A stretch of 64,000 nucleotides of DNA from contig OX638316.1 of NCBI GenBank assembly GCA_951812525.1, positions 186,001-250,000 of the forward strand. Direction: 5' to 3'. The notes under the pieces were generated by a model that saw only the letters and a list, made by a program, of their open reading frames with translations, did not search any database and was not told where the DNA came from. Positions 1 through 64,000 of the stretch are shown here, piece after piece; the first letter of the stretch is position 1; every line of letters starts with the position of its first letter. The position numbers were made by a program, and so were the translations under genes. This stretch comes from an uncultured Poribacteria bacterium (lineage in GTDB: Bacteria > Poribacteria > WGA-4E > WGA-3G).

Positions 1-180
1 CTGATAACACCAGAGCTACCTGTCCAAAGATTTATGGGTCAACCGCCAGAATACGTCTTTTTCTATATCGGAGAATATGAGCGAAAGACGAAGAGACTCC
101 AAGCCTATTACACGTTTTGGGGATCGCTGACAGGTTTCGGTGTGCTCGCTATTTTTTCTCTGTTAAGAGCTACAAGTTGA
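1..180 (+). CDS. Small membrane/lipoprotein-family protein, C-terminal part (partial at window edge)
   Basis: The open frame runs from base 1 to a TGA at 178-180, and its start lies outside the window. The 59 visible residues contain E-L-P-V-Q-R-F-M-G-Q-P-P-E-Y-V, then a basic Y-x-x-x-Y-E-R-K-x-K-R stretch, then a hydrophobic tail. The same order (P-E-R-L-I-G-K-S-P-E-Y-V, basic segment, hydrophobic segment) is found in the proteins at 941-1432 and 1443-1976, so this is a third member of that local family. The tail end overlaps a foreign fragment (165-353) and may have been replaced by it. No function is known to me. Confidence 0.6.
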   Translation: MITPELPVQRFMGQPPEYVFFYIGEYERKTKRLQAYYTFWGSLTGFGVLAIFSLLRATS

Positions 181-353
181 TTCGGACGTTGAATTTAAAG
201 CATCAGTCTGTGGGTCTCTATGAATCTCGAAGTCGTGCGGCGTATTGGAATGGTAGAAACGCACTCGGTGAACCTGTAGCGAGTGGGGTCTATTTTTTTA
301 CGCTCACGGCAGGAGAGTTTACTGCAACGAGAAAAAGATTGATAAGGAAGTAG
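165..353 (+). pseudogene. Remnant of a FlgD-Ig-like C-terminal (sorting-type) domain
   Basis: One frame across this stretch reads Y-K-L-I-R-T-L-N-L, then A-Y-W-N-G-R-N, G-E-P-V-A-S-G-V-Y-F-F and T-A-T-R-K-R-L-I-R-K before a TAG at 351-353. This order (W-x-G-R-x, G-x-x-V-A-S-G-V-Y, ending in a basic R-K tail) is the familiar FlgD-Ig/type-IX-like C-terminal domain found at the end of large secreted proteins. Only the last 60 or so residues remain. There is no plausible start and no upstream secreted protein, because the frame merges into the end of the preceding gene. I read it as the tail of a deleted large exported protein, joined here by recombination. Confidence 0.55.
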
Positions 354-417
354 TTGCGGGGATACGCCTCGCAACGTTAAACCTACTGATAACAACTCAT
401 AAAAGGAGAAAAACCTT

Positions 418-919
418 ATGAAAGCACTCGCTTGTCTATTGATTTTGGCAACCTTGCTCACCATACTACCCAAACCCGTTCAAGCCAACACTTCTGCCAG
501 AGCGATCCAAGACGCCAGAAATGATGCCGAAAGAGAGATAAACAAAGAACTCTGGTTTATGACTGGCTGTTGTGAGGTGCTTTTCCTTTCGTTATAATGA
601 CCACTTTAGCTTTTGGCGAAGATATTTCTTACATCGGTCCTATACCTCCTAATACTTGCCTGATCTTTGTTTTCGGTGTAGGATTGCTTCTGCCAACGGG
701 TTACGCTGCCCTGCATTCACCGGTTCCATCTGCGAGTCGGTTCTTGCGGAAAACATCCGATTACGTGATGCTTATACCGCCGCTTACAGAAACCGAATGA
801 AAAGAATGCGTGTAGCGCAGAGTGCAAAAGGTTGTTTGTTCGGCACATGACTATCTGGATCTCTCATCGTTACTGCTATAATTGTGCTTAGCGACATCGG
901 CACCACTAGGTCAGACTAA
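418..919 (+). pseudogene. Frameshifted copy of the GKSPEYV lipoprotein-like family
   Basis: A good ribosome site (AAAAGGAG) precedes ATG 418, which starts a signal-peptide-like segment (hydrophobic, ending V-Q-A). That frame stops at 595-597. Family homology then continues in a second frame (P-V-P-S-A-S-R-F-L-R-K-T-S-D-Y-V, about 715-765). Near 770 it moves to a third frame (A-Y-T-A-A-Y-R-N-R-M-K-R-M-R-V-A-Q-S-A-K-G-C-L-F-G-T). An in-frame TGA at 848-850 interrupts it before the hydrophobic tail, which ends at TAA 917-919. The pieces align in order with the intact copies downstream. At least two frameshifts and one nonsense codon mark it as a pseudogene. Confidence 0.6.
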
Positions 920-940
920 GAAGGAAACAAGGAGATTCTT

Positions 941-1432
941 GTGAAATTCGTGCTATATTTCTGTTATTTGTCAATCGTGTGGATCATTGCGTTTACAGGC
1001 TGCGGTATGAAACATAATGAGAATATACCACACGATTCTATACATCTTCAAGCAAAAACAGATGCTGAATTGGATGCCAGCCACGATGCCAATACGCTGG
1101 CTTATCTTGGAGCAGGCGTGAGTGTTCCTTTCGCCGCTGCGCCGTGTGGTGTGACGTATGCTTTTATGACTGCGCCAACGGAATATCTCGGGGGTATTAT
1201 TGCTTTAGCAGGTTCTGCAGCGGTCTTAAGCCTACTGATTGCCCATCATAGCCGTCCGCCCAACCCGCCACCTGAAAGATTGATCGGAAAATCACCTGAA
1301 TATGTCAAGTTTTACGCCAAGATCTACCGCTCGAAAATGCGATCGCATCGAATGCGAGCCGTTGCCGCCGGATCTATCGTCGGTTGCGCTGCCATAACCG
1401 TCATGTCCGCTATTATTATCTCTAATTTGTGA
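941..1432 (+). CDS. Putative small lipoprotein, GKSPEYV-motif family, copy 1
   Basis: This 163-residue protein starts at GTG 941 behind a clear AAGGAGA site. Its first 21 residues form a hydrophobic signal ending F-T-G-C, a plausible lipobox, so the mature protein would be anchored at Cys21. A hydrophobic central segment (about 55-98) is followed by a proline-rich linker (R-P-P-N-P-P-P-E-R), the motif L-I-G-K-S-P-E-Y-V, a basic segment and a final hydrophobic stretch. The signal, the region after the Cys and the C-terminal third are nearly identical to the next gene, and the middles differ. I recognise no database family. The two genes lie 10 bases apart and are probably cotranscribed. Confidence 0.6.
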   Translation: MKFVLYFCYLSIVWIIAFTGCGMKHNENIPHDSIHLQAKTDAELDASHDANTLAYLGAGVSVPFAAAPCGVTYAFMTAPTEYLGGIIALAGSAAVLSLLIAHHSRPPNPPPERLIGKSPEYVKFYAKIYRSKMRSHRMRAVAAGSIVGCAAITVMSAIIISNL

Positions 1433-1442
1433 GGAGATTCTT

Positions 1443-1976
1443 GTGAAATTCGTGCTATATTTCTGTTGTATATCAATCGTCTGGGGCATTGCGTTTGTTG
1501 GCTGCGGTATGAAACATAATGAGAATATGCTGTCCGATTCTATACGTTTTCAGGCAAAAACAGATGCTGAATCCGATGCGAAACAAGAGGTCGATTTACT
1601 GGCTTACTTTGGAACAGGCGTGAGCGCGCCTCTCGCCGTAGGGACATGTTGTTTGATGGCTGGATGCATTGGCATGTTAATCGTTGATGAAAATGTGGAC
1701 TTTTTTCCGTCCATTAGTGCCTCAGTGGTTTCTGCAGCAATTTTAAGCATAGGGATTACCGATCATAGCCCTCCACCAAATCCGCCACCTGAGAGGTTGA
1801 TCGGAAAATCACCTGAATATGTCAAGTTTTATGCCAATGCCTATCGCGAAAAAATGCGATCGTATCGAATGCGAGCCGTTACCGCCGGATCTATCGTCGG
1901 TTGTGCTGCCATGACCGCCGCGACCGTTATTATTCGGCTTATTTATCATGCGATGAGGTCGGGTGGTCATGATTGA
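1443..1976 (+). CDS. Putative small lipoprotein, GKSPEYV-motif family, copy 2
   Basis: This 177-residue paralogue starts at GTG 1443 with the same GGAGATTCTT leader as copy 1, so the duplicated unit includes the ribosome site. The signal ends F-V-G-C, a lipobox-like Cys21, and is followed by G-M-K-H-N-E-N as in copy 1. Two hydrophobic segments occupy about residues 55-105. The P-N-P-P-P-E-R-L-I-G-K-S-P-E-Y-V block and basic R-E-K-M-R-S-Y-R-M-R-A-V region are almost unchanged, and the C-terminus is about 8 residues longer. The divergent middle with conserved ends suggests selection on export and on the motif region. Function is unknown. Confidence 0.6.
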   Translation: MKFVLYFCCISIVWGIAFVGCGMKHNENMLSDSIRFQAKTDAESDAKQEVDLLAYFGTGVSAPLAVGTCCLMAGCIGMLIVDENVDFFPSISASVVSAAILSIGITDHSPPPNPPPERLIGKSPEYVKFYANAYREKMRSYRMRAVTAGSIVGCAAMTAATVIIRLIYHAMRSGGHD

Positions 1977-2399
1977 AATAAAACACGCAATAAGTAGTTT
2001 TGAACTCACGAATTTTCACTGTAAATGTTTGCCGACTATTTTTCTTGAAAAATACTACTGATTATGATCTCAAGTGATTGTCAGGCTGAGTAGACGATGT
2101 GTGAAGGGACCAGAGATTTTGGCAATTTTATCTTTTAATATAGGTGGTTAGAGATCATCTCATGAATGCCATCATCAACGCCAGATTAAACCGCGCTGCT
2201 CTGTAGATACCCAAGATACCGAAAACCTTATGAAAGCATCTATGGCTAAAAACGCGCGCTAAAAGCATATCAGCACGCGCTCCATAGCTTAAGGCGTGGT
2301 TATACGGTCAAACTCTATCCAATGTCTTGTTAGTAACTACGTCGCCTATTTACACAATTACTTCTGCAAACTCCCAATTCAGGAAATGTCTATTTTTTT
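1977..2399. other. Gene-free spacer between lipoprotein cluster and ATP synthase operon
   Basis: About 420 bases without a convincing open frame on either strand. I looked for transposase remnants and RNA-like structure and saw only a weak, widely spaced inverted pair (CTATGG and CCATAG around 2240-2290). Nothing here can be named. Confidence 0.5.
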
Positions 2400-2428
2400 T
2401 TGCATTCTCATAATTCGCGTGTTATAAT
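2400..2428 (+). promoter_or_regulatory. Sigma70-type promoter of the ATP synthase operon
   Basis: TTGCAT (2400-2405) and TATAAT (2423-2428) are separated by exactly 17 bases. The expected start is about 2435, some 60 bases before the first gene of the operon. The -10 is a perfect consensus and the -35 matches at four of six positions. Confidence 0.7.
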
Positions 2429-2493
2429 ATATAGCGTTGCTTAATGAGAGAAATCCCTTCTAACACCATTTTCATTTTATTGGAGCAATCGTT

Positions 2494-2787
2494 ATGTTTA
2501 AACGTCGGCTCGACCAATTCAAACATGAAAATGTGGGAATGTTCGACCTCGCTTCTATCGGGATAACGCTTGTGCTCGCTATTTGCCTTGGCTATTTCGG
2601 AGGTAAGTGGATTGGTGGAAAATTAGGCAACGCAGCAATAGGATCTTATATCGGGTTTGGCCTCGGCGTCACTGCTGGATTCATGGAAATGTTTCGTTCG
2701 GTGGCGCGCTCGAACCGGCGACTTGAAAGGCAAGCAAAGCAGCGTCGCTCGACTTCAGAACAGACAGATGACCCCAAAAAAGGCTAA
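2494..2787 (+). CDS. atpZ: AtpZ/AtpI-family small membrane protein
   Basis: This 97-residue protein has two hydrophobic helices (about residues 20-40 and 48-66) with glycine-rich packing (G-Y-F-G-G-K-W-I-G-G-K and G-F-G-L-G-V), followed by a basic hydrophilic tail. This is the pattern of the AtpZ (AtpQ/AtpI-like) proteins that open many F-type ATP synthase operons and are proposed to help metal uptake or c-ring assembly. It starts at ATG 2494 behind GGAG and is the first gene after the operon promoter. The family is identified mainly by size, helices and position, so the exact subfamily name is uncertain. Confidence 0.75.
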   Translation: MFKRRLDQFKHENVGMFDLASIGITLVLAICLGYFGGKWIGGKLGNAAIGSYIGFGLGVTAGFMEMFRSVARSNRRLERQAKQRRSTSEQTDDPKKG

Positions 2788-2861
2788 CATCCGAAAGCAT
2801 CCGAGAGCGGTAAATTTCGGCGATTGTAATTTGCCGTTATTTTGACAAAGGAGTCACTTAG

Positions 2862-3269
2862 ATGGGTCCCGTTTTGGAAGTAGGCGACCGATTTATCCGC
2901 CAAGTCTACATTTTGACAATCTGCCTCACCATAGTTGTTGCAGCAGCATTGTTAGGATTCAAACGCCCCGCACTCCCCAGTTTTCTTATCGGCAGTGCCA
3001 TTAGTCTCAGTCTATTCTGGTCGATCGAATTCGCAGTACGTCGCCTGATCCAGCCTGGGAAAACGAAGCGGACAAAGTACTTACTCGGCTTCGTTGCGAT
3101 CGGTAAATACACAGTGCTCGGCGTATTACTTTATTTTTTGTTTAAAATGGAGTGGATGAATATTTATGCGTTCGCTGGAGGGATAGTCTTAGTGCAAGGC
3201 GCGATTATTATCAAAGCAATCGTCTTGCTTATGTCCATTCTTTCCAATAAGGGTTCCAATCAACTGTGA
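2862..3269 (+). CDS. atpI: ATP synthase subunit I-like membrane protein
   Basis: A 135-residue protein with four predicted membrane helices (about 16-34, 38-56, 75-95 and 102-122). It starts at ATG 2862 behind AAGGAG. Its place between the AtpZ-like gene and atpB, and its four-helix size, match the subunit I family, which acts as a c-ring assembly chaperone in other bacteria. A basic loop (K-T-K-R-T-K) separates helices 2 and 3. The sequence family is fast evolving, so the call rests largely on topology and position. Confidence 0.7.
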   Translation: MGPVLEVGDRFIRQVYILTICLTIVVAAALLGFKRPALPSFLIGSAISLSLFWSIEFAVRRLIQPGKTKRTKYLLGFVAIGKYTVLGVLLYFLFKMEWMNIYAFAGGIVLVQGAIIIKAIVLLMSILSNKGSNQL

Positions 3270-3346
3270 GGTGGGGTTTACAAGTCAACTTTGAATTGAA
3301 AAGTGTCCAAAACTACCGCTATATTTAAGAAACACTAACAACACAC

Positions 3347-4165
3347 ATGAAAAAACTATCGTTTATCTATCTGGTTGTCGGACTCAGTTTGGCAATAGTA
3401 GCCGAGAGTTTCGCAGCCCGTAGTTTGCTCTATCCGATTTCACAGATTTTACCGGATGACATAATCCCTGAACCGACTCGGTGGCATCAGCCGGATCTAA
3501 TCCCCAACACATACTTTGCAGTTATCGTCTTAACACTGTTTTTTATTTTCGTTACCCGGAAGTTGAAACGTATACCTGAAGGGAAAGGACAAACACTTTT
3601 AGAGCTGTTTGTCGGCGGTATCATGGACTTCTTCGGGAACATTTTAGGCGACCACGGCAAAAAGTACGTTCCATTCGTTGGCTCCTTTTTCATTTTCATT
3701 CTCTTCCTGAATTACCTGGGTGTCATTCCAGGTCTTCAACCCCCAACAGCAGATTTGAATACAACGCTTGCCCTAGGTATAACGGCTTTGATAGGGGTTC
3801 AAATTATCGCTATTAAAGAGAACGGGATAGGGGGCTATCTGAAACATTTGGCTGGTAACCCGCCATGGTTAGGGGTTTTGATGTTTCCACTTGAAATTAT
3901 CGCGCAGTTATCGCGTGCGGGTTCACTTGCTATCCGGCTTTTCGGAAACATTTTTGGCGAAAAATCGGTTGTTATTGAACTGACAAAACTCGGACTTATT
4001 GTGCTGATAGCAGATGCCATACCATTTATTCCGGTTCAGGTGCCGATGCTGTTCTTCGGACTGTTTGCTGGCTTTCTGCAGGCATTCGTATTTACTATCT
4101 TAATATCTATCTACATCGTGCTGTTCATAGAACACGGTGAAGAAGCGCATGAAGCGCATCACTAA
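3347..4165 (+). CDS. atpB: F1Fo ATP synthase subunit a
   Basis: This 272-residue integral membrane protein forms the ion half-channels next to the c-ring. An N-terminal signal-like helix (residues 1-24, ending S-F-A-A) is followed by five or six further helices. The key stator arginine is Arg197 in A-I-R-L-F-G-N-I-F-G-E, the family signature helix. The C-terminal helix ends in an acidic and histidine-rich tail (E-H-G-E-E-A-H-E-A-H-H). Length and motif order are normal. There is no strong ribosome site before ATG 3347. It is followed after 51 bases by the c subunit gene. Confidence 0.95.
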   Translation: MKKLSFIYLVVGLSLAIVAESFAARSLLYPISQILPDDIIPEPTRWHQPDLIPNTYFAVIVLTLFFIFVTRKLKRIPEGKGQTLLELFVGGIMDFFGNILGDHGKKYVPFVGSFFIFILFLNYLGVIPGLQPPTADLNTTLALGITALIGVQIIAIKENGIGGYLKHLAGNPPWLGVLMFPLEIIAQLSRAGSLAIRLFGNIFGEKSVVIELTKLGLIVLIADAIPFIPVQVPMLFFGLFAGFLQAFVFTILISIYIVLFIEHGEEAHEAHH

Positions 4166-4216
4166 TTTTGTGGGACAAGTGTAACCTGTCCCTTATCTGT
4201 CCAAGGAGGACCTTTC

Positions 4217-4522
4217 ATGATTTATTTAGCAGTGTTGGCGTTCGGTGTAACTTTAGGATTGCCGATCGCCGTTATTTTCGCCTCAAGGGCACAAGGCAGT
4301 GCGACAAGCACGGCTCTTGAGGGTATTGCACGTCAACCCGAAGCCACGGGGCAGATCCAAACTGCAATGATTATCGGTTTGGCACTCATCGAATCGCTCG
4401 TTATCTACGCGCTGTTAATGTTCTTTATCTTGCAGGCAAAACTCCCTGAAGGCGAAATGCTGAAAGAGATGATTGATGCAGACGCGAGACGAGTCGCGAC
4501 AGATGTCAGAAGCGAAAATTAA
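4217..4522 (+). CDS. atpE: F1Fo ATP synthase subunit c with C-terminal extension
   Basis: The first 76 or so residues form a standard c-subunit hairpin: helix 1, the polar loop G-I-A-R-Q-P-E-A (Arg39-Gln40-Pro41), and helix 2 with the ion-carrying Glu59 in L-I-E-S-L-V-I-Y. Gln26, Glu59, Ser60 and Tyr64 line up with ligands of the Na+-binding c subunit of Ilyobacter tartaricus, although the usual helix-1 proline is not at the matching place. Unlike the typical 75-90 residue subunit, this one carries about 24 extra charged residues at the C-terminus (from Q-A-K-L-P-E-G-E-M to the end). ATG 4217 follows AAGGAGG. Confidence 0.93.
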   Translation: MIYLAVLAFGVTLGLPIAVIFASRAQGSATSTALEGIARQPEATGQIQTAMIIGLALIESLVIYALLMFFILQAKLPEGEMLKEMIDADARRVATDVRSEN

Positions 4523-4575
4523 ATAACTCCTGACTGAAGACGTACCGCAAGGCTTGCAGCTGAGACAGAAATGTC

Positions 4576-5253
4576 GTGACGAAATTTGCCAACTCGGACG
4601 TCTTCAGTTTCAAAACAGAGTACAGAAAATTTATGCAAAACCTCAAATATAGGATTGCAAACTGTGGCTTATATGCCTGCTGCGTTATTCTAATGAGCAT
4701 CTGCGTCAACAGTGCATTCGCTGCGGATGCCCCTGCTGGTGACGGCGGATTGTTAAGCCTGCTGGGAATTGACCCAAAGACGATTATCATCCAAGTCATC
4801 GGGTTTTTGATTGTGCTGGCGGTTCTTTGGAAATTTGTCTTCGGGAAGGTCGGTGGACTTTTAGAAGAACGTAGGTCTGAAATTGCCACACAATTGGAGC
4901 AACTGAGGACAGACCGCGAAGAGTTGGATCAGTTGACTGCAGAGACGCGCCAACGCTTATCCGATATTGAGACCGAGGCACAAACCAAAATCCAAGCTGC
5001 AATTGAACAGGGCAATGCTGAGCGTCAGGAAATTCTGACACAAGCACGCCAAGAAGCAGAAGATGAGGTTGCCAGAGCCAGAACAGAGATTCAGCGTGAA
5101 AAAGATGAAGCGATCTCGGAATTGCGCGGCGTTGTTGCCGAACTCGCGATTGATGCTGCCAGCAAAATCATAAGCGCGGAACTGAATACGGAGCGGCATC
5201 AGCATATTATTGATGCATCTATCAGCAGGTTGCCGACGGATCCACGTTCGTAG
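4576..5253 (+). CDS. atpF: F1Fo ATP synthase subunit b
   Basis: The peripheral stalk subunit, up to 225 residues from GTG 4576. ATG 4633 (206 residues) is an alternative start, and neither has a clear ribosome site. A signal-peptide-like segment ending N-S-A-F-A-A-D (about residues 35-54) precedes the usual membrane helix I-I-Q-V-I-G-F-L-I-V-L-A-V-L-W-K-F-V-F-G (about 74-93). From residue 100 on, a long charged coiled coil (E-E-R-R-S-E-I-A-T-Q-L-E and onward) runs to the delta-binding C-terminus. The extra N-terminal signal resembles the b subunits of some deltaproteobacteria. There is a single copy, with no b' gene seen. Confidence 0.9.
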   Translation: MTKFANSDVFSFKTEYRKFMQNLKYRIANCGLYACCVILMSICVNSAFAADAPAGDGGLLSLLGIDPKTIIIQVIGFLIVLAVLWKFVFGKVGGLLEERRSEIATQLEQLRTDREELDQLTAETRQRLSDIETEAQTKIQAAIEQGNAERQEILTQARQEAEDEVARARTEIQREKDEAISELRGVVAELAIDAASKIISAELNTERHQHIIDASISRLPTDPRS

Positions 5254-5347
5254 GACGTACCAATTTAGGCGATCTCTTTAGGAATGTTATTTTGGCGTAA
5301 CTTGCGGGCCAAAAACTTGCTGTTACACTATCAAGGTGAAACCCACT

Positions 5348-5887
5348 ATGAGAGATATTCGGGTTGCAAAACCTTATGCTCGTGCCCTATACGATGCAGC
5401 GTTGGAACAAAATGTCTTGGCAGAAATTGTTGCAGATATAGATCAGCTGCGAGCGTTGATTGAAGCGTCTGAGGAGTTTGGGCGATTAATATCAAGCCCT
5501 GTTCTGTCTCCGCAATTTAAAAGCGAGACATTCGAGCGAATTTTTGCCGACGCTACACATCCACTGACAATCAACTTTCTCAAGTTACTCGCATTAAAGC
5601 AACGTGAACGCTATCTTTCTGCGATGATGGATGTCTTTTCAGCGATAGTTGATGAAGCTGCGGGCAGGCTTGTCGCACAAGTGACGACAGCAGTGCCGCT
5701 AACACCAGAGCAAGAGACGCAACTCACACAGTTATTAGGGACATACTCGGGAAAACAGGTGCGCTTGGAAAACACAATTGACGCAGAAATTCAGGGCGGA
5801 TTTATTGTGAAATTAGACGACACTGTTTTTGATGCCAGCGTCGCCACACAACTACAACACCTGAGGCAACAACTCGCACAAGGGTAA
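5348..5887 (+). CDS. atpH: F1Fo ATP synthase subunit delta
   Basis: A 179-residue delta (OSCP) subunit that links F1 to the peripheral stalk. The N-terminal helical domain opens V-A-K-P-Y-A-R-A-L-Y-D-A-A, the family signature. The C-terminal part contains T-T-A-V-P-L-T-P-E-Q and G-G-F-I-V-K-L-D-D-T-V-F-D-A-S-V, also diagnostic. I prefer ATG 5348 over the in-frame GTG at 5336, because AAGGTGA at 5333-5339 is well spaced from the ATG and would overlap the GTG. Confidence 0.92.
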   Translation: MRDIRVAKPYARALYDAALEQNVLAEIVADIDQLRALIEASEEFGRLISSPVLSPQFKSETFERIFADATHPLTINFLKLLALKQRERYLSAMMDVFSAIVDEAAGRLVAQVTTAVPLTPEQETQLTQLLGTYSGKQVRLENTIDAEIQGGFIVKLDDTVFDASVATQLQHLRQQLAQG

Positions 5888-5988
5888 CTGCACTACGTAT
5901 GGAAACCGCACCTACCCATTCTTTATAGAGTCGGAGCGATATAGGGCAAAACTAAAAGACGATCGCGACTCCACAGGGGACTGAAAAT

Positions 5989-7512
5989 ATGGCAAGAGAA
6001 GTCCGACCGGACGAAATATCAAATATCCTTAAACAACAACTGCAACAGTTTGAACAGGACGTGGATGTCTATGATTCCGGCACAGTGCTGGAGGTAGGCG
6101 ATGGCATTGCGCGCGTGCATGGGCTTGCTAATGCTATGGCAAGTGAAATGATCGAATTCCCGAACGACATCTACGGCATCGCTTTTAACCTTGAAGAAGA
6201 TAACGTCGGTTGCGTTCTGTTCGGTGAAGACCAACTCATCCACGAAGGCGATACTGCCAAACGGACAGGAAGGCTCCCAGAAGTCCCTGTCGGTGAAGCA
6301 CTTCTCGGACGGATTGTCGATGCACTCGGTCAGCCGCTTGACGGCTTAGGTCCTATCGAAACTGAACACCGATTGCCGGTCGAGCAGAAAGGTCTCGGTA
6401 TCGTTCAACGGCAACCGGTTAGCGAGCCGCTTTATACGGGCTTAAAAGCTATTGATAGTTTAACGCCAATCGGGAGAGGTCAACGTGAACTTATCATCGG
6501 TGACCGCCGAACGGGTAAGACGGCTATTGCGATTGACACTATCCTGAGTCAGAAGGATACAGATGTCTACTGTATCTATGTTGCTATCGGACAAAAAGGA
6601 TCGACCTTAGCACAGGTTGCGAGTACGCTTCGCGAGTATAACGCGATGGAGTATACGACCATCGTCTCTGCATCTGCGAGTACACCGTCACCACTTCAAT
6701 ACATCGCACCGTACAGCGGGACTGCGATGGGTGAATATTTTAGAGACAACGGTAAACACGCGCTGATTATATACGATGACCTGACGAAACACGCATGGTC
6801 ATACCGCCAGATGTCGCTACTTTCACGAAGACCTCCGGGACGAGAAGCATATCCGGGTGATGTATTTTACTTACATTCACGTCTGTTAGAACGCGCTGCG
6901 AAACTCAGTGATGAGTTAGGTGGTGGTTCACTTACGGCATTGCCGATCATCGAAATCTTTGAAGGCGATTTGACGACCTATATTCCTACGAACGTCATTT
7001 CTATCACCGATGGACAGATATACCTTACATCAGATCTGTTTAACCAAGGCGTGAGACCGGCAATTGATGTCGGTACATCTGTTTCACGTGTCGGTGGAGA
7101 TGCGCAAGTTAAAGCTATGAAATCGGATCAAGTTGCGGGTACTCTCAAACTGGATCTTGCCAGTTTCCGCGAAGTTGCAGCGTTTGCCCAATTCGGATCG
7201 GACTTGGATGCGTCAACGCAATCTCTACTCCAGCGTGGTACACGTCTCGTTGAATTGCTGAAGCAACCAGAAAATCAACCGATGTCTGTCGAACGTGAAG
7301 TGGCTTCCATCTTCTGTGGAACCAACGGTTACTTAGACGATGTTCCAGAAACGGAAGTCGCGCGGTTTGAATCCGAATTCCTGCAATACCTCGATAGGAA
7401 TCATGCAGACTTTCTCACAGAAATAGCGGAAACAGGTGAGTTGAGCGATGAATCGCTTGAAACATTAAACGACGCGGTGAAAGCGTTCAAAGAAAACTGG
7501 GCTACCTCATAA
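5989..7512 (+). CDS. atpA: F1Fo ATP synthase subunit alpha
   Basis: A 507-residue alpha subunit of normal length. The beta-barrel domain is at about 25-92. The nucleotide domain has a P-loop at 171-178 reading G-D-R-R-T-G-K-T; most alphas have Q where the second R is. [24 protein letters not shown] and the arginine-finger segment [10 protein letters not shown] follow. The C-terminal helical domain is complete. ATG 5989 lies about 100 bases after atpH. This is the non-catalytic nucleotide-binding subunit of F1. Confidence 0.97.
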
Positions 7513-7532
7513 TTTAGGGTGTCCATTTTGTC

Positions 7533-7590
7533 AATGTAAAGTTAAGACAAATTGCTCACATAATGTAAAGCTAAGACATATTGCTCGCTA
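7533..7590. repeat. Two tandem copies of a 29-base unit between atpA and atpG
   Basis: Bases 7533-7561 and 7562-7590 both begin AATGTAAAG and continue with TTAAGACA or CTAAGACA and ATTGCTCRC, with only a few differences. A partial third echo (GCTAATCGCTCACA) follows at about 7588. The copies lie in the intergenic leader of atpG, just upstream of its ribosome site (TTTGGAG). Confidence 0.55.
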
Positions 7591-7621
7591 ATCGCTCACA
7601 ATTTGGAGTTAATACGGAAAA

Positions 7622-8500
7622 ATGGCAACCTTACGGGAAATACGGCGGCGTATTGCCAGTGTTCAAAATATTCAACAAGTCACGGATGCGATGCGTGTTG
7701 TTGCTGCAGCGCGGCTTCGCCGTGCCCAAGAAAACATTAATGCGACGCGTCCTTACGCAGATAAACTCAACACTATTCTGGGGCACTTAACTTCTCAGAT
7801 AAATACTGAGAACGAGGCGTTGACCCATCCGCTGCTTGAGGAGCGGGAAGTAAGGCATGTCTGTATCATTTCCGTCTCCGGCGATCGAGGGTTGTGCGGT
7901 AGTTTCAATAGCAACGTTATTCGGACAACCACACAACGTGTAGCGCATTACCAAGAAAGCGGCGCAGACGTGACGCTTATCTGTATCGGTAGGCGGTCCC
8001 AAGAGCATTTTGAGCGACGCGGCTACGATATCACAGATGCATACATCAATATCTTTCGCAATCTTGAATTTCAGACGGCTGTCGACGTTGTTCACGAGTT
8101 TGAACATCTCTACATTGAGAAAAAAATTGACAAGGTTGAAGTTATCTATAACAATTTCAAATCCGCCATCCTTCAGACGGTGCTTGTTGAACAACTTCTC
8201 CCGTTAGTTCCTGAATTCCCGGAAGGTGATACGCTGTTCTTAGATTATGTTTATGAGCCGGGACAAATGGAACTCTTTGAACTGCTACTCGGCAAACACT
8301 TGAACATGCAGATGTGGAAGGTGCTTCTGGATTCCAATGCGGCGGAGCAGGCAGCACGAATGGCAGCGATGGAAAATGCGACCCAAAAGGCGAGAGAACT
8401 CATCGACGAGTTAATTCTCCAACGCAACAGGGCGCGTCAGACGCAGATCACTACAGAAATTTCCGAGATTGTCAGTGGTGCAGCCGCACTGGAGGGTTAA
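7622..8500 (+). CDS. atpG: F1Fo ATP synthase subunit gamma
   Basis: A 292-residue rotor shaft subunit. The N-terminal helix R-E-I-R-R-R-I-A-S-V-Q-N-I-Q-Q-V-T-D-A-M-R-V-V-A and the C-terminal helix M-A-A-M-E-N-A-T-Q-K-A-R-E-L-I-D-E-L pair into the coiled-coil shaft and are both highly conserved. The central Rossmann-like part contains S-G-D-R-G-L-C-G-S-F-N. Length is normal. It is separated from atpD by a DUF1992 gene rather than followed directly, which is unusual. Confidence 0.96.
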   Translation: MATLREIRRRIASVQNIQQVTDAMRVVAAARLRRAQENINATRPYADKLNTILGHLTSQINTENEALTHPLLEEREVRHVCIISVSGDRGLCGSFNSNVIRTTTQRVAHYQESGADVTLICIGRRSQEHFERRGYDITDAYINIFRNLEFQTAVDVVHEFEHLYIEKKIDKVEVIYNNFKSAILQTVLVEQLLPLVPEFPEGDTLFLDYVYEPGQMELFELLLGKHLNMQMWKVLLDSNAAEQAARMAAMENATQKARELIDELILQRNRARQTQITTEISEIVSGAAALEG

Positions 8501-8609
8501 TGGCTGTTGGCGGTCCGGGCGTTTCGCTCCGCTCCACTCTCAGTGGTCAGTGGGATAACCATCAGCAGTTAGGACGTTCTGCTTTTTGATCGTCCCAAGG
8601 AGGTTCCAG

Positions 8610-9083
8610 ATGCCGATTAACGTTAGCGAACAGATTGAAGAGGCGATGGAACGTGGTGAATTCAAGAATTTGCCCGGTAAGGGTAAACCACTCAAGCTGG
8701 ATACAAACCCTTTTTTGACGCCCCAAGTCCGAATGGCGAATCGGCTCTTGAAAGAGAACGGTTTCGCGCCTCGATGGATTGAGTTAAAGAAAGAGATTAA
8801 ACAAGAAAAGGCGCAGCTTGAGAGACTCCTCATAAATCTGAAAGCCCGTCGAGAACGGTTAGCGGCTTTTATAGAACGGCAGCCACATCGGCAAGCGGCT
8901 GTCAGTCGAAGTTTTGAAAACGAACGTGCCCGCGGTATTGCGCGATATAGTGATAAACTCGAAAATCTGAATCGGAAAATCCAACGCGTAAATCTCCTCA
9001 TGCCGACTCGAAATCGACAGTACGCGTTAATTAATAAGGAAGAGGCACTCACCCGTTTCCAAGAGGCGTGTCCGCGTCTATGA
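8610..9083 (+). CDS. DUF1992 (DnaJ-homologue C28-like) protein inside the ATP synthase operon
   Basis: From ATG 8610, with a perfect AAGGAGG at 8597-8603, the product is 157 residues. The N-terminal 70 residues (E-Q-I-E-E-A-M-E-R-G-E-F-K-N-L-P-G-K-G-K-P-L and N-R-L-L-K-E-N-G-F-A-P-R-W-I-E-L-K-K-E-I) are the DUF1992 signature, shared with the conserved domain of human DNAJC28. No J domain is present. The rest is a highly basic, probably coiled-coil helix. The gene sits between atpG and atpD on the same strand, so it is expected to be cotranscribed with the ATP synthase. Its function is unknown. Confidence 0.88.
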   Translation: MPINVSEQIEEAMERGEFKNLPGKGKPLKLDTNPFLTPQVRMANRLLKENGFAPRWIELKKEIKQEKAQLERLLINLKARRERLAAFIERQPHRQAAVSRSFENERARGIARYSDKLENLNRKIQRVNLLMPTRNRQYALINKEEALTRFQEACPRL

Positions 9084-9180
9084 TTGCTGAAACCTATATG
9101 CGATAGAAGTATTGACGATTCAGAAACATCTTTCAAGACAAAAAGACTTTTAAAGAAGTAGGTCCAGTACCTGGAAATAA

Positions 9181-10629
<1,449 letters not shown>

Positions 10630-10680
10630 CGGTCATCGGTTGTCGGCTATTAGTTTTTAGTTATTGGTAATTGACTGTCA
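10630..10680. repeat. Degenerate heptamer repeat (GTTGTCA/GTTATCA type)
   Basis: The text after atpD reads GGTCATCGGTTGTCGGCTATTAG and then TTAGTTATTGGTAATTG. It is a degenerate copy of the heptamer tracts seen cleanly at 28771 and 47157, placed directly before a hairpin repeat. Confidence 0.4.
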
Positions 10681-10682
10681 GG

Positions 10683-10707
10683 GGCGAGGTTGGGAAACCT
10701 CGCCTAC
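10683..10707 (+). repeat. Intergenic hairpin repeat, copy in atpD-atpC spacer
   Basis: A perfect 9-bp stem, GGCGAGGTT (10683-10691) with AACCTCGCC (10696-10704), closes a GGGA loop (GNRA type) and is followed by TAC. There is no T-run, so it is not a classic terminator. It may attenuate or stabilise RNA between atpD and atpC. Confidence 0.75.
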
Positions 10708-10745
10708 CGCGGGACAGAGCATTTTAGTACTAAAACAGAGTAGAT

Positions 10746-11153
10746 ATGCTAAACAGAAGTTTTCACATTGAAATACGGACACCAGAGCAGTTGATTTATG
10801 CAGGGGATGTGACGAGCATTCGTGCCCCGGGGATCGAAGGTAATTTTGAGATTCTGGCAGGTCACCTTCCCTTTCTCACGGCATTGGACATTGGTGAGAT
10901 CCGCGTCCGTGAATCGGAGACACCGCAATTAATGGCAATAAGCGGTGGAGTCTTTGAAGTCCTGCGTAGCGGTGTTACGGCGTTGGTCGAGACAGGGGAG
11001 TGGGCATCGGAGATTGATGTGGAACGCGCTGAAAATGCCCGCGACCGTGCGCAAGAACGCCTCACGGCAAATGCGCCGGATCTGAATCGTCCGCAAGCAG
11101 AGGCGGCACTGGCGCGTGCGAGAAACCGCCTCAAGGTCGCGAGTAACGTATAG
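10746..11153 (+). CDS. atpC: F1Fo ATP synthase subunit epsilon
   Basis: A 135-residue epsilon subunit, last gene of the operon. The N-terminal beta-sandwich (residues 1-85) contains I-R-T-P-E-Q-L-I-Y-A-G-D-V, I-R-A-P-G-I-E-G-N-F-E-I-L-A-G-H and I-S-G-G-V-F-E-V, the usual landmarks. The C-terminal helical hairpin (about 95-130, alanine- and arginine-rich) is present, so it could inhibit ATP hydrolysis as in other bacteria. It ends 7 bases before the stop of a convergent PhyH gene, leaving almost no room for a terminator. Confidence 0.93.
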   Translation: MLNRSFHIEIRTPEQLIYAGDVTSIRAPGIEGNFEILAGHLPFLTALDIGEIRVRESETPQLMAISGGVFEVLRSGVTALVETGEWASEIDVERAENARDRAQERLTANAPDLNRPQAEAALARARNRLKVASNV

Positions 11154-11160
11154 GAGACCG

Positions 11161-12042
11161 CTATTCTGATCGATGTCCTGCGAAGCCGCGCGGATTTTCA
11201 AACGCATCTACCCACAGATCACACCACTCTTGGTGCTCGGAGAGGACAGATTCAGGGTTCTTCGGGCTTCTCACAACAAAATCGGGATGTGCGGTTCGTC
11301 CGGTGTGGTGTCCAGTAGGCTGATAGCGTAGATCTAACGACCAGCGGCACCGGTCAGACGTGTTTGGTTGCGAACGATGCGGTGTAAAACGGCTCAACAA
11401 GATAAGGTCGCCGCGGTAACATTCCAGCATAAGCGGTTCAACATCGGGCATCAACTCCGGTTTAATCATAGTCCCGCCTTCTTTCTGATGGCGGAGATAG
11501 CCCTTCTCTTCGGTAATACCGGGTAATGCCTGGAGACACCCCATCTCTACTGTACTATCGCCTAACGGCAGCCAACATGTGACGATATTTGATCCTTCGG
11601 CTTCTGGCATCATAACACCGGCATCCTGATGCCACGGCACCCCGCCTGCCCAACTTGCATTTCCATCTATGACTGGTGGTTTTGCTCGCAAGTGCTGAAT
11701 TGGATTACAAGTAATCTCAGGTCCAACAATCCCTTCGATAACATCCAAAAGATTGTCATTTTTTAAGAATTCAAAGATTGCTTTACCGCGGTAGTGCATG
11801 ATGTCCAACCCACGCACCATCTCGCCGTCCTGTGCCAGCAATTTTGCAAATCGGCGGTCAAAAGGTTCATCTTCGTAGAGATCTTCGATTTCACCTTCCT
11901 CTTTCAAGGCAAGGGCGCGTTCCGAGATCCAATCCGAAATCTCATCAATCACTGGTTGTAGGTCTTCGTCAGTCAGGGCATTTTTGACTATCAGGACCCC
12001 TTGCATCCAAAAGGTTTCACACTGCTCTAGCGTGAGTTTCAT
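11161..12042 (-). CDS. Phytanoyl-CoA dioxygenase (PhyH) family protein
   Basis: A probable Fe(II)/2-oxoglutarate-dependent oxygenase of 293 residues from the ATG at 12042 (GGAGATG upstream). An in-frame start 31 codons further up is less likely. The iron site is V-P-W-H-Q-D with His138 and Asp140, and the distal histidine is His222 in R-F-T-P-H-R-S-Q. Arginines at 231-233 could bind the co-substrate carboxylate. The substrate cannot be inferred; PhyH homologues hydroxylate lipids, amino acids or natural products. It is divergent from the dehydrogenase gene at 12168, and the two may share a regulatory region of 125 bases. Confidence 0.85.
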   Translation of the reverse strand: MKLTLEQCETFWMQGVLIVKNALTDEDLQPVIDEISDWISERALALKEEGEIEDLYEDEPFDRRFAKLLAQDGEMVRGLDIMHYRGKAIFEFLKNDNLLDVIEGIVGPEITCNPIQHLRAKPPVIDGNASWAGGVPWHQDAGVMMPEAEGSNIVTCWLPLGDSTVEMGCLQALPGITEEKGYLRHQKEGGTMIKPELMPDVEPLMLECYRGDLILLSRFTPHRSQPNTSDRCRWSLDLRYQPTGHHTGRTAHPDFVVRSPKNPESVLSEHQEWCDLWVDAFENPRGFAGHRSE

Positions 12043-12167
12043 AAGAAAAACATCTCCATTTTTATGAGGCTCGCAAGCTACATTTGTGTCTGCTTCACAT
12101 TCGCTGTATAAAAAGTTGTGCATATATGATAGCATAATGAGGAAAAATCAACAAGGAGCACTACAGA

Positions 12168-13172
12168 ATGAAAGGCAAACGGATTGTGATGCCAGCGAAG
12201 CGTTCGGCAACACTGGAAGACTTTGAACTCGATGAAACGCTTACACCGAACCAAATTTTGCTGAAAACGCACTATAGTCTGATTAGTCCGGGTACCGAAG
12301 GTGCTGGATATACTGGACTCCAAGAGGGTACGCGCTACCCACACGGTTCTGGTTACACAGCGATAGGTGAAGTCCTCAAAGTCGGTGAAAATGTAACGAA
12401 ATGTGTCCCAGGGGATCTGGCTTTCTGTTATGGTCCGCACGCGTCTATTGCCAAGACAGAGGCAGTGCTTCTGGCACTTAAACCGCCTCTGGATATAGAC
12501 GAGAAATTGGTGCCATTTGTCCGAATGGCAACGGTCGCGATGACCTCTCTGCGAGTATCATCTGCTGAATTTGGGGATACTGTAGCCATTATCGGCTTGG
12601 GATTAGTGGGCAACTCTGCATCACAACTGTTCAATTTGGCAGGCATGAAGGTCATCAGCATTGAACGCGTGCCGCGCCGTCTTGAAATCGCGAAACAGTG
12701 TGGTATTCAACACCTGATTAATCCTGACGAAGAAGACGCGCTGGAACGCGTTATGGCACTGACAAATGGCGAAAAAGCGAACGTCACCGTTGAAGCGATC
12801 GGAAATCCACGACTCGTTGAAACGGCTTATCAATTGACCGGTAGGAAAGGTGAGGTTATACTGCTCGGCTCTCCACGCGGGGAATTTATCACTAATGCGA
12901 CAGCGATTCTGAACTATAGCCATAGCGTCGGCTTGGGGGCAATCACGCTTAAAAGTGCGCATGAGTGGGTCTATCCGACGATTCATACAGGTGAATCGAA
13001 GCACTCGCTTGAACGCAACTCGCGATTGGTGTACTCACTTATGTGTGATGGCAAATTCAAAGTAGAGGAATTGTTGACGCACGTAATTGACCCGGAAGCG
13101 GCGCAATCTGCTTATGATGGGTTGACGGACCGGAAAGATGAATACTTAGGCGTGATTATGGACTGGACATAG
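12168..13172 (+). CDS. Medium-chain dehydrogenase/reductase (alcohol-dehydrogenase-like)
   Basis: A 334-residue MDR-superfamily oxidoreductase. The N-terminal catalytic domain contains Y-S-L-I-S-P-G-T-E-G, typical of the bi-domain or threonine-dehydrogenase-like branch. The nucleotide fold has A-I-I-G-L-G-L-V-G-N at 140-149 with an acidic residue after the second strand (S-I-E-R), favouring NAD over NADP. The classic zinc motif G-H-E is not visible, so it is probably not a zinc-dependent alcohol dehydrogenase. ATG 12168 follows AAGGAG. Its partner is probably the divergent PhyH gene. Substrate unknown. Confidence 0.82.
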   Translation: MKGKRIVMPAKRSATLEDFELDETLTPNQILLKTHYSLISPGTEGAGYTGLQEGTRYPHGSGYTAIGEVLKVGENVTKCVPGDLAFCYGPHASIAKTEAVLLALKPPLDIDEKLVPFVRMATVAMTSLRVSSAEFGDTVAIIGLGLVGNSASQLFNLAGMKVISIERVPRRLEIAKQCGIQHLINPDEEDALERVMALTNGEKANVTVEAIGNPRLVETAYQLTGRKGEVILLGSPRGEFITNATAILNYSHSVGLGAITLKSAHEWVYPTIHTGESKHSLERNSRLVYSLMCDGKFKVEELLTHVIDPEAAQSAYDGLTDRKDEYLGVIMDWT

Positions 13173-13240
13173 GATTTAGCCGTCAGCTGTCGGCTTTCAG
13201 CAGTCAGCAAGAGTCATTAACAGTCGGGAAATGTAGAGCA
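13173..13240. repeat. Degenerate heptamer repeat tract
   Basis: GCCGTCAGCTGTCGGCTTTCAG and then CAGTCAGCAAGAGTCATTAACAG are diverged members of the same GTTGTCA-like heptamer family found before other hairpin repeats. Confidence 0.4.
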
Positions 13241-13317
13241 AAAACAAATTGTGCTTTAATAGCACAATCTGGAGATTCTTCCTACAAGAGCGTGGAACTT
13301 GAGTATGGATAAAGAAG

Positions 13318-13342
13318 GGCGAGGCTGGGAAACCTCGCCTAC
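13318..13342 (+). repeat. Intergenic hairpin repeat
   Basis: GGCGAGG pairs with CCTCGCC around CTGGGAAA, and TAC follows. It differs from the atpD-atpC copy by a single base in the stem. It lies between convergent genes. Confidence 0.7.
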
Positions 13343-13367
13343 AACGGATAGAGTATTTTAACAACAA

Positions 13368-14726
13368 TTAAACGGGCCAGCGATCCTGAAATTCTGCTAC
13401 CATTGCTTCAGGTGCTCCGTGTTGCCCTAAGAATTCCAAAAACGCTTGATAAAGCCGACGCGCTTCCTCCGCATCAGATTCAAATCGATTCTGCTCCTGC
13501 TCTGGATCAGAGGGTAAATGGAACAACTGTTCCGGCGCACCTTGGTTCTCTAAAAGCAGGGACCAAGTGCCATCGGTGATACTTCCGTGCGGACTCCCTC
13601 CATCAGGACTCCATCCACCAACCCAAGCACCGTGTGTAATTGCATAGTCGCGTCCGGTGTCGGTATCGCCCATGATAGCCGGTAGGAGACTGCTGCCTTC
13701 CACTTGTTCTCCGCGTTCTGCCCCGAATACATCAATGACAGTGGGGGCGATATCGGCGATACTGGTGAGTGCATCTGTATGGCGTGGTGTTGCATCAGGA
13801 TGATAAACCATCAGCGGGATGTGAATGACCTCCTCATACATACTAAGATTCTTTGCGAGGAGCCCGTGTTCACCCAATAGGAAGCCGTGGTCTGCCATGA
13901 AAATTATCATTGTATTTTCCATCAAGCCCATATAGTCAATTTTACGCAAAAGCTGCCCGATCCAATTGTCAGCCAGAGAGGCTTCGGCGCGATAGAGAGC
14001 GTTAAGACGTTCCGTCTCGCGCGCATTCATGGGATTGGGACCGTAAGGCGGATAGATCGGTTCTGGTCCATCATAGTCGCTTGCATCGAAACGCTTCAGA
14101 TACCATTCGGGGGCATCCCAAGGTTCGTGTGGATCGAAAGTGTCTACCATGAGATAGAAGTTTTCGTGTTGGTGGTTCCGCTCCAACCAGTCGCAAGCTG
14201 TCTGCATCGTCTGTGCAACGAAGGTATCTGCTTCGGTCTGTCGAAAGGAGATATTTCTCAGATGATTGCCGAGACCGCCGGGTAACCTGTTCGGATGTGT
14301 TCGGGTATATGTCCGATACTGCAACGCCGCCTTCGATTCATAATCGTACGGTTGCGTCTCTAAATGGTCGCCCTCTTGCCCGCGAATCCACTTCCATCCT
14401 GTGAACCCACGATTGTAAAAGAAGCCGTTGTTGATATGATGCGGTGTATCGGCTATCATCATACTCACAACTCCGGCGTCTGTTAAATCATCAGCAATAA
14501 CCGGGACATCTCGTTTGAGCGGTTCCCACCCCCTCCGACAGATGCTAACTTGCCCTGTCACGAGCTCGCCTCGGATTGGCACGGTCGGGAAACCACAGAC
14601 ATACGCTTTATCAAAAACAACACATTTCTCGGCGAAGGCATTCAGGGACGGCGTGTATCCCTTGCCGCCAAAAATCGCGAGGTTATCACGTCGAAATGTG
14701 TCTGAAATAATGTGGATAACATTCAT
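13368..14726 (-). CDS. Sulfatase-fold (alkaline phosphatase superfamily) hydrolase with Thr at the nucleophile site
   Basis: A 452-residue protein with the sulfatase layout. An N-terminal metal ligand lies in H-I-I-S-D-T (Asp9). The active-site motif region is G-F-P-T-V-P-I-R-G-E-L-V-T-G. The C-terminal metal site is M-A-D-H-G-F-L-L-G-E-H-G (Asp279, His280, His287). True sulfatases have Cys or Ser in C/S-x-P-x-R, converted to formylglycine. Here position 48 is Thr (codon ACC), so formylglycine cannot form. Thr is the nucleophile in nucleotide pyrophosphatase/phosphodiesterases of the same superfamily, so a phosphodiester or phosphonate substrate is possible. No signal peptide is seen, so it is probably cytoplasmic. 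Confidence 0.85.
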   Translation of the reverse strand: MNVIHIISDTFRRDNLAIFGGKGYTPSLNAFAEKCVVFDKAYVCGFPTVPIRGELVTGQVSICRRGWEPLKRDVPVIADDLTDAGVVSMMIADTPHHINNGFFYNRGFTGWKWIRGQEGDHLETQPYDYESKAALQYRTYTRTHPNRLPGGLGNHLRNISFRQTEADTFVAQTMQTACDWLERNHQHENFYLMVDTFDPHEPWDAPEWYLKRFDASDYDGPEPIYPPYGPNPMNARETERLNALYRAEASLADNWIGQLLRKIDYMGLMENTMIIFMADHGFLLGEHGLLAKNLSMYEEVIHIPLMVYHPDATPRHTDALTSIADIAPTVIDVFGAERGEQVEGSSLLPAIMGDTDTGRDYAITHGAWVGGWSPDGGSPHGSITDGTWSLLLENQGAPEQLFHLPSDPEQEQNRFESDAEEARRLYQAFLEFLGQHGAPEAMVAEFQDRWPV

Positions 14727-14790
14727 ATCAATTTCTCCATTGGTAAAGGAATGTAAGGAAGCATCGTCCTACAATCTCAGTAGTTGCTAG

Positions 14791-14815
14791 TCGGGGTTAC
14801 AAACCCCTCCTACAG
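14791..14815 (+). repeat. Intergenic hairpin repeat, first of a direct pair
   Basis: GGGGTT pairs with AACCCC around ACA, followed by TCCTACAG. The 25 bases are identical to those at 14850-14874. Confidence 0.7.
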
Positions 14816-14849
14816 GATCTGTGGATCTCATAATTAATCAGACATTCTG

Positions 14850-14874
14850 TCGGGGTTACAAACCCCTCCTACAG
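14850..14874 (+). repeat. Intergenic hairpin repeat, second of a direct pair
   Basis: An exact 25-base copy of the hairpin at 14791-14815, 59 bases downstream. The spacer between them shows no open frame. The pair lies upstream of the minus-strand sulfatase-fold gene and downstream of the O-antigen ligase. Confidence 0.7.
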
Positions 14875-14957
14875 TATGTTTTGCGTTTTGAAATGTCTCT
14901 TTATTCTAAACTTTACCATAGTATTATAGCCTGTTTTCGGTTTCTGATGTTGTAAAT

Positions 14958-16379
14958 TTAGGGTGCGGCTTGTGGGTCGATATTCATAGTTTTTTCGCGA
15001 GTTGCCATTTGTACAACGGCTGGCAGTAGCCCGTAAATACCCCAGAAAGGCACACCAATTGCATCACCATTTAAGAGATTGTTAACGGTAAAATGCACCA
15101 TTAATGAAAATTCAGCTGCCATTAATCCGATGACGATAGCGCGGTAAAAACCGTCATCTAACGTTCGGAGTGAACGAAAACCGTAGCGTAAGAATGCGAC
15201 ATTGAGCCATACCCATATACCCAGTCCGACAATCCCCAATTCCGCCATAACTTGGAGATATTCACTGTGTGCACCGAGTTGGTACTGTGCTGTGTAACTT
15301 CCAACGAGTGCGACATCTTCCTCGTACAGCATCGCGAATGCCCCATAGCCTTTACCTAAAATTGGGTTTTCAAGGAACATCGTCAGTGCCTGTCCCCATC
15401 GCAAGAGTCTTGCTCGGTTTGAAGCATAAGAGATGTCTACTGCAGATGTAACTCGCTCAACAATAATGTTATAGACTCCGGGTAGGTTTAGACACGCCAA
15501 TAAGAGAAGACATGCGGCACCGATAAACAGAATTTTTTTATGGGTAACGCCTCTTCCAAGCTGCATCAGCATGAAGCCGACTGCGACAATAACAGACAGC
15601 CAGACACCGCGCGAAAAGCAAAGGAGGAGTCCCACACCAAAGCAGACAAACCATGCTGTCCATAGGACCTTGTCATACGGACCGTTGTCAAATAGAAGAC
15701 GACTGAGACAGACGAGAAAAAAAAGTGCCGTGAAGGCGCCGTAAACGGAGTAATTTGTAAACGGTGCACTCCGATATGCACTCGTCCACTGCCACGCATC
15801 AATGTGGTAGACGAGCACAATAACTGTCCAGATAACAGCAACTGCTGCAGAAGGAAAGGTCGCAATAAAAAGCCGTTTCAGAGCAGTCCTATTTTGGATA
15901 ACAGCATACACTATAACACTAAATAGGATGTAAACTGTCGCACGGAACGCCCCTTTGAGGGTCACAAAAAGATTGGGTGTATTGATTGCGGAAAGGAATG
16001 TAATGAGGATATAGCAGCAGAGTGGTAAGAGAAAAGGAAACTTGTTTTCGGATTTCGGCTTCCAAAGTGCAAGATTAACTATCTTTTGCACACCATAAAC
16101 GGCAATGAGCATGCCTAATAGTGGCTCTGTCGGGGTTTGGATCTCGAAACTACCGGGTACAATATAACGAAACGAAAAAGGCAGGCAAATGAGCAGCAGA
16201 TAGACTGCGATATCCATGCCGAGAAAAACAAAAGCAGCGGTTGCAACCAGCAAACTTATGAGCGGGAGTGGTGTCTCTGAGTAGCCACCGATAATACCGC
16301 CGAACACGAGACAGACAACAAAAGGGATAATGCGATTGTCATATTTCAAAGACATCCGTGGAATGATTATCGGTTTCAA
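14958..16379 (-). CDS. O-antigen ligase/polymerase family membrane protein
   Basis: A 473-residue protein with about twelve membrane helices. The family landmarks are L-C-F-S-R-G-V-W-L-S-V-I-V-A-V-G-F (start of the Wzy_C region) and, in a large periplasmic loop, G-A-H-S-E-Y-L-Q-V-M-A-E-L-G-I-V-G, with the conserved histidine of WaaL/Wzy proteins. It would join or polymerise lipid-linked glycans at the outer face of the inner membrane. No other glycan genes lie next to it. The downstream neighbours on the minus strand are the sulfatase-fold gene and two hairpin repeats. Confidence 0.85.
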   Translation of the reverse strand: MKPIIIPRMSLKYDNRIIPFVVCLVFGGIIGGYSETPLPLISLLVATAAFVFLGMDIAVYLLLICLPFSFRYIVPGSFEIQTPTEPLLGMLIAVYGVQKIVNLALWKPKSENKFPFLLPLCCYILITFLSAINTPNLFVTLKGAFRATVYILFSVIVYAVIQNRTALKRLFIATFPSAAVAVIWTVIVLVYHIDAWQWTSAYRSAPFTNYSVYGAFTALFFLVCLSRLLFDNGPYDKVLWTAWFVCFGVGLLLCFSRGVWLSVIVAVGFMLMQLGRGVTHKKILFIGAACLLLLACLNLPGVYNIIVERVTSAVDISYASNRARLLRWGQALTMFLENPILGKGYGAFAMLYEEDVALVGSYTAQYQLGAHSEYLQVMAELGIVGLGIWVWLNVAFLRYGFRSLRTLDDGFYRAIVIGLMAAEFSLMVHFTVNNLLNGDAIGVPFWGIYGLLPAVVQMATREKTMNIDPQAAP

Positions 16380-16430
16380 TTAGGAGGCGTTGTTTAGAAG
16401 AAATCCTCTGGGTCCGACAACTACTAACAA

Positions 16431-17114
16431 CTAAAACTGCATTTTAACACCCAATCCGATTGCAGTGCCATCTAAAATCAGATTGAGCGGTGTAGTGCCG
16501 GTCGTCTCTATTGTTTTAAGGATCCGCTTCAATTCAAAGTTGAGTGAAAAGTTCTGTTCCCACTGAAACAACTCTGCTCCGACAAGCACATATCCGGTTG
16601 GACCGGAAGAACCGTTACCGAAACTGATGCCCTGCGCTTCAATTAGGTCGAGTGCGGTTCCGCTAAAACTTGCCCCTAAAAAACCGACACCGCCTCCCAC
16701 ATAGATCGGAACAAACTCAGAGAGAAGGACTGGACGATAGATGAGTTGATACGAAGCCGGAATAAGCGTAGTAGAGAGTTCAACAGAAGTAGGTGGTGGA
16801 AAGTCGAGTTGCATCTGCCAATAACCGAACTCAATACGCGAACTTAATTCCGGCGTATGTTCAAATACAAATGCAAACATAGGTAGCAACGCGCTTGGAA
16901 CCTGTGAGACACCGACGCTCTGGAGGATAGCGGTCAGGTCACCTAACTTCGGCTTGTAGGAAAACAGAGAGAGCTGAAATGATGGAGCTTGAAGGTGTTC
17001 GGCTAAAAACTCCCGGACGGATGATGGCCGTAGCGGAGGGGCATCAGCGGTATCCGCGAATGTTGCGCAGTGAATTAAAAGGAGAAGCAAGAGGCAGAGA
17101 GACGCCAAACGCAT
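16431..17114 (-). CDS. Putative outer-membrane beta-barrel protein
   Basis: From the ATG at 17114 the product is 227 residues with an N-terminal signal (R-L-A-S-L-C-L-L-L-L-L-L-I-H-C-A-T-F-A, cleavage after A-T-F-A). The remainder alternates hydrophobic and polar residues with many short strands (for example R-I-E-F-G-Y-W-Q-M-Q-L-D-F) and ends K-M-Q-F; a terminal Phe is typical of barrel proteins recognised by BamA. An upstream in-frame start 35 codons earlier lacks support. No known family is recognised. It sits between the OmpA lipoprotein and the O-antigen ligase, consistent with an envelope role. Confidence 0.6.
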   Translation of the reverse strand: MRLASLCLLLLLLIHCATFADTADAPPLRPSSVREFLAEHLQAPSFQLSLFSYKPKLGDLTAILQSVGVSQVPSALLPMFAFVFEHTPELSSRIEFGYWQMQLDFPPPTSVELSTTLIPASYQLIYRPVLLSEFVPIYVGGGVGFLGASFSGTALDLIEAQGISFGNGSSGPTGYVLVGAELFQWEQNFSLNFELKRILKTIETTGTTPLNLILDGTAIGLGVKMQF

Positions 17115-17165
17115 AAGCAATAAAACCTTTATCCGAGAAACTCTTAGGACAGTGATACAAAGAAA

Positions 17166-17188
17166 GGGGCGGGGATGGATCCCGCCCC
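17166..17188 (+). repeat. Hairpin repeat between ompA-like and beta-barrel genes
   Basis: GGGGCGGG (17166-17173) and CCCGCCCC (17181-17188) form an 8-bp GC stem around GATGGAT. It resembles the dispersed hairpin family but lacks the trailing TAC on this strand. It could lower readthrough from the OmpA gene. Confidence 0.55.
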
Positions 17189-17265
17189 ACGTCGATATGA
17201 CATGAAAAGAGTCAGGCACATCATTGGATCCGAAGCAACCAGGATGCCGTCAACCAACGAATAGT

Positions 17266-18150
17266 TTACATGGGTTGATCTTCTGCACCGGCCGGCACCA
17301 GAATGACTTCAACCCTACGATTCATGGCTCTGCCTGCGGAAGTGTTCTGTGGTGCTATAGGATCAGAGTGCCCCTTACCAACTGCCTCAATTCTGCTGGC
17401 ATCGATCCCTTTGGATCCGAGGTATTTTGCAGCCGAGTTGGCACGTGCTTGTGAGAGATCCCAATTGCTTCTGTAGCTGCCGCGTAAGACTGGCGTGCCA
17501 TCAGCATGTCCGACAACCATGATCTTTGCGTCCGAATCTGCCATGAGCTGCTCAACAATACCATCAAGCATCTCTTTGCCTTTGCTGGATACGCTGGTCT
17601 GCCCACTGGCGAACTGGACGGTAGCCACGATGGTCGGCTTTGCGGCGACCTCCTCCTTCACCCCAGCGATTTCTTCTTTCAAAGACATCACTTGAGATTC
17701 AAGATTTTTAATCGCTTCGTCCTGGGATGCGTCAGCCTTATCGTGAGCATCAGCTCGCTCTTGCAATTTTGCGTCTGCGCTTTTTGCAAACTCCATCGCT
17801 TTCTGACCCTGCATATCAATAGCTGATGTTAGGTCAGCGCGGAGTTGCGCATCGGCTTCCATTGCACTCTGTTTTGCAGCAGCGATCGTGTCGGCATCAC
17901 CTTGCTGGGATGCGGCAATTGCCTCATCCTTTGCCGCAGAGATAGCCTCCGCCGCATCTTCAGCATGCTGATCGACTTTTCCCTCTAACATCGTGACTTT
18001 ATTTGTGATGTCAGCATCAGCTTGATTCATCTGTGAGACATGCTCATTCTTCCACATTTCAAACTCTTCCTGGTCCAATTTTCCGCAGCTACTAACAATA
18101 AGTGCAACTCCCAGAAGAGCTATAATCGTGAAAGCAATTCTACTTGTCAT
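17266..18150 (-). CDS. OmpA/Pal-type peptidoglycan-associated lipoprotein
   Basis: A 294-residue lipoprotein. The signal ends I-V-S-S-C (Cys22), a good lipobox. Residues 40-170 are an alanine-rich coiled coil (repeats of the A-D-A-x-x-x-E type). Residues 175-290 are an OmpA_C domain: V-Q-F-A-S-G-Q-T-S, V-V-G-H-A-D-G-T-P, S-Q-A-R-A-N-S-A-A-K-Y-L and R-R-V-E-V-I-L-V. The domain binds diaminopimelate in peptidoglycan, so the protein would tether the outer membrane, with the coiled coil as spacer. The start has a perfect AGGAGGA. It is transcribed from the promoter at 18424-18453 with a leader of about 270 bases. Confidence 0.88.
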   Translation of the reverse strand: MTSRIAFTIIALLGVALIVSSCGKLDQEEFEMWKNEHVSQMNQADADITNKVTMLEGKVDQHAEDAAEAISAAKDEAIAASQQGDADTIAAAKQSAMEADAQLRADLTSAIDMQGQKAMEFAKSADAKLQERADAHDKADASQDEAIKNLESQVMSLKEEIAGVKEEVAAKPTIVATVQFASGQTSVSSKGKEMLDGIVEQLMADSDAKIMVVGHADGTPVLRGSYRSNWDLSQARANSAAKYLGSKGIDASRIEAVGKGHSDPIAPQNTSAGRAMNRRVEVILVPAGAEDQPM

Positions 18151-18423
18151 GGATTCCTCCTAAGTTTTTTACAACAATTTAGAGCGTTGTTTTGCCAGCC
18201 GATATTATCAAGAAGTCGGCTCTCAAGTTAAGCCCAAAAATCAATTTTCTATAAGTATACTCTATTCCGTTGGAATTCTTCTCAAATTCCGCCTGAGTGC
18301 GCGTGTGTGAACAGGATGATTCCTTTTCCTGCGCAGACAACAGTTTTAATGCCCGAAACTGCATCACGAACTTGCAACGTGAGAAACCCGTAAGCAATTC
18401 TCCCTCACAGGCACTTTTAACAA

Positions 18424-18453
18424 ATTATACCATCTTTTCTAAAAAAAAGTCAA
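18424..18453 (-). promoter_or_regulatory. Sigma70-type promoter for the OmpA lipoprotein gene
   Basis: On the minus strand TTGACT (18453-18448) and TATAAT (18429-18424) are 18 bases apart. The predicted start is about 18417, leaving a leader of about 265 bases before the gene, within which I see no open frame. Confidence 0.65.
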
Positions 18454-18502
18454 AAATTTTTTCATGCTCGCCAGAAAGCGAGAAGTCAAGCGCAAAAATC
18501 CC

Positions 18503-18531
18503 TTGATTTTTCACGTGAGATGGAGTAAAAT
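18503..18531 (+). promoter_or_regulatory. Sigma70-type promoter for the M48 peptidase gene
   Basis: TTGATT (18503-18508) and TAAAAT (18526-18531) are 17 bases apart. The predicted start, about 18538, leaves too little leader for the GTG at 18547 but a good one for ATG 18568. The promoter is back to back with the OmpA promoter, 50 bases away. Confidence 0.55.
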
Positions 18532-18567
18532 TTTATCACTAATAAAGTGCGGAAGGTCGCTGACAAA

Positions 18568-19920
18568 ATGGGACAGATAAGTATCATTTTAATTGCCGGG
18601 ATCCTCTTCCTTTTTTCCTTTGAACCGCCCCAAACGAACATAAATATCAACGACATGCAGGTGGTACTTTGGATAATTGTGTTGACAGGTTACCCCATCC
18701 TCATTGCGTACTTCGTAACGGCGTATGTTGCGCGAACCTTCCCTGCGCACAAAGAGGAAAACCTACCAAAACTCTACCGCCTACGACGCTACATGATTGC
18801 TTTTGAAATCCTTAGCTTAGCAGGATATTTGTGCAATCTATATCTATTAAATTTGCCGGTGTTGATTGATAAATATTTTGGGTTTTTCCCGATGGAAAAT
18901 CTGCGTCAGATGCTTGCGTTGCTACCCCTTCTGATTGGACTCATCTGTATTCGACTTGTGTTCTATCAAATGAATCAGCTCCAACCCGGGTACTATCGAG
19001 AGATGCTCAGTCTCCAATTCAAGTTCTTATTGTTCCCATTGCTGCCGATGTTCGCTTATCTTATGACAATGGATGCGCTCTATTGGCTTCCTTACTCGGC
19101 GAAGGTGTTCATTGTCGAACATCCGTACATTCTAATTGGGCTGATCCTACCTGTAATTGCTTCAGCATATATGCTTGCCCCGTTCCTGATGCAGCTCCTG
19201 TGGAAAACAGAACCACTGGCGGCAGGGTCAGGACTAAAGCAGAAATTAGAGAGGCTAACTAAACAGAGCGGCTCAAAACATCAAGATATTGTGGTGTGGC
19301 AGACTGGTTCGCTATTGATAGCGAATGCAGCTGTTGCGGGGACACTTCCGTGGAATCGCCGTATTTTTTTAACAGACGCACTCCTTAAGTACTTCACAGA
19401 CGAAGAAATTGAAACCGTTGTCGCACACGAACTGGGACATATCCGCTATAAACACATTCAGACCTATATGCTTTTTTCACTCTTTTATCTTTTAAATTAT
19501 CTGTTTTTTTATGCCCTTGTCGAAGAACCGCTGGTAATACACTTTGGGGAATCACAAATTTTGTCAACCGTATGCTCGTTGACTTTTCTAATTATCTATT
19601 TTGTATTTATATTCCGGTATTTGTCAAGACGTTGCGAACATCAGGCGGACTTATATGCCGTCACACTCACGGAAAAGCCGGAAGCATTTAAGACAGCATT
19701 GACGAAACTCGCGGTCTTGAATTCAGTGCCGAAATCAATTCGACGGTTCTTTGAAACCTTCAATACACATCCATCTATTGATCGACGTATTGAGTTCGTT
19801 AACGGGTGGATAGAGCGAAATCCTGCGATCCAACGTTATAAAAACTACCTACTCGAAGTTAAAATTTTGATAGTCTTGCTTCCGTTATTGTGCCTACTGG
19901 CGGTGCTACTACTCCGCTAA
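18568..19920 (+). CDS. Membrane-bound M48 family metallopeptidase
   Basis: A zinc endopeptidase of 450 residues from ATG 18568 (GGAAGG at 18551-18556). An in-frame GTG at 18547 adds 7 residues. Five or more helices fill the first 215 residues. The zinc motif V-V-A-H-E-L-G-H-I-R gives His287, Glu288 and His291, counted from the ATG. A downstream C-E-H-Q-A-D-L-Y-A supplies the third ligand (Glu) and the conserved Asp. Two helices lie between the motifs and one at the C-terminus, like the Ste24/HtpX arrangement. It is probably an inner-membrane quality-control or lipoprotein-processing protease. Confidence 0.85.
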   Translation: MGQISIILIAGILFLFSFEPPQTNININDMQVVLWIIVLTGYPILIAYFVTAYVARTFPAHKEENLPKLYRLRRYMIAFEILSLAGYLCNLYLLNLPVLIDKYFGFFPMENLRQMLALLPLLIGLICIRLVFYQMNQLQPGYYREMLSLQFKFLLFPLLPMFAYLMTMDALYWLPYSAKVFIVEHPYILIGLILPVIASAYMLAPFLMQLLWKTEPLAAGSGLKQKLERLTKQSGSKHQDIVVWQTGSLLIANAAVAGTLPWNRRIFLTDALLKYFTDEEIETVVAHELGHIRYKHIQTYMLFSLFYLLNYLFFYALVEEPLVIHFGESQILSTVCSLTFLIIYFVFIFRYLSRRCEHQADLYAVTLTEKPEAFKTALTKLAVLNSVPKSIRRFFETFNTHPSIDRRIEFVNGWIERNPAIQRYKNYLLEVKILIVLLPLLCLLAVLLLR

Positions 19921-19965
19921 GATACGACAACGGATTAGAGATATACTCCTGCCCTAATAGATACC

Positions 19966-20283
19966 TCAATCAGAAGACGCACTGGAGGCTGCAAGCGGTG
20001 TGTCTTCTTCGATCGCAAACTGTAACCTCTCCACTATTCGGTGTAACGGCAATTCATATTTTTCTTGAAGGCGACGCTTCTCATCTGCGATATGGAACGC
20101 AACGAGCAGCGGAACTCTTTGCTCGTCAAAGCCTTTTCTGAGGTAGGACTCAACTAAATTTTTGACGTACTCAACGAGCTCGTTGATATCGTTGGCAGTT
20201 AATTCCTCAGTCGGTTTGATGGTATAAGGCGTTCCGAGTATCACGAATCGAATCGGCTTAAAGTCGTTTTCATGCTCTTGCAT
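19966..20283 (-). CDS. ZapA-like cell division protein
   Basis: A 105-residue protein. The first 30 residues (P-I-R-F-V-I-L-G-T-P-Y-T-I-K) match the ZapA N-terminal strand pair, followed by a helical part with V-P-L-L-V-A-F-H-I-A-D-E-K-R-R-L-Q-E-K-Y, similar to the V-L-A-A-L-N-I-A-D-E-x-x-x-L stretch of ZapA. ZapA bundles FtsZ protofilaments at midcell. It is the last gene of the minus-strand run that begins at 28764, 69 bases after aroE. The call is by pattern only. Confidence 0.55.
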   Translation of the reverse strand: MQEHENDFKPIRFVILGTPYTIKPTEELTANDINELVEYVKNLVESYLRKGFDEQRVPLLVAFHIADEKRRLQEKYELPLHRIVERLQFAIEEDTPLAASSASSD

Positions 20284-20352
20284 TATGTTATTATGGACCC
20301 CTTTCCTATTTCTTGGCGAACCATAGAAGGTTGTAAGATTGCCCTACAACAC

Positions 20353-21213
20353 CTATATAGAGAGTGCGCGGTGCATTGTATCGGTACACGGTGTAACACC
20401 TGTCCATCTCTCAAAAGCGATAGCCCCCTGATGGACTAACATTCCGATGCCACCGAGCGTTGGGCATCCGCGTTCGGCGGCTGCTTTCATTAGAGGCGTC
20501 ACCGGGGGTGTATAGACAATGTCATAAACGATAGTATTCGGTTGAAGCCAGTCAGCAGAAACCAGTAGCGGTTGCGTCGGATCCATGCTCGCCGTTGAAG
20601 TATTAATAAGTAGCATACATCGGCTAACAGCATCAGGCAATCGAGCGTCTGCAAGCCCCATCCCGTGCATGGTAATATCAGTTTTTTCCTGCATCTCTTC
20701 TGCTAACGAGACAGCCCTCTCCACTGTGCGATTGGCAATTGTGACAGATGCTACACCTGCGAGTGCTAAGGCAACGACAACTGCTCTTGCGGATCCACCC
20801 GCCCCTAAGACGACGACCTCTTTACCCACTGGCACAGACATGTTCCCGTCCTCCTCCAAAGCTTTTAAGACACCGGGAGCATCTGTATTGTCGCCGTGTA
20901 TTTCATCGTCAACGAAAGTGAGTGTGTTCACAGCACCGATAAGTTCTGCTTCTCGTGAAATCGATGTGAGATACGGGATGACAGCCTGCTTATGTGGGAG
21001 CGTCACATTAATGCCAACGACGTTAAGTGCCTTGAACCCCGTAATTGCGTGTGCCAAATCATCAGGATGGACATGAAAAGGAACATATACATAATTAAGC
21101 CCTGCTTTGGCGAAGGCTGCATTGTGCATTTGCGGCGAACGGCTGTGTTCAATGGGATCACCGATAATGCCAACAATGCGGGTGTGTCCTGTCAGCATGG
21201 GTCGTGTTTGCAT
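20353..21213 (-). CDS. aroE: Shikimate dehydrogenase
   Basis: A 286-residue enzyme reducing 3-dehydroshikimate with NADPH in aromatic amino acid synthesis. The substrate site is visible as G-D-P-I-E-H-S-R-S-P-Q-M-H-N, N-V-T-L-P-H-K (catalytic Lys) and G-D-N-T-D-A-P-G (catalytic Asp). The cofactor domain has V-L-G-A-G-G-S-A-R-A and I-A-N-R-T, the Asn-Arg pair that favours NADP. Its start is 21 bases after the preceding gene, with GGAG near the end of that gene, so the two are probably translated from one message. Confidence 0.93.
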   Translation of the reverse strand: MQTRPMLTGHTRIVGIIGDPIEHSRSPQMHNAAFAKAGLNYVYVPFHVHPDDLAHAITGFKALNVVGINVTLPHKQAVIPYLTSISREAELIGAVNTLTFVDDEIHGDNTDAPGVLKALEEDGNMSVPVGKEVVVLGAGGSARAVVVALALAGVASVTIANRTVERAVSLAEEMQEKTDITMHGMGLADARLPDAVSRCMLLINTSTASMDPTQPLLVSADWLQPNTIVYDIVYTPPVTPLMKAAAERGCPTLGGIGMLVHQGAIAFERWTGVTPCTDTMHRALSI

Positions 21214-21234
21214 TGTAGTATGCTTCTCCGAAAA

Positions 21235-24200
21235 CTATTCTTGTGCAAGTAAGCCTTCGACTGTCTGCTTTGCGACTTCCATTTTCGGGTAGCGGATCTC
21301 TCGATAACCGCGGACCTCCTCAACACATTCTAATGCCTGGAGATGCTTTTCATATCTCTCTGCATCGACGGGGGCAAAGGTGTCAATTACACGGGTAACA
21401 TACCATTCCCGGAACGCTTTCTCCTTTGCGTGCCACTGGGGCAGCCATCGTCTCAGGAATTTCATCCGCTTCATCAGGTTCAGTTGCCAATTTCGCGTAT
21501 CAACATCCCCTTCGATGTCAAGTCCCATCACGGTGAAATGGGGACGATTGAGATGCACGTACCGAATTTTATCGCCGTTCGCTGTATCAACGCCATACAG
21601 TTCTTTATCGCGCTGTAACTTCTCTTCGCTTGTCAGCAAGTGTGCGACGTAGACTTCGTCCTTAATCAGCATCACTTTATGAAGATACCTAATCGCAGCT
21701 TTTGTGGCACGATAGCCGTAATCGGCAGCATCGCGTGTGTAAACTTGTTTAATCTTTTCGGCATACATACGGGCGTAGTGTATATCCTCGAACTGAATGA
21801 GATCGTAGATATAGAGGGCAAGCATCCGATTGACGCTGTCTGAACCGATGTTCAGTGTCTCCACTACATTCTCAACGAGCATCACATATTCTTGTGCCAA
21901 ACGCTTTCCACGCCACTTCCGCTCTAAAACCTGTCGTTTTGATTCAATCATTTCGTCATAAGTTACTAACGTCTTTACTGAAGATGTGTTAACAGAAGAT
22001 TCAGACAATTCCAGTGCGAGACGACGTCCGACAGTGAACGCTTTCATGTTAATATCCAAATCGGCGTGCGGTACCATCTGCTTGAGTGCTAATTGCAGAG
22101 GTTCTAACTCAATAGGTATCAACTGTCGTTGGAAGGCAGCACCGAGAAGCATCATGTTCGCATACAATTTGTTTCCGAACAACTGTTCAGATACTGCAAA
22201 TAGGTCTATGCCGAAATATGCATTGGCGTTAGTAAATGTTTGTAGTTCGTCTTCAAGCGACTCTGGGTCAAAATTATCCTTGCCGATGAGCGTGGATATC
22301 GTCTCGGTTTTTGCTGTATTCACGACGGCAGCGGTCCGCGACGGGGATGCGACCCGGAAATGGGATTGTGCAGTAATGCCACGTACGGCTTCTAAGATGT
22401 CGAGACCTAACAACAGATCTGCCTTGCCATACGGGATCATAGGGGAAGCGTGAACGTTAGGTTGCGTATAGGCGATGTGAGTATACACTCCTCCGTTGCG
22501 AATTGCTAAGCCTTTCCTGTCACAGAATGTCACATCGTAGCCTTGGAGATACCCTGCAACGACGAGAACTTTGGAAATAGTTCCGATGCCCATGCCTCCG
22601 ACTCCTGCAGCGTACATGTTCCAGTTCCGCTTAAAGGTTAGTAGTGGTGGTGGCGGTAGAGGTGCGTCACTCAAAAGATCTTGATAGCCAGATGCTACAT
22701 GCTCGTCTTGAGGTGGACGTTTGCGCGTGACGACGACCTCTTCAAACGCTGGACAGGCGTATTTAATCCGCGCGCATGCACCATCAGAGACGCAATTCGA
22801 GCGATCAATCGCAATCTTCTCGCCATAATCGGTATCGATGATTTTCAAAGCGGGACATCCTGTAGCAGTAGTGCATTCCCGACAGAACTCGCAGACTTCG
22901 GGTGTGATATTAATATGTTTTTCATGTTTGAGGAAACCGTCGTTAGCTAAAGTTTTTCGTTGTTCACGTCGAATACGACGGTGGTAAGTAATAGCACACT
23001 CTTTATCAGCAATGACGATTTTGACACCTGGTTTAAGAATAGTTTTTTCAAGGTATTTTTTATAGTTCACCCGGTCTTCGGGGTTAGTGCGTACAATGTC
23101 TACTTCGGAATTGCCAGTGAGTCCTTGTGCCACTTGCTCAATGTCCTGAGCAAAAGTAGGATTACCGAGGAGATCAAGGTCGTCAGCAGGTGTCGGTTGA
23201 TGCCCTGTCATTGCCGTTGTCTGGTTGTCCAAAATGATATAGGCGATGTCTTGGTTGTTTTTGATTGAATCTGAAATCGCTGACATGCCGCCGTGAAAAA
23301 AGGTCGAGTCCCCCATGAAAACGATCTGCTTATTCTGAATAAATGGATCGATCCCGGCACCAGCACCACCGCCCAATGCCATGGCAGAGAGATTGTGCAT
23401 TAGACGTGGAAACGGTTCGTATTTAAGCATGGAATAACAGCCGATATCTCCGTGAAAGACGAGATCTATGGGGCCTGAATTGTGGTGCTTCTTCATGTAG
23501 TCAGGATCCATAAATTGTCTTGTAATCTCAAGAAAGACACTCGAAGAGTCGCGGTGCGGACAACCGGGACAGAAGGTAGGTGTACGTTGCGGAATATCTA
23601 TTTGTTGTTCGGAGACCTGTCTTTGGAGTGTTTCTTCACGTGTGAAGTGTTCGGTGTCAACGGGTGTATCAGCTGTGCCGAGACGATCTTTAAGCAGAGG
23701 GATAAGTTTCTGAATGAGAATAGAGGCATCTAAACCAGAGACTAGGGGTATACCTGCCAGACCGTTAGGGAATTGTTTTCCCCAGACGTTTATGTACCGC
23801 TCGACTTCGCCATTCTGATACATTTGTGTGAGGAGTGCTTTGATTTCGTTTTCTAAGAGCGGACGTTTCTCCTCAACAATGTAAATTTCGTCAACTTGAT
23901 CGGCAAATTCTCGGACGATCTCTGCATCAATTGGGTGAGTCATACCGAGTTTGAGGATTGGAATATCCCCGTGCAGGCTCAACTCTCCAAGGGCATGGAG
24001 AAGGCAACTATGCGCCAAGCCTGTACTGACAAATCCGAGGCGGTGTCTCTTTCCAGTTGGCATATTCTCCATAAACTGGATTTTGTTGAGTTCCAGAGCG
24101 CGTGCAGTTTCGATGGCAGTAGGAAGTCGTTCCTGTAATGTTTCTACCTCAATCTGAGCGGTATGTGGAGGTAAGACTACACGCTCATCGGCATTAATGA

Positions 24201-24816
24201 GCTGGGTATCCAAGTTAATTTGCTTCAAATCGCTAATGTCAGGATAAACATTAGGATGCAGTTCAACGTTCCCACCACCACTTGCCTGATTTTCGGTTGT
24301 TAAATAGCAGACATAGAGATTTGCAGCTGCGGAAATCTGAAAGGCACAATCAATCCAGTCTTTGAGTTCCTGAAATGTACTAGGTTCAAGAAGCGGCGTA
24401 TTGACATGCCGCGCTAGAAATCGTGAATCCGCGGGGACCTGTGTACTGTGCGACCAAGTATCATCACCAACGACAACAACTGCACCGCCAGTAGTACCCG
24501 CGAGATTGCTAATGGCAAGTGAGTCGGAGGCAACATGAAAACCGACACTTTTCATGAACGTGATTGCGCGGAGATCTGCCATTTGCGTTCCGTTCAGTCG
24601 CGCGATACTCAATGCTTCGTTGTTAGCTATTTGTGCGACGATGCCGTTGGTTTTCAACAATTCAGCATTGCGTTGAAGAATGTCGAATACCTCAGCAATC
24701 GGGGAACCCGGATAGCCTGTGAGAAGGCTGACCCCGCTCTCTAAAGCACCTTTGACTAACAATTCGCAACCGGTATAAACATGTGTCCCGCTGGCTTGTG
24801 TAAACCTTTCATCCAT
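21235..24816 (-). CDS. Indolepyruvate:ferredoxin oxidoreductase, fused alpha-beta subunits
   Basis: A 1193-residue enzyme that oxidatively decarboxylates aryl (or branched) 2-oxoacids to acyl-CoA with ferredoxin. The order is a pyrimidine-binding domain (G-Y-P-G-S-P-I-A-E-V, about 35-45), a thiamine-diphosphate domain (F-C-P-G-C-P-H-R-D near 415 and G-D-S-T-F-F-H-G-G near 500), a ferredoxin-like part (C-E-F-C-R-E-C, C-P-A-L, and C-V-S-D-G-A-C-A-R with a later A-C-P-A-F), and an IorB-like gamma domain (G-V-G-G-M-G-I-G-T from about 750). A helical domain of about 200 residues ends it. The single-chain form is known in proteobacteria. ATG 24816 follows AAGGA. Confidence 0.88.
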   Translation of the reverse strand: MDERFTQASGTHVYTGCELLVKGALESGVSLLTGYPGSPIAEVFDILQRNAELLKTNGIVAQIANNEALSIARLNGTQMADLRAITFMKSVGFHVASDSLAISNLAGTTGGAVVVVGDDTWSHSTQVPADSRFLARHVNTPLLEPSTFQELKDWIDCAFQISAAANLYVCYLTTENQASGGGNVELHPNVYPDISDLKQINLDTQLINADERVVLPPHTAQIEVETLQERLPTAIETARALELNKIQFMENMPTGKRHRLGFVSTGLAHSCLLHALGELSLHGDIPILKLGMTHPIDAEIVREFADQVDEIYIVEEKRPLLENEIKALLTQMYQNGEVERYINVWGKQFPNGLAGIPLVSGLDASILIQKLIPLLKDRLGTADTPVDTEHFTREETLQRQVSEQQIDIPQRTPTFCPGCPHRDSSSVFLEITRQFMDPDYMKKHHNSGPIDLVFHGDIGCYSMLKYEPFPRLMHNLSAMALGGGAGAGIDPFIQNKQIVFMGDSTFFHGGMSAISDSIKNNQDIAYIILDNQTTAMTGHQPTPADDLDLLGNPTFAQDIEQVAQGLTGNSEVDIVRTNPEDRVNYKKYLEKTILKPGVKIVIADKECAITYHRRIRREQRKTLANDGFLKHEKHINITPEVCEFCRECTTATGCPALKIIDTDYGEKIAIDRSNCVSDGACARIKYACPAFEEVVVTRKRPPQDEHVASGYQDLLSDAPLPPPPLLTFKRNWNMYAAGVGGMGIGTISKVLVVAGYLQGYDVTFCDRKGLAIRNGGVYTHIAYTQPNVHASPMIPYGKADLLLGLDILEAVRGITAQSHFRVASPSRTAAVVNTAKTETISTLIGKDNFDPESLEDELQTFTNANAYFGIDLFAVSEQLFGNKLYANMMLLGAAFQRQLIPIELEPLQLALKQMVPHADLDINMKAFTVGRRLALELSESSVNTSSVKTLVTYDEMIESKRQVLERKWRGKRLAQEYVMLVENVVETLNIGSDSVNRMLALYIYDLIQFEDIHYARMYAEKIKQVYTRDAADYGYRATKAAIRYLHKVMLIKDEVYVAHLLTSEEKLQRDKELYGVDTANGDKIRYVHLNRPHFTVMGLDIEGDVDTRNWQLNLMKRMKFLRRWLPQWHAKEKAFREWYVTRVIDTFAPVDAERYEKHLQALECVEEVRGYREIRYPKMEVAKQTVEGLLAQE

Positions 24817-24936
24817 TTTTTATTCGTCCTTAGCTAAGCACACGGATCCGACAGGAAAGCATCATAACACGATTTCCCATAGCAGCGATATGCTATTGCT
24901 TACGAGGTTCCAAAGTTGATCAAAAAAATGTCACCC

Positions 24937-26643
24937 CTATTTTTCAGACAATAATTCACGGGCATGTGCAAGCCCAATTTCGGTCTCTTCACCTCCGTGC
25001 ATTCGGGCAATTTCGTTAACTTGCTCCTCTGGTGTCAGTGGTTTCGCGGTAATCAGTGTGCGCGCATCGACAACCTTCTTCTCTACTCGGAAATGTCTGT
25101 CTGCAAAACGGGCAATCTGGGGGAGGTGGGTAATACAAATTACCTGTGCAAACTCAGAAAGTTCCTTTAATTTCCTGCCGACGACATCGGCAACTTTGCC
25201 ACCGATCCCGCTATCAATCTCGTCGAAAAGGAGGGTCGGGATCTCATCTACTTGCACCAACACCGTCTTTAGAGCGAGCATAATGCGCGAGATTTCGCCG
25301 CCCGACGCAATTTTGGAAATCGGGCGCGCTTCGGAACCGACATTCGGAGCGATCAAGAATTCAACATTGTCCATTCCATGAGAGCGAAACGCATAATGCT
25401 TGCCATCTACCTGAAAGGGACCTTTTTCGTCGGGTATATGTTGGACGGATGCTTGAAATTCCGCCTTGTCCATGCCGAGCGTACGCAACTCCTTCTCAAT
25501 CTGCTTTGAAAGCTGCTTGGCAACGTGCAAGCGTTTTGCGGAGAGTGCGAGACACAGATGCTGTGCCTCTTGAATCGTTTTGTGAATTTCTGCCTGAAGT
25601 GATTCTTGCTTTTCGGAGCCGAACTGTAATGTCTGTAATTTTTCTTCTGCTTCGGCGTGGTAGGCTAACATCTCGGAGATAGAATTGCCGTAACGCCGCT
25701 TTAGTTTTGAGATCAGAGCTAACCGATCAGTAACCTCGTCCAGACGCATAGGGTTAAATTCGACTGTATCTGCATATTGGCGGGTATGTAATGCAATATC
25801 TTCTAACTCGTATAGCGATGTTTCCAACCGGTCGCGGACCTCCGATAGGTTCTCATCTAACTCGGATAATTTTGTAAGCGTCTTCGCGGCATCTTTGAGG
25901 CGTTCGAGTGCTGACGAATCGGATGTATCGCTATCGAGTAGTGCGTACACGCGCCGTGCGGATTGAAACAACTCCTCGGCGTTGTTCAACAGACGTGCCT
26001 CAGCAGCCAATGCCTCGTCTTCACCCTCTTCGAGATTTGCCGAGGTGAGTTCCTTAATCTCAAATTCAAGGAGGTCTTTCTCCCGTTCTGATGCCCTCAA
26101 GGTCTGTGCCAGGTCGGCTGCCTCCTGTTGCAAGGCTTGTAGACTTGCATGGACTTTGCTTACATGCTGTCTTGCATCACTGCATCCACCAAAATCATCT
26201 AAGAGCCTGAGATGGGTTTGCGTTCTAAACAAGGATTGGTGTTCGTGTTGACCGTGGATATCAATGAGCAACGCCCCAAGATCTTGCATCTGGCTTAAAT
26301 TTACCAAACGCCCATTGACATGACAACGGCTTCTACCGTTGGCACCAATTCTTCTGGAGAGAATCACAGCATCTGATGGGTCCAAAACCTCACTAAAAGC
26401 GAAATCCGTATGCCATATTGGATGCCGATCGTGAGGTGCAACGCCTGCCTCTACTTTCGCAAAACCTGTGCCTTCGCGCACAATATCGGCAGAGACCCGC
26501 TCACCTAACACCAATCCGATCGACCTGAGGATAACGGATTTGCCGGCACCTGTTTCACCGGTAAAAATATTCAATCCGGGTGCGAGTTCTAATTCGAGTT
26601 CGTCTATGAGTGCAATGTTACGGATGGAGAGTGTTTCTATCAT
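24937..26643 (-). CDS. recN: DNA repair ATPase RecN
   Basis: An SMC-like repair protein of 568 residues from the ATG at 26643; an upstream start adds 18 residues within a repeat tract and is unlikely. The Walker A is T-G-E-T-G-A-G-K-S near residue 30, the coiled coils occupy roughly 160-370, and the C-terminal ABC part has I-A-S-G-G-E-I-S-R-I-M-L-A-L and T-L-L-F-D-E-I-D-S-G-I-G-G-K. RecN recognises double-strand breaks and promotes RecA-dependent repair. No LexA-type box is seen upstream; it appears to be expressed with nadK. Confidence 0.93.
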   Translation of the reverse strand: MIETLSIRNIALIDELELELAPGLNIFTGETGAGKSVILRSIGLVLGERVSADIVREGTGFAKVEAGVAPHDRHPIWHTDFAFSEVLDPSDAVILSRRIGANGRSRCHVNGRLVNLSQMQDLGALLIDIHGQHEHQSLFRTQTHLRLLDDFGGCSDARQHVSKVHASLQALQQEAADLAQTLRASEREKDLLEFEIKELTSANLEEGEDEALAAEARLLNNAEELFQSARRVYALLDSDTSDSSALERLKDAAKTLTKLSELDENLSEVRDRLETSLYELEDIALHTRQYADTVEFNPMRLDEVTDRLALISKLKRRYGNSISEMLAYHAEAEEKLQTLQFGSEKQESLQAEIHKTIQEAQHLCLALSAKRLHVAKQLSKQIEKELRTLGMDKAEFQASVQHIPDEKGPFQVDGKHYAFRSHGMDNVEFLIAPNVGSEARPISKIASGGEISRIMLALKTVLVQVDEIPTLLFDEIDSGIGGKVADVVGRKLKELSEFAQVICITHLPQIARFADRHFRVEKKVVDARTLITAKPLTPEEQVNEIARMHGGEETEIGLAHARELLSEK

Positions 26644-26730
26644 TTCAAGGTACTCGGTTATCGGTTGTCGGTTGTCAGAAAAGAGAAGACTTTTCACTGA
26701 AACCGGGAACTGAACATGATAACTATTTCT
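26644..26730. repeat. Heptamer repeat with inverted second half
   Basis: CGGTTATCGGTTGTCGGTTGTCAG is followed after a short A/G-rich loop by CTGAAACCGGGAACTGAACATGATAAC, which is roughly its reverse complement. It separates recN from nadK and could fold into a long imperfect hairpin. Confidence 0.45.
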
Positions 26731-27627
26731 CTAGGGACGTCTGCTACTTTCACCTAACATTAGTTTTTCGCGCAAGGCTTTGTAGTAACTATGATGTTGT
26801 GAACGGATAAGCTGAATTGTTCGTTCTGCCTTCTTCACTTCTATAACGGCACCTGCGGTGAGGCTGTGCGTTTCACGCTGTCCATCTACAAAGACATCTA
26901 CACTCTGATATGCGGCGCGCATCTTAACAGTTATTTCTGCTCCGCCGTGGGCAACGAAGGGACGCACTGTCAAACTGTGCGGAGCGATAGGGGTTAGTAG
27001 AATCGCCTCCAATTGCGGCGCGACAATAGTGCCTGCACAAGAGAGCGAATATCCGGTCGAACCACTCGGTGTTGCGATGATTAACCCATCGGCATTATAA
27101 GGTATAAAAAGCTCACCATCGACATACGCGTCCAACTCAATGAGACGTGTATAGTGTCGAATAACGACATCGTTGAGTGCAAAAGCCCGAAATGGTTGCG
27201 GAAACCCTTGTCTATTGACCACTACCTCTAACATCATCCGGTGTTCTATCCGATAATCACCGGTCAAAAGGCTCTCTAAAGTCGGATAGAGTTCATCAAG
27301 CGATGCGTCCGTCAAAAATCCGAGCGTTCCAATATTGATCGCCAGGATAGGTACATTTTCAATCTGCGGCATGTGCGCTGCGCTTAGTAGCGTGCCGTCT
27401 CCACCAAGGACGAGAATTACATCTGCTTGCTCTACCACGTCCGTTTTGGAGATACATGTTTGGTAAGTTCCTCCCAATGCAGCCGACTGTTCCTCTGGCA
27501 GGAGTGAAACGATACCACGTTCCTTAAGCCACGTGGATACACCGTGGACAACATTTGCCGCATTCGCTTTGGTCGTATTGACAAATAAGCCGACGCTTTT
27601 TATTTTCTTCATTCTTTTAATAGTCAT
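26731..27627 (-). CDS. nadK: NAD kinase
   Basis: A 298-residue enzyme that phosphorylates NAD to NADP. The catalytic G-G-D-G-T motif is in V-L-G-G-D-G-T-L-L-S-A near residue 75. I-N-I-G-T-L-G-F-L-T-D and the C-terminal T-P-S-G-S-T-G-Y-S-L-S-C-A-G are the other diagnostic blocks. Length is normal. It sits directly upstream of recN, a pairing seen in many bacteria. Starts at 27627 or 27612 are both possible, as neither has a good ribosome site. Confidence 0.95.
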   Translation of the reverse strand: MTIKRMKKIKSVGLFVNTTKANAANVVHGVSTWLKERGIVSLLPEEQSAALGGTYQTCISKTDVVEQADVILVLGGDGTLLSAAHMPQIENVPILAINIGTLGFLTDASLDELYPTLESLLTGDYRIEHRMMLEVVVNRQGFPQPFRAFALNDVVIRHYTRLIELDAYVDGELFIPYNADGLIIATPSGSTGYSLSCAGTIVAPQLEAILLTPIAPHSLTVRPFVAHGGAEITVKMRAAYQSVDVFVDGQRETHSLTAGAVIEVKKAERTIQLIRSQHHSYYKALREKLMLGESSRRP

Positions 27628-27660
27628 CAGTTATCAGTTGCCGGTTGTCATTTAAGAGCA
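27625..27660. repeat. Heptamer repeat before nadK
   Basis: TCATCAGTTATCAGTTGCCGGTTGTCATTTAAGAG contains about four degenerate heptamers and ends in the same TTAAGAG as the clean tract at 28771. An inverted echo (CCGATAACCATTAC) lies about 70 bases further on. Confidence 0.5.
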
Positions 27661-27738
27661 GCTTGTGGCAGATAAGAATGTTCGCAACGGCTACACACCC
27701 TACCGAAAACCTATCACCGAAGCCGATAACCATTACAT

Positions 27739-28764
27739 CTAATCCTCCAAACGGGCAAATAGAAAAATCACACCACAACCGATGAGAAAAGCACCCACAG
27801 TGACAAGCAGGTTCATATCAAGCTGCGGTAAGAGATGAGCGGTATCTATTCGTTCCCCGCCAACCATTGCAAACTTACGAAAGGGCCATAGTCCATAAAG
27901 TGAACCTACCATCAATCCAATAAGAAAGGCAATTGTGAGGTTGCGGTAGCGTTCCAACAGATAGTTGAGTAAGCGTGTGAATACGAGGAGACCAAACAGA
28001 CAGCCAATAGCGGTAACCCCAATTATTAGTAGGCTTCCCAACATCGGTCGTTCAAAAACACCGTTGAGCAATTCTGGAATGCTTTCTATTAAGGTGTTTA
28101 TTGCCGTTAATAGGCGAAAATAGACACCAAGCGCAATCATCAGAAACGAGCCGCTTACACCAGGCAGAATCATTGCCGAAATAGCCAGTGCCCCGCTCCC
28201 AAAGAACATTCCGAGATCCCAATACGTTGGAAAGGCAGTGCTCCCGACAGCGTTGCTTACTGCGATTTCGCTCCCAGATTTATATGCAACCCGTTCTAAC
28301 TGCTTTTCGCTCGTACCAACAGACAAACTTAACACGAGAGCGACGGCAATCAGTAGCACGATCAATTCTTTCCCACCACACCGTTTTAGCATTCGGACCG
28401 GAACGAGAATGGATGTCAGAATTAGTCCACAAAAAAAACCGTAGGTTGCATCGTGGTGGTCGTTTAGGAGATACACAATCAATTTCGATGTGAGGAGTAT
28501 TGCCGTTATCGCGCCAGTGCCTAACAGTGCGAGAAAACCGAAGTCGATACGGCGAAGTTCTGTCTCGGCTGTTGTGAAAGCCTCCTTTTTTAGTCTGACC
28601 ACTCCAATCAAGTTCTTTACTGTCGAAAGCCCGATGCGCCGTAATGCTCCGATGAGACGTTCATAGATACCTAAAACGAGTGCGAGTGTTCCACCACTCA
28701 TACCGGGAATGATGTTGGCGATGCCAATCAAAAACCCGTTAATAAAAAGCCGGAGTGAATTCAT
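27739..28764 (-). CDS. DUF368 membrane protein (PopT-like undecaprenyl-phosphate translocase family)
   Basis: A 341-residue protein with about nine or ten helices. The N-terminal I-G-I-A-N-I-I-P-G-M-S-G-G-T-L-A-L-V-L-G and the internal related repeat M-I-L-P-G-V-S-G-S-F-L-M-I-A-L-G-V-Y are the paired P-G-x-S-G motifs of the DUF368 family. Members of this family (PopT) were shown to recycle undecaprenyl phosphate across the inner membrane. It is the first large gene of the minus-strand run behind the consensus promoter at 29023-29051. The heptamer tract begins 6 bases upstream of its start codon. Confidence 0.85.
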   Translation of the reverse strand: MNSLRLFINGFLIGIANIIPGMSGGTLALVLGIYERLIGALRRIGLSTVKNLIGVVRLKKEAFTTAETELRRIDFGFLALLGTGAITAILLTSKLIVYLLNDHHDATYGFFCGLILTSILVPVRMLKRCGGKELIVLLIAVALVLSLSVGTSEKQLERVAYKSGSEIAVSNAVGSTAFPTYWDLGMFFGSGALAISAMILPGVSGSFLMIALGVYFRLLTAINTLIESIPELLNGVFERPMLGSLLIIGVTAIGCLFGLLVFTRLLNYLLERYRNLTIAFLIGLMVGSLYGLWPFRKFAMVGGERIDTAHLLPQLDMNLLVTVGAFLIGCGVIFLFARLED

Positions 28765-28770
28765 ATTTTA

Positions 28771-28806
28771 GTTGTCAGTTGTCAGTTGTCAGTTGTCAGT
28801 TAAGAG
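28771..28806. repeat. Four perfect GTTGTCA heptamers
   Basis: Bases 28771-28798 are four exact copies of GTTGTCA, followed by GTTAAGAG. A loosely inverted counterpart (TTAACTGAAAACCAATGACCGATAAC) lies at about 28831-28856. This is the cleanest copy of the dispersed heptamer family. It abuts the start of the DUF368 gene. Confidence 0.85.
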
Positions 28807-28864
28807 GTGCTTTGGTTCGTCCAATTCTATTTTAACTGAAAACCAATGACCGATAACTCATAAG

Positions 28865-28984
28865 TCAGGAACGACCGTGCTCCTTATCAGGGATAGTAGT
28901 CGGACGGACGCACATAAACACTGATAGAACCGTACAAGCAATAACACCTATCAGCAGTTCAGACTCCGTTTGTTTTGGATTCAT
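28865..28984 (-). CDS. Possible 39-residue membrane peptide
   Basis: The frame from the ATG at 28984 to TGA at 28865 encodes M-N-P-K-Q-T-E-S-E, then one hydrophobic helix (L-L-I-G-V-I-A-C-T-V-L-S-V-F-M-C-V) and a short polar tail. It lies just downstream of a consensus promoter, between it and the DUF368 gene. There is no good ribosome site close to the ATG (GAAGG is 20 bases upstream), so it may be a leader peptide or untranslated. An overlapping frame from an ATG about 25 bases further upstream reads M-K-V-C-L-L-L-P-A-Y-N-E, like the start of a glycosyltransferase, but stops after 18 codons. Confidence 0.3.
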   Translation of the reverse strand: MNPKQTESELLIGVIACTVLSVFMCVRPTTIPDKEHGRS

Positions 28985-29022
28985 TGTAAGCAGGTAGCAG
29001 CAAACACACCTTCATAGGGTAC

Positions 29023-29051
29023 ATTATACTACAAAAATGATTTTCTGTCAA
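29023..29051 (-). promoter_or_regulatory. Perfect consensus sigma70 promoter for the DUF368-nadK-recN run
   Basis: On the minus strand TTGACA (29051-29046), a 17-base spacer and TATAAT (29028-29023) match the consensus at every position. Transcription would start near 29016 and reach the DUF368 gene after about 250 bases. Confidence 0.8.
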
Positions 29052-29260
29052 ACGGTTATGTGTGGAATTGTGTGTTGTTTATTTTCCAATAATTGTTGTC
29101 TGAATCAGAATTTACAGGATTATAGGATTTGCAAGATTATGTTTCTGTTAAAATGTCACTATGAAATTCTGTCCTACTGCGGCTGTTTTTCTTCTACAGA
29201 CCCTATTCCTATCGGAGAAGAAAAAAATCACACTTAAGCAAGGATGTTAGAATAGATAAG

Positions 29261-29283
29261 TGCGGTTAGGAAACCGCATCTAC
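29261..29283 (+). repeat. Intergenic hairpin repeat
   Basis: TGCGGTT (29261-29267) and AACCGCA (29272-29278) form a 7-bp stem around AGGA, followed by TCTAC. It lies upstream of the nucleoside hydrolase gene. The rest of the 28985-29392 spacer holds only the promoter at 29023 and A/T-rich text without an open frame. Confidence 0.7.
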
Positions 29284-29328
29284 CGTGGTCGGATTGGGTA
29301 TCTCAATTCGGAGTGAGACAGAAATAAA

Positions 29329-29357
29329 TTCCCATTTTTCTGCCGATGTGATATACT
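29329..29357 (+). promoter_or_regulatory. Possible promoter of the nucleoside hydrolase gene
   Basis: TTCCCA (29329-29334) and TATACT (29352-29357) are 17 bases apart. The -35 matches four of six and the -10 five of six. The start codon follows 36 bases later. Confidence 0.4.
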
Positions 29358-29392
29358 GAGGAAAACTCACAATTCACAAGGTAAAATCGTTT

Positions 29393-30316
29393 ATGAATTT
29401 TCCAATGTTGTCAGAGTCAAAACGTCTGGAGATGCTTCAACCTCCAACTGGACAGGTGCGAATGGTTCTTGACACTGACACCTATAACGAAATTGACGAT
29501 CAGTTTGCGGTTGTTCACGCGCTGCTCTCACCTGAACACCTCAACGTTGAGGCACTCTACGCCGTCCCCTTCCACAATAACCGCTCAGATAGCCCCGAAG
29601 ATGGCATGGAGAAAAGTTATGACGAAATTCTCCGGCTTTTAAACTTTTTGGATGTATCTACCGATGGATTCGTCTATCGCGGCTCCAGAGCGTTTTTCTC
29701 CGACAGAAATACACCCGTACCGAGTGATGCTGCTACTGACATGATCGAACGGGCAATGGCGAGTGCAAGCGAAGACCCTCTTTATGTTGTCGCTGTAGGC
29801 GCGATAACAAATGTTGCCTCCGCTATTTTAATAGAACCCGAAATTATCAATCGGATCGTTGTCATCTGGCTCGGTGGGAATCCACTGTATTGGCCCCATA
29901 CGCGAGAGTTCAACCTTACACAAGACTTGATTAGCGCGCAAGTGGTTCTGGATTGCGGTGTGCCATTCGTTTGGCTACCAGCACGTGGGGTTGTCTCACA
30001 TCTACACACGACGGTTGCTGAAATGGAACGTTATGTGCAGGGTAGAGGTAAAGTCGGGGATTATCTCGTCGAGATATTTAAAGATTACTCAAGCGATCAC
30101 TATGCTTGGTCAAAAGTGATATGGGATATATCGGCGACGGCATACCTTATTAATCCAGCCTGGGTTCCAACAGCAATTGTCCATAGCCCGATTTTGACGG
30201 AAGGTGTGACATGGAGTTTTGATAACAGCAGACACCTCATGCGTGTGGCAACGAGTGTCGATCGGGATGCGATTTTCCGGGATCTGTTTGAGAAATTGCA
30301 GGAGCATGCCGACTAA
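29393..30316 (+). CDS. Inosine/uridine-preferring nucleoside hydrolase family protein
   Basis: A 307-residue protein. The calcium-binding signature of the family, D-T-D-x-x-N-E-I-D-D-Q-F-A, is at residues 27-38 (Asp27, Asp29, Asp35, Asp36). The C-terminal metal Asp is probably in V-I-W-D-I-S-A-T-A, where the usual His before Asp is Trp, so the leaving-group acid may differ. It would cleave the N-glycosidic bond of a nucleoside or nucleoside-like compound. There is no signal peptide. It is monocistronic; the next gene is convergent. Confidence 0.8.
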   Translation: MNFPMLSESKRLEMLQPPTGQVRMVLDTDTYNEIDDQFAVVHALLSPEHLNVEALYAVPFHNNRSDSPEDGMEKSYDEILRLLNFLDVSTDGFVYRGSRAFFSDRNTPVPSDAATDMIERAMASASEDPLYVVAVGAITNVASAILIEPEIINRIVVIWLGGNPLYWPHTREFNLTQDLISAQVVLDCGVPFVWLPARGVVSHLHTTVAEMERYVQGRGKVGDYLVEIFKDYSSDHYAWSKVIWDISATAYLINPAWVPTAIVHSPILTEGVTWSFDNSRHLMRVATSVDRDAIFRDLFEKLQEHAD

Positions 30317-30328
30317 TTGGCAGGATAT

Positions 30329-30374
30329 GGCGAGGTTAAGAAGACCGATATGCGAATTCTTCTAAAACCTCGCC
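30329..30374 (+). repeat. Hairpin repeat with enlarged loop after nucleoside hydrolase
   Basis: GGCGAGGTT (30329-30337) and AACCTCGCC (30366-30374) are the same arms as the atpD-atpC copy, but the loop is 28 bases and carries its own AAGAA/TTCTT pairing. It lies between convergent genes and could act as a bidirectional stop. Confidence 0.6.
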
Positions 30375-30450
30375 AGCGGTAGTACGGGTGCTTTTTTCTC
30401 TTGAGTTGTAGGGTTGAACAAAAGACCTTTGTTTGATTGGAGCGGCAGCC

Positions 30451-31284
30451 TTACGGATGCGGAACATTCCATTCATCGGCGCAAATCATTTCAAGTTGAT
30501 CGTGTGGTTTGAAATAATCGGTTGGATGATGATCCTCTCCCATGTCACCGAATAATCGACGGCGACGAGGGGTCATCCGTGCGAGTACGTCCGCAGGAAG
30601 TTTGTCGTAATCGTAAGGACGGCTCCACATCTGTCCATAACGGAACGTGACGCTTTTGCGGATGCGCTCAGTCTGATTCGGACCGACACCGTGCCACAAT
30701 GCCCAAGGGAAGATGACTGCGTCCCCTGCCTCTGCAAGGACCTGAATTGCGCCTTCGGGATATTTCCCTTTTTTATAGCCGTTTTCTGGGTACGGCACCT
30801 TATGGCTTCCCGGCACACACATAAAATTCCCCTGGTTTGGTTCGGTCAGATCCGTTAAGAAAAATTGGACTTTGAACTGGAGGGGTAAACTATCCGCATG
30901 CGGATGAATGCGTTGTAGCGAAGGACCGGCATCCGTATGAAACGCCATCAACGCTTCTGCGTCAGGGTGCCGGACGTAGATTTGCGTCCCCATAATTTGG
31001 AGATAGGGTCCCATCAATGCGAGGACTGTGCCGAAGAGGCGCGGGTGGTCAGTGAGTGGGTCCAATGCGTCTGTCCGCTCAATTGCTCGGATAATCGTAT
31101 AAGCTCCGTTTCCGAACCGACTGCCTTGCAGGCTTGGGGTCTCCTGGACGTACGTTTCAATCGCTGAGTCTACAGCCGTCAAGATGGTTTGAATCTCCTC
31201 AGGTGAAAGGACGTTCTTAATGATTAGAAACCCTTCTTTCTGCCACTCTTTTTGTTGGACATCCGTCAAGTATGGAGATACCAT
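30451..31284 (-). CDS. Phytanoyl-CoA dioxygenase (PhyH) family protein
   Basis: A 277-residue protein from the ATG at 31284 with AAGGAG; an upstream start in the same frame is unlikely. The iron ligands are His116 and Asp118 (A-F-H-T-D-A-G) and His198 (A-L-W-H-G-V-G), with Arg207 or Arg209 as likely 2-oxoglutarate contacts. It is about 25% shorter in the N-terminal half than typical phytanoyl-CoA hydroxylase and lacks any targeting signal. Substrate unknown. It is divergent from recG by 156 bases. Confidence 0.85.
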   Translation of the reverse strand: MVSPYLTDVQQKEWQKEGFLIIKNVLSPEEIQTILTAVDSAIETYVQETPSLQGSRFGNGAYTIIRAIERTDALDPLTDHPRLFGTVLALMGPYLQIMGTQIYVRHPDAEALMAFHTDAGPSLQRIHPHADSLPLQFKVQFFLTDLTEPNQGNFMCVPGSHKVPYPENGYKKGKYPEGAIQVLAEAGDAVIFPWALWHGVGPNQTERIRKSVTFRYGQMWSRPYDYDKLPADVLARMTPRRRRLFGDMGEDHHPTDYFKPHDQLEMICADEWNVPHP

Positions 31285-31440
31285 GTTTCGCTCCTTAGTA
31301 ATAAAATGGGGAAGGATTACACGCAAATATAGCGAGTCCATTAATTTAAGAAGAGTATAAGGGATTTACGACCCTGTGTCAACTGTATTCTACTAAGAAA
31401 GCTCAACGTTTTTGCTGAATTTGCGTCTAATTTGCTAAAT

Positions 31441-34227
31441 ATGAACAATTTCACAGAAATCCTTAACACTATTCGCCGTCCCTTCCAACAAGAACTCCGA
31501 AAAGGATGCCACGACGATGTCGTTGTCAACGGATTGGGCAGCTATGTCCGATTATGGGTGAAAAACGGGGATGCGCTTGCTTTAGAGCCAACCGAAAAAG
31601 AGGTGCTGAACGGTTTAGCACATCTCTTTGAAAATTACGCAAGCACTTCACCAACTGAGCGACAACGTACGCTCGAAGAAGCAACAAGGCGTATTGATGC
31701 GGCAATCGGACCGAAACAGCATGTCTTCACGAACGTAGATCCGATAGGCGTGGAAATCCCACAGACACGTCAGCAGCCGACAACACAACGCGCCAGTCGA
31801 AAAAAGAATACACAGGAGACGCTACCCCTCTTTCAGGAGAGAACAAATCGTTCGGAGCGCGCACCGCAAAAACAGCAACCAGCAATAGAACGCGCAATTC
31901 ACAGGACATCTAAAGAGCCTCTATCCCTTTTCCAAGATGCAGCGGTGCTCCCGACGCAATCAGAAAATACCGCTACGGAGAAATCGACAGCATCTGTGCC
32001 GATTTCAGATACGCCTGTTTCAACAGACGTTGTCTCGCTCGATTTTCTAACTGAACCGCTCCAGTACCTTAAAGGCATCGGTCCCCGTCGCGCCGCAATG
32101 CTGTTAGCAGAACTCAATATCCGAACAGTGGGTGAATTACTGGCATACTATCCGCGCGATTATATTGACCGCTCCAAGATGGTAGAAATTTATAGGGTGG
32201 GAAGAACTGAAGACGACGAGCCGGAAACCATCCAAGGCAAGGTGGTTAACCACACATCCTCTCCGACAGCGAAAGGCAAACGCGTCGGTAAAATCTCAAT
32301 TTACGATGGGACTGGCGTAGCCGTTCTCGTTAATTTCGGACGGCGCATCGGTATTATGAAATCCTTACTTCCGGTGGATACCGAAGTGGTCGTCAGTGGC
32401 AAGTTCTCGCGCCGTTACAATGAAATCCAAGCGACCGACTATGAGTTTGAATTATTTGAGGAAGACAACCTAATCCACACAAATCGGATTGTTCCTAAAT
32501 ACGCTCTCACAGCAAAACTCACGGCGAAAATGGTGCGTACTTGGATGCGGACTGCCCTCGACGAATACGGGCAACAGATTCCTGAAATCCTACCGCTTGA
32601 AGTCCGCAAACGACAAGACTTAATTGACAGACGACTCGCCATTAATGAAATCCACTTTCCGACATCGGAGGCTTATCAAGAAGCGGCGCAAAAGCGACTG
32701 GCTTTCGAGGAATTTTTTCTCCTCAGTGCAGGGATGGAGATGAAAAAAGATCGAAAGACCATGGAAGCCGGTATCGCGTTTCGGATTGGGACGGCATCGG
32801 AAGAAACCTCTCCCTCTCTCCTACGGGATTTTACGGCTTCACTGCCTTACGAGTTAACCCGTGCACAAAAACGGGTTTTCAGAGAAATTCAAGACGATAT
32901 GCAGCAAAACAGTGTGATGAATCGGCTCATCCAAGGCGATGTCGGTTCAGGGAAAACTGTTGTTGCAGCAATGGCACTCCTTTGTGCGATTGAAAATGGG
33001 TATCAAGGCGCACTGATGGTGCCGACTGAAATCCTCGCCGAGCAGCATTATTACAATCTCTCTGAGATGTTCCAAGACCTGCGTCGTGGTGTGTCTGCAG
33101 GAACGGAGCAAGAGGATAAGGGAAAAATAAAGGTTGTGCTTCTGAAAAGCGACCTCCCTAAAGCGGAGCGCGAAGCGGCATTAGAAGCAATCGCTAATGG
33201 AACAGCAAACCTCATCGTCGGTACACAGGCTTTGATACAAGAAGGTGTCGATTTTCACAAACTCGGACTTGTTATCATCGACGAACAGCACCGATTTGGG
33301 GTGATGCAACGCGCAACGCTCCGCAACAAAGCGTATTCTGCAGCCGAGGCGCAAAATCAGCTTGATACAGCCGCTCCGTCGCCGGATGTCCTCGTCATGA
33401 CGGCAACACCAATTCCGAGAACACTCGCCTTGACGCTCTATGGAGACTTAAATGTATCCGTCATTGATGAGTTGCCTCCGGGTAGACAACAGATTAAGAC
33501 CTATTGGATAAAGGAGAAAGATCGGGAAAAGTTATACACCACTGTTCGGAAGGAGATCCAACTTGGTCGACAGGCATACGTCGTCTATCCATTAGTTGAA
33601 GAGTCTGAAAAATTGGAGGAACTCAAAGCCGCTACAGAAATGGCGTCGCATCTTCAGAACGATGTATTTCCTGATCTGCGTGTCGGGTTATTGCATGGAC
33701 AGATGAAATCCATCGAAAAACAAGAGGTTATGACAGAATTCAAGGATCGACGCACGGATATCCTTGTTTCAACAACGGTAATTGAGGTTGGTATAGATGT
33801 CCCGAACGCTACATTGATGGTAATCGAGAATGCAGAGCGGTTTGGACTCTCACAGTTGCACCAACTGCGGGGACGCGTTGGACGCGGTAAGCATAAATCA
33901 GCGTGCTATCTTGTTGCCTCACCGAGAGGGGACGACTCCTATCAACGCATTCAGGCGATGATTCGGACGAACAACGGCTTTCAGATAGCGGAGGCAGACT
34001 TGAACATCCGCGGTCCGGGGGAATTTTTTGGCACTCGCCAATCCGGTATTCCGAATTTCAAGATTGCGAATATCATTCATGACGCATCTCTTTTGGAAGC
34101 AGCGAAAAAAGAGGCAGAATTGTTAATCAAAACGGATCCGCGGCTGGATGCTCCTATGCATCAATTGCTGAAGCGAATGTTACAGAAACATTGGCGGGGT
34201 AATTTGGAGATTGCATCGGTTGGTTGA
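31441..34227 (+). CDS. recG: ATP-dependent DNA helicase RecG with long N-terminal extension
   Basis: A 928-residue protein from ATG 31441. From about residue 200 it is a standard RecG: wedge domain (L-Q-Y-L-K-G-I-G-P-R-R-A, L-L-A-Y-Y-P-R-D-Y), helicase P-loop I-Q-G-D-V-G-S-G-K-T-V-V-A, the D-E-Q-H box, M-T-A-T-P-I-P-R-T, and the RecG-specific Q-L-R-G-R-V-G-R-G with the TRG region near the end. RecG remodels stalled forks and Holliday junctions. The first 95 residues look folded, and 95-200 are a polar, low-complexity linker with two similar motifs (E-T-L-P-L-F-Q-E and E-P-L-S-L-F-Q-D). Common RecG is about 690 residues. Confidence 0.94.
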   Translation: MNNFTEILNTIRRPFQQELRKGCHDDVVVNGLGSYVRLWVKNGDALALEPTEKEVLNGLAHLFENYASTSPTERQRTLEEATRRIDAAIGPKQHVFTNVDPIGVEIPQTRQQPTTQRASRKKNTQETLPLFQERTNRSERAPQKQQPAIERAIHRTSKEPLSLFQDAAVLPTQSENTATEKSTASVPISDTPVSTDVVSLDFLTEPLQYLKGIGPRRAAMLLAELNIRTVGELLAYYPRDYIDRSKMVEIYRVGRTEDDEPETIQGKVVNHTSSPTAKGKRVGKISIYDGTGVAVLVNFGRRIGIMKSLLPVDTEVVVSGKFSRRYNEIQATDYEFELFEEDNLIHTNRIVPKYALTAKLTAKMVRTWMRTALDEYGQQIPEILPLEVRKRQDLIDRRLAINEIHFPTSEAYQEAAQKRLAFEEFFLLSAGMEMKKDRKTMEAGIAFRIGTASEETSPSLLRDFTASLPYELTRAQKRVFREIQDDMQQNSVMNRLIQGDVGSGKTVVAAMALLCAIENGYQGALMVPTEILAEQHYYNLSEMFQDLRRGVSAGTEQEDKGKIKVVLLKSDLPKAEREAALEAIANGTANLIVGTQALIQEGVDFHKLGLVIIDEQHRFGVMQRATLRNKAYSAAEAQNQLDTAAPSPDVLVMTATPIPRTLALTLYGDLNVSVIDELPPGRQQIKTYWIKEKDREKLYTTVRKEIQLGRQAYVVYPLVEESEKLEELKAATEMASHLQNDVFPDLRVGLLHGQMKSIEKQEVMTEFKDRRTDILVSTTVIEVGIDVPNATLMVIENAERFGLSQLHQLRGRVGRGKHKSACYLVASPRGDDSYQRIQAMIRTNNGFQIAEADLNIRGPGEFFGTRQSGIPNFKIANIIHDASLLEAAKKEAELLIKTDPRLDAPMHQLLKRMLQKHWRGNLEIASVG

Positions 34228-34250
34228 CCAATCACCTAAAGGAGAAACCC

Positions 34251-34946
34251 ATGGCACGGAATATAACAGACATGACCCATGCGCAGCTTAGCACTTGGCT
34301 TACCCCGATTGTAGACCGATCACTCTTTGAATCTCGTGAACGACTTATGTCCCTGCTTGCTGAGAATACCGATCGAGATGCTTTAGAATCCGAGTTCCGT
34401 GAGTTTTATGAAGGCTACTGTGGATTGGCATTTGAACTTGAAGCACCTGAGGAATCCCTACTCTCTATATTGCGCTCCTCTGATAGGTTTGCTCCACTAC
34501 AGCGACGCGTGGCAATCGTGGAAGCCGCACGAAAGACCTCGCCCGTAGGACGGCAGGCACGACGTATGAGCGACAAGCCTTTACTTACTGATCCGCAACC
34601 AGAGATAAAGGTATCGGTGTTATCCGATGACGGGTTCCGTGCGTTGATGGAGACCTTTGCGAATTGGGGTCTTTTTGCAGCACGTGAGCGGATTGTTAAG
34701 TTGCAGAAAGCAACACCATCGGATGCCGCAGCGGAGCAGTTGAAATCAGAATTCCTTGATTTTTTCGTGCATTATCTGGAGTTAGAACAGTTTCTTGAGG
34801 ATTACGACTATGATCCAGATGAGGGGTTAGAATTGCGTCCGGAGGTAGCCGAAAGATTAGAACAGAGCGTCGCAGATTATGAGTCCGGCACCGTCAAAGC
34901 GGTTCCAGTAGAGGAAGTAGCAAAAAAATTAGGACTGAAGTGGTAA
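34251..34946 (+). CDS. Large RelB-like antitoxin with duplicated N-terminal region
   Basis: A 231-residue protein from ATG 34251 with AAAGGAG. The C-terminal 25 residues (Y-E-S-G-T-V-K-A-V-P-V-E-E-V-A-K-K-L-G-L) resemble the end of many RelB/YefM-type antitoxins. The N-terminal 185 residues contain two related helical units, about 12-65 and 128-185, sharing L-F-x-x-R-E-R-(LI), S-E-F-x-(ED)-F and an acidic L-E-L-E patch. Ordinary antitoxins are 70-100 residues. The stop overlaps the start of the toxin gene (TAATG), so translation is coupled. It also begins 24 bases after recG. Confidence 0.65.
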   Translation: MARNITDMTHAQLSTWLTPIVDRSLFESRERLMSLLAENTDRDALESEFREFYEGYCGLAFELEAPEESLLSILRSSDRFAPLQRRVAIVEAARKTSPVGRQARRMSDKPLLTDPQPEIKVSVLSDDGFRALMETFANWGLFAARERIVKLQKATPSDAAAEQLKSEFLDFFVHYLELEQFLEDYDYDPDEGLELRPEVAERLEQSVADYESGTVKAVPVEEVAKKLGLKW

Positions 34947-35203
34947 TGTACCGTTTGGAAATTATGCCAAAGGCGGAAGCGGGCTTTGCACGTTTAGATG
35001 CCACGATTGAACAACGAATTCTTGACAAGTTAAAAACATTATGTGAAAATTGCGATACACATCGACACGAAGCTCTTCGAGGACCACATAGAGGAAAGTT
35101 CCGCTTACGTGCTGCTAACGATTACCGAGTCATCTACACCTTCAATCGGCAAACAAGAAAAGTTGTTGTCCATGAAGTAGGTCATCGCAGCAGCGTTTAT
35201 TAG
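34946..35203 (+). CDS. RelE/ParE-type toxin
   Basis: An 85-residue protein starting at the ATG that overlaps the antitoxin stop; an in-frame GTG lies 6 bases upstream. F-R-L-R-A-A-N-D-Y-R-V-I-Y-T-F and V-V-V-H-E-V-G-H-R-S-S-V-Y are the core strands and C-terminal catalytic end of RelE-family ribosome-dependent mRNA interferases, with basic residues and a final Tyr. Together with the upstream gene it forms a type II toxin-antitoxin operon. A ParE (gyrase) activity cannot be excluded. Confidence 0.82.
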   Translation: MYRLEIMPKAEAGFARLDATIEQRILDKLKTLCENCDTHRHEALRGPHRGKFRLRAANDYRVIYTFNRQTRKVVVHEVGHRSSVY

Positions 35204-35265
35204 GATAGACGTAAGATTAATAATCTGTTTCTACACCTAAACACGGACCGAATAAATCTAATTCT

Positions 35266-36234
35266 CTACAAAGATGTGATTACCAATCGGTATAACTGCG
35301 GGACAGTTACTGAGAAATCGCCGGAGATGTGGTAACCCTCACCGCCATCTTTGACTGTGCGGATGAGGATTGTCTTTTTGGGGCGGTGGTAGTAGTGTGC
35401 ATCGGTAGGTGATCCCTCATCTCGGAAATCGGGGAAGTCGATGAGATCGAAGTTAGCGGTCGTGAAATGCCGAATTTCTTCATCCCGTTGTGATGCGATG
35501 TTCCGTGCCATAGAGAGGCTTTTGAGGTAGACTTCGGGTCCCATCACGGCAGAACCTAAATTGAGAAAAACGCCACCCTCTAATTGAGACACACTGTGGG
35601 CAAAACGGAGAAAATCTTCACCCGTTGTCCATCCCATTGCGGCATAATCGGCAGCAGGATGCTGGTCGATGATGTCAAAACCGATACCTTTGTGAACGGT
35701 GAACGGTACACCGAGTCGATACGCGGCGGCGAACATACTCACATCGCGATGCGGAAAAGCGATGTCCATTTCGCCTTTTTGAATTAACCTACCGACTGCT
35801 TCACCAAACCCGATCCTATCCTCATATCCTCGGACAATCGCCTCGTTCAGATAACGTCCGGTTTCTTCCCAATTGCCGAACTTACCATCCCAGATGTAGT
35901 CCTCGACATCTTCAAGCGTTGCTCCAATGTGTGCGAGTTCAAAATCGTGGATAGCGCATGCGCCGTTGGTGGCGATATGCGTGAGGATACGGCGTTCCAT
36001 CAAATCGATGATGAAGCGGGAGTTGCCACGCCGCATAACGTGTGCACCCATCATCCAGATGACTTGCCTGCCCTCACGGTGTGCCTTCGCAATTCGATCT
36101 GCAACGATAGGAAGTGCTGGGTTTTCGCAGGGTAGAATCTCTGCATCCAGCGGATAGACATCCGCAACCGTCATTTTGTGGCAGCGTTCGGAGAGTGGAA
36201 GAACTGTGAGTTGATTCCGATTCAGCTTGTCCAT
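35266..36234 (-). CDS. Conserved protein of unknown function (weakly deoxyhypusine-synthase-like)
   Basis: A 322-residue protein from the ATG at 36234; a TTG further up would overlap smc. Notable blocks are W-M-M-G-A-H-V-M-R-R-G, T-H-I-A-T-N-G-A-C-A-I-H-D-F-E-L-A, F-G-N-W-E-E-T-G-R-Y-L-N and L-N-L-G-S-A-V-M-G-P-E-V-Y-L-K. I have an impression of deoxyhypusine-synthase-related Rossmann proteins found in planctomycetes and acidobacteria, but cannot name the family with confidence. No signal or membrane helix. It lies directly downstream of smc on the same strand. Confidence 0.6.
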   Translation of the reverse strand: MDKLNRNQLTVLPLSERCHKMTVADVYPLDAEILPCENPALPIVADRIAKAHREGRQVIWMMGAHVMRRGNSRFIIDLMERRILTHIATNGACAIHDFELAHIGATLEDVEDYIWDGKFGNWEETGRYLNEAIVRGYEDRIGFGEAVGRLIQKGEMDIAFPHRDVSMFAAAYRLGVPFTVHKGIGFDIIDQHPAADYAAMGWTTGEDFLRFAHSVSQLEGGVFLNLGSAVMGPEVYLKSLSMARNIASQRDEEIRHFTTANFDLIDFPDFRDEGSPTDAHYYHRPKKTILIRTVKDGGEGYHISGDFSVTVPQLYRLVITSL

Positions 36235-36256
36235 ACCCTGGAACCCGTTTCTACGA

Positions 36257-39200
36257 CTATTCACCAAATTTGGCAGAGACAATTTTTGAGATACCAGCCT
36301 GTTCCATCGTCACACCGTACATTGCGTCAGCAATTTCCATTGTGCGGCGGTTGTGCGTGATAATCACAAATTGCGTGTTCTCGGTGTATGCCCGGATGAG
36401 ATTGGCAAAACGTAGAACGTTCGCCTCATCAAGCGCAGCGTCAACTTCGTCAAGCACACAGAAAGGGCTCGGCTTGATTTTGAAGACAGCAAATAGTAGT
36501 CCGATAGCGACCAGTGAACGCTCTCCACCGGAAAGCTGCGTGATGCTCTGTGGGCGTTTCCCGGGCGGACGGGCGATAATATCAATGCCTGAATCGAGCA
36601 CATTGGACGGATCCGTTAGCAACAATTCTGTCTCGCCACCACCGAAGAGTTGTGTAAATACTTCTTGGAAGTTGGTCTGTACCTGCTGAAACGTTTCAAG
36701 GAATACGTCCCTTGAGGTTTGGTTAATCTTTTGTATTGCCTGATAAGTGGACTGAATGGATTGTTGGACATCCTCGCGCTGAGCAACAAGAAAATCTTGG
36801 CGTTTCTTGTGCTCCTCATAAGCCTCAATTGCCTTGAGATTTACCGCACCCATTGCCGTGAGTTCTGCCTTCAACTTCTCAATGTTATCGAGTAGATCGA
36901 TTTCATCCATCGCCTGTTCGTCATTCACCAACGGCGGCAGTTCCTCAATCGAAATCTGATATTTCTCGTGGATGCGTGTGGAAACCGACTTTATGCGCAT
37001 CTCAAACTGAGTCGTTGTGACTTCGAGCTTATGACGTGCGCGGTTCTGTTGCTCAAACCGCCTGCGTGTTGCGCGCATCTCTTTTTGGAGGACGCTCACC
37101 TCTTGGAGAAGGGATTCACGTTCTTCAGTCAGTTCCTCAACGTGTGATTCTGCCTCGGCACGATCACCCTCTAAACGGAGGAATTCGCGTTGTGCTTTGG
37201 CGACTTGTTCGCCGAGGTCGACTCGGGTCTGTTCATCCGAGTCGATAACTGCTTGTTGGTCGGCAATCTCTTTTGTCGTCCGCTTTTGCGTCTCCTCAAG
37301 TGTCTGAAGGTCGGACACCAAACCCTCTAATCTTTGACGCTGTCCAGCTAAGAAGACCTCCATTTTCTGGCAACTGTCAGCAACTTCAGAGCGTTTTCGG
37401 TCTTCACTCTCAATTTGCTCGGATATGCGTTCAATCCATCGTTGCGTACGGGTCGTTTTTTGGTTTAACTCTGTGATTTCAGTTTCAAGGTTAACCTGAT
37501 CTTCGCGCGAAGCCGCCATCGCCTTGCTCAATTCTCGGTTCTCAGCCTCGACCAATGCGAGTTGCTGCTGAAGTCGGGTGACTTGGAGATTTGCCTGCTC
37601 CATGTCTTTGGTTAACGAAGCTTTCTCAACACGTTTATCTTGCCACTGTGCAGTGAGTGTCTGCCGTGTTTTCTGCAAAGCCGCTATCGTTGCGGCGTAG
37701 GACTTACGCTCCTGGTCTTTTCGATTGTTGCTTCGGGTTAGCTGCCCGATCCTGTCTTCGAGTTCCTCAAGTTCACGTGCGCGACTGAGCAGTCCACCCT
37801 TTTGCTGGTTTGTCTGACCACCGGTGATGGCACCCGACGTATTGATAAGTTCTCCATCTAAGGTTACGAGACGTGCATTTGAACGGAATTGACGGGTGAG
37901 TGCGACCGCAGCATCCAAATCTTGGATAACAAGTGTATTCCCTAATAGATGCTGCATAGCAACCTTGTATTTGAGGTCGTAATCCACCAATTCTTCGGCA
38001 ATGCCGATGACACCGGATTGTTTTAGCAAAGCATTATCATTGAATCTGCGTTTGCGTAAAATATCAAGCGGGAGAAATGTCACCCTGCCGGCTCGATGCT
38101 TTTTAAGGAAAGCAATCCCATTCTGGGCATCTTCAGCGGTTTCGGTAATGACGTTCTGGACAGCACTACCGAGTGCCACCTCTATAGCTATCTCAAACTC
38201 GTTATCCATCGCGATTAGTTCAGCAACAACACCACAGACCCCGCGAAATTGATCGGAATAGTGACTTTTCGCTTGCATTATTGCGCGAACTCCGGCGTAA
38301 TATCCTTCATAAGCGGATTGCAATTCCTGTAGTGATCTTAGCCGAGAGACACTACTGCCTAAAGTATTCTGTAAACCGTTGATTTCAGCTTCAATTTTAC
38401 GGAGTGCGTCCTGATTTTCGCCAAGTTCTATCTCTACCTTATCCCGCTCGGCTTCAATCTGAATCAATTCTGCCTTTAATTGCATTTCGGCACGCTGAAC
38501 TTCTGCATGGGTATCAGTGGCGGTTTTAAGTTCTGCTGTTATTGTCCCTGTGTTCGCCTTGAGGCGATTGAGATTTCCTTGTCGACTTGTCAACTCATGC
38601 TCAATCGCTAAGCGTTTACGCTCGCGCGCTGCCAATTCCGCCTCGGTTTCACCTAAAACAGTCTGCGCTTCCTGCACAGATTCCTTGGCGGCACTGATAC
38701 GTTCAGAGAGTTGTGTCAGAAGCTGCTGACGGGCTGCCAAACGGCTCTCTTCTATCTTGAACGATGCCTCAAGTTTCTGATGCTCTTGCGTCCGCAGTCG
38801 TTGCTGGGCGAGGACACCTGTGTGCTGTGCCTTTAAAGATTCAAGTGCTTGGAGTGCTCGCTGTCGTTGCTGTTGGATGTTGAGTTGTCTTTCCTTGTGA
38901 AGCACTATCTGACGTTCGATCTGCTCAATTTTCGTTTCAATCTCGCGAAGTTCAGTCTGACCTGTCCGTATAGTCGCATCCAACTCTGTCTGTCGATCTG
39001 TGGCACTCTCAATACGTTCTTCAGCGGATTTAAGCTGTTCGGAAGCGGTCGTGACATCGCTTAAAATCGCGTCTAAGTCGGTTTGGGCTTGGATATAATC
39101 GGTGCGGAGTTTATCGTATTCCCTATGGGCGAGTTCTAATTCAAACTGCTTCAACCGGGCTTGTTGGGCATTATAGTGGCGTGCCTGCTCAGCTTGTTCC

Positions 39201-39850
39201 TTGAGTGATTCAGTCTCACGCTGGAGTTCTTGAATTACGTCGTTGATACGAACAAGGTTCCGCTCGGTCTGTTCAAGTTTTCGGAGTGCGGTTTTCTTTC
39301 GGTGTTTATATTTGGTAATGCCAGCAACCTCGTCGAATAGAAACCGGCGGTCTTCGGGTCGCACGTTCAGAATCAAGTCAATCTTGCTCTGCTCCATGAC
39401 AGAATAAGCGTCGACCCCGATGCCTGTATCCATAAAGAGTTCGCTGATGTCGCGGAGGCGGCACGGATTTTGGTTGATAAGATAACGGCTTTCACCACCG
39501 CGGGAAAGGTGACGAGAGACTTCAATTTCTGGAGACGCGAAGGCAAGCTTAGCAGGAGCATCTTGCGTCGAGGTATCGGGGTGTTCTTGACCATTTGAAA
39601 AGCGGAGCGCTACCTCTGTTTTCTGTGCAGGAGCGAAGTTAGCACCGCCGTTAAAAAGTAGGTCACGCATAGAAGCACACCGAAGCGAGCGGGCACTCTG
39701 TTCTCCAAGTACCCACCGAATTGCGTCGGAGACGTTGCTTTTTCCGCAACCGTTAGGTCCGACAATGGTAGTAATACCGGGTTCGAGTATCAATTCAACT
39801 TCTTCGGCGAAACTTTTGAAACCACGAATTTTGATGCTATTTAAGTGCAA
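36257..39850 (-). CDS. smc: Chromosome segregation protein SMC
   Basis: A 1197-residue protein with the full SMC plan: N-terminal head with Walker A G-P-N-G-C-G-K-S near residue 33, coiled coil (about 170-500), hinge (about 520-680, with G-A-I-T-G-G), coiled coil (to about 1010), and C-terminal head with signature Q-L-S-G-G-E-R-S-L-V-A-I and Walker B V-L-D-E-V-D-A-A-L-D. It forms the condensin ring that compacts and segregates chromosomes. No scpA or scpB lies nearby. It is downstream of comF with 225 bases between. Confidence 0.96.
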   Translation of the reverse strand: MHLNSIKIRGFKSFAEEVELILEPGITTIVGPNGCGKSNVSDAIRWVLGEQSARSLRCASMRDLLFNGGANFAPAQKTEVALRFSNGQEHPDTSTQDAPAKLAFASPEIEVSRHLSRGGESRYLINQNPCRLRDISELFMDTGIGVDAYSVMEQSKIDLILNVRPEDRRFLFDEVAGITKYKHRKKTALRKLEQTERNLVRINDVIQELQRETESLKEQAEQARHYNAQQARLKQFELELAHREYDKLRTDYIQAQTDLDAILSDVTTASEQLKSAEERIESATDRQTELDATIRTGQTELREIETKIEQIERQIVLHKERQLNIQQQRQRALQALESLKAQHTGVLAQQRLRTQEHQKLEASFKIEESRLAARQQLLTQLSERISAAKESVQEAQTVLGETEAELAARERKRLAIEHELTSRQGNLNRLKANTGTITAELKTATDTHAEVQRAEMQLKAELIQIEAERDKVEIELGENQDALRKIEAEINGLQNTLGSSVSRLRSLQELQSAYEGYYAGVRAIMQAKSHYSDQFRGVCGVVAELIAMDNEFEIAIEVALGSAVQNVITETAEDAQNGIAFLKKHRAGRVTFLPLDILRKRRFNDNALLKQSGVIGIAEELVDYDLKYKVAMQHLLGNTLVIQDLDAAVALTRQFRSNARLVTLDGELINTSGAITGGQTNQQKGGLLSRARELEELEDRIGQLTRSNNRKDQERKSYAATIAALQKTRQTLTAQWQDKRVEKASLTKDMEQANLQVTRLQQQLALVEAENRELSKAMAASREDQVNLETEITELNQKTTRTQRWIERISEQIESEDRKRSEVADSCQKMEVFLAGQRQRLEGLVSDLQTLEETQKRTTKEIADQQAVIDSDEQTRVDLGEQVAKAQREFLRLEGDRAEAESHVEELTEERESLLQEVSVLQKEMRATRRRFEQQNRARHKLEVTTTQFEMRIKSVSTRIHEKYQISIEELPPLVNDEQAMDEIDLLDNIEKLKAELTAMGAVNLKAIEAYEEHKKRQDFLVAQREDVQQSIQSTYQAIQKINQTSRDVFLETFQQVQTNFQEVFTQLFGGGETELLLTDPSNVLDSGIDIIARPPGKRPQSITQLSGGERSLVAIGLLFAVFKIKPSPFCVLDEVDAALDEANVLRFANLIRAYTENTQFVIITHNRRTMEIADAMYGVTMEQAGISKIVSAKFGE

Positions 39851-40075
39851 AGGTGTAACCTCCCACTATATGTTTAAGTAATGAATAATCTCAGGGACAA
39901 TCAGCTTTAAGGCACAACTTTCAAGTATGCTACTTGCCTTGCAAGGTAAAAACACACCTATAAACCTGACCTGAGTATGAACATCCTATAAAACGTTATA
40001 CGAAGGAAAAAGTTTCACGATTCTCCGGTGAAACGTGTAATGCCAAAAAAATCTGAGCAACAGACTAGCCGGTAA

Positions 40076-40828
40076 TTAGTGATATACAGTCCTAGACAAC
40101 GTTAGCACATCAAGCTTAGCGGGATTGCCTTTCCGCAATTCGTTAACCACCTCACGAACCGTAGCACCCGTTGTGAAAACATCGTCAATTATTAGGATAC
40201 GTTTGTTATGAATAACGTCCGGCTTTCGGATTTTAAAAGCACCAACGATATTGTGTTGGCGGGCTTCCATGCCCAAACTGCTTTGTGCCACGGTGTGCCG
40301 GTGTCGCACCAGCGCATCTGTGAGCACTGGCACGCCTGCTACTTGCGCAATGCCCTTCGCGAGCAGCATGGACTGATTGAAACCGCGTTCCCATAGCCGC
40401 ACTTTATGAATAGGCACAGGTAAAATGAAGTCGTAGTCTGCAATAGCACAATCCGCCGGAATACGTGCGTTTATCAATTGAATCAGGTGTTGCGCAAAGA
40501 CCTTTTTCTTTTCAAATTTAAAGAGATGTATTGCCTGTTGGAGTGTTGTCTGATACAATGCAATAGATCTTAGTTTTCCGTAGGGCGGCGGGGAGACAGC
40601 ACATTCATCACAGACTCCATCGATATCTGGTTTGCCACAAATATCGCACCAAGGTGGCTCAAAGAATTGGATATCTTGCCAGCAATTAGCACAGATATAG
40701 CGGAGAGATGTAACCTCAAGCAATGTTTCACAGACGCGACATTTTGCAGGGTAAAGGAAGATGATTGCGGTTTCAAATATCCCCCACAATAAATGGCGCA
40801 CTTGCCAGCTAATTGGTCTTGATCCCAC
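40076..40828 (-). CDS. comF: ComF family phosphoribosyltransferase-like protein
   Basis: A 250-residue protein. An N-terminal zinc-binding part has cysteine pairs C-R-V-C, C-A-N-C, C-D-I-C and C-D-E-C (residues 30-75). The C-terminal part has a PRTase fold with W-E-R-G-F-N-Q-S-M-L-L-A and the PRPP loop I-L-I-I-D-D-V-F-T-T-G-A-T. ComF proteins act in DNA uptake by competence systems in several bacteria; no other competence genes are in the window. Confidence 0.9.
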   Translation of the reverse strand: MGSRPISWQVRHLLWGIFETAIIFLYPAKCRVCETLLEVTSLRYICANCWQDIQFFEPPWCDICGKPDIDGVCDECAVSPPPYGKLRSIALYQTTLQQAIHLFKFEKKKVFAQHLIQLINARIPADCAIADYDFILPVPIHKVRLWERGFNQSMLLAKGIAQVAGVPVLTDALVRHRHTVAQSSLGMEARQHNIVGAFKIRKPDVIHNKRILIIDDVFTTGATVREVVNELRKGNPAKLDVLTLSRTVYH

Positions 40829-40861
40829 GAGATCCCACCTTACTGAAATAGAAAGTTATCA

Positions 40862-40867
40862 TATAAT
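40862..40867 (+). promoter_or_regulatory. Possible -10 element of the alpha/beta hydrolase gene
   Basis: TATAAT on the plus strand with only a poor -35 (TTACTG) 17 bases upstream. It lies just outside and beside the opposing promoter for comF. Confidence 0.4.
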
Positions 40868-40868
40868 T

Positions 40869-40897
40869 AGTTTACCATAAATAAGTTTTAATGTCAA
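40869..40897 (-). promoter_or_regulatory. Promoter of the comF-smc group
   Basis: On the minus strand TTGACA (40897-40892), a 17-base spacer and TAAACT (40874-40869). The start would be about 40862, some 35 bases before the comF start codon. Confidence 0.6.
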
Positions 40898-40913
40898 GTA
40901 AAAGGAGAAGAAA

Positions 40914-41690
40914 ATGGAAAGACCCGTGGTATTTTACAATCAAGAACAGCAGATAAATGGGATACTGCATTCACCTACAGGTTGCGATTCGCCGTGTCCA
41001 GCAGTTGCCTTTTTCCATGGATTCACTGGAACGAAGGTTGAGCCGCACAGGATATTCGTTAAGACGGCACGAGAACTCGCTGCTATTGGGTTTTATGTGC
41101 TTCGATTCGACTTTCGCGGTTCTGGGGACAGTGAGGGCGATTTCTCGGAGATGACTATCGGTGGCGAGGTTTCGGATGCGATCAAGTCAATCGATGTCCT
41201 CACTGCTATACCGGGTGTTGATCCTGAACGCATCGGGATTCTGGGGCTGAGCATGGGAGGGTGTGTTGCAGCATTTGTCTCCGGGCAAGATGTCCGTGTG
41301 AAATCAACAGTGATGTGGGCACCACTTTCGGACGATCCACCAGACCGAAAGAATGAAATCTTAGAGAGAGTTAAAAACCCGCCAACGGCAGAGGAACTCG
41401 CGCTCGCAAATCCAAATATCGTCGGGAAAGCGTTCTATGAAGAACTTCCTAAAATATCCCCCTCTGCTACCATTCAAGCTTTCACAGGTGCACTCCTCGT
41501 GATCCACGGGAGTGGTGATGATGTGGTTCCTGTCTCTCACGGCAGACGTTACTATGAATTGATGTGTGAACGCGACGCTCCAACGGAATTGGAAATCATT
41601 GATAAGGCAGACCATACTTTCAATGCCGTTGCATGGGAGCAAGCGGTAATTGCCAGATCAGTCGACTGGTTTCAAGGGACATTGGCATAA
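40914..41690 (+). CDS. Alpha/beta hydrolase (acyl esterase/peptidase-like)
   Basis: A 258-residue protein. The oxyanion region is F-F-H-G-F-T-G-T-K near residue 35. The nucleophile elbow is G-L-S-M-G-G (Ser about 109), the acid is in H-G-S-G-D-D-V-V-P, and the catalytic His is in K-A-D-H-T-F-N near the C-terminus. This matches the cytosolic Dienelactone-hydrolase/prolyl-oligopeptidase-like esterases. There is no signal peptide. ATG 40914 has AAAAGGAG. Substrate unknown. Confidence 0.85.
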   Translation: MERPVVFYNQEQQINGILHSPTGCDSPCPAVAFFHGFTGTKVEPHRIFVKTARELAAIGFYVLRFDFRGSGDSEGDFSEMTIGGEVSDAIKSIDVLTAIPGVDPERIGILGLSMGGCVAAFVSGQDVRVKSTVMWAPLSDDPPDRKNEILERVKNPPTAEELALANPNIVGKAFYEELPKISPSATIQAFTGALLVIHGSGDDVVPVSHGRRYYELMCERDAPTELEIIDKADHTFNAVAWEQAVIARSVDWFQGTLA

Positions 41691-41700
41691 CAGCGTTATC

Positions 41701-41790
41701 GGCGCGGTTAGGAATGCAGGTTGCATGAATCAACGGTATTCATGCCTTATGGCATGAACCGGGTCGAGTACGCCGCAAAACCGCGCCTAC
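41701..41790 (+). repeat. Hairpin repeat with a nested stem-loop insertion
   Basis: Arms GGCGCGGTT (41701-41709) and AACCGCGCC (41779-41787), then TAC, are those of the dispersed hairpin family. The loop is about 69 bases and contains a second hairpin, GCATGAAT (41723-41730) with ATTCATGC (41738-41745). Confidence 0.65.
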
Positions 41791-41918
41791 CGAGACGGAA
41801 CTTGGCTCCAACCTATATCCCCCGATGTGTCAATATATCTATAATTCCCATAGGAAGCGGCTCGGAATGCTAATGGCACCAGTGAAGTACGAGTAATTTT
41901 CGCATCGCGAGAAAAAAT

Positions 41919-41947
41919 TTGACTTCCTCTCATATTTATGGTATAAT
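41919..41947 (+). promoter_or_regulatory. Strong sigma70-type promoter upstream of a structured leader
   Basis: TTGACT (41919-41924), a 17-base spacer and TATAAT (41942-41947). Transcription would start near 41954. The next plus-strand gene begins about 440 bases later. Confidence 0.7.
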
Positions 41948-41953
41948 ATATGC

Positions 41954-42000
41954 CTGTTGGATAGGGAAGCAATTTTTGTTCCCAGCAAATGTCCTATCCG
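41954..42000 (+). ncRNA. Possible structured RNA leader or small RNA
   Basis: The first transcribed bases would fold: GGATAG near the 5' end pairs with CTATCC at about 41994-41999, and inside it GGAA-GCAA pairs with TTG-TTCC around a short T loop, leaving an 11-base bulge. No open frame follows at once. I do not recognise 6S RNA, tmRNA or a known riboswitch. The end of the transcript is not visible. Confidence 0.35.
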
Positions 42001-42103
42001 TCCACTTGTTTAGGCATTGAAGATACAGATAACCCCTTTAAGAGTTCCCTTCAAAAATCAACAGTAAGTTCCATAGCGCGCTATCTGCGGGCGCAAAACG
42101 TGC

Positions 42104-42337
42104 TTATTGTCGTCGTTCTTCAACATCAGCATCGAGTAGGTCCGAGATGTAGAGTTCACCTGCCTGAATAAGATCGCGGAAAAGATTCCTGGAGAACACA
42201 TCATCTTCAGGACAAGGCATCACTTCGCTAAAAAGCACTTTGTCATATCTATACCCTAAAAGAGATAAAATGTTTTCGGCCGGATTATTCAATCTTGACA
42301 GACCGGTCGTTAGCCGCGCCTTATTGATGCCAGAATT
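42104..42337 (-). pseudogene. Protein-like fragment without a start codon
   Basis: A 77-codon minus-strand frame lies between stops at 42338-42340 and 42104-42106. It reads I-N-K-A-R-L-T-T-G-L-S-R-L-N-N-P-A-E-N, then L-G-Y-R-Y-D-K-V-L-F-S-E-V and L-I-Q-A-G-E-L-Y-I-S-D-L-L-D-A-D-V-E-E-R-R-Q. The composition looks like a real cytoplasmic protein. The only starts are TTG or CTG, and no ribosome site is visible. It is probably the tail of a deleted gene, and is antisense to the transcript from 41954. Confidence 0.4.
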
Positions 42338-42395
42338 TTATCTCTTCATTTAATTGTAGAAGTATGTCAAATCAACAGACTTAAGAAGGAAAAAA

Positions 42396-44168
42396 ATGAA
42401 AGATTTTGATGTAGATGTTAACTCGAAAGATGCTGACGGTAAGACTCCCCTGCACCATGCCGCAGTAAAAAATGCACATAAAGAGGCAGAGGTATTATTG
42501 GAACAGAGTGTGGATGTCAACGCTCAGGATGACGAAGGTTATACTCCACTGCACCTGGCGACAGAGAACAACGCATATCAAACTGCTACTCTGATGTTAA
42601 AATATGGTGCGGATCCCAATGTCTATACTAATTATCGCTGGCCTAATGGTGCCCCACTCCACTACGCCGCTTGGAAGAATGCACACGAGACAGCAAAGGT
42701 GCTCTTGGAACACGGTGCTGATATTAATGCCAAGGATACACTCGGGTGTACCCCCTTGCACAATACAATATGGAAAGACGCGCACGAAACGGCAAAGGTG
42801 CTCTTGGAACACGGCGCACACGTCAATACAGAGGATAAATTCGGCAATACCCCACTACACGAGGCGGCAAAGAAAAAGGCGTACGAAACAGCAAGGGTGT
42901 TGCTCGAAAATGGTGCGGACGTTAATGAAAAGAACAACGATGGCAATACTCCACTTATCGAGACAGTATCCGCTTCTAGGCTCAAAGATAGGTATCCGCA
43001 GAATAACGAAGATCAACAGAATATGTCAGAGATTATAGCAGCTTTACTGGAATACGGTGCAGAGGTAAATATAAAGGACGCATATGGCAGCACCGCACTG
43101 CACATTGCAGCACGCGGAAATGCGATCGAAACTGTAAAAGTATTGCTGGAGAACGGCGCACGCGTCAATGAAAAGGATACTGACGGTAAGACGCCACTGC
43201 ATCATGCTGCAGACAAGAATGCTCATAAAGAAGCAGCGATATTATTGGAACAGGGCGCGGATGTCAACGCTCAGGATGACGAAAATTATACACCACTAAT
43301 TGAGGCAGCAGGAAACAATGCACATGAGACAGCCTCACTGTTGATAGAAAATGATGCAGAGGTCAACGCCAAGAATAACGAGGATTACACCCCACTGCAC
43401 GCTGCAGCGTTGAGCAATGCACATAAGACAGCAAAGATGTTACTGGAATATGGCGCACACGTCAATGCTAAGAGTCAGTATGATAGTATTCCCTTGCACT
43501 TTACAGCAGCAAACAATTCATGGGAGACAGCAAACGTGTTGCTAAAACACGGTGCAGACATCCATGTTAAGGGCAAGAGTAGCGAGACTCCACTGCACTG
43601 GGCAGCAAGGTGCGGTGCCTACGAGACCGCCTTACTGTTATTAGAATACGGCTCTGAAGTTAACATAGAGGATAAAGACGGCCATACTCCGCTGCATCAT
43701 GCGGCGCGGTCGAACGCGCACGACCTCGCAAAAGTGTTGTTAGAACACGGTGCTGACATTAATGCCACGGATAAAGACGGTCATACCCCACTCCACGAAG
43801 CAGCATGGAAACATAGACATGACTCCAACCTCGCAAAAATGTTGTTAGAACATGGCACTGATATTAATGCCACGGACAAAGACGGTCATACCCCACTCCA
43901 TGAAGCGGCGTGGAGACGTGATCCCAACCTCGCAATAATGTTGCTCGAAAACGGAGCACTCGTCAATGCCAAGAATAATACATACGGCAGCACGCCCCTG
44001 CACATTGCAGCACGAAGGAATGATCACAACACCGCAAAAGTGTTGCTGGAAAATGGGGCTAATCCCAACGCAACAGATAACGATGGGGATACCCCACTGC
44101 AGAAGGCATTGGAGAAGAAAGCAAGTAAAACAGAAAAGATATTGCGTCGTTTCGATGGTCAGGTGTAG
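42396..44168 (+). CDS. Ankyrin-repeat protein with 17 repeats
   Basis: A 590-residue protein made almost entirely of ankyrin repeats of 33 residues, consensus D-x-D-G-x-T-P-L-H-x-A-A-x-x-N-A-x-x-T-A-K-V-L-L-E-x-G-A-D-V-N-A-K. I count 17 units. Unit 6 carries an insert of about 15 residues (with R-Y-P-Q-N-N-E-D-Q-Q), and units 1 and 8 are nearly identical, suggesting recent duplication. There is no signal peptide, membrane helix or catalytic domain. ATG 42396 follows AAGGA. Ankyrin proteins of symbionts can bind host proteins; a purely internal scaffold is equally possible. Confidence 0.93.
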   Translation: MKDFDVDVNSKDADGKTPLHHAAVKNAHKEAEVLLEQSVDVNAQDDEGYTPLHLATENNAYQTATLMLKYGADPNVYTNYRWPNGAPLHYAAWKNAHETAKVLLEHGADINAKDTLGCTPLHNTIWKDAHETAKVLLEHGAHVNTEDKFGNTPLHEAAKKKAYETARVLLENGADVNEKNNDGNTPLIETVSASRLKDRYPQNNEDQQNMSEIIAALLEYGAEVNIKDAYGSTALHIAARGNAIETVKVLLENGARVNEKDTDGKTPLHHAADKNAHKEAAILLEQGADVNAQDDENYTPLIEAAGNNAHETASLLIENDAEVNAKNNEDYTPLHAAALSNAHKTAKMLLEYGAHVNAKSQYDSIPLHFTAANNSWETANVLLKHGADIHVKGKSSETPLHWAARCGAYETALLLLEYGSEVNIEDKDGHTPLHHAARSNAHDLAKVLLEHGADINATDKDGHTPLHEAAWKHRHDSNLAKMLLEHGTDINATDKDGHTPLHEAAWRRDPNLAIMLLENGALVNAKNNTYGSTPLHIAARRNDHNTAKVLLENGANPNATDNDGDTPLQKALEKKASKTEKILRRFDGQV

Positions 44169-44277
44169 ACGGACGGGTTTTTTGAACCTATAATTACAAT
44201 ACAAGCGGTGCTACAAATTGATATGCGGGAGCGACGTTCCGAATCTGTGGCGTGATTTCAAGGGACATTAGCATAGA

Positions 44278-45219
44278 TTAATCAGAGGCGAGGCTGATAC
44301 GAATCGCCTCCAGTGCGACTGCAGCGTCCTCTAAATTCGGGGGATGATCGGCAGCATCCCGAATCTCAGAAAACCACAACTCCTGCAGTGTCGGTTGTGG
44401 TGAATCTGGTATAGAGAGCGGTGTCACACCCGAAAGGGTTGTGGAGTGCCAGTCGCCGCTAGCATCGCTTATTGTGCCTTCGGTGAGAACGTATCGTTCA
44501 TGTTCTTCGGCAGCGTTAATAGCAACCCCACCTGCCCATGTCCACTGCCCGATGCCGCCACGTTTGAACTCGACAGTGAGTGTATTAACAAATCGATCAT
44601 ACTGCCCGTTTTCCCTTAATCCCTCGTAGACAGCGTTCTTTTTAACAGATGTAGCACCACCAAAGAAATCAACAATCGGGTAGATATGGTAGATAAAGAA
44701 GTGAGCAGGTGTTCCTGATACGGGTAAATTGAAGAGGATCTCAGGACGCGCACCGCGACCGGGTGTGAGACGTACAAAGGAGGTAAGTAGGAGGTCGCCG
44801 AGTTCGGCTATTCTCTGCTTGAGTGCTTTATGGGTGTTGGAAACTGCCTCTGGATGTGAGACCCGCAAAACGAGTCCCTGCTTTTCAGCGAGTCGAAGGG
44901 CAGACTCGCCTTCACTAATATCACTGGCGAGTGGGTATTCCACAAAGACGTGCTTATCAGCTTGCAACGCTGCAAGAGCAATCTCACCGTGGCTGTCGTT
45001 GTGTGTGCAGATCACGACCCCGTCTATATCTTCGCGTTCAATGAGGCGGTTCCATTCCGGAATAAAGGCTGTTTTATGTTCTTTGGCGAGTTGTGTGCCT
45101 GTTTGTTCGTTTCTGGAAGCGATTGCTATAAGATCGGCGGTCTCCATAGTGGAAAACCGTGTGAGATGGTGGCGTGCCATCCCACCCGAACCGATAATTC
45201 CGATTTTAATTTTCGTCAT
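44278..45219 (-). CDS. Gfo/Idh/MocA family oxidoreductase lacking the catalytic lysine
   Basis: A 313-residue protein. The Rossmann motif is G-I-I-G-S-G-G-M-A-R-H-H near residue 7. The family E-K-P motif is E-Y-P here (Glu94, Tyr95, Pro96, in H-V-F-V-E-Y-P-L-A), as in biliverdin reductase and thiazolinyl-imide-reductase-like members. The C-terminal alpha/beta domain is complete. It is the third gene of a minus-strand group after HIT and rhaI, 74 bases downstream of rhaI with a hairpin repeat between. Substrate unknown. Confidence 0.85.
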   Translation of the reverse strand: MTKIKIGIIGSGGMARHHLTRFSTMETADLIAIASRNEQTGTQLAKEHKTAFIPEWNRLIEREDIDGVVICTHNDSHGEIALAALQADKHVFVEYPLASDISEGESALRLAEKQGLVLRVSHPEAVSNTHKALKQRIAELGDLLLTSFVRLTPGRGARPEILFNLPVSGTPAHFFIYHIYPIVDFFGGATSVKKNAVYEGLRENGQYDRFVNTLTVEFKRGGIGQWTWAGGVAINAAEEHERYVLTEGTISDASGDWHSTTLSGVTPLSIPDSPQPTLQELWFSEIRDAADHPPNLEDAAVALEAIRISLASD

Positions 45220-45245
45220 ATTTTTCTAAGAGATCCCATAAGAAA

Positions 45246-45269
45246 GGCGCGCTTGGAAAGCGCGCCTAC
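45246..45269 (+). repeat. Intergenic hairpin repeat
   Basis: GGCGCGCTT (45246-45254) and AAGCGCGCC (45258-45266) form a perfect 9-bp stem with a GGA loop, followed by TAC. It lies between rhaI and the downstream Gfo/Idh gene. Confidence 0.75.
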
Positions 45270-45293
45270 AGATAATTAAGTATTCAAGCGTAC

Positions 45294-46508
45294 TTATGCC
45301 CAACCTTGGCTTTCGCCACCGACGCGAGTGGCACTAATCTTCTCATAATAACCGCTTTTCCGGTACGCCGCCAACGGGTGCGGATCGCGTCCCATCTCCG
45401 AGCGGACCTGCTCTACAAGTGGATTTACATCCGTCTCATAAGCACGTTGGAGGATAGATTCTGCCTCGACGAGGTCGGCGGCATCTTGCGCGGCTGCGAG
45501 TGCCTCGCGATCAACGAGAAGTGCCTTTGCATACGCCTTTTGCAGATTGCACACGGACTGTATGCTCGCTTCTACCTTCGGTTTCAAGTTGTGACTCTGA
45601 TCAATCATATAGGCGATGTCAGTCTCCGTGTCTGGATCGAGTTCAGCGGCGACCAGTTCAGTGTAGATGAGGAAGAGTTCTTGCGGATTGATAGAACCGA
45701 CCGTCAGATCGTCGTCCGCATATTTCCGACAGTTGAAATGGAATCCACCGAGTTTGCCCTCGTCAATTAGATACGCAACGATGAACTCAATATTCGTGCC
45801 TTGCGGATGGTGTCCCAAGTCGATGAGGACCTGCGCTTTCTCACCGAGTTTCGTCGCCAAGAGGTAGGCGGTGCCCCAATCGGCGAGGTCGGTGTGATAG
45901 AATGCGGGTTCAAAGAATTTATATTCAATGAGCATCCGAGTGGCATCTGGGAGTGCGTCGTAGACCTCAGCTAACGCCGCCTCCATCCAGCCTTTGCGCT
46001 TCCTAAAGTTTGACTGACCTGGAAAGTTAGTGCCATCTGCGAACCACAAACTCAATAAATCAGAACCCGTTTTCTCCATGATGTCAACACACTCAAGCAT
46101 GTGGTCAATCGCGAGTCTACGGATAGCAGCATCTGGGTTGCAGACACTTCCGAGCTTATACGCCTGATCTTGGAAGACATTCGGGTTGATGGCACCAATA
46201 CCGATACCGACATCGGCGGCGTACTGTTTCAACGCCCCCCAATCATCCGTTTTATCCCACGGAATGTGGAGTGCAACGGTCGGGGCGATACCGGTAAATT
46301 TGTGAACAGTGGCAGCATCTTCCAAGCGTTCAGCAGCATTTCGCGCTGCGCCAGGTTGTTCAAAAACCCCGAACCGAGTGCCGGAATTACCGTAACCCCA
46401 AGACGGTGTTTCAATGTGTTGTTGCTTGAGTTGGGCTTTGACAGCCTCAACCTGGATTCCTTGTTTCTCCAGCGTTTCAGCTAAAAGATCGTATGCGGGA
46501 TTGCTCAT
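45294..46508 (-). CDS. rhaI: L-rhamnose isomerase (RhaI type)
   Basis: A 404-residue TIM-barrel isomerase. Metal-ligand blocks visible are [23 protein letters not shown] and [13 protein letters not shown], the order found in Pseudomonas-type RhaI. The N-terminal [12 protein letters not shown] is also characteristic of the family. It interconverts L-rhamnose and L-rhamnulose, possibly also other aldoses. Its start overlaps the stop of the upstream HIT gene (TAATG). No rhamnulose kinase or aldolase is in the window. Confidence 0.85.
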
Positions 46509-47017
46509 TATATTTTCCTTTCTTGAATTGTCAGTTCTTGAAATATCTGCACGAGTTTTTCTTGCGTCGCGTTCGGATCTTCAATGATGATGCGTGCGCC
46601 GCTTATAACATCCATGAATCCCAATTCACGCGGATATCGAGGGACGACGTGCAAATGCAAGTGCGGGATACTGGCACCAGAAGCGTCTCCCATATTATAA
46701 CCGACGTTGTAGCCGCGCGGCTGATAGGCACACGTCAGCACCTCGAAACAGAGGCACTGGAGCTCGTGAAGTTCTTGGACCTCTTCCTGATGCAATTCCC
46801 GAACATCAATGATATGCCGATTCGGAAAGATTAAGAGGTGCCCTGGACTGTAAGGGTAGAGATTAAGCGAAATGGTAAAGCGTTCGGTTCGATGTACCTC
46901 AAGCCGTTGAACTTTCTCATTTTTTTCGACGATTGCACACAGAATACACGGCACATCTGGGCGGTTTTTTCCTTTGGCATAAGGCATTTTGTTCGGGACG
47001 AAGAGGTTATGTCGCAT
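46508..47017 (-). CDS. HIT family nucleotide hydrolase/transferase
   Basis: A 169-residue protein. The histidine triad is H-L-H-L-H-V-V in [12 protein letters not shown] near residue 125. [15 protein letters not shown] and a C-I-L-C pair near residue 26 place it near the AP4A-phosphorylase-like branch. It could hydrolyse dinucleoside polyphosphates or AMP conjugates. Its stop shares bases with the rhaI start, so the two are translationally coupled. A second in-frame Met 10 codons in is an alternative start. Confidence 0.88.
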
Positions 47018-47156
47018 AAAGGGATTTCCTGTATCTTCTATATTACGGTATGTCTAAGGACGAATTTTGGGTTTTCTTGAAAAAGGGTTAAATTTGTGAC
47101 ACATATATGATATACTATTTCGGCAAAGCTGGCAAGTAGATATTTTTAGGTGTCCT

Positions 47157-47192
47157 TAGTTGTCAGTTATCAGTACTCAGTTGTCAGTTAAA
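47157..47192. repeat. Heptamer repeat (GTTGTCA/GTTATCA/GTACTCA)
   Basis: AGTTGTCAGTTATCAGTACTCAGTTGTCAGTTAA has about five heptamers and ends GTTAA like the tract at 28771. The rest of 47018-47296 shows A/T-rich text with possible but weak -10 elements and no gene. Confidence 0.7.
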
Positions 47193-47296
47193 CGTAACTT
47201 TTTTCTCGTTTTAGTGTATACTATTATCGCAATTCCATAAAACCTACACCTAATGATTAAGTTAAGAAATAGTTTTATGCGCCTGAGGATAAATGA

Positions 47297-48127
47297 ATGC
47301 CCACCGAGCACCCACTTCTGGATATTTCGGAGATTGATATACACATCAAAGCATATCTAAAACAAATTGGCGAAATTACATATCGGTTCCCTGAACATGA
47401 TTCAAGATGCCAATCATTCCGAGTGGTAGTAGACAATCAACGATGGTTCGTCAAACACGGTAACATCCCACAAACCATCACGTGGCTCAAACAAGCCGCC
47501 CGTTTCCATACTGCTGTACAGCACGAGGCACTCCCTCGATTGCATAATACCTTCACTACCGCCGATGGATTTACACTGGTCTACGACTGGGTAGATGGCG
47601 AGGGTTTGCGTCCTGAAAGAGAGCTTAGTGACGGCGAAATGCATCCGCGTGACAGGTTTTGTGCGTTGCCAGCAGCTGAAATCATCGATGCCCTCAATGT
47701 CATCTACAATGTTCATGTCCTGATCGAAAAAAGAGGCTTTATTGCCGAAGATTTTTACGATGGGTGCATTATTTATGACTTTGAGAAAAAACGGATACAT
47801 CTGTACGATTTCGACCAATACCATCCAGCACCTTTTGTAAATGACCGAGGACGATTGTACGGTTCACGTCGCTTCATGGCACCAGAAGAGTTCCAGAAAG
47901 GCGAGCGAATCGACGAAAAAACAAATGTTTTTATGTTAGGACGGACAGCCTTCGTGTTGCTTGCCAATAACAGCGATTCACGAAATGACTGGAAAGGAAA
48001 CGAGGCTATGTGGCAGGTTGCGAAAAAAGCCACAAATACGGACAAGCAGCTGAGATACCAGTCTGTCATAGAATTCGTCTCAGCGTGGTATGCAGCGATT
48101 GCTGCAAGCAATATTCCAAACGTCTGA
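47297..48127 (+). CDS. Degenerate serine/threonine protein kinase-like protein
   Basis: A 276-residue protein with a kinase fold reduced in the N-lobe. The likely VAIK lysine is Lys53 (W-F-V-K-H). The catalytic loop is A-E-D-F-Y-D-G-C in place of H-R-D-L-K-x-x-N: the Asp (152) remains but the Asn is Cys. The metal motif is D-F-D (171-173) rather than D-F-G. The A-P-E of the activation segment (R-R-F-M-A-P-E-E-F) is present at 195-197. Weak ATP use or a pseudokinase role is possible. It is 32 bases upstream of a PhyH gene on the same strand. Confidence 0.7.
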   Translation: MPTEHPLLDISEIDIHIKAYLKQIGEITYRFPEHDSRCQSFRVVVDNQRWFVKHGNIPQTITWLKQAARFHTAVQHEALPRLHNTFTTADGFTLVYDWVDGEGLRPERELSDGEMHPRDRFCALPAAEIIDALNVIYNVHVLIEKRGFIAEDFYDGCIIYDFEKKRIHLYDFDQYHPAPFVNDRGRLYGSRRFMAPEEFQKGERIDEKTNVFMLGRTAFVLLANNSDSRNDWKGNEAMWQVAKKATNTDKQLRYQSVIEFVSAWYAAIAASNIPNV

Positions 48128-48159
48128 CACAGTTTGGGCAGAAATAGGATAAAGTACTT

Positions 48160-49020
48160 ATGCGAAAAATTACTGACAACGAAATTCAATTCTTTAATGA
48201 TAACGGCTATCTTATCCTGAAACATGTCATCCAACCTGATGAACTTGCCGTTATACAACGTGAAAGCCAGCGACTGATTGATGAGATTTTGGCGGGCGGA
48301 CCGGCAGATCCATGGTGCAACCGTGGACCGGAAGGGATTCCTTACTATCTAACCTACTTACACTCCCACCCGAACGAATTCTCCATGCGGTTGCTTGGGC
48401 ATCCATCCATTGGAGATTTGCTCCATCGGATAATTGGACCGGATTTTATTCCGTGCTATGAATCTCTGGTCTTCAAACTGCCGAAACATGGTTCCTCTGT
48501 CCGGTGGCATAGGGATGGCAATGCAATCCGTGAGAACCATCCGATCTTCAACATTGATATATATATAGATGACTCCACCGTCAATAACGGATGCGTCTGG
48601 GTAATCCCAAAGAGCCATCTCTGGGGAATTGAAGAGGCGCAGGAGGTAATTGACAAAGGTGAAGTGAATTTTGAACGTGAAGACGCAGTGCCAGCAGAGG
48701 TTGAGCCGGGTGATATTCTGCTTCACCATACGAAGGTCTTGCACGGTAGTAAAATCAATACAAGTGATACACTTCGCCGCGTTATTTACTTCGATCAGCG
48801 GACACCGCGATGGAACACAACCTACAAGTGGTGGCAATCGGAGTTCCTGACGCAACGATGCAAACTCTATCAACGCGCGCTCCACGAACGCCGCACGAAT
48901 CCTTATCCGTCGGATACAGAGCAGTTTGCTTACGAAGTACCATCAGATATGCCGACGTGGAGCCCGGAAGACAATTTCGATCTGCGGATCCAACACCGTG
49001 CTTATGCGTATGAAGAATAA
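48160..49020 (+). CDS. Phytanoyl-CoA dioxygenase (PhyH) family protein
   Basis: A 286-residue protein. The iron ligands are His117 and Asp119 (R-W-H-R-D-G-N) and His195 (V-L-H-G-S-K); Arg206 or Arg207 probably binds 2-oxoglutarate. Of the four PhyH proteins in the window this one is most like the ectoine- or natural-product-type oxygenases in its N-R-G-P-E-G segment, but I cannot assign a substrate. It follows the kinase-like gene closely (32 bases). Confidence 0.87.
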   Translation: MRKITDNEIQFFNDNGYLILKHVIQPDELAVIQRESQRLIDEILAGGPADPWCNRGPEGIPYYLTYLHSHPNEFSMRLLGHPSIGDLLHRIIGPDFIPCYESLVFKLPKHGSSVRWHRDGNAIRENHPIFNIDIYIDDSTVNNGCVWVIPKSHLWGIEEAQEVIDKGEVNFEREDAVPAEVEPGDILLHHTKVLHGSKINTSDTLRRVIYFDQRTPRWNTTYKWWQSEFLTQRCKLYQRALHERRTNPYPSDTEQFAYEVPSDMPTWSPEDNFDLRIQHRAYAYEE

Positions 49021-49099
49021 TAGCGAGCCTCATATCCGCAGTTGCTAACCGTGTATACGATCAACTCGCTCACCACGTTTGCGATACAGGAGATTACCA

Positions 49100-49840
49100 A
49101 TGAACGTTCTACTTATAGGCGGTGCCGGTCACGTTGGAACAATGACGCTTCCTTACATGAAAAGTCATCACAATTTTCGAGTGCTTGACCTCTCCCCGCC
49201 TAAAGACCCGTCAATTGAATATATTCAGGGATCGGTTACCGATCCTGACATTGTTCAGAAAGCGCTGGAGGGCATGGATACGTTTGTCTACATGGTGATG
49301 CTACGTCCGACGAGCGATCGGTCATCTGTGGCGGATTTCAACGACATCCTTGCCAACTATGAGGTAAACGCAAAGGGTCTACATATCGTTCTACATGCAG
49401 CGAAGGAAGCAGGCATTCAACATGCCGTCTATACAAGCACCTTCACCGTGCATGAGCGGACACGAAATAATTTTCCATACGAAGATGTCGTACCACGTGA
49501 TAACCCTGGTGTCTATGGACTCACCAAAGGGTTTGGTGAACAGATATGTGAATACTTCACGCGTGAACACGGAATGTCGCTAATTGCGCTGCGAATTACG
49601 GGTCCCTCTACACGCCAGCAGTGGCTTGAGCGTTACGCCCAACCGAAAGACTCTTCAGTGCATATCTGGTGGACGGATGAGGAAGATTTGGCGCGTGCGT
49701 ATCTCGCCGCTATTTCGGTTGAGCACGAGGGGTTCGATGCCTTCTTCATTGCTGGCGACCATGAACAGAAAGAGATTAACCTGTCAAAAGCAAAACGCTT
49801 GCTGGGTTGGGAACCGTTGACGCATACATTGGTATCATAA
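49100..49840 (+). CDS. NAD-dependent epimerase/dehydratase family protein
   Basis: A 246-residue extended SDR from ATG 49100 (CAGGAG upstream; an earlier in-frame start is weaker). The cofactor loop is L-I-G-G-A-G-H-V-G near residue 4. The catalytic Y-x-x-x-K is V-Y-G-L-T-K with a preceding Thr-Ser pair (T-S-T-F). It is shorter than the usual 300-residue sugar epimerases at the C-terminal substrate part. Probably acts on a sugar or sugar nucleotide. Confidence 0.82.
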   Translation: MNVLLIGGAGHVGTMTLPYMKSHHNFRVLDLSPPKDPSIEYIQGSVTDPDIVQKALEGMDTFVYMVMLRPTSDRSSVADFNDILANYEVNAKGLHIVLHAAKEAGIQHAVYTSTFTVHERTRNNFPYEDVVPRDNPGVYGLTKGFGEQICEYFTREHGMSLIALRITGPSTRQQWLERYAQPKDSSVHIWWTDEEDLARAYLAAISVEHEGFDAFFIAGDHEQKEINLSKAKRLLGWEPLTHTLVS

Positions 49841-49874
49841 ACGGTTTATCTTGGTTCGGAGTCGTCCTGTTAAT

Positions 49875-49903
49875 TTGACAAAGACGGCATTGCATGATAC
49901 AAT
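49875..49903 (+). promoter_or_regulatory. Promoter of the succinate dehydrogenase operon
   Basis: TTGACA (49875-49880), a 17-base spacer and TACAAT (49898-49903). The -35 is perfect. The start would be about 49910, 119 bases before the first sdh gene. Confidence 0.72.
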
Positions 49904-50028
49904 ATACTGCAACAAATCCGAAAGCCTACTTTAAGATAACAATAGTGGTTAGCAACTTCGTCCCCCATCCTAACTACGATCTCGCTTTCAAATTTCATTA
50001 TTTTTTAAGGTAAGGAAAAAATTGTCTT

Positions 50029-50841
50029 ATGACACACCCAGAACTCACGTTGACGGAACGTCGCGCTTTCCAAACCCGCCGCCGAGATACATGGTGGCTG
50101 CAACCGTTAGCCGTATTTGTTGGGTTAGGTGCATTCATCGTTTACGCGACCTTTCGAGTTTTTGAGGGGAACCATTTTCTTCATGGACCTTATTTATCGC
50201 CTTTCTATTCGCCACTGCTTTTTGGTACTGAAAGTGCGGCACATAGCCTTGAGCACAGTTGGTTTGGCATGATGCCATCATGGATACCGGGTTTTATTAC
50301 ACCAGCTGTCCTTATTTTGTGGGCACCACTCGGATTTCGCTTTACATGCTACTATTACCGTGGTGCGTATTACAAGGCGTTTTGGGCAGATCCCCCGTCT
50401 TGCACAGTGTCAGAACCGCGTAATAACTATCGGGGTGAACACTCCTTCCCACTGATTATACAGAATATCCACAGATATTTCCTTTACGTTGCGATTGCTA
50501 TCGTGGGCATCCTGGCTTACGATGTCTGGAAAGCACTCTGGTTTGACGATGGGAACGGCGGCAAAACTCTTGGCATTGGTATAGGCACTATCGTTTTGGC
50601 GGGTAATGTCGTCCTTTTAGGGGGGTACACCTTCGGATGCCACTCCTTGCGTCATTTGGTCGGTGGTGGTATTGATTTACTTTCCAAAGCACCGATGCGT
50701 CGCCAAGCGTATAATTGTGTCAGTTGCTTAAACGAGCGACACATGCTCTGGGCATGGATGAGTCTCTGTTGGGTCGGTTTTTCCGATGTATACGTTCGTT
50801 TTATAGCACCAACATTGGGTCAGGATTGGATTACATTTTAA
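50029..50841 (+). CDS. sdhC: Succinate dehydrogenase membrane anchor (cytochrome b-like)
   Basis: A 270-residue protein with five helices (about 25-45, 85-105, 145-165, 180-205, 235-255). Landmarks are Y-L-S-P-F-Y-S-P, F-R-F-T-C-Y-Y-Y-R-G-A-Y-Y-K-A-F-W and Q-N-I-H-R-Y-F, seen in the single-anchor type found in actinobacteria and some other phyla. Histidines in the second and third helices could ligate haem. It is the first gene of the operon, 43 bases before sdhA. There is no separate sdhD. Confidence 0.8.
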   Translation: MTHPELTLTERRAFQTRRRDTWWLQPLAVFVGLGAFIVYATFRVFEGNHFLHGPYLSPFYSPLLFGTESAAHSLEHSWFGMMPSWIPGFITPAVLILWAPLGFRFTCYYYRGAYYKAFWADPPSCTVSEPRNNYRGEHSFPLIIQNIHRYFLYVAIAIVGILAYDVWKALWFDDGNGGKTLGIGIGTIVLAGNVVLLGGYTFGCHSLRHLVGGGIDLLSKAPMRRQAYNCVSCLNERHMLWAWMSLCWVGFSDVYVRFIAPTLGQDWITF

Positions 50842-50884
50842 ATGCGCTGTAAGGGTGTAATGTTCATAGAGAGGAAATTTTAGC

Positions 50885-52717
50885 GTGGCATCTTACGAAA
50901 CTCACGAATATGACGTTCTAATAATCGGAGCCGGTGGTGCTGGACTGCGTGCTGCCATCGAAGCCGCTACGGGCGATCTCAAAGTTGGACTAGTATGTAA
51001 GTCCTTACTGGGTAAAGCACACACAGTTATGGCAGAAGGTGGCGTTGCTGCCGCTTTGGCAAACGTCGATGAAAGAGACAGTTGGCGCGTTCATTTTGCT
51101 GATACGATGCGCGGCGGACAGTACCTTTCTAATGCCCGAATGGCGGAACTCCACGCGCAAGAATCACCTGATCGCGTCCGTGAACTCGAAGCATGGGGAG
51201 CACTCTTTGACCGGACCCAAGAAGGAGGTATCCTCCAGCGGAACTTCGGCGGTCACCAATATCCTCGCCTCGCACACGTCGGGGACCGAACAGGGTTGGA
51301 GATGATCCGTGCCTTGCAGGACCACGGTATTCATCAAGGCATTGAAGTGCACATGGAGAATACCATCGTTTCACTCCTAAAAACGGGTGACAGAGTATCG
51401 GGTGCTTTCGGTTACGAACGTGAAAAAGGACGGTTTAAGATTTTTTCCGCGAAATCAGTTGTTTTAGCAACGGGTGGGGTTGGAAAAGCATACAAAATCA
51501 CAAGCAATAGTTGGGAATATACTGGCGACGGACACTCCCTCGCATACCATGCTGGCGCAGAATTAATAGATATGGAGTTCGTACAATTCCATCCTACGGG
51601 TATGGTGTGGCCCCCCAGTGTCCGCGGTATTTTGGTGACAGAGGGGGTCCGTGGTGAAGGCGGCACTCTCACAAATAGCGAAGGCAAACGCTTCATGTTC
51701 GACGACATCCCGGAACTCTACGTGAATCAGACGGCGGATAGTCCGGAAGAAGGCTGGCGGTATACACAAGGCGACCGTGATGCCCGTCGTCCACCGGAAC
51801 TTCTAACACGCGATCACGTTGCCCGGTGTATCGTCCGAGAAGTGCAGGAAGGGCGTGGTAGCCCGCACGGCGGTGTATTCTTGGATATAGCGTGGATCAA
51901 GGAAAAGATTCCTAACGCCCCTGAGCATATTCGTCGGAAGCTGCCGAGTATGTACCACCAGTTCAAAGAACTGGCTGATATTGACATCACCCAAGAACCG
52001 ATGGAAGTCGGTCCGACAACACACTATATCATGGGTGGTATCCGGGTCGATGCGGATTCGCAGATGACAGCCGTTCCAGGTCTTTTCGCTGCAGGCGAAT
52101 GTGCTGCTGGTTTACACGGTGCAAACAGGCTCGGTGGTAATTCGCTATCCGATCTACTCGTTTTTGGAAAACGTGCAGGTGAATACGCAGCCCAATTTGC
52201 GATGGAAAATGCAGCAGTCCCACTCGATGAAACACAACTTGATGAAATTGCTGCACACACACTAAAGCCGTTTGAGAACCCCGTAGATGATGGCAGTGGT
52301 GAGCAGATGGGTCCCTACGATGTTCAGGCACAACTCCAAGAAAAAATGCAGGAACTGGTAGGGATTGCCCGAAGCCAAGAGAGTCTCACACAAGCCTTGG
52401 AGGAGATTCAGAACTTACGAGATAAATCGGCAAATGTTCACGCCATTGGCAATCGCGAATACAACGCCGGTTGGCATACAGCACTCGATCTCGATTGTTT
52501 ACTGACGGTCTCCGAGGCGATTGCGCTCGCAGCGTTAGAGCGTAGGGCAAGCATTGGTGCACATTCACGGGACGATCATCCTGAAAAAGAAGAATCCGGC
52601 GCTGGGAAATATAACACCGTCATCAAGAAGACAGACGACGGCACGATGGAGATCCGGCGACATCCGATTGATGAACTCCAGGCTAACCTGCAGGAAATCA
52701 TAGACGAGATGGGATAG
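50885..52717 (+). CDS. sdhA: Succinate dehydrogenase flavoprotein subunit
   Basis: A 610-residue protein starting at GTG 50885 with AGAGGAAA. The FAD fold has I-I-G-A-G-G-A-G-L-R-A-A near residue 15. Covalent flavin attachment is expected at the His of K-A-H-T-V-M-A-E-G-G. Substrate-site blocks include F-V-Q-F-H-P-T-G-M, T-E-G-V-R-G-E-G-G-T-L and the C-terminal H-G-A-N-R-L-G-G-N-S-L-S-D-L-L. Length is normal. It oxidises succinate to fumarate, or the reverse. Confidence 0.95.
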   Translation: MASYETHEYDVLIIGAGGAGLRAAIEAATGDLKVGLVCKSLLGKAHTVMAEGGVAAALANVDERDSWRVHFADTMRGGQYLSNARMAELHAQESPDRVRELEAWGALFDRTQEGGILQRNFGGHQYPRLAHVGDRTGLEMIRALQDHGIHQGIEVHMENTIVSLLKTGDRVSGAFGYEREKGRFKIFSAKSVVLATGGVGKAYKITSNSWEYTGDGHSLAYHAGAELIDMEFVQFHPTGMVWPPSVRGILVTEGVRGEGGTLTNSEGKRFMFDDIPELYVNQTADSPEEGWRYTQGDRDARRPPELLTRDHVARCIVREVQEGRGSPHGGVFLDIAWIKEKIPNAPEHIRRKLPSMYHQFKELADIDITQEPMEVGPTTHYIMGGIRVDADSQMTAVPGLFAAGECAAGLHGANRLGGNSLSDLLVFGKRAGEYAAQFAMENAAVPLDETQLDEIAAHTLKPFENPVDDGSGEQMGPYDVQAQLQEKMQELVGIARSQESLTQALEEIQNLRDKSANVHAIGNREYNAGWHTALDLDCLLTVSEAIALAALERRASIGAHSRDDHPEKEESGAGKYNTVIKKTDDGTMEIRRHPIDELQANLQEIIDEMG

Positions 52718-52792
52718 AAGGTCGGTGTGCTTAAAACACGTTATCCAATCGCAAAAAGCATGCATATTACCTAAGAAAAAAGGGAATAGAAA

Positions 52793-53533
52793 ATGGCGAA
52801 AGCAACTTTTAAAATCTGGCGCGGCAATGCAGACGGTGCGCAATTTGTCGATTACGATACCGAAGTCTCCGAAGGTATGGTGGTTTTAGATGCTGTTCAC
52901 CGTATCCAAGCTGAACAGGCGAACGATATGGCTGTTCGATGGAACTGTAAGGCAGGGAAATGCGGCTCTTGTTCCGCTGAAGTTAATGGGCAGCCGAAAT
53001 TGATGTGTATGACGCGCCTGAATGACTTGCCCCTTGATGAACCCGTCACGGTCGAACCGATGCGTGCCTTCCCACTCATCAAAGATCTCGTTACTGACGT
53101 ATCATGGAACTTCAAGGTTAAAGAGAAGATGAAACCTTTCACGCCTCGACCGCCTGATGCCGAAGATGGCACATGGCGGATGGAGCAAGAAGACATCGAT
53201 CACGTCCAAGAGTTTCGGAAGTGTATTGAGTGTTTCCTTTGTCAAGACGTCTGTCATGTTCTCCGAGAACACGATCTGCATGACGAATTTATCGGACCGC
53301 GATTTTTCGTCTACGCTGCTTCTTTAGAGATGCATCCGATTGATACCGAGAATCGGCTGGAAGAATTGAAGGATTCAGATGGTATTGGGTATTGCAACAT
53401 TACCAAATGCTGCACGAAGGTATGCCCGGAACATATTACGATTACAGACAACGCCATCATTCCGCTCAAAGAGCGCGTGGTCGACGAATTCTACGACCCG
53501 ATCAAAAAACTTTTCCGTGTTTTTAGTCGTTAA
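52793..53533 (+). CDS. sdhB: Succinate dehydrogenase iron-sulfur subunit
   Basis: A 246-residue protein. The [2Fe-2S] ligands are Cys52, Cys57, Cys60 and Cys72. The [4Fe-4S] set is Cys144, Cys147, Cys150 and Cys154. A third group at Cys201, Cys206/207 and Cys211 (C-N-I-T-K-C-C-T-K-V-C-P) binds the [3Fe-4S] or third cluster. It completes the three-gene sdhCAB order. Final gene of the operon. Confidence 0.95.
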   Translation: MAKATFKIWRGNADGAQFVDYDTEVSEGMVVLDAVHRIQAEQANDMAVRWNCKAGKCGSCSAEVNGQPKLMCMTRLNDLPLDEPVTVEPMRAFPLIKDLVTDVSWNFKVKEKMKPFTPRPPDAEDGTWRMEQEDIDHVQEFRKCIECFLCQDVCHVLREHDLHDEFIGPRFFVYAASLEMHPIDTENRLEELKDSDGIGYCNITKCCTKVCPEHITITDNAIIPLKERVVDEFYDPIKKLFRVFSR

Positions 53534-53620
53534 GAGTGTCGCTTGGGAAGATCCAAATAATCTAATTGGCATAATAGCACTTAGAAATTGCTCTTGACAT
53601 ACCCTGGAGATGTTGGAACC

Positions 53621-54757
53621 ATGGAAACCAGTAAAAACGATATTTTAAGAGTCGGTGTGATTGGACCAGGCGGTGCTGGACGCGGTAATACACTCGGTTT
53701 TGCGACACGTCCTGACGCAGAGGTCGTTGCTGCTGTGGATACTCACGAAGCGAGCTTGGACGCCTTAGAAGATGCACTCAGGGAACGCGTTGATGGTTAC
53801 AAAGCGAACAGCTGCAAACGCTACCTCGGTGAATACGAATTCGTTGAGATGCTCAACCATGAGGATTTAGACATCGTCGGCGTTTTTTCACCGCACTCCC
53901 TGCACGATATTCACACAAAATATGCGCTCCGTGCGGGTTGTCACGTTATTGTTGAAAAACCGATGGCAAATATCGTTGGCGACGCAATCGCGATAACCAA
54001 AATCGCAATCGGGAGCGGGTTACATCTCGTCGGTGGCTATCAGCGACACTACGAAGATAGCTATATGGCAAGCAGGCGTGCAATCGCCGAGGGACGTATT
54101 GGAAACCTGCAGAAATTCGATGTCTATATGGCGCAACGGTGGGGAGCACACGGTTGGCGAGGCGATCCACGCTTCTCTGGTGGCGGACAACCTAACGACT
54201 CTGGAAGCCATTATATAGACATATTCTTGTGGATGACTGAGACTTTGCCAGTCGAGGTCTATGGAACAACCGATATGAAGTTTGAGGACGACGATGGAAA
54301 TCTCGTTCCGAAGTTTGTTGAAATTAATTCCTATTCCGACGTAACGCTGGATAACGGTGCTGAAGGGACAATCACTATTCTTGGTAACACAAGCGTCGGA
54401 TTTGAGGAACGGATCATCTTAGAGGGCGACGAAGGCACGATTGAAATCGAAAACGGTATTCGGTACACACCCAAGGGTGGTGAGGTAGAATCGCTCTCTT
54501 ATTCGCGTCCAGACGGATACCCCCAGAGCAAGGTTGACCAACTCGTCGGTTTGGTAAAGGGCGAGTACGAGGTAAACTATACTTCCGGTATCAACGGTGT
54601 CCGTACCAGTTGGTTGACAAACTCAATTCTTGAAGCAGGTAGGGGACCTGAGATAAAAAATAGGGTCAATTGCGACGAACTTATCCATAAAGAGGGTTAT
54701 ACTCGGCGGGACGTTTTAGCGTTCATTGAAGAATGTGCATCCAGATCGTGTTACTAA
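53621..54757 (+). CDS. Gfo/Idh/MocA family oxidoreductase
   Basis: A 378-residue protein from ATG 53621 (GGAGA upstream). The Rossmann motif is V-I-G-P-G-G-A-G-R-G near residue 13. The catalytic E-K-P is intact at 112-114 (I-V-E-K-P-M-A). The dimer and substrate domain contains N-D-S-G-S-H-Y-I-D-I, which supplies the usual His and Asp. Probably acts on an inositol- or sugar-like compound. Confidence 0.87.
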   Translation: METSKNDILRVGVIGPGGAGRGNTLGFATRPDAEVVAAVDTHEASLDALEDALRERVDGYKANSCKRYLGEYEFVEMLNHEDLDIVGVFSPHSLHDIHTKYALRAGCHVIVEKPMANIVGDAIAITKIAIGSGLHLVGGYQRHYEDSYMASRRAIAEGRIGNLQKFDVYMAQRWGAHGWRGDPRFSGGGQPNDSGSHYIDIFLWMTETLPVEVYGTTDMKFEDDDGNLVPKFVEINSYSDVTLDNGAEGTITILGNTSVGFEERIILEGDEGTIEIENGIRYTPKGGEVESLSYSRPDGYPQSKVDQLVGLVKGEYEVNYTSGINGVRTSWLTNSILEAGRGPEIKNRVNCDELIHKEGYTRRDVLAFIEECASRSCY

Positions 54758-54823
54758 AGTACATCGACGCCGATTTACGCAAGTTCCCTCATACGAAGTG
54801 GATACGAAAAAAGGAGAAAAACC

Positions 54824-56809
54824 GTGAAATTCTTGGCACAACTCACAAACTTCCAAAAATTTGCTATTAAAAATATAAAGTATTACGGACTTATCACTGT
54901 TATCTTGGTAGCGGGGGTGCAAATTGGATGTGTAGCTGGTAGCGGACTGCGCGCCGCAGAAAAACTCGTTGCGGAGAAAGACTATAACGGTGCGCTTGCG
55001 GCTTACCAAAGTATTGTAGACACCAAGCCCGGCACATTAGAAGCCAACCAAGCACAACTTGCTATAGGTGAATTGTTGGTTGAGCACATGAACCAACCGG
55101 CAGAAGGCGTCAAAGCCTACGAGGCGGTTATCGCTGCTGCACCGGAAAGCGATGAAGCAGCGGAAGCACACTACAATCTCGGTATGCACTATTATCGAGA
55201 AAAGGATTACAATACTGCCCAGACCCAATTTGACGCGATTGTTAACAAGTTTCCAAGCCTAGAATTGAGCCATAATGCGCAACTGATGTTAGCAAAAAGC
55301 TTTGAGGACGCGAATAACTTTGAACAGGCAGTAGAGATTTACGATAACTTCGCGAATCGTAATCCGAGAAGCGAACGGGCTGCGATAGCCATCGCTCGTA
55401 AAGGGCAGATCCAGAAAGACCATCTTAAAAACGAGGAAGAAGCGAAACGTACCTATCAATCACTCGTTAAAAGATATGGAAAGGTTGAAGGCACTGAAGA
55501 AGAAATTGAGAAAGCGAAGCAAGAACTAACAGCACTCAAAGCCAGTATCCCTGAGCCAGACGATCCATTAGCAACACAATATGGGAGAGCCTTAGCACAG
55601 CAAGAAGCGACCCGTGAACGGGACCGCCCGCGCGGTGGCGTTGAGAGAAGTCGTGCGATGGGCAATGTTGATCTTCAAGTTGCAGATTCCGGATTCGGGA
55701 TTAGTGCCCCAGAAGTTATGCGAAATTTCGGCGGACAGGGTGGTATAGCAGGTGATGAACAGGGCAGTTACTTCGACGCAGAACTCATGATTGCAAGTTT
55801 CTTCTACGGAGATGAGAACTACCGTGACGCAGGTGCTTTATACTTCGATGCGGTTGCCCGTGCCGAATCTGCGGGTGTAAAAATCGACCCGTACGCTTAC
55901 CTCCGTCTCTCTATCTGTTATCGTAAAGTTGGGATGCACCAACGGGCGCGAGAAGTGCTCAAACAGGCAACAAGGAAAGATGGTAGCGTTATCGAAGCAG
56001 TTATCGATACCGGACGCAATCAGTATACCTCCGAATCGTATGAAAAAGCGTTGGAAACTTACAATTCCGTTATTGGGATGGCGCGTGGCAAGGATTCGGA
56101 GATTTACTGGCTAATGGCACTGGTCCACAAAAAATTAGGTGAACCTGAAAAGGAACGTGAGGCACTCGAACGCGCCGTTGCTGCGAATACACAGAATGTT
56201 GATGCGTTGCAAAGCCTCGCCGAAGTGCTTCACTACCGGTTGAAGGATCGGAAAGCCGCGGCGATATTTCAGGATCTTGTCGATCAGAAAGGCGATTCGT
56301 ACATCGGATCCAAAACTATCGGCGACCTAACTTACAAGTACGGAAACTACGTCCAATCGCGTGCCAAGTATAGAGCTGCCGCTCGTACAGCAAAACGGTT
56401 GCTCGGCAAATCGGAAAATGATGCTGAAAAACGCGAACTCCGCAATCAGATAGTCTATGCCACTATTCTCGCTGCACGTGCGACCCATCATCTGAAGAAG
56501 GCAGAAGATGCGCAAAAGATGATTGATGAATTGGCTGCGGAGTATCCCGAACACGCCTTGATACCTTATGGTAGAGCTGAATTGGCACTCCTCAACGGCG
56601 ACACAGAAACTGCAGTTGCTGAATTCAAAGCGTCAATTGAGAAAAACCCGGTCTCTGACATTGCCTTGATAGCACTTGGGGAGTACTATGTTTCACAAGG
56701 CTATAATGACGATGCGATTGCTCTTTGGGAGGGTTATTTGACCAATAACCAGTATAACCAGAACGTTCGGCGTCGTCTTAAAAAGTTGACAGGTGATGGC
56801 GAAAAATAG
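54824..56809 (+). CDS. TPR-repeat lipoprotein
   Basis: A 661-residue protein starting at GTG 54824 with AAGGAGA. A signal ends V-Q-I-G-C (Cys36), a possible though imperfect lipobox. Residues about 45-230 and 320-655 are tetratricopeptide repeats (for example A-A-E-A-H-Y-N-L-G-M-H-Y-Y and A-L-A-L-L-N-G-D). A glycine-rich, probably flexible stretch separates the two arrays (about 265-310). It resembles periplasmic scaffold proteins of the YbgF/BamD kind in its front half. Partners unknown. Confidence 0.82.
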   Translation: MKFLAQLTNFQKFAIKNIKYYGLITVILVAGVQIGCVAGSGLRAAEKLVAEKDYNGALAAYQSIVDTKPGTLEANQAQLAIGELLVEHMNQPAEGVKAYEAVIAAAPESDEAAEAHYNLGMHYYREKDYNTAQTQFDAIVNKFPSLELSHNAQLMLAKSFEDANNFEQAVEIYDNFANRNPRSERAAIAIARKGQIQKDHLKNEEEAKRTYQSLVKRYGKVEGTEEEIEKAKQELTALKASIPEPDDPLATQYGRALAQQEATRERDRPRGGVERSRAMGNVDLQVADSGFGISAPEVMRNFGGQGGIAGDEQGSYFDAELMIASFFYGDENYRDAGALYFDAVARAESAGVKIDPYAYLRLSICYRKVGMHQRAREVLKQATRKDGSVIEAVIDTGRNQYTSESYEKALETYNSVIGMARGKDSEIYWLMALVHKKLGEPEKEREALERAVAANTQNVDALQSLAEVLHYRLKDRKAAAIFQDLVDQKGDSYIGSKTIGDLTYKYGNYVQSRAKYRAAARTAKRLLGKSENDAEKRELRNQIVYATILAARATHHLKKAEDAQKMIDELAAEYPEHALIPYGRAELALLNGDTETAVAEFKASIEKNPVSDIALIALGEYYVSQGYNDDAIALWEGYLTNNQYNQNVRRRLKKLTGDGEK

Positions 56810-56814
56810 ATTTA

Positions 56815-56839
56815 GGCGCGGTTTTTCAACCGCGCTTAC
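56815..56839 (+). repeat. Intergenic hairpin repeat
   Basis: GGCGCGGTT (56815-56823) pairs with AACCGCGCT (56828-56836, one G-T wobble) around TTTC, followed by TAC. It is the only structure between the TPR gene and the rho promoter. Confidence 0.7.
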
Positions 56840-56881
56840 AGACTATATTTCCGTGTAATAATGATTTTTTTTGAAAAAAAC

Positions 56882-56910
56882 TTGACCTTTTTTCGTTAAT
56901 TAGGTATAAT
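56882..56910 (+). promoter_or_regulatory. Strong promoter of the rho gene
   Basis: TTGACC (56882-56887), a 17-base spacer and TATAAT (56905-56910). The start would be near 56917, leaving a leader of about 550 bases before rho. Confidence 0.75.
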
Positions 56911-56916
56911 TACAAT

Positions 56917-57466
56917 TAAGATTCTTAACTTCCTACAGCGCGAGCACGCTTTAAAGACTCAATAAGTGGCATTTTTAGGTAGAAGCTACCTTCTCGCATG
57001 CATTGTGACAGCCATACAAGTAACATTTCCACGGGCAACACTGCACCTACTCCATCGATACCCTGTATACCCTGCATTTTGTTCCGTCGTACATTTCAAC
57101 GGTAATTTCTCATGCACCAAGTTGGGGTGTCACACTGGTTTACCTACTTTGTGGGACCCTGTTTTTCGTGCGTCAGTCCTATACTGTTCTACTATAGACA
57201 GTATAAGGAAACTCGGTAGATGCGGTTTTCAGCTGCACACCGAAAGCGATAGAAACCAATTTCAGTAAATTATTCTATAGAATCAGCCCTGATTCCATTT
57301 TTAACCTCTTCTTTATATCCCAATTTAGCGATAGTTTTCAAATTGCAATGACTTTTTGCGAACACGGCGCATGTAAGAGGGAGCGAAGAATACGCTAGGT
57401 TGTTAGATGAATACCAGAGCGGAACGATTACTTTGGAATCGGGCACAATGAGGAGTATTAGAAATT
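56917..57466 (+). promoter_or_regulatory. Long rho leader with C-rich, G-poor stretch
   Basis: No convincing gene lies between the promoter and rho. A hand count of 57001-57120 gives 37 C and 17 G, the skew expected of a Rho utilisation region. A degenerate reversed copy of the hairpin repeat (GTAGATGCGGTTTTCAGCTGCAC) lies near 57216-57238. A 100-codon frame at 56966-57268 has no ribosome site and an unlikely composition. By analogy with E. coli, where Rho terminates in its own leader, this may be an autoregulatory region. Confidence 0.5.
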
Positions 57467-58798
57467 ATGGAGAGCTTGGACATTGGCAAGCTCCAAGAAA
57501 TGGAGTTCTCAGAACTCAAAGACTTCGCACTGACACTCGGGATGAAGGAATACACCGGGTCTCGGAAAGAGGAATTGATTAACGAAATCATAGAGGCAAA
57601 ATCTGACGGGGAGATTCAATTTTACGGTGGCGGTGTACTGGAAATCTTAGATGACCGGGATCAGCGCTACGGGTTTCTCCGTTCACCGCGTTCTAATTAT
57701 CTGCAGAGCAATGAGGATATCTACGTATCTTCATCACAAATCCGAAGATTCGATTTGCAGACGGGCCATGTCGTTGAAGGTGTGATTCGTCCGCCGAAGA
57801 AGACGGAAAACAAAGCAGAACGCTATTTTGCCATGCTACAGATCGAGAAGGTCAACGGCGAAAAACCAGAAGCCGTAAAACAGAAAATCCTTTTCGATAA
57901 CCTCACTCCCATCTACCCGTACGAACAATTGCAACTGGAACACAATGAGGCAGAATTCGCGACCCGTATGATGGATTTGATGTCACCAATTGGCAAGGGA
58001 CAGCGTGGACTGATTGTCGCGCCCCCTTACAGTGGCAAGACCACATTGCTGAAGAATATTGCTGCTGGTATTGAATCGAATCATCCTGAAGTCTCCCTCA
58101 TCTTTCTCCTGATTGACGAACGTCCGGAAGAAGTCACAGATGTCGCACGCTCTGTCAAAGGAGAGGTAATCAGCTCAACCTTCGATGAGTACCCAGAACG
58201 ACACATCCAAGTCGCTGAAATGGCGGTTGATAAAGCCAAGCGGTGGGCTGAGTACGGAAAAGATGTTGTCATTTTATTAGACAGTCTGACCCGACTGGCG
58301 CGAGCGTACAACTTAACGGCACCACATAGTGGCAAAACGTTGACGGGTGGCTTAGATGCAATGGCACTTGTGAAACCACGTCAGTTCTGCGGTGCGGCGC
58401 GGAAGTTTGAAGAAGGTGGGAGTCTTACAATTATAGCATCGGTACTCATAGGCACCGAAAGCCGTGGAGACGAAGCTATTTATGAAGAATTTAAAGGCAC
58501 GGCGAACATGGAAATCCATTTGGAACGCTCCCTATTAGATCGCCGGATTTTCCCATCGATTAACCTCGAAAAGTCAAAGACGCGTCGTGAAGAACTCTTG
58601 TTAGCACCAGATGTACTTAATAAGGTCTGGGTGCTACGGAAATTCACAAGCCAGATGGACAGCGCGGAATCACTCGAAATGCTTGTTGAACAATTTGGTA
58701 AAACCACGACCAACGAGGAGTTTCTCGAACGGATGGTCGATAATGCCGGTTACAGCAGCAGTGTCCCCGCGAGAAACAACGCTCGTCTGAAAAGGTAA
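57467..58798 (+). CDS. rho: Transcription termination factor Rho
   Basis: A 443-residue protein. The N-terminal helical part is followed by the cold-shock-like RNA-binding domain (G-V-L-E-I-L-D-D-R-D-Q-R-Y-G-F-L-R-S). The ATPase domain has a P-loop P-Y-S-G-K-T-T-L-L (usually K-A-G-K-T), Walker B V-V-I-L-L-D-S-L-T-R and L-T-G-G-L-D-A. Length is normal, with no large insertion. The start codon at 57467 follows AGGAG at a slightly long spacing. It heads the rho-rpmE-prfA-prmC group. Confidence 0.95.
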   Translation: MESLDIGKLQEMEFSELKDFALTLGMKEYTGSRKEELINEIIEAKSDGEIQFYGGGVLEILDDRDQRYGFLRSPRSNYLQSNEDIYVSSSQIRRFDLQTGHVVEGVIRPPKKTENKAERYFAMLQIEKVNGEKPEAVKQKILFDNLTPIYPYEQLQLEHNEAEFATRMMDLMSPIGKGQRGLIVAPPYSGKTTLLKNIAAGIESNHPEVSLIFLLIDERPEEVTDVARSVKGEVISSTFDEYPERHIQVAEMAVDKAKRWAEYGKDVVILLDSLTRLARAYNLTAPHSGKTLTGGLDAMALVKPRQFCGAARKFEEGGSLTIIASVLIGTESRGDEAIYEEFKGTANMEIHLERSLLDRRIFPSINLEKSKTRREELLLAPDVLNKVWVLRKFTSQMDSAESLEMLVEQFGKTTTNEEFLERMVDNAGYSSSVPARNNARLKR

Positions 58799-58821
58799 GC
58801 GTAGTCTACGCGCCTACCGAT

Positions 58822-58845
58822 GCACGCCATGAAAGGCGTGCCTAA
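58822..58845 (+). repeat. Intergenic hairpin repeat
   Basis: GCACGCC (58822-58828) and GGCGTGC (58835-58841) pair around ATGAAA and are followed by CTAA. GTAG and CTAC also flank the preceding bases (58801-58817). It lies between rho and rpmE. Confidence 0.6.
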
Positions 58846-58916
58846 AGACTATCAAGAATTTTCTGACCGAATAGTAAATCAACGATTCGGATATCTCAAA
58901 TTTAAGGAAGGATATT

Positions 58917-59132
58917 ATGAAACCCGAAATCCACCCCGAAATGGTAGAATGCGTGATCACATGCGTCTGCGGCGCAACCCATAAAACGCTCGCGATCCAA
59001 CCAACAATGCGAGTAGATATTTGTGGCAAATGTCATCCATTCTACACCGGGCAGCAGGCCCGCTTTATTGATACTGCTGGACGCGTTGAAAGCTTCCGCC
59101 GACGCTACGGGCTGACCGAAGACGATAAGTAG
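58917..59132 (+). CDS. rpmE: Ribosomal protein L31, zinc-binding type
   Basis: A 71-residue protein. Both zinc pairs are present (C-V-C-G near residue 17 and C-G-K-C-H-P-F-Y-T-G near 36), so this is the C+ form. The C-terminal F-R-R-R-Y-G-L is typical. AAGGAAGG precedes ATG 58917. It follows rho, a very common pairing. Confidence 0.95.
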   Translation: MKPEIHPEMVECVITCVCGATHKTLAIQPTMRVDICGKCHPFYTGQQARFIDTAGRVESFRRRYGLTEDDK

Positions 59133-59155
59133 ATACATTATCCAAGGGGAAAGAT

Positions 59156-59183
59156 CCCGTGTCCGAACAGTAGTAGACACGGG
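59156..59183 (+). promoter_or_regulatory. Inverted repeat after rpmE
   Basis: CCCGTGTC (59156-59163) and GACACGGG (59176-59183) form an 8-bp stem with a 12-base loop, without a T-run. It could be a pause, processing or attenuation structure before prfA. Confidence 0.45.
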
Positions 59184-59264
59184 GTAACTTCTACAAAAAT
59201 AGGACGAAGATCTATCACCTTCAACAGTTAATAGCAAGCTTCAATTTGCAAGCGGTGTCAAAAA

Positions 59265-60332
59265 ATGTTTGAAAAACTCAAGGATATCGAAACTAAATAT
59301 ACCGAAGTTGAAAGAGCACTTGGAGATCCAGTACAGATCTCAAATCAGCAACGGTTAATGGAGTTATCCAAAACACATGCTGAACTTTCCCCTATCGTGT
59401 CTACATATCACGAGTATCAGCAGTTAGAATCTGCCCTCGAAGAGACCCTTCTCATGATAGAATCAGAAACGGACGCTGAGATAGTGGGGTTAGCGCAAGA
59501 GGAATTGGAAAGCCTTACGGCGCAAAAGGAAGAACTAACAGAAGAACTAAAGCTGCTCTTGATCCCGAAAGACCCAAACGATGAAAAGAATGTTATCATT
59601 GAGATTCGGGCAGGCACTGGTGGAGAAGAAGCCAGTCTCTTTGCAGCTGAGTTATTTCGAATGTACACCCGATACGCGGAGCGACAAAACTGGAAACTTG
59701 AAATCCTCAACTCAAATGCAACAGGGTTGAAAGGGTTGAAAGAGATTGTCTTTTCAATTGCAGGTGCGCGCGCGTATAGTCAATTGAAATACGAGGGTGG
59801 CATTCATCGTGTCCAAAGAATTCCAGCGACAGAAGCGAGCGGTCGTATCCATACCTCCGCCGCAACTGTAGCCGTCCTTCCCGAAGCAGAAGCACTTGAT
59901 CTGGCAATCGATGAAGCGACCGAATTGCGAATCGATACCTATCGTTCGTCAGGTCCGGGTGGTCAAAGCGTTAACACGACCGATTCTGCTATTCGAATTA
60001 CACACATTCCAACGGGACTGATTGTAACGTGTCAAGATGAGAAATCTCAACACAAAAACCGCTCCAAAGCGATGAAAATTCTCCGAGCCCGTCTCCAAGA
60101 GAAAAAGCAGTCTGAACTTAACAACGAAAGGGCAGAAACGCGTCGCTCAATGGTTGGAAGTGGTGACAGAAGTGAGAAGATTCGCACTTACAATTTCCCG
60201 CAGTCCCGTGTCACGGATCACCGAATTCAATTCAGCTCCTATCAATTAGACTCCATTTTAGATGGAGCTTTACAGGCATTTATCGATCAATTGACAACCG
60301 CCGACCAAGCAGAGAAGTTGAAAGAGGCTTAA
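59265..60332 (+). CDS. prfA: Peptide chain release factor 1
   Basis: A 355-residue protein. The stop-codon-reading P-A-T is present in R-I-P-A-T-E-A-S-G-R-I-H-T-S, which marks RF1 rather than RF2 (S-P-F). The catalytic G-G-Q is in S-S-G-P-G-G-Q-S-V-N. Length and domain order are normal. It would terminate at UAA and UAG. Followed 27 bases later by its methyltransferase. Confidence 0.96.
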   Translation: MFEKLKDIETKYTEVERALGDPVQISNQQRLMELSKTHAELSPIVSTYHEYQQLESALEETLLMIESETDAEIVGLAQEELESLTAQKEELTEELKLLLIPKDPNDEKNVIIEIRAGTGGEEASLFAAELFRMYTRYAERQNWKLEILNSNATGLKGLKEIVFSIAGARAYSQLKYEGGIHRVQRIPATEASGRIHTSAATVAVLPEAEALDLAIDEATELRIDTYRSSGPGGQSVNTTDSAIRITHIPTGLIVTCQDEKSQHKNRSKAMKILRARLQEKKQSELNNERAETRRSMVGSGDRSEKIRTYNFPQSRVTDHRIQFSSYQLDSILDGALQAFIDQLTTADQAEKLKEA

Positions 60333-60359
60333 TACACGCCGACTAAGGAATCTGAAATC

Positions 60360-61256
60360 ATGGCTAATAAGTTATGGCGTGTCGTGGACTTACTCGACTG
60401 GACATCTGGATACTTTGAACAGCACGGTATCCGCAACCCGAGATTAGACGCCGAGGTCCTGCTCGGACATCTGTTAAACAAAAGTCGCTTGCAACTCTAC
60501 CTCCACTTTGAAATGCCGGTCTTCCAAGAACACCTCACACCATTTCGGGAACTGATCAAAAAGCGGATCGAGCACACCCCTGTCAGCTACATAACGAATC
60601 AAAAAGAGTTCTTATCTTTAGATTTCTACGTCGATGAACGGGTGCTGATTCCCAGACCGGAGACAGAACAACTCGTCGAAACCGTTCTTGCAACAAATAT
60701 AGATACCCCACAGCGGCTGCTCGAACTCGGTACCGGGAGCGGTGTTATCGCTACCAGTCTCGCAGTACATCAGTCGGAGTGGAATATTGTTGCAACCGAT
60801 ATATCTGAACCTGCCCTCGCGGTTGCACAGCAGAACGCCGAAACACACGCATGTACAGCACAGATTACATTTATGTCAGGCGACCTGTTTGAACCGATAA
60901 AGCTGATAGAAGTCCCTGAAAAGAGACAATTTGATTGGATAGTTTGCAATCCGCCCTATATCAAAAACGTGGAACGGGATAGCCTAAGTCCAGATGTCCG
61001 AGACCATGAACCTGAGATTGCCCTCTTTGCGGGTGACGATGGTCTTACTGTGATTCGCCGGTTAATCTCGGAAGCACCACAATATCTCGCACCGAATGGA
61101 AAATTACTTTTTGAGATTGGTGCCACGCAAGCCGAGTCGGTGTGTGCCCTCATCGATGCTGAACCTGCCTATTGTAGATACGAATTCCTCAAGGACTACG
61201 CGAAAAAAGATCGCCTCGTTCTCGCCAGTGTGCCGTCGGAGCATATTCCTGTGTAG
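60360..61256 (+). CDS. prmC: Release factor glutamine methyltransferase
   Basis: A 298-residue SAM-dependent enzyme that methylates the Gln of the release-factor G-G-Q. The N-terminal helical part is followed by the methyltransferase fold (L-E-L-G-T-G-S-G-V-I-A-T-S) and the substrate-binding N-P-P-Y in I-V-C-N-P-P-Y-I. ATG 60360 has AAGGA. Adjacent to prfA as in most bacteria. Confidence 0.95.
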   Translation: MANKLWRVVDLLDWTSGYFEQHGIRNPRLDAEVLLGHLLNKSRLQLYLHFEMPVFQEHLTPFRELIKKRIEHTPVSYITNQKEFLSLDFYVDERVLIPRPETEQLVETVLATNIDTPQRLLELGTGSGVIATSLAVHQSEWNIVATDISEPALAVAQQNAETHACTAQITFMSGDLFEPIKLIEVPEKRQFDWIVCNPPYIKNVERDSLSPDVRDHEPEIALFAGDDGLTVIRRLISEAPQYLAPNGKLLFEIGATQAESVCALIDAEPAYCRYEFLKDYAKKDRLVLASVPSEHIPV

Positions 61257-61286
61257 ATTCGCAATTAAAGTGTGGAGATCCAAAGA

Positions 61287-61691
61287 ATGCGTCAGTCAAC
61301 TGACTACAATGATTTACAAACCCATATCCGTACGTTAAAAACGCCTCCGATTGAGACGTGGGTAAACGAATATCATCACCGAGATTACACAATCGAGATT
61401 ACCAACTTAGAGTTCACAGCAGTATGCCCTAAAACGGGTTTGCCGGATTTCGCGACGCTTTGTATCACTTACGTGCCGGACAAAGACTGTATCGAACTGA
61501 AATCGTTGAAAGAGTACTTTCTTTTCTACCGAGATGTCGGTATTTTTCATGAACATGTGGTCAATAAAGTGCTTGAGGATTTTGTTGAAGCGTGCAGTCC
61601 ACGGAAGGTAGAAGTCGTCGGGGATTTTAATATTCGTGGCGGTATCAAAACTGTTGTGCGGGCAAGTTATCAGCAACCGACACAACAGTAG
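61287..61691 (+). CDS. queF: NADPH-dependent 7-cyano-7-deazaguanine reductase
   Basis: A 134-residue enzyme of queuosine biosynthesis, short (unimodular) type. The catalytic Cys is in E-F-T-A-V-C-P-K-T-G-L-P-D-F. The family signature E-L-K-S-L-K-E-Y-F-L-F-Y-R and H-E-H-V-V-N-K follow. I prefer ATG 61287, with TGGAG at 61273, over the in-frame GTG at 61272. No other queuosine genes lie nearby. Confidence 0.93.
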   Translation: MRQSTDYNDLQTHIRTLKTPPIETWVNEYHHRDYTIEITNLEFTAVCPKTGLPDFATLCITYVPDKDCIELKSLKEYFLFYRDVGIFHEHVVNKVLEDFVEACSPRKVEVVGDFNIRGGIKTVVRASYQQPTQQ

Positions 61692-61714
61692 GCACGCTAT
61701 GGAAACGTGCCTAC
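61688..61714 (+). repeat. Intergenic hairpin repeat
   Basis: GTAGGCACG (61688-61696) and CGTGCCTAC (61706-61714) form a perfect 9-bp stem around CTATGGAAA. Its left arm includes the last bases of queF. It lies between convergent genes. Confidence 0.7.
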
Positions 61715-61739
61715 ACGAACTGTATCAAATAGACGGACT

Positions 61740-62768
61740 TTATACGATGGGTACAGAACGTCCTATCCGAGCGGATTCATAGATAGCATCGAAGATTTTT
61801 GCTATGTTCAGCACTTCTTCCGCTGGTACTGGAGACGGTAATCCCTCTCGAACAGCCTTGTGGAACGATTCAAACTCAGTGGATAAACCTGTGAGCAGCT
61901 TCGGCTTGTAATTCACCATTTCATCCTTCTTATCAAGGTAAATTTGAAGCGGTTCATAAGTCGCACCGGCTAAATCTCCCATGAAAAAGGTCCCACCGAT
62001 GTTATCAATATGCGATGCCCACGCAGTTTCCAAGGTTACCGTTAAGTCGCCTTCAAAAAGGATTGTGCCCATCGCGAAATCCTCGACTTCAAATTCTTCG
62101 GGATTCCATTTACCCCACGGGTTGATAACATTCTCTCTGTGCCCAAATTTTTTGACCGCCACTCCAAAAGCTTCAACAGGTTTCGGGCAACCGATCATCC
62201 AAAGTAAGACATCAAGGATATGCACACCGATATCAATCAGTGGACCACCACCTGCGATGGCTTTGCTGAGAAACGACGGTGATGCAGGAACGCCGCGTCG
62301 CCGCACCGACATTGCACGGGCATAATAGATGTCGCCAAAAAACCCGTCGTCGTAGAGTTTTCGCAACGTACGTGCCTCAGCACGGAACCGAGACTGTAAC
62401 CCTATCTGCAGCACTTTGCCACTGGCTTTTTGTGCATCCACCATTGCCTGTCCGTCAACAGCATTCGCAGCAATGGGCTTTTCACAAATAACGTGTTTTC
62501 CAGCATTCAAGGCAGCAATTGTGGGACCTGCATGGAAGTTATTTGGTGTACAGACGCTCACTGCATCCAGTTCATCCATCGTAGCTAATTCTTCATAATC
62601 ACTGAAGACGTAAGGAATATCGTGCTTTTTAGCGAATGCTTTTGCGCGGGCTTCGTCAATATCACACGCGGCAACAATTGATACACCTTTGACGCTCTGA
62701 TGACCTGGGATATGCTTGCCTGCGGCAATACCACCACACCCAACAATACCGACTTTAACCTCTTTCAT
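61740..62768 (-). CDS. Gfo/Idh/MocA family oxidoreductase
   Basis: A 342-residue protein. The Rossmann motif is G-I-V-G-C-G-G-I-A-A-G-K near residue 7. The catalytic motif C-E-K-P is intact at 95-98. The C-terminal domain contains G-G-P-L-I-D-I-G-V-H-I-L-D, the usual substrate-side Asp and His. It lies 21 bases after the PhyH gene, so the two are probably one operon. Confidence 0.88.
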   Translation of the reverse strand: MKEVKVGIVGCGGIAAGKHIPGHQSVKGVSIVAACDIDEARAKAFAKKHDIPYVFSDYEELATMDELDAVSVCTPNNFHAGPTIAALNAGKHVICEKPIAANAVDGQAMVDAQKASGKVLQIGLQSRFRAEARTLRKLYDDGFFGDIYYARAMSVRRRGVPASPSFLSKAIAGGGPLIDIGVHILDVLLWMIGCPKPVEAFGVAVKKFGHRENVINPWGKWNPEEFEVEDFAMGTILFEGDLTVTLETAWASHIDNIGGTFFMGDLAGATYEPLQIYLDKKDEMVNYKPKLLTGLSTEFESFHKAVREGLPSPVPAEEVLNIAKIFDAIYESARIGRSVPIV

Positions 62769-62789
62769 TCTGGACCCCTTTGACTTGTA

Positions 62790-63638
62790 TTAGATTGTCA
62801 CAACCTGTGATGCTTGTTCTAAGTCCAAGTTGCGCGACTTCGCCCATTCTGTCCCAGCCCAATGAACGCCGTTTGGATCGACCCTGCCCTGCGTATCCAT
62901 GGATGCCCCAAGAAACTGTCTGCCGAGGTCGTCCAGACCTTCCACTAATTTCGCTTCTGGTTGTAGCGTATCGTTGTAATAGCGCAGATAATAATCAGGT
63001 TTAATCCAACGATAATGGTATCCGTAAATGACGACCTTAGAAATATTTTTTCTGAAATTCAGCCCGGCGGCGTGGTAGATACGACTTTCAAATAGAAATG
63101 CATCACCTGCTTGGAGCAATGGTTCATCATACACCAGTGGATCGACTGCCCCTTCAGGGATACGTAACGGTTCTTCTAACTTATTGCTTTCCCGGATAAA
63201 CCATGTTGCCCCTGAGTCTGGAACACTGAAATCCGTCAGGCAGTACCCCACCTTCAAGCCGACGCGTGGACAGCCTTGGTGTCCAACATCTAAATGTACA
63301 CCGACATCTCGATGCCAGTTGCGGTTGTCGGGTTTCTCTGGTGCCTGCGGGTGTTTGTAAATAAGCGCGGTGTTCGTAATATGGATATTTGTACCGAGCA
63401 GCTGAAGAATCAACGGCACCGCTTTTGACTGCGTTGCAAGATCGGCAAACGCGGATTCTTGGACTAAGCCGTCCCGTCGATGTGCGTAATAGCCGTGGTA
63501 TTCAAATGATTCCATGAGCCGATCACCGGTTTCGGTCAAGCGACCAATCATCTCGCTATCGATTGCGGAACGCACGATGAGGTAACCATTGTTATCAAAT
63601 TCTTGACGTTGTGCCTCTGTCAATTGAACAAATTCCAT
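62790..63638 (-). CDS. Phytanoyl-CoA dioxygenase (PhyH) family protein
   Basis: A 282-residue protein starting at the ATG at 63638 behind AGGAGGAGG. The iron ligands are His109 and Asp111 (N-W-H-R-D-V-G) and His189 (R-I-Y-H-A-A-G), with Arg196 as a likely 2-oxoglutarate contact. It is the first gene of a two-gene operon with a Gfo/Idh oxidoreductase, which hints at consecutive oxidations of one compound. Confidence 0.87.
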   Translation of the reverse strand: MEFVQLTEAQRQEFDNNGYLIVRSAIDSEMIGRLTETGDRLMESFEYHGYYAHRRDGLVQESAFADLATQSKAVPLILQLLGTNIHITNTALIYKHPQAPEKPDNRNWHRDVGVHLDVGHQGCPRVGLKVGYCLTDFSVPDSGATWFIRESNKLEEPLRIPEGAVDPLVYDEPLLQAGDAFLFESRIYHAAGLNFRKNISKVVIYGYHYRWIKPDYYLRYYNDTLQPEAKLVEGLDDLGRQFLGASMDTQGRVDPNGVHWAGTEWAKSRNLDLEQASQVVTI

Positions 63639-63726
63639 CAGCCTCCTCCTTATGTCTCAAAACGTAGTAGGTTGATAGACGCGCGCAAATATGCTATCAT
63701 AAATGTAAAAGGAAGTCTACGAATAT

Positions 63727-63800
63727 AGTTGTCAGTTGTCGGTTGGCTATCAGCGGTCAGCGGTCAGCAATCGGTAAGAGTCATTGTCGGCGCACCTATA
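63727..63800. repeat. Heptamer repeat tract followed by a degenerate hairpin
   Basis: GTTGTCAGTTGTCGGTTGGCTATCAGCGGTCAGCGGTCAG contains about six degenerate heptamers and is followed by TAAGAG. A weak hairpin-family copy (CACCTATAGGAAAGGTG) starts near 63793. Together they fill the spacer between the divergent PhyH and FAD-oxidoreductase genes. Confidence 0.6.
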
Positions 63801-63864
63801 GGAAAGGTGTAAGATGTGATGGGACTCGGAGATCCCCTATGGAAGTCAGCGTTCTGTTTATACC

Positions 63865-64000
63865 ATGAATCAATTTCAATCTCAGATTTCGGATATTATC
63901 AACACTGTCCGTCCTGAACAGCGAAAAAAGAAGACGGAGCAAAAAGAGGTTACCGATGTGTGTGTTATCGGCTCTGGTGCTGGCGGTGCGGTTGTGGCAA
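63865..64000 (+). CDS. FAD-dependent oxidoreductase (GMC/gluconate-dehydrogenase-like), N-terminal part
   Basis: From ATG 63865 the frame is open to the window edge (45 codons). After a basic linker it enters the dinucleotide-binding motif V-C-V-I-G-S-G-A-G-G-A-V-V-A, typical of GMC or gluconate 2-dehydrogenase-type flavoproteins. The rest lies outside the window. No strong ribosome site is seen. Confidence 0.65.
   Translation, partial: MNQFQSQISDIINTVRPEQRKKKTEQKEVTDVCVIGSGAGGAVVA

Follow-up and report, generated by a model that had tools for sequence, protein, structure and literature searches.

Introduction

That Rho terminates its own synthesis in Escherichia coli, as stated in the initial annotation of the locus described here, is well founded. 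For E. coli and Salmonella, it is established that rho is autoregulated by Rho-dependent attenuation (PMC12691595, PMC6582626, where Kung 1984, Barik 1985 and Matsumoto 1986 are cited for it); in Salmonella, the small RNA SraL belongs to this system. A rut site is a C-rich, G-poor and ribosome-free RNA segment of 60–80 nt or more (PMC6582626). In Bacillus subtilis, rho is autoregulated as well (Ingham 1999, as cited in PMC12350095), and candidate Rut sites have been mapped in its 5′ UTR and early coding sequence (PMC12350095).

Rho autoregulation has so far been studied in few bacteria. Poribacteria are mostly known from sponges, and our literature search returned no paper that joins Poribacteria, Rho and transcription termination. 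For the window analyzed in this work, i.e., the whole stretch of 64,000 nt of DNA from an uncultured member of this phylum, it had been proposed that a rut-type autoregulatory leader of rho evolved in a distant phylum. This wording is fair, although such autoregulation is less surprising than implied, because B. subtilis already provides a case outside Proteobacteria (PMC12350095). From the proposal itself, a long regulatory leader emerged well supported, with conserved noncoding sequence, a conserved distant promoter and the same arrangement in four families of the order. Rut-type attenuation is our best explanation: we estimate a probability of roughly 60% that Rho-dependent attenuation of rho by its leader is the mechanism at work, which makes it the most likely one.

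The rho locus compared with E. coli and B. subtilis

The features of the locus are compiled in Table 1. The rho start codon lies 556 nt past the −10 hexamer of a sigma-70-type promoter that matches 11 of 12 consensus positions and is the best of the region, in agreement with the strong promoter annotated about 550 bases before rho. Overall, the scan returned 6 promoter-like sites versus 5.4 ± 2.5 in shuffled sequences. It showed no second + strand site between this promoter and rho, including the close-lying promoter that, according to the initial annotation, would argue against a long leader. The TPR-repeat gene upstream of rho is syntenic throughout family f1, as seen by tblastn in relatives. 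Directly 3′ of it, at 56812–56838, we noted a palindromic repeat, GCGCGGTTTTTCAACCGCGC, which has partial copies elsewhere in the genome and may be the 3′ end of the TPR gene. A phage search with rho gave weak partial matches only.

Table 1. Features at the rho locus (window coordinates)
Feature	Position	Strand	Basis
TPR-repeat protein gene, upstream neighbor of rho	54824–56809	+	Pfam TPR families; tblastn in relatives
Sigma-70-type promoter of the rho leader, TTGACC-17-TATAAT	56882–56910	+	Promoter scan; genus-wide conservation; other families with promoters at similar distance
rho 5′ leader, about 550 nt	56917–57466	+	Start deduced from the −10 element; comparison with relatives
C-rich, G-poor stretch, candidate rut region	57001–57120	+	C:G 37:17; C>G conserved in relatives
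Core, consensus AAACATTCCCGCGGGCAACATTGCACCTACTCCATCGATACC; genera g1, g13, partly g11	57021–57062	+	Leader comparison between genera
Putative hairpin with internal loop	57214–57242	+	Alignment folding; weak covariation
Putative helix, 57249–57254 with 57273–57278	57249–57278	+	Pairing conserved without compensatory changes
Second C-rich, G-poor patch, C:G 15:5, includes hairpin 57280–57295	57268–57330	+	Base counts; relatives
Shine-Dalgarno AGGAG of rho	57451–57455	+	Inside strongly conserved leader 3′ end
rho, 443 aa; Rho_N, Rho_RNA_bind and ATPase domain	57467–58798	+	Domain search; alignment to E. coli Rho
rpmE, ribosomal protein L31, next gene 3′ of rho	58917–59132	+	Pfam
Peptide chain release factor 1-type protein, PCRF and RF-1 domains, after rpmE	59265–60332	+	Pfam

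In E. coli as in the window, an untranslated leader in which C exceeds G is located between rho and its own promoter. The E. coli leader is about 255 nt long, whereas many Poribacteria have leaders of 550–790 nt. The best 80-nt C>G skew is 0.33 in E. coli versus 0.50 here, and since the proven E. coli leader scores lower, the leader in the window is at least as rut-like by local measures; over the whole leader, C:G is 1.43 in E. coli versus 1.10 here. E. coli features an annotated leader peptide, rhoL, and trxA upstream of rho, in contrast to the TPR protein gene and the lack of a conserved open reading frame in the window. Moreover, termination is proven in E. coli, whereas the Poribacteria leader is known from sequence comparison. 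With B. subtilis, the locus has in common a candidate Rut region in the 5′ UTR of a rho gene outside Proteobacteria, autoregulated in B. subtilis; there, however, Rut sites were mapped biochemically, and the likeness drawn here is one of description, not of aligned sequences.

Aligned over 416 residues, Rho of the window and E. coli Rho share 53% identity, and their RNA-binding residues are nearly the same: F64, R66, D78, Y80, E108 and Y110 are identical, and F62 is replaced by Y. With these residues of the primary RNA-binding site conserved, the Poribacteria protein would be expected to prefer YC-rich RNA.

Conservation and coding status of the leader

We compared 22 rho loci of the genus and used the fourfold-degenerate sites of rho as a yardstick. 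Genus-wide identity is about 80% for the promoter block and mostly 72–85% for leader blocks, falling to 65–66% in the two parts that vary most. In the same pairs, fourfold-degenerate sites of rho are 45% identical, i.e., near saturation, and two control segments, the rho-rpmE spacer and a repeat upstream of the promoter, reach 55% and 51%, respectively. Two other long intergenic regions of the window (28765–29392 and 41691–42395) gave almost only dispersed repeat matches and hardly any syntenic conservation. The dispersed intergenic repeats, at 28769–28863, 29096–29141 and 41700–41793, have dozens of matches in related genomes. Judged by this yardstick, the leader is a cis-regulatory element maintained by purifying selection.

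The conserved sequence does not encode a protein, as the initial annotation had held in finding no convincing gene between promoter and rho. Substitutions by codon position number 282/265/204 in 56990–57126 versus 780/249/169 at the start of rho, open reading frames crossing the C-rich stretch have a frame that differs from species to species, and none of the frames between promoter and rho has a Pfam match. We hence rejected a conserved upstream frame or leader peptide, because the sequence lacks codon-position bias and relatives have stops and frameshifts in it. The same holds for a 14-codon frame just 5′ of the ribosome site: in the alignment, judged by eye, its start is not conserved and stops interrupt it in several relatives. 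A mobile element or repeat was rejected as well, for the leader occurs once per genome throughout the genus: in its own genome, the block matches only its rho locus, apart from short stretches at the edges and around 57209–57238.

Leaders in the genus vary in length. Most congeners carry an extra ~130 nt with a second folded region near the leader 5′ end; the window's genome is without it, and its leader is about 130 nt shorter than in most of them. Insertions enlarge the leaders of L027 and L030 to 880 and 1137 nt, with the core spared. Three related congeners (L024, L025 and L029) show a clean deletion of 56990–57267 that includes the core, and the patch at 57268–57330 is retained.

Rho leaders across the order

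Distantly promoted rho leaders of 327–792 nt with C>G were found in four families of the order (f1, f2, f3 and f4), and leader lengths over the comparative set range from 164 to 1137 nt. The promoter-to-rho distance is 440–460 nt in genus g12, 410–590 nt in most of f4, 360–430 nt in f3 and about 825 nt in f2. Between these groups, leader sequences are mostly unrelated. Leaders of f2 and f4 (L070, L077–L083) have in common a 39-nt element near the 5′ end, TTCCCACC...GATTA(G)CTTCGT (82%), that differs from the conserved leader element of the window's genus. In one f4 locus (L068, genome G032), the promoter match was lost, apparently through insertion. By eye, a 390-codon frame occupies the expected promoter place about 440–1600 nt upstream of rho, its end resembles a TnpB-type zinc-ribbon protein, and the C-rich 3′ part is all that remains of the leader.

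Over nine lineages, mean (C−G)/length of the leaders is 0.036 versus 0.003 in 84 background regions (resampling p = 0.008), and local C>G measures give p = 0.04–0.05, values that are optimistic, given the partial dependence between lineages. C exceeds G in most of the groups; in family f3 and genus g4, the whole-leader C>G is close to zero. Along the leader, conservation and C>G skew are correlated, with Spearman coefficients of 0.51 in g1, 0.75 in g12 and 0.55 in f4; circular shifts score as high in fractions of 0.01, 0.00 and 0.11, respectively. Such a joint rise and fall is expected under selection on a Rho-loading segment. At the level of sequence, our comparisons thus demonstrate a rho leader that is conserved, noncoding, distantly promoted and C-rich.

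The conserved core and predicted folding of the leader

Pairwise leader comparison between genera identified a deepest conserved piece of 37–38 nt at 57021–57058. Between a g1 species and genus g13, it is identical at 37/38 nt (97%), with a second match around CCCTGCATTTTG. Genus g11, with leaders of just 164–173 nt, retains ACATTCCCGCAGGCACC..(T/C)GC. Shuffled leaders gave no cross-lineage matches. In g1, the core is found 45 to 692 nt past the leader start and usually about 405–480 nt before rho, with strand and order kept despite the variable promoter distance. Because this distance varies so widely, the core is likely read as RNA and not as a promoter-bound DNA site. Its near-identity over 37–38 nt goes beyond the sequence specificity required of a simple rut site, hinting at an additional or different function.

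The leader might then be a conserved, sequence-specific riboregulator that responds to an RNA-binding protein, a small RNA or a ligand, or that controls access to AGGAG, its C-richness being incidental. Letter-by-letter conservation of the core goes far past any composition constraint, and the leader 3′ end that contains the ribosome site (57441–57466) has a mean identity of 92% in the genus alignment. Alignment folding furthermore points to a structured stretch at 57133–57310, with z of about −3.9 to −2.7 against column shuffles, which comprises the helices of Table 1 and a small hairpin at 57280–57295. Covariation is weak, however, with changes on both sides in 4 pairs versus a shuffle average of 1.9, so that leader structure is only a suggestion and a strongly covarying structure was rejected. 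A long-range GGGC/GCCC pairing bracketing the block was also discarded; it is conserved in g1, but g13 has other bases at the partner positions. Rfam covariance models did not match at gathering thresholds, none was convincing below them, and no family covers the leader. In addition, C>G is retained in lineages with unrelated leader sequence, which counts against a riboregulator with incidental C-richness. We therefore regard a riboregulator of this kind as a serious but unlikely rival.

We may also speculate, with slightly less confidence, that the core, together with the folded stretch next to it, makes up a new Poribacteria switch in which a partner (protein, small RNA or ligand) gates Rho loading. 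A sequence-specific RNA switch stays in play because the core is conserved letter by letter beyond known rut needs. If this were true, a signal, rather than the Rho level alone, would set global termination capacity.

It is improbable that the conserved block forms a small RNA gene in its own right, with its own end and outside the rho mRNA. The strong promoter and the noncoding, partly structured sequence would suit such a gene, but between promoter and rho there is no good intrinsic terminator (a single weak candidate at 57143–57155), conservation extends to the rho ribosome site, and the scan shows no further promoter-like site before rho. DNA-level sites (operators) between promoter and gene are more improbable still: they might account for short conserved segments, but here hundreds of bases are conserved, and the core-promoter distance ranges from tens to hundreds of bases with strand and order kept.

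Base composition

Over 57001–57120, C had been noted to outnumber G about two to one, and our count gives a ratio of 2.18. C-skew by itself is ordinary for this genome and not beyond chance. Across 464 kb of this genome, an equal C-skew is seen in 3.7% of noncoding 120-nt windows, and such a window occurs in 11 of 28 intergenic regions of at least 500 nt. When 40 long intergenic regions that precede genes are ordered by skew, the rho leader comes 9th if the best 80-nt window is used and 12th if the whole length is. Nor is the C-rich stretch predicted to be more accessible, with an unpaired fraction of 0.47–0.49 versus a leader mean of 0.45. Both 57001–57120 and 57268–57330 are C-rich, G-poor segments in the size range described for rut sites (60–80 nt or more). 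We nevertheless rejected composition as insufficient proof of a rut site, since such skew is common in this genome and Rut and non-Rut sequences cannot be told apart reliably by any combination of sequence descriptors (PMC12350095). What sets the leader apart from chance is its conservation in relatives, not its composition. An ordinary long intergenic region with a chance C-skew is hence hardly credible: skew alone is common, but conservation of this noncoding leader far exceeds that of fourfold sites and control spacers.

Discussion

We favor Rho-dependent attenuation by a rut-type leader because conservation reaches deepest in the C-rich stretch, leaders that do not align still have C>G, conservation tracks skew, and the RNA-binding residues of Rho are conserved. 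We infer Rho loading, termination and feedback at the leader as follows. From its distant promoter, rho would be transcribed into an mRNA with an untranslated leader of about 550 nt. When Rho is plentiful, it would load on the untranslated C-rich, G-poor RNA, with the core at 57021–57062 inside the main stretch, and 57268–57330 possibly serves as an additional loading site. Loaded Rho would move 3′-ward and halt RNA polymerase ahead of rho or shortly after its start. With little Rho present, or with Rho engaged elsewhere, polymerase would read through and rho be expressed. The structured stretch at 57130–57300, 3′ of the main C-rich region, might pause polymerase or shape Rho access, a tentative role.

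The locus is a plausible addition to known Rho autoregulation in an unstudied phylum; the principle itself is not new. The natural leader variants, from 164 to 1137 nt and with or without the core, show which bases matter and may aid rut prediction. If confirmed, the finding would extend Rho autoregulation to a deep-branching, uncultured phylum and would suggest that feedback on the Rho level is a general bacterial feature.
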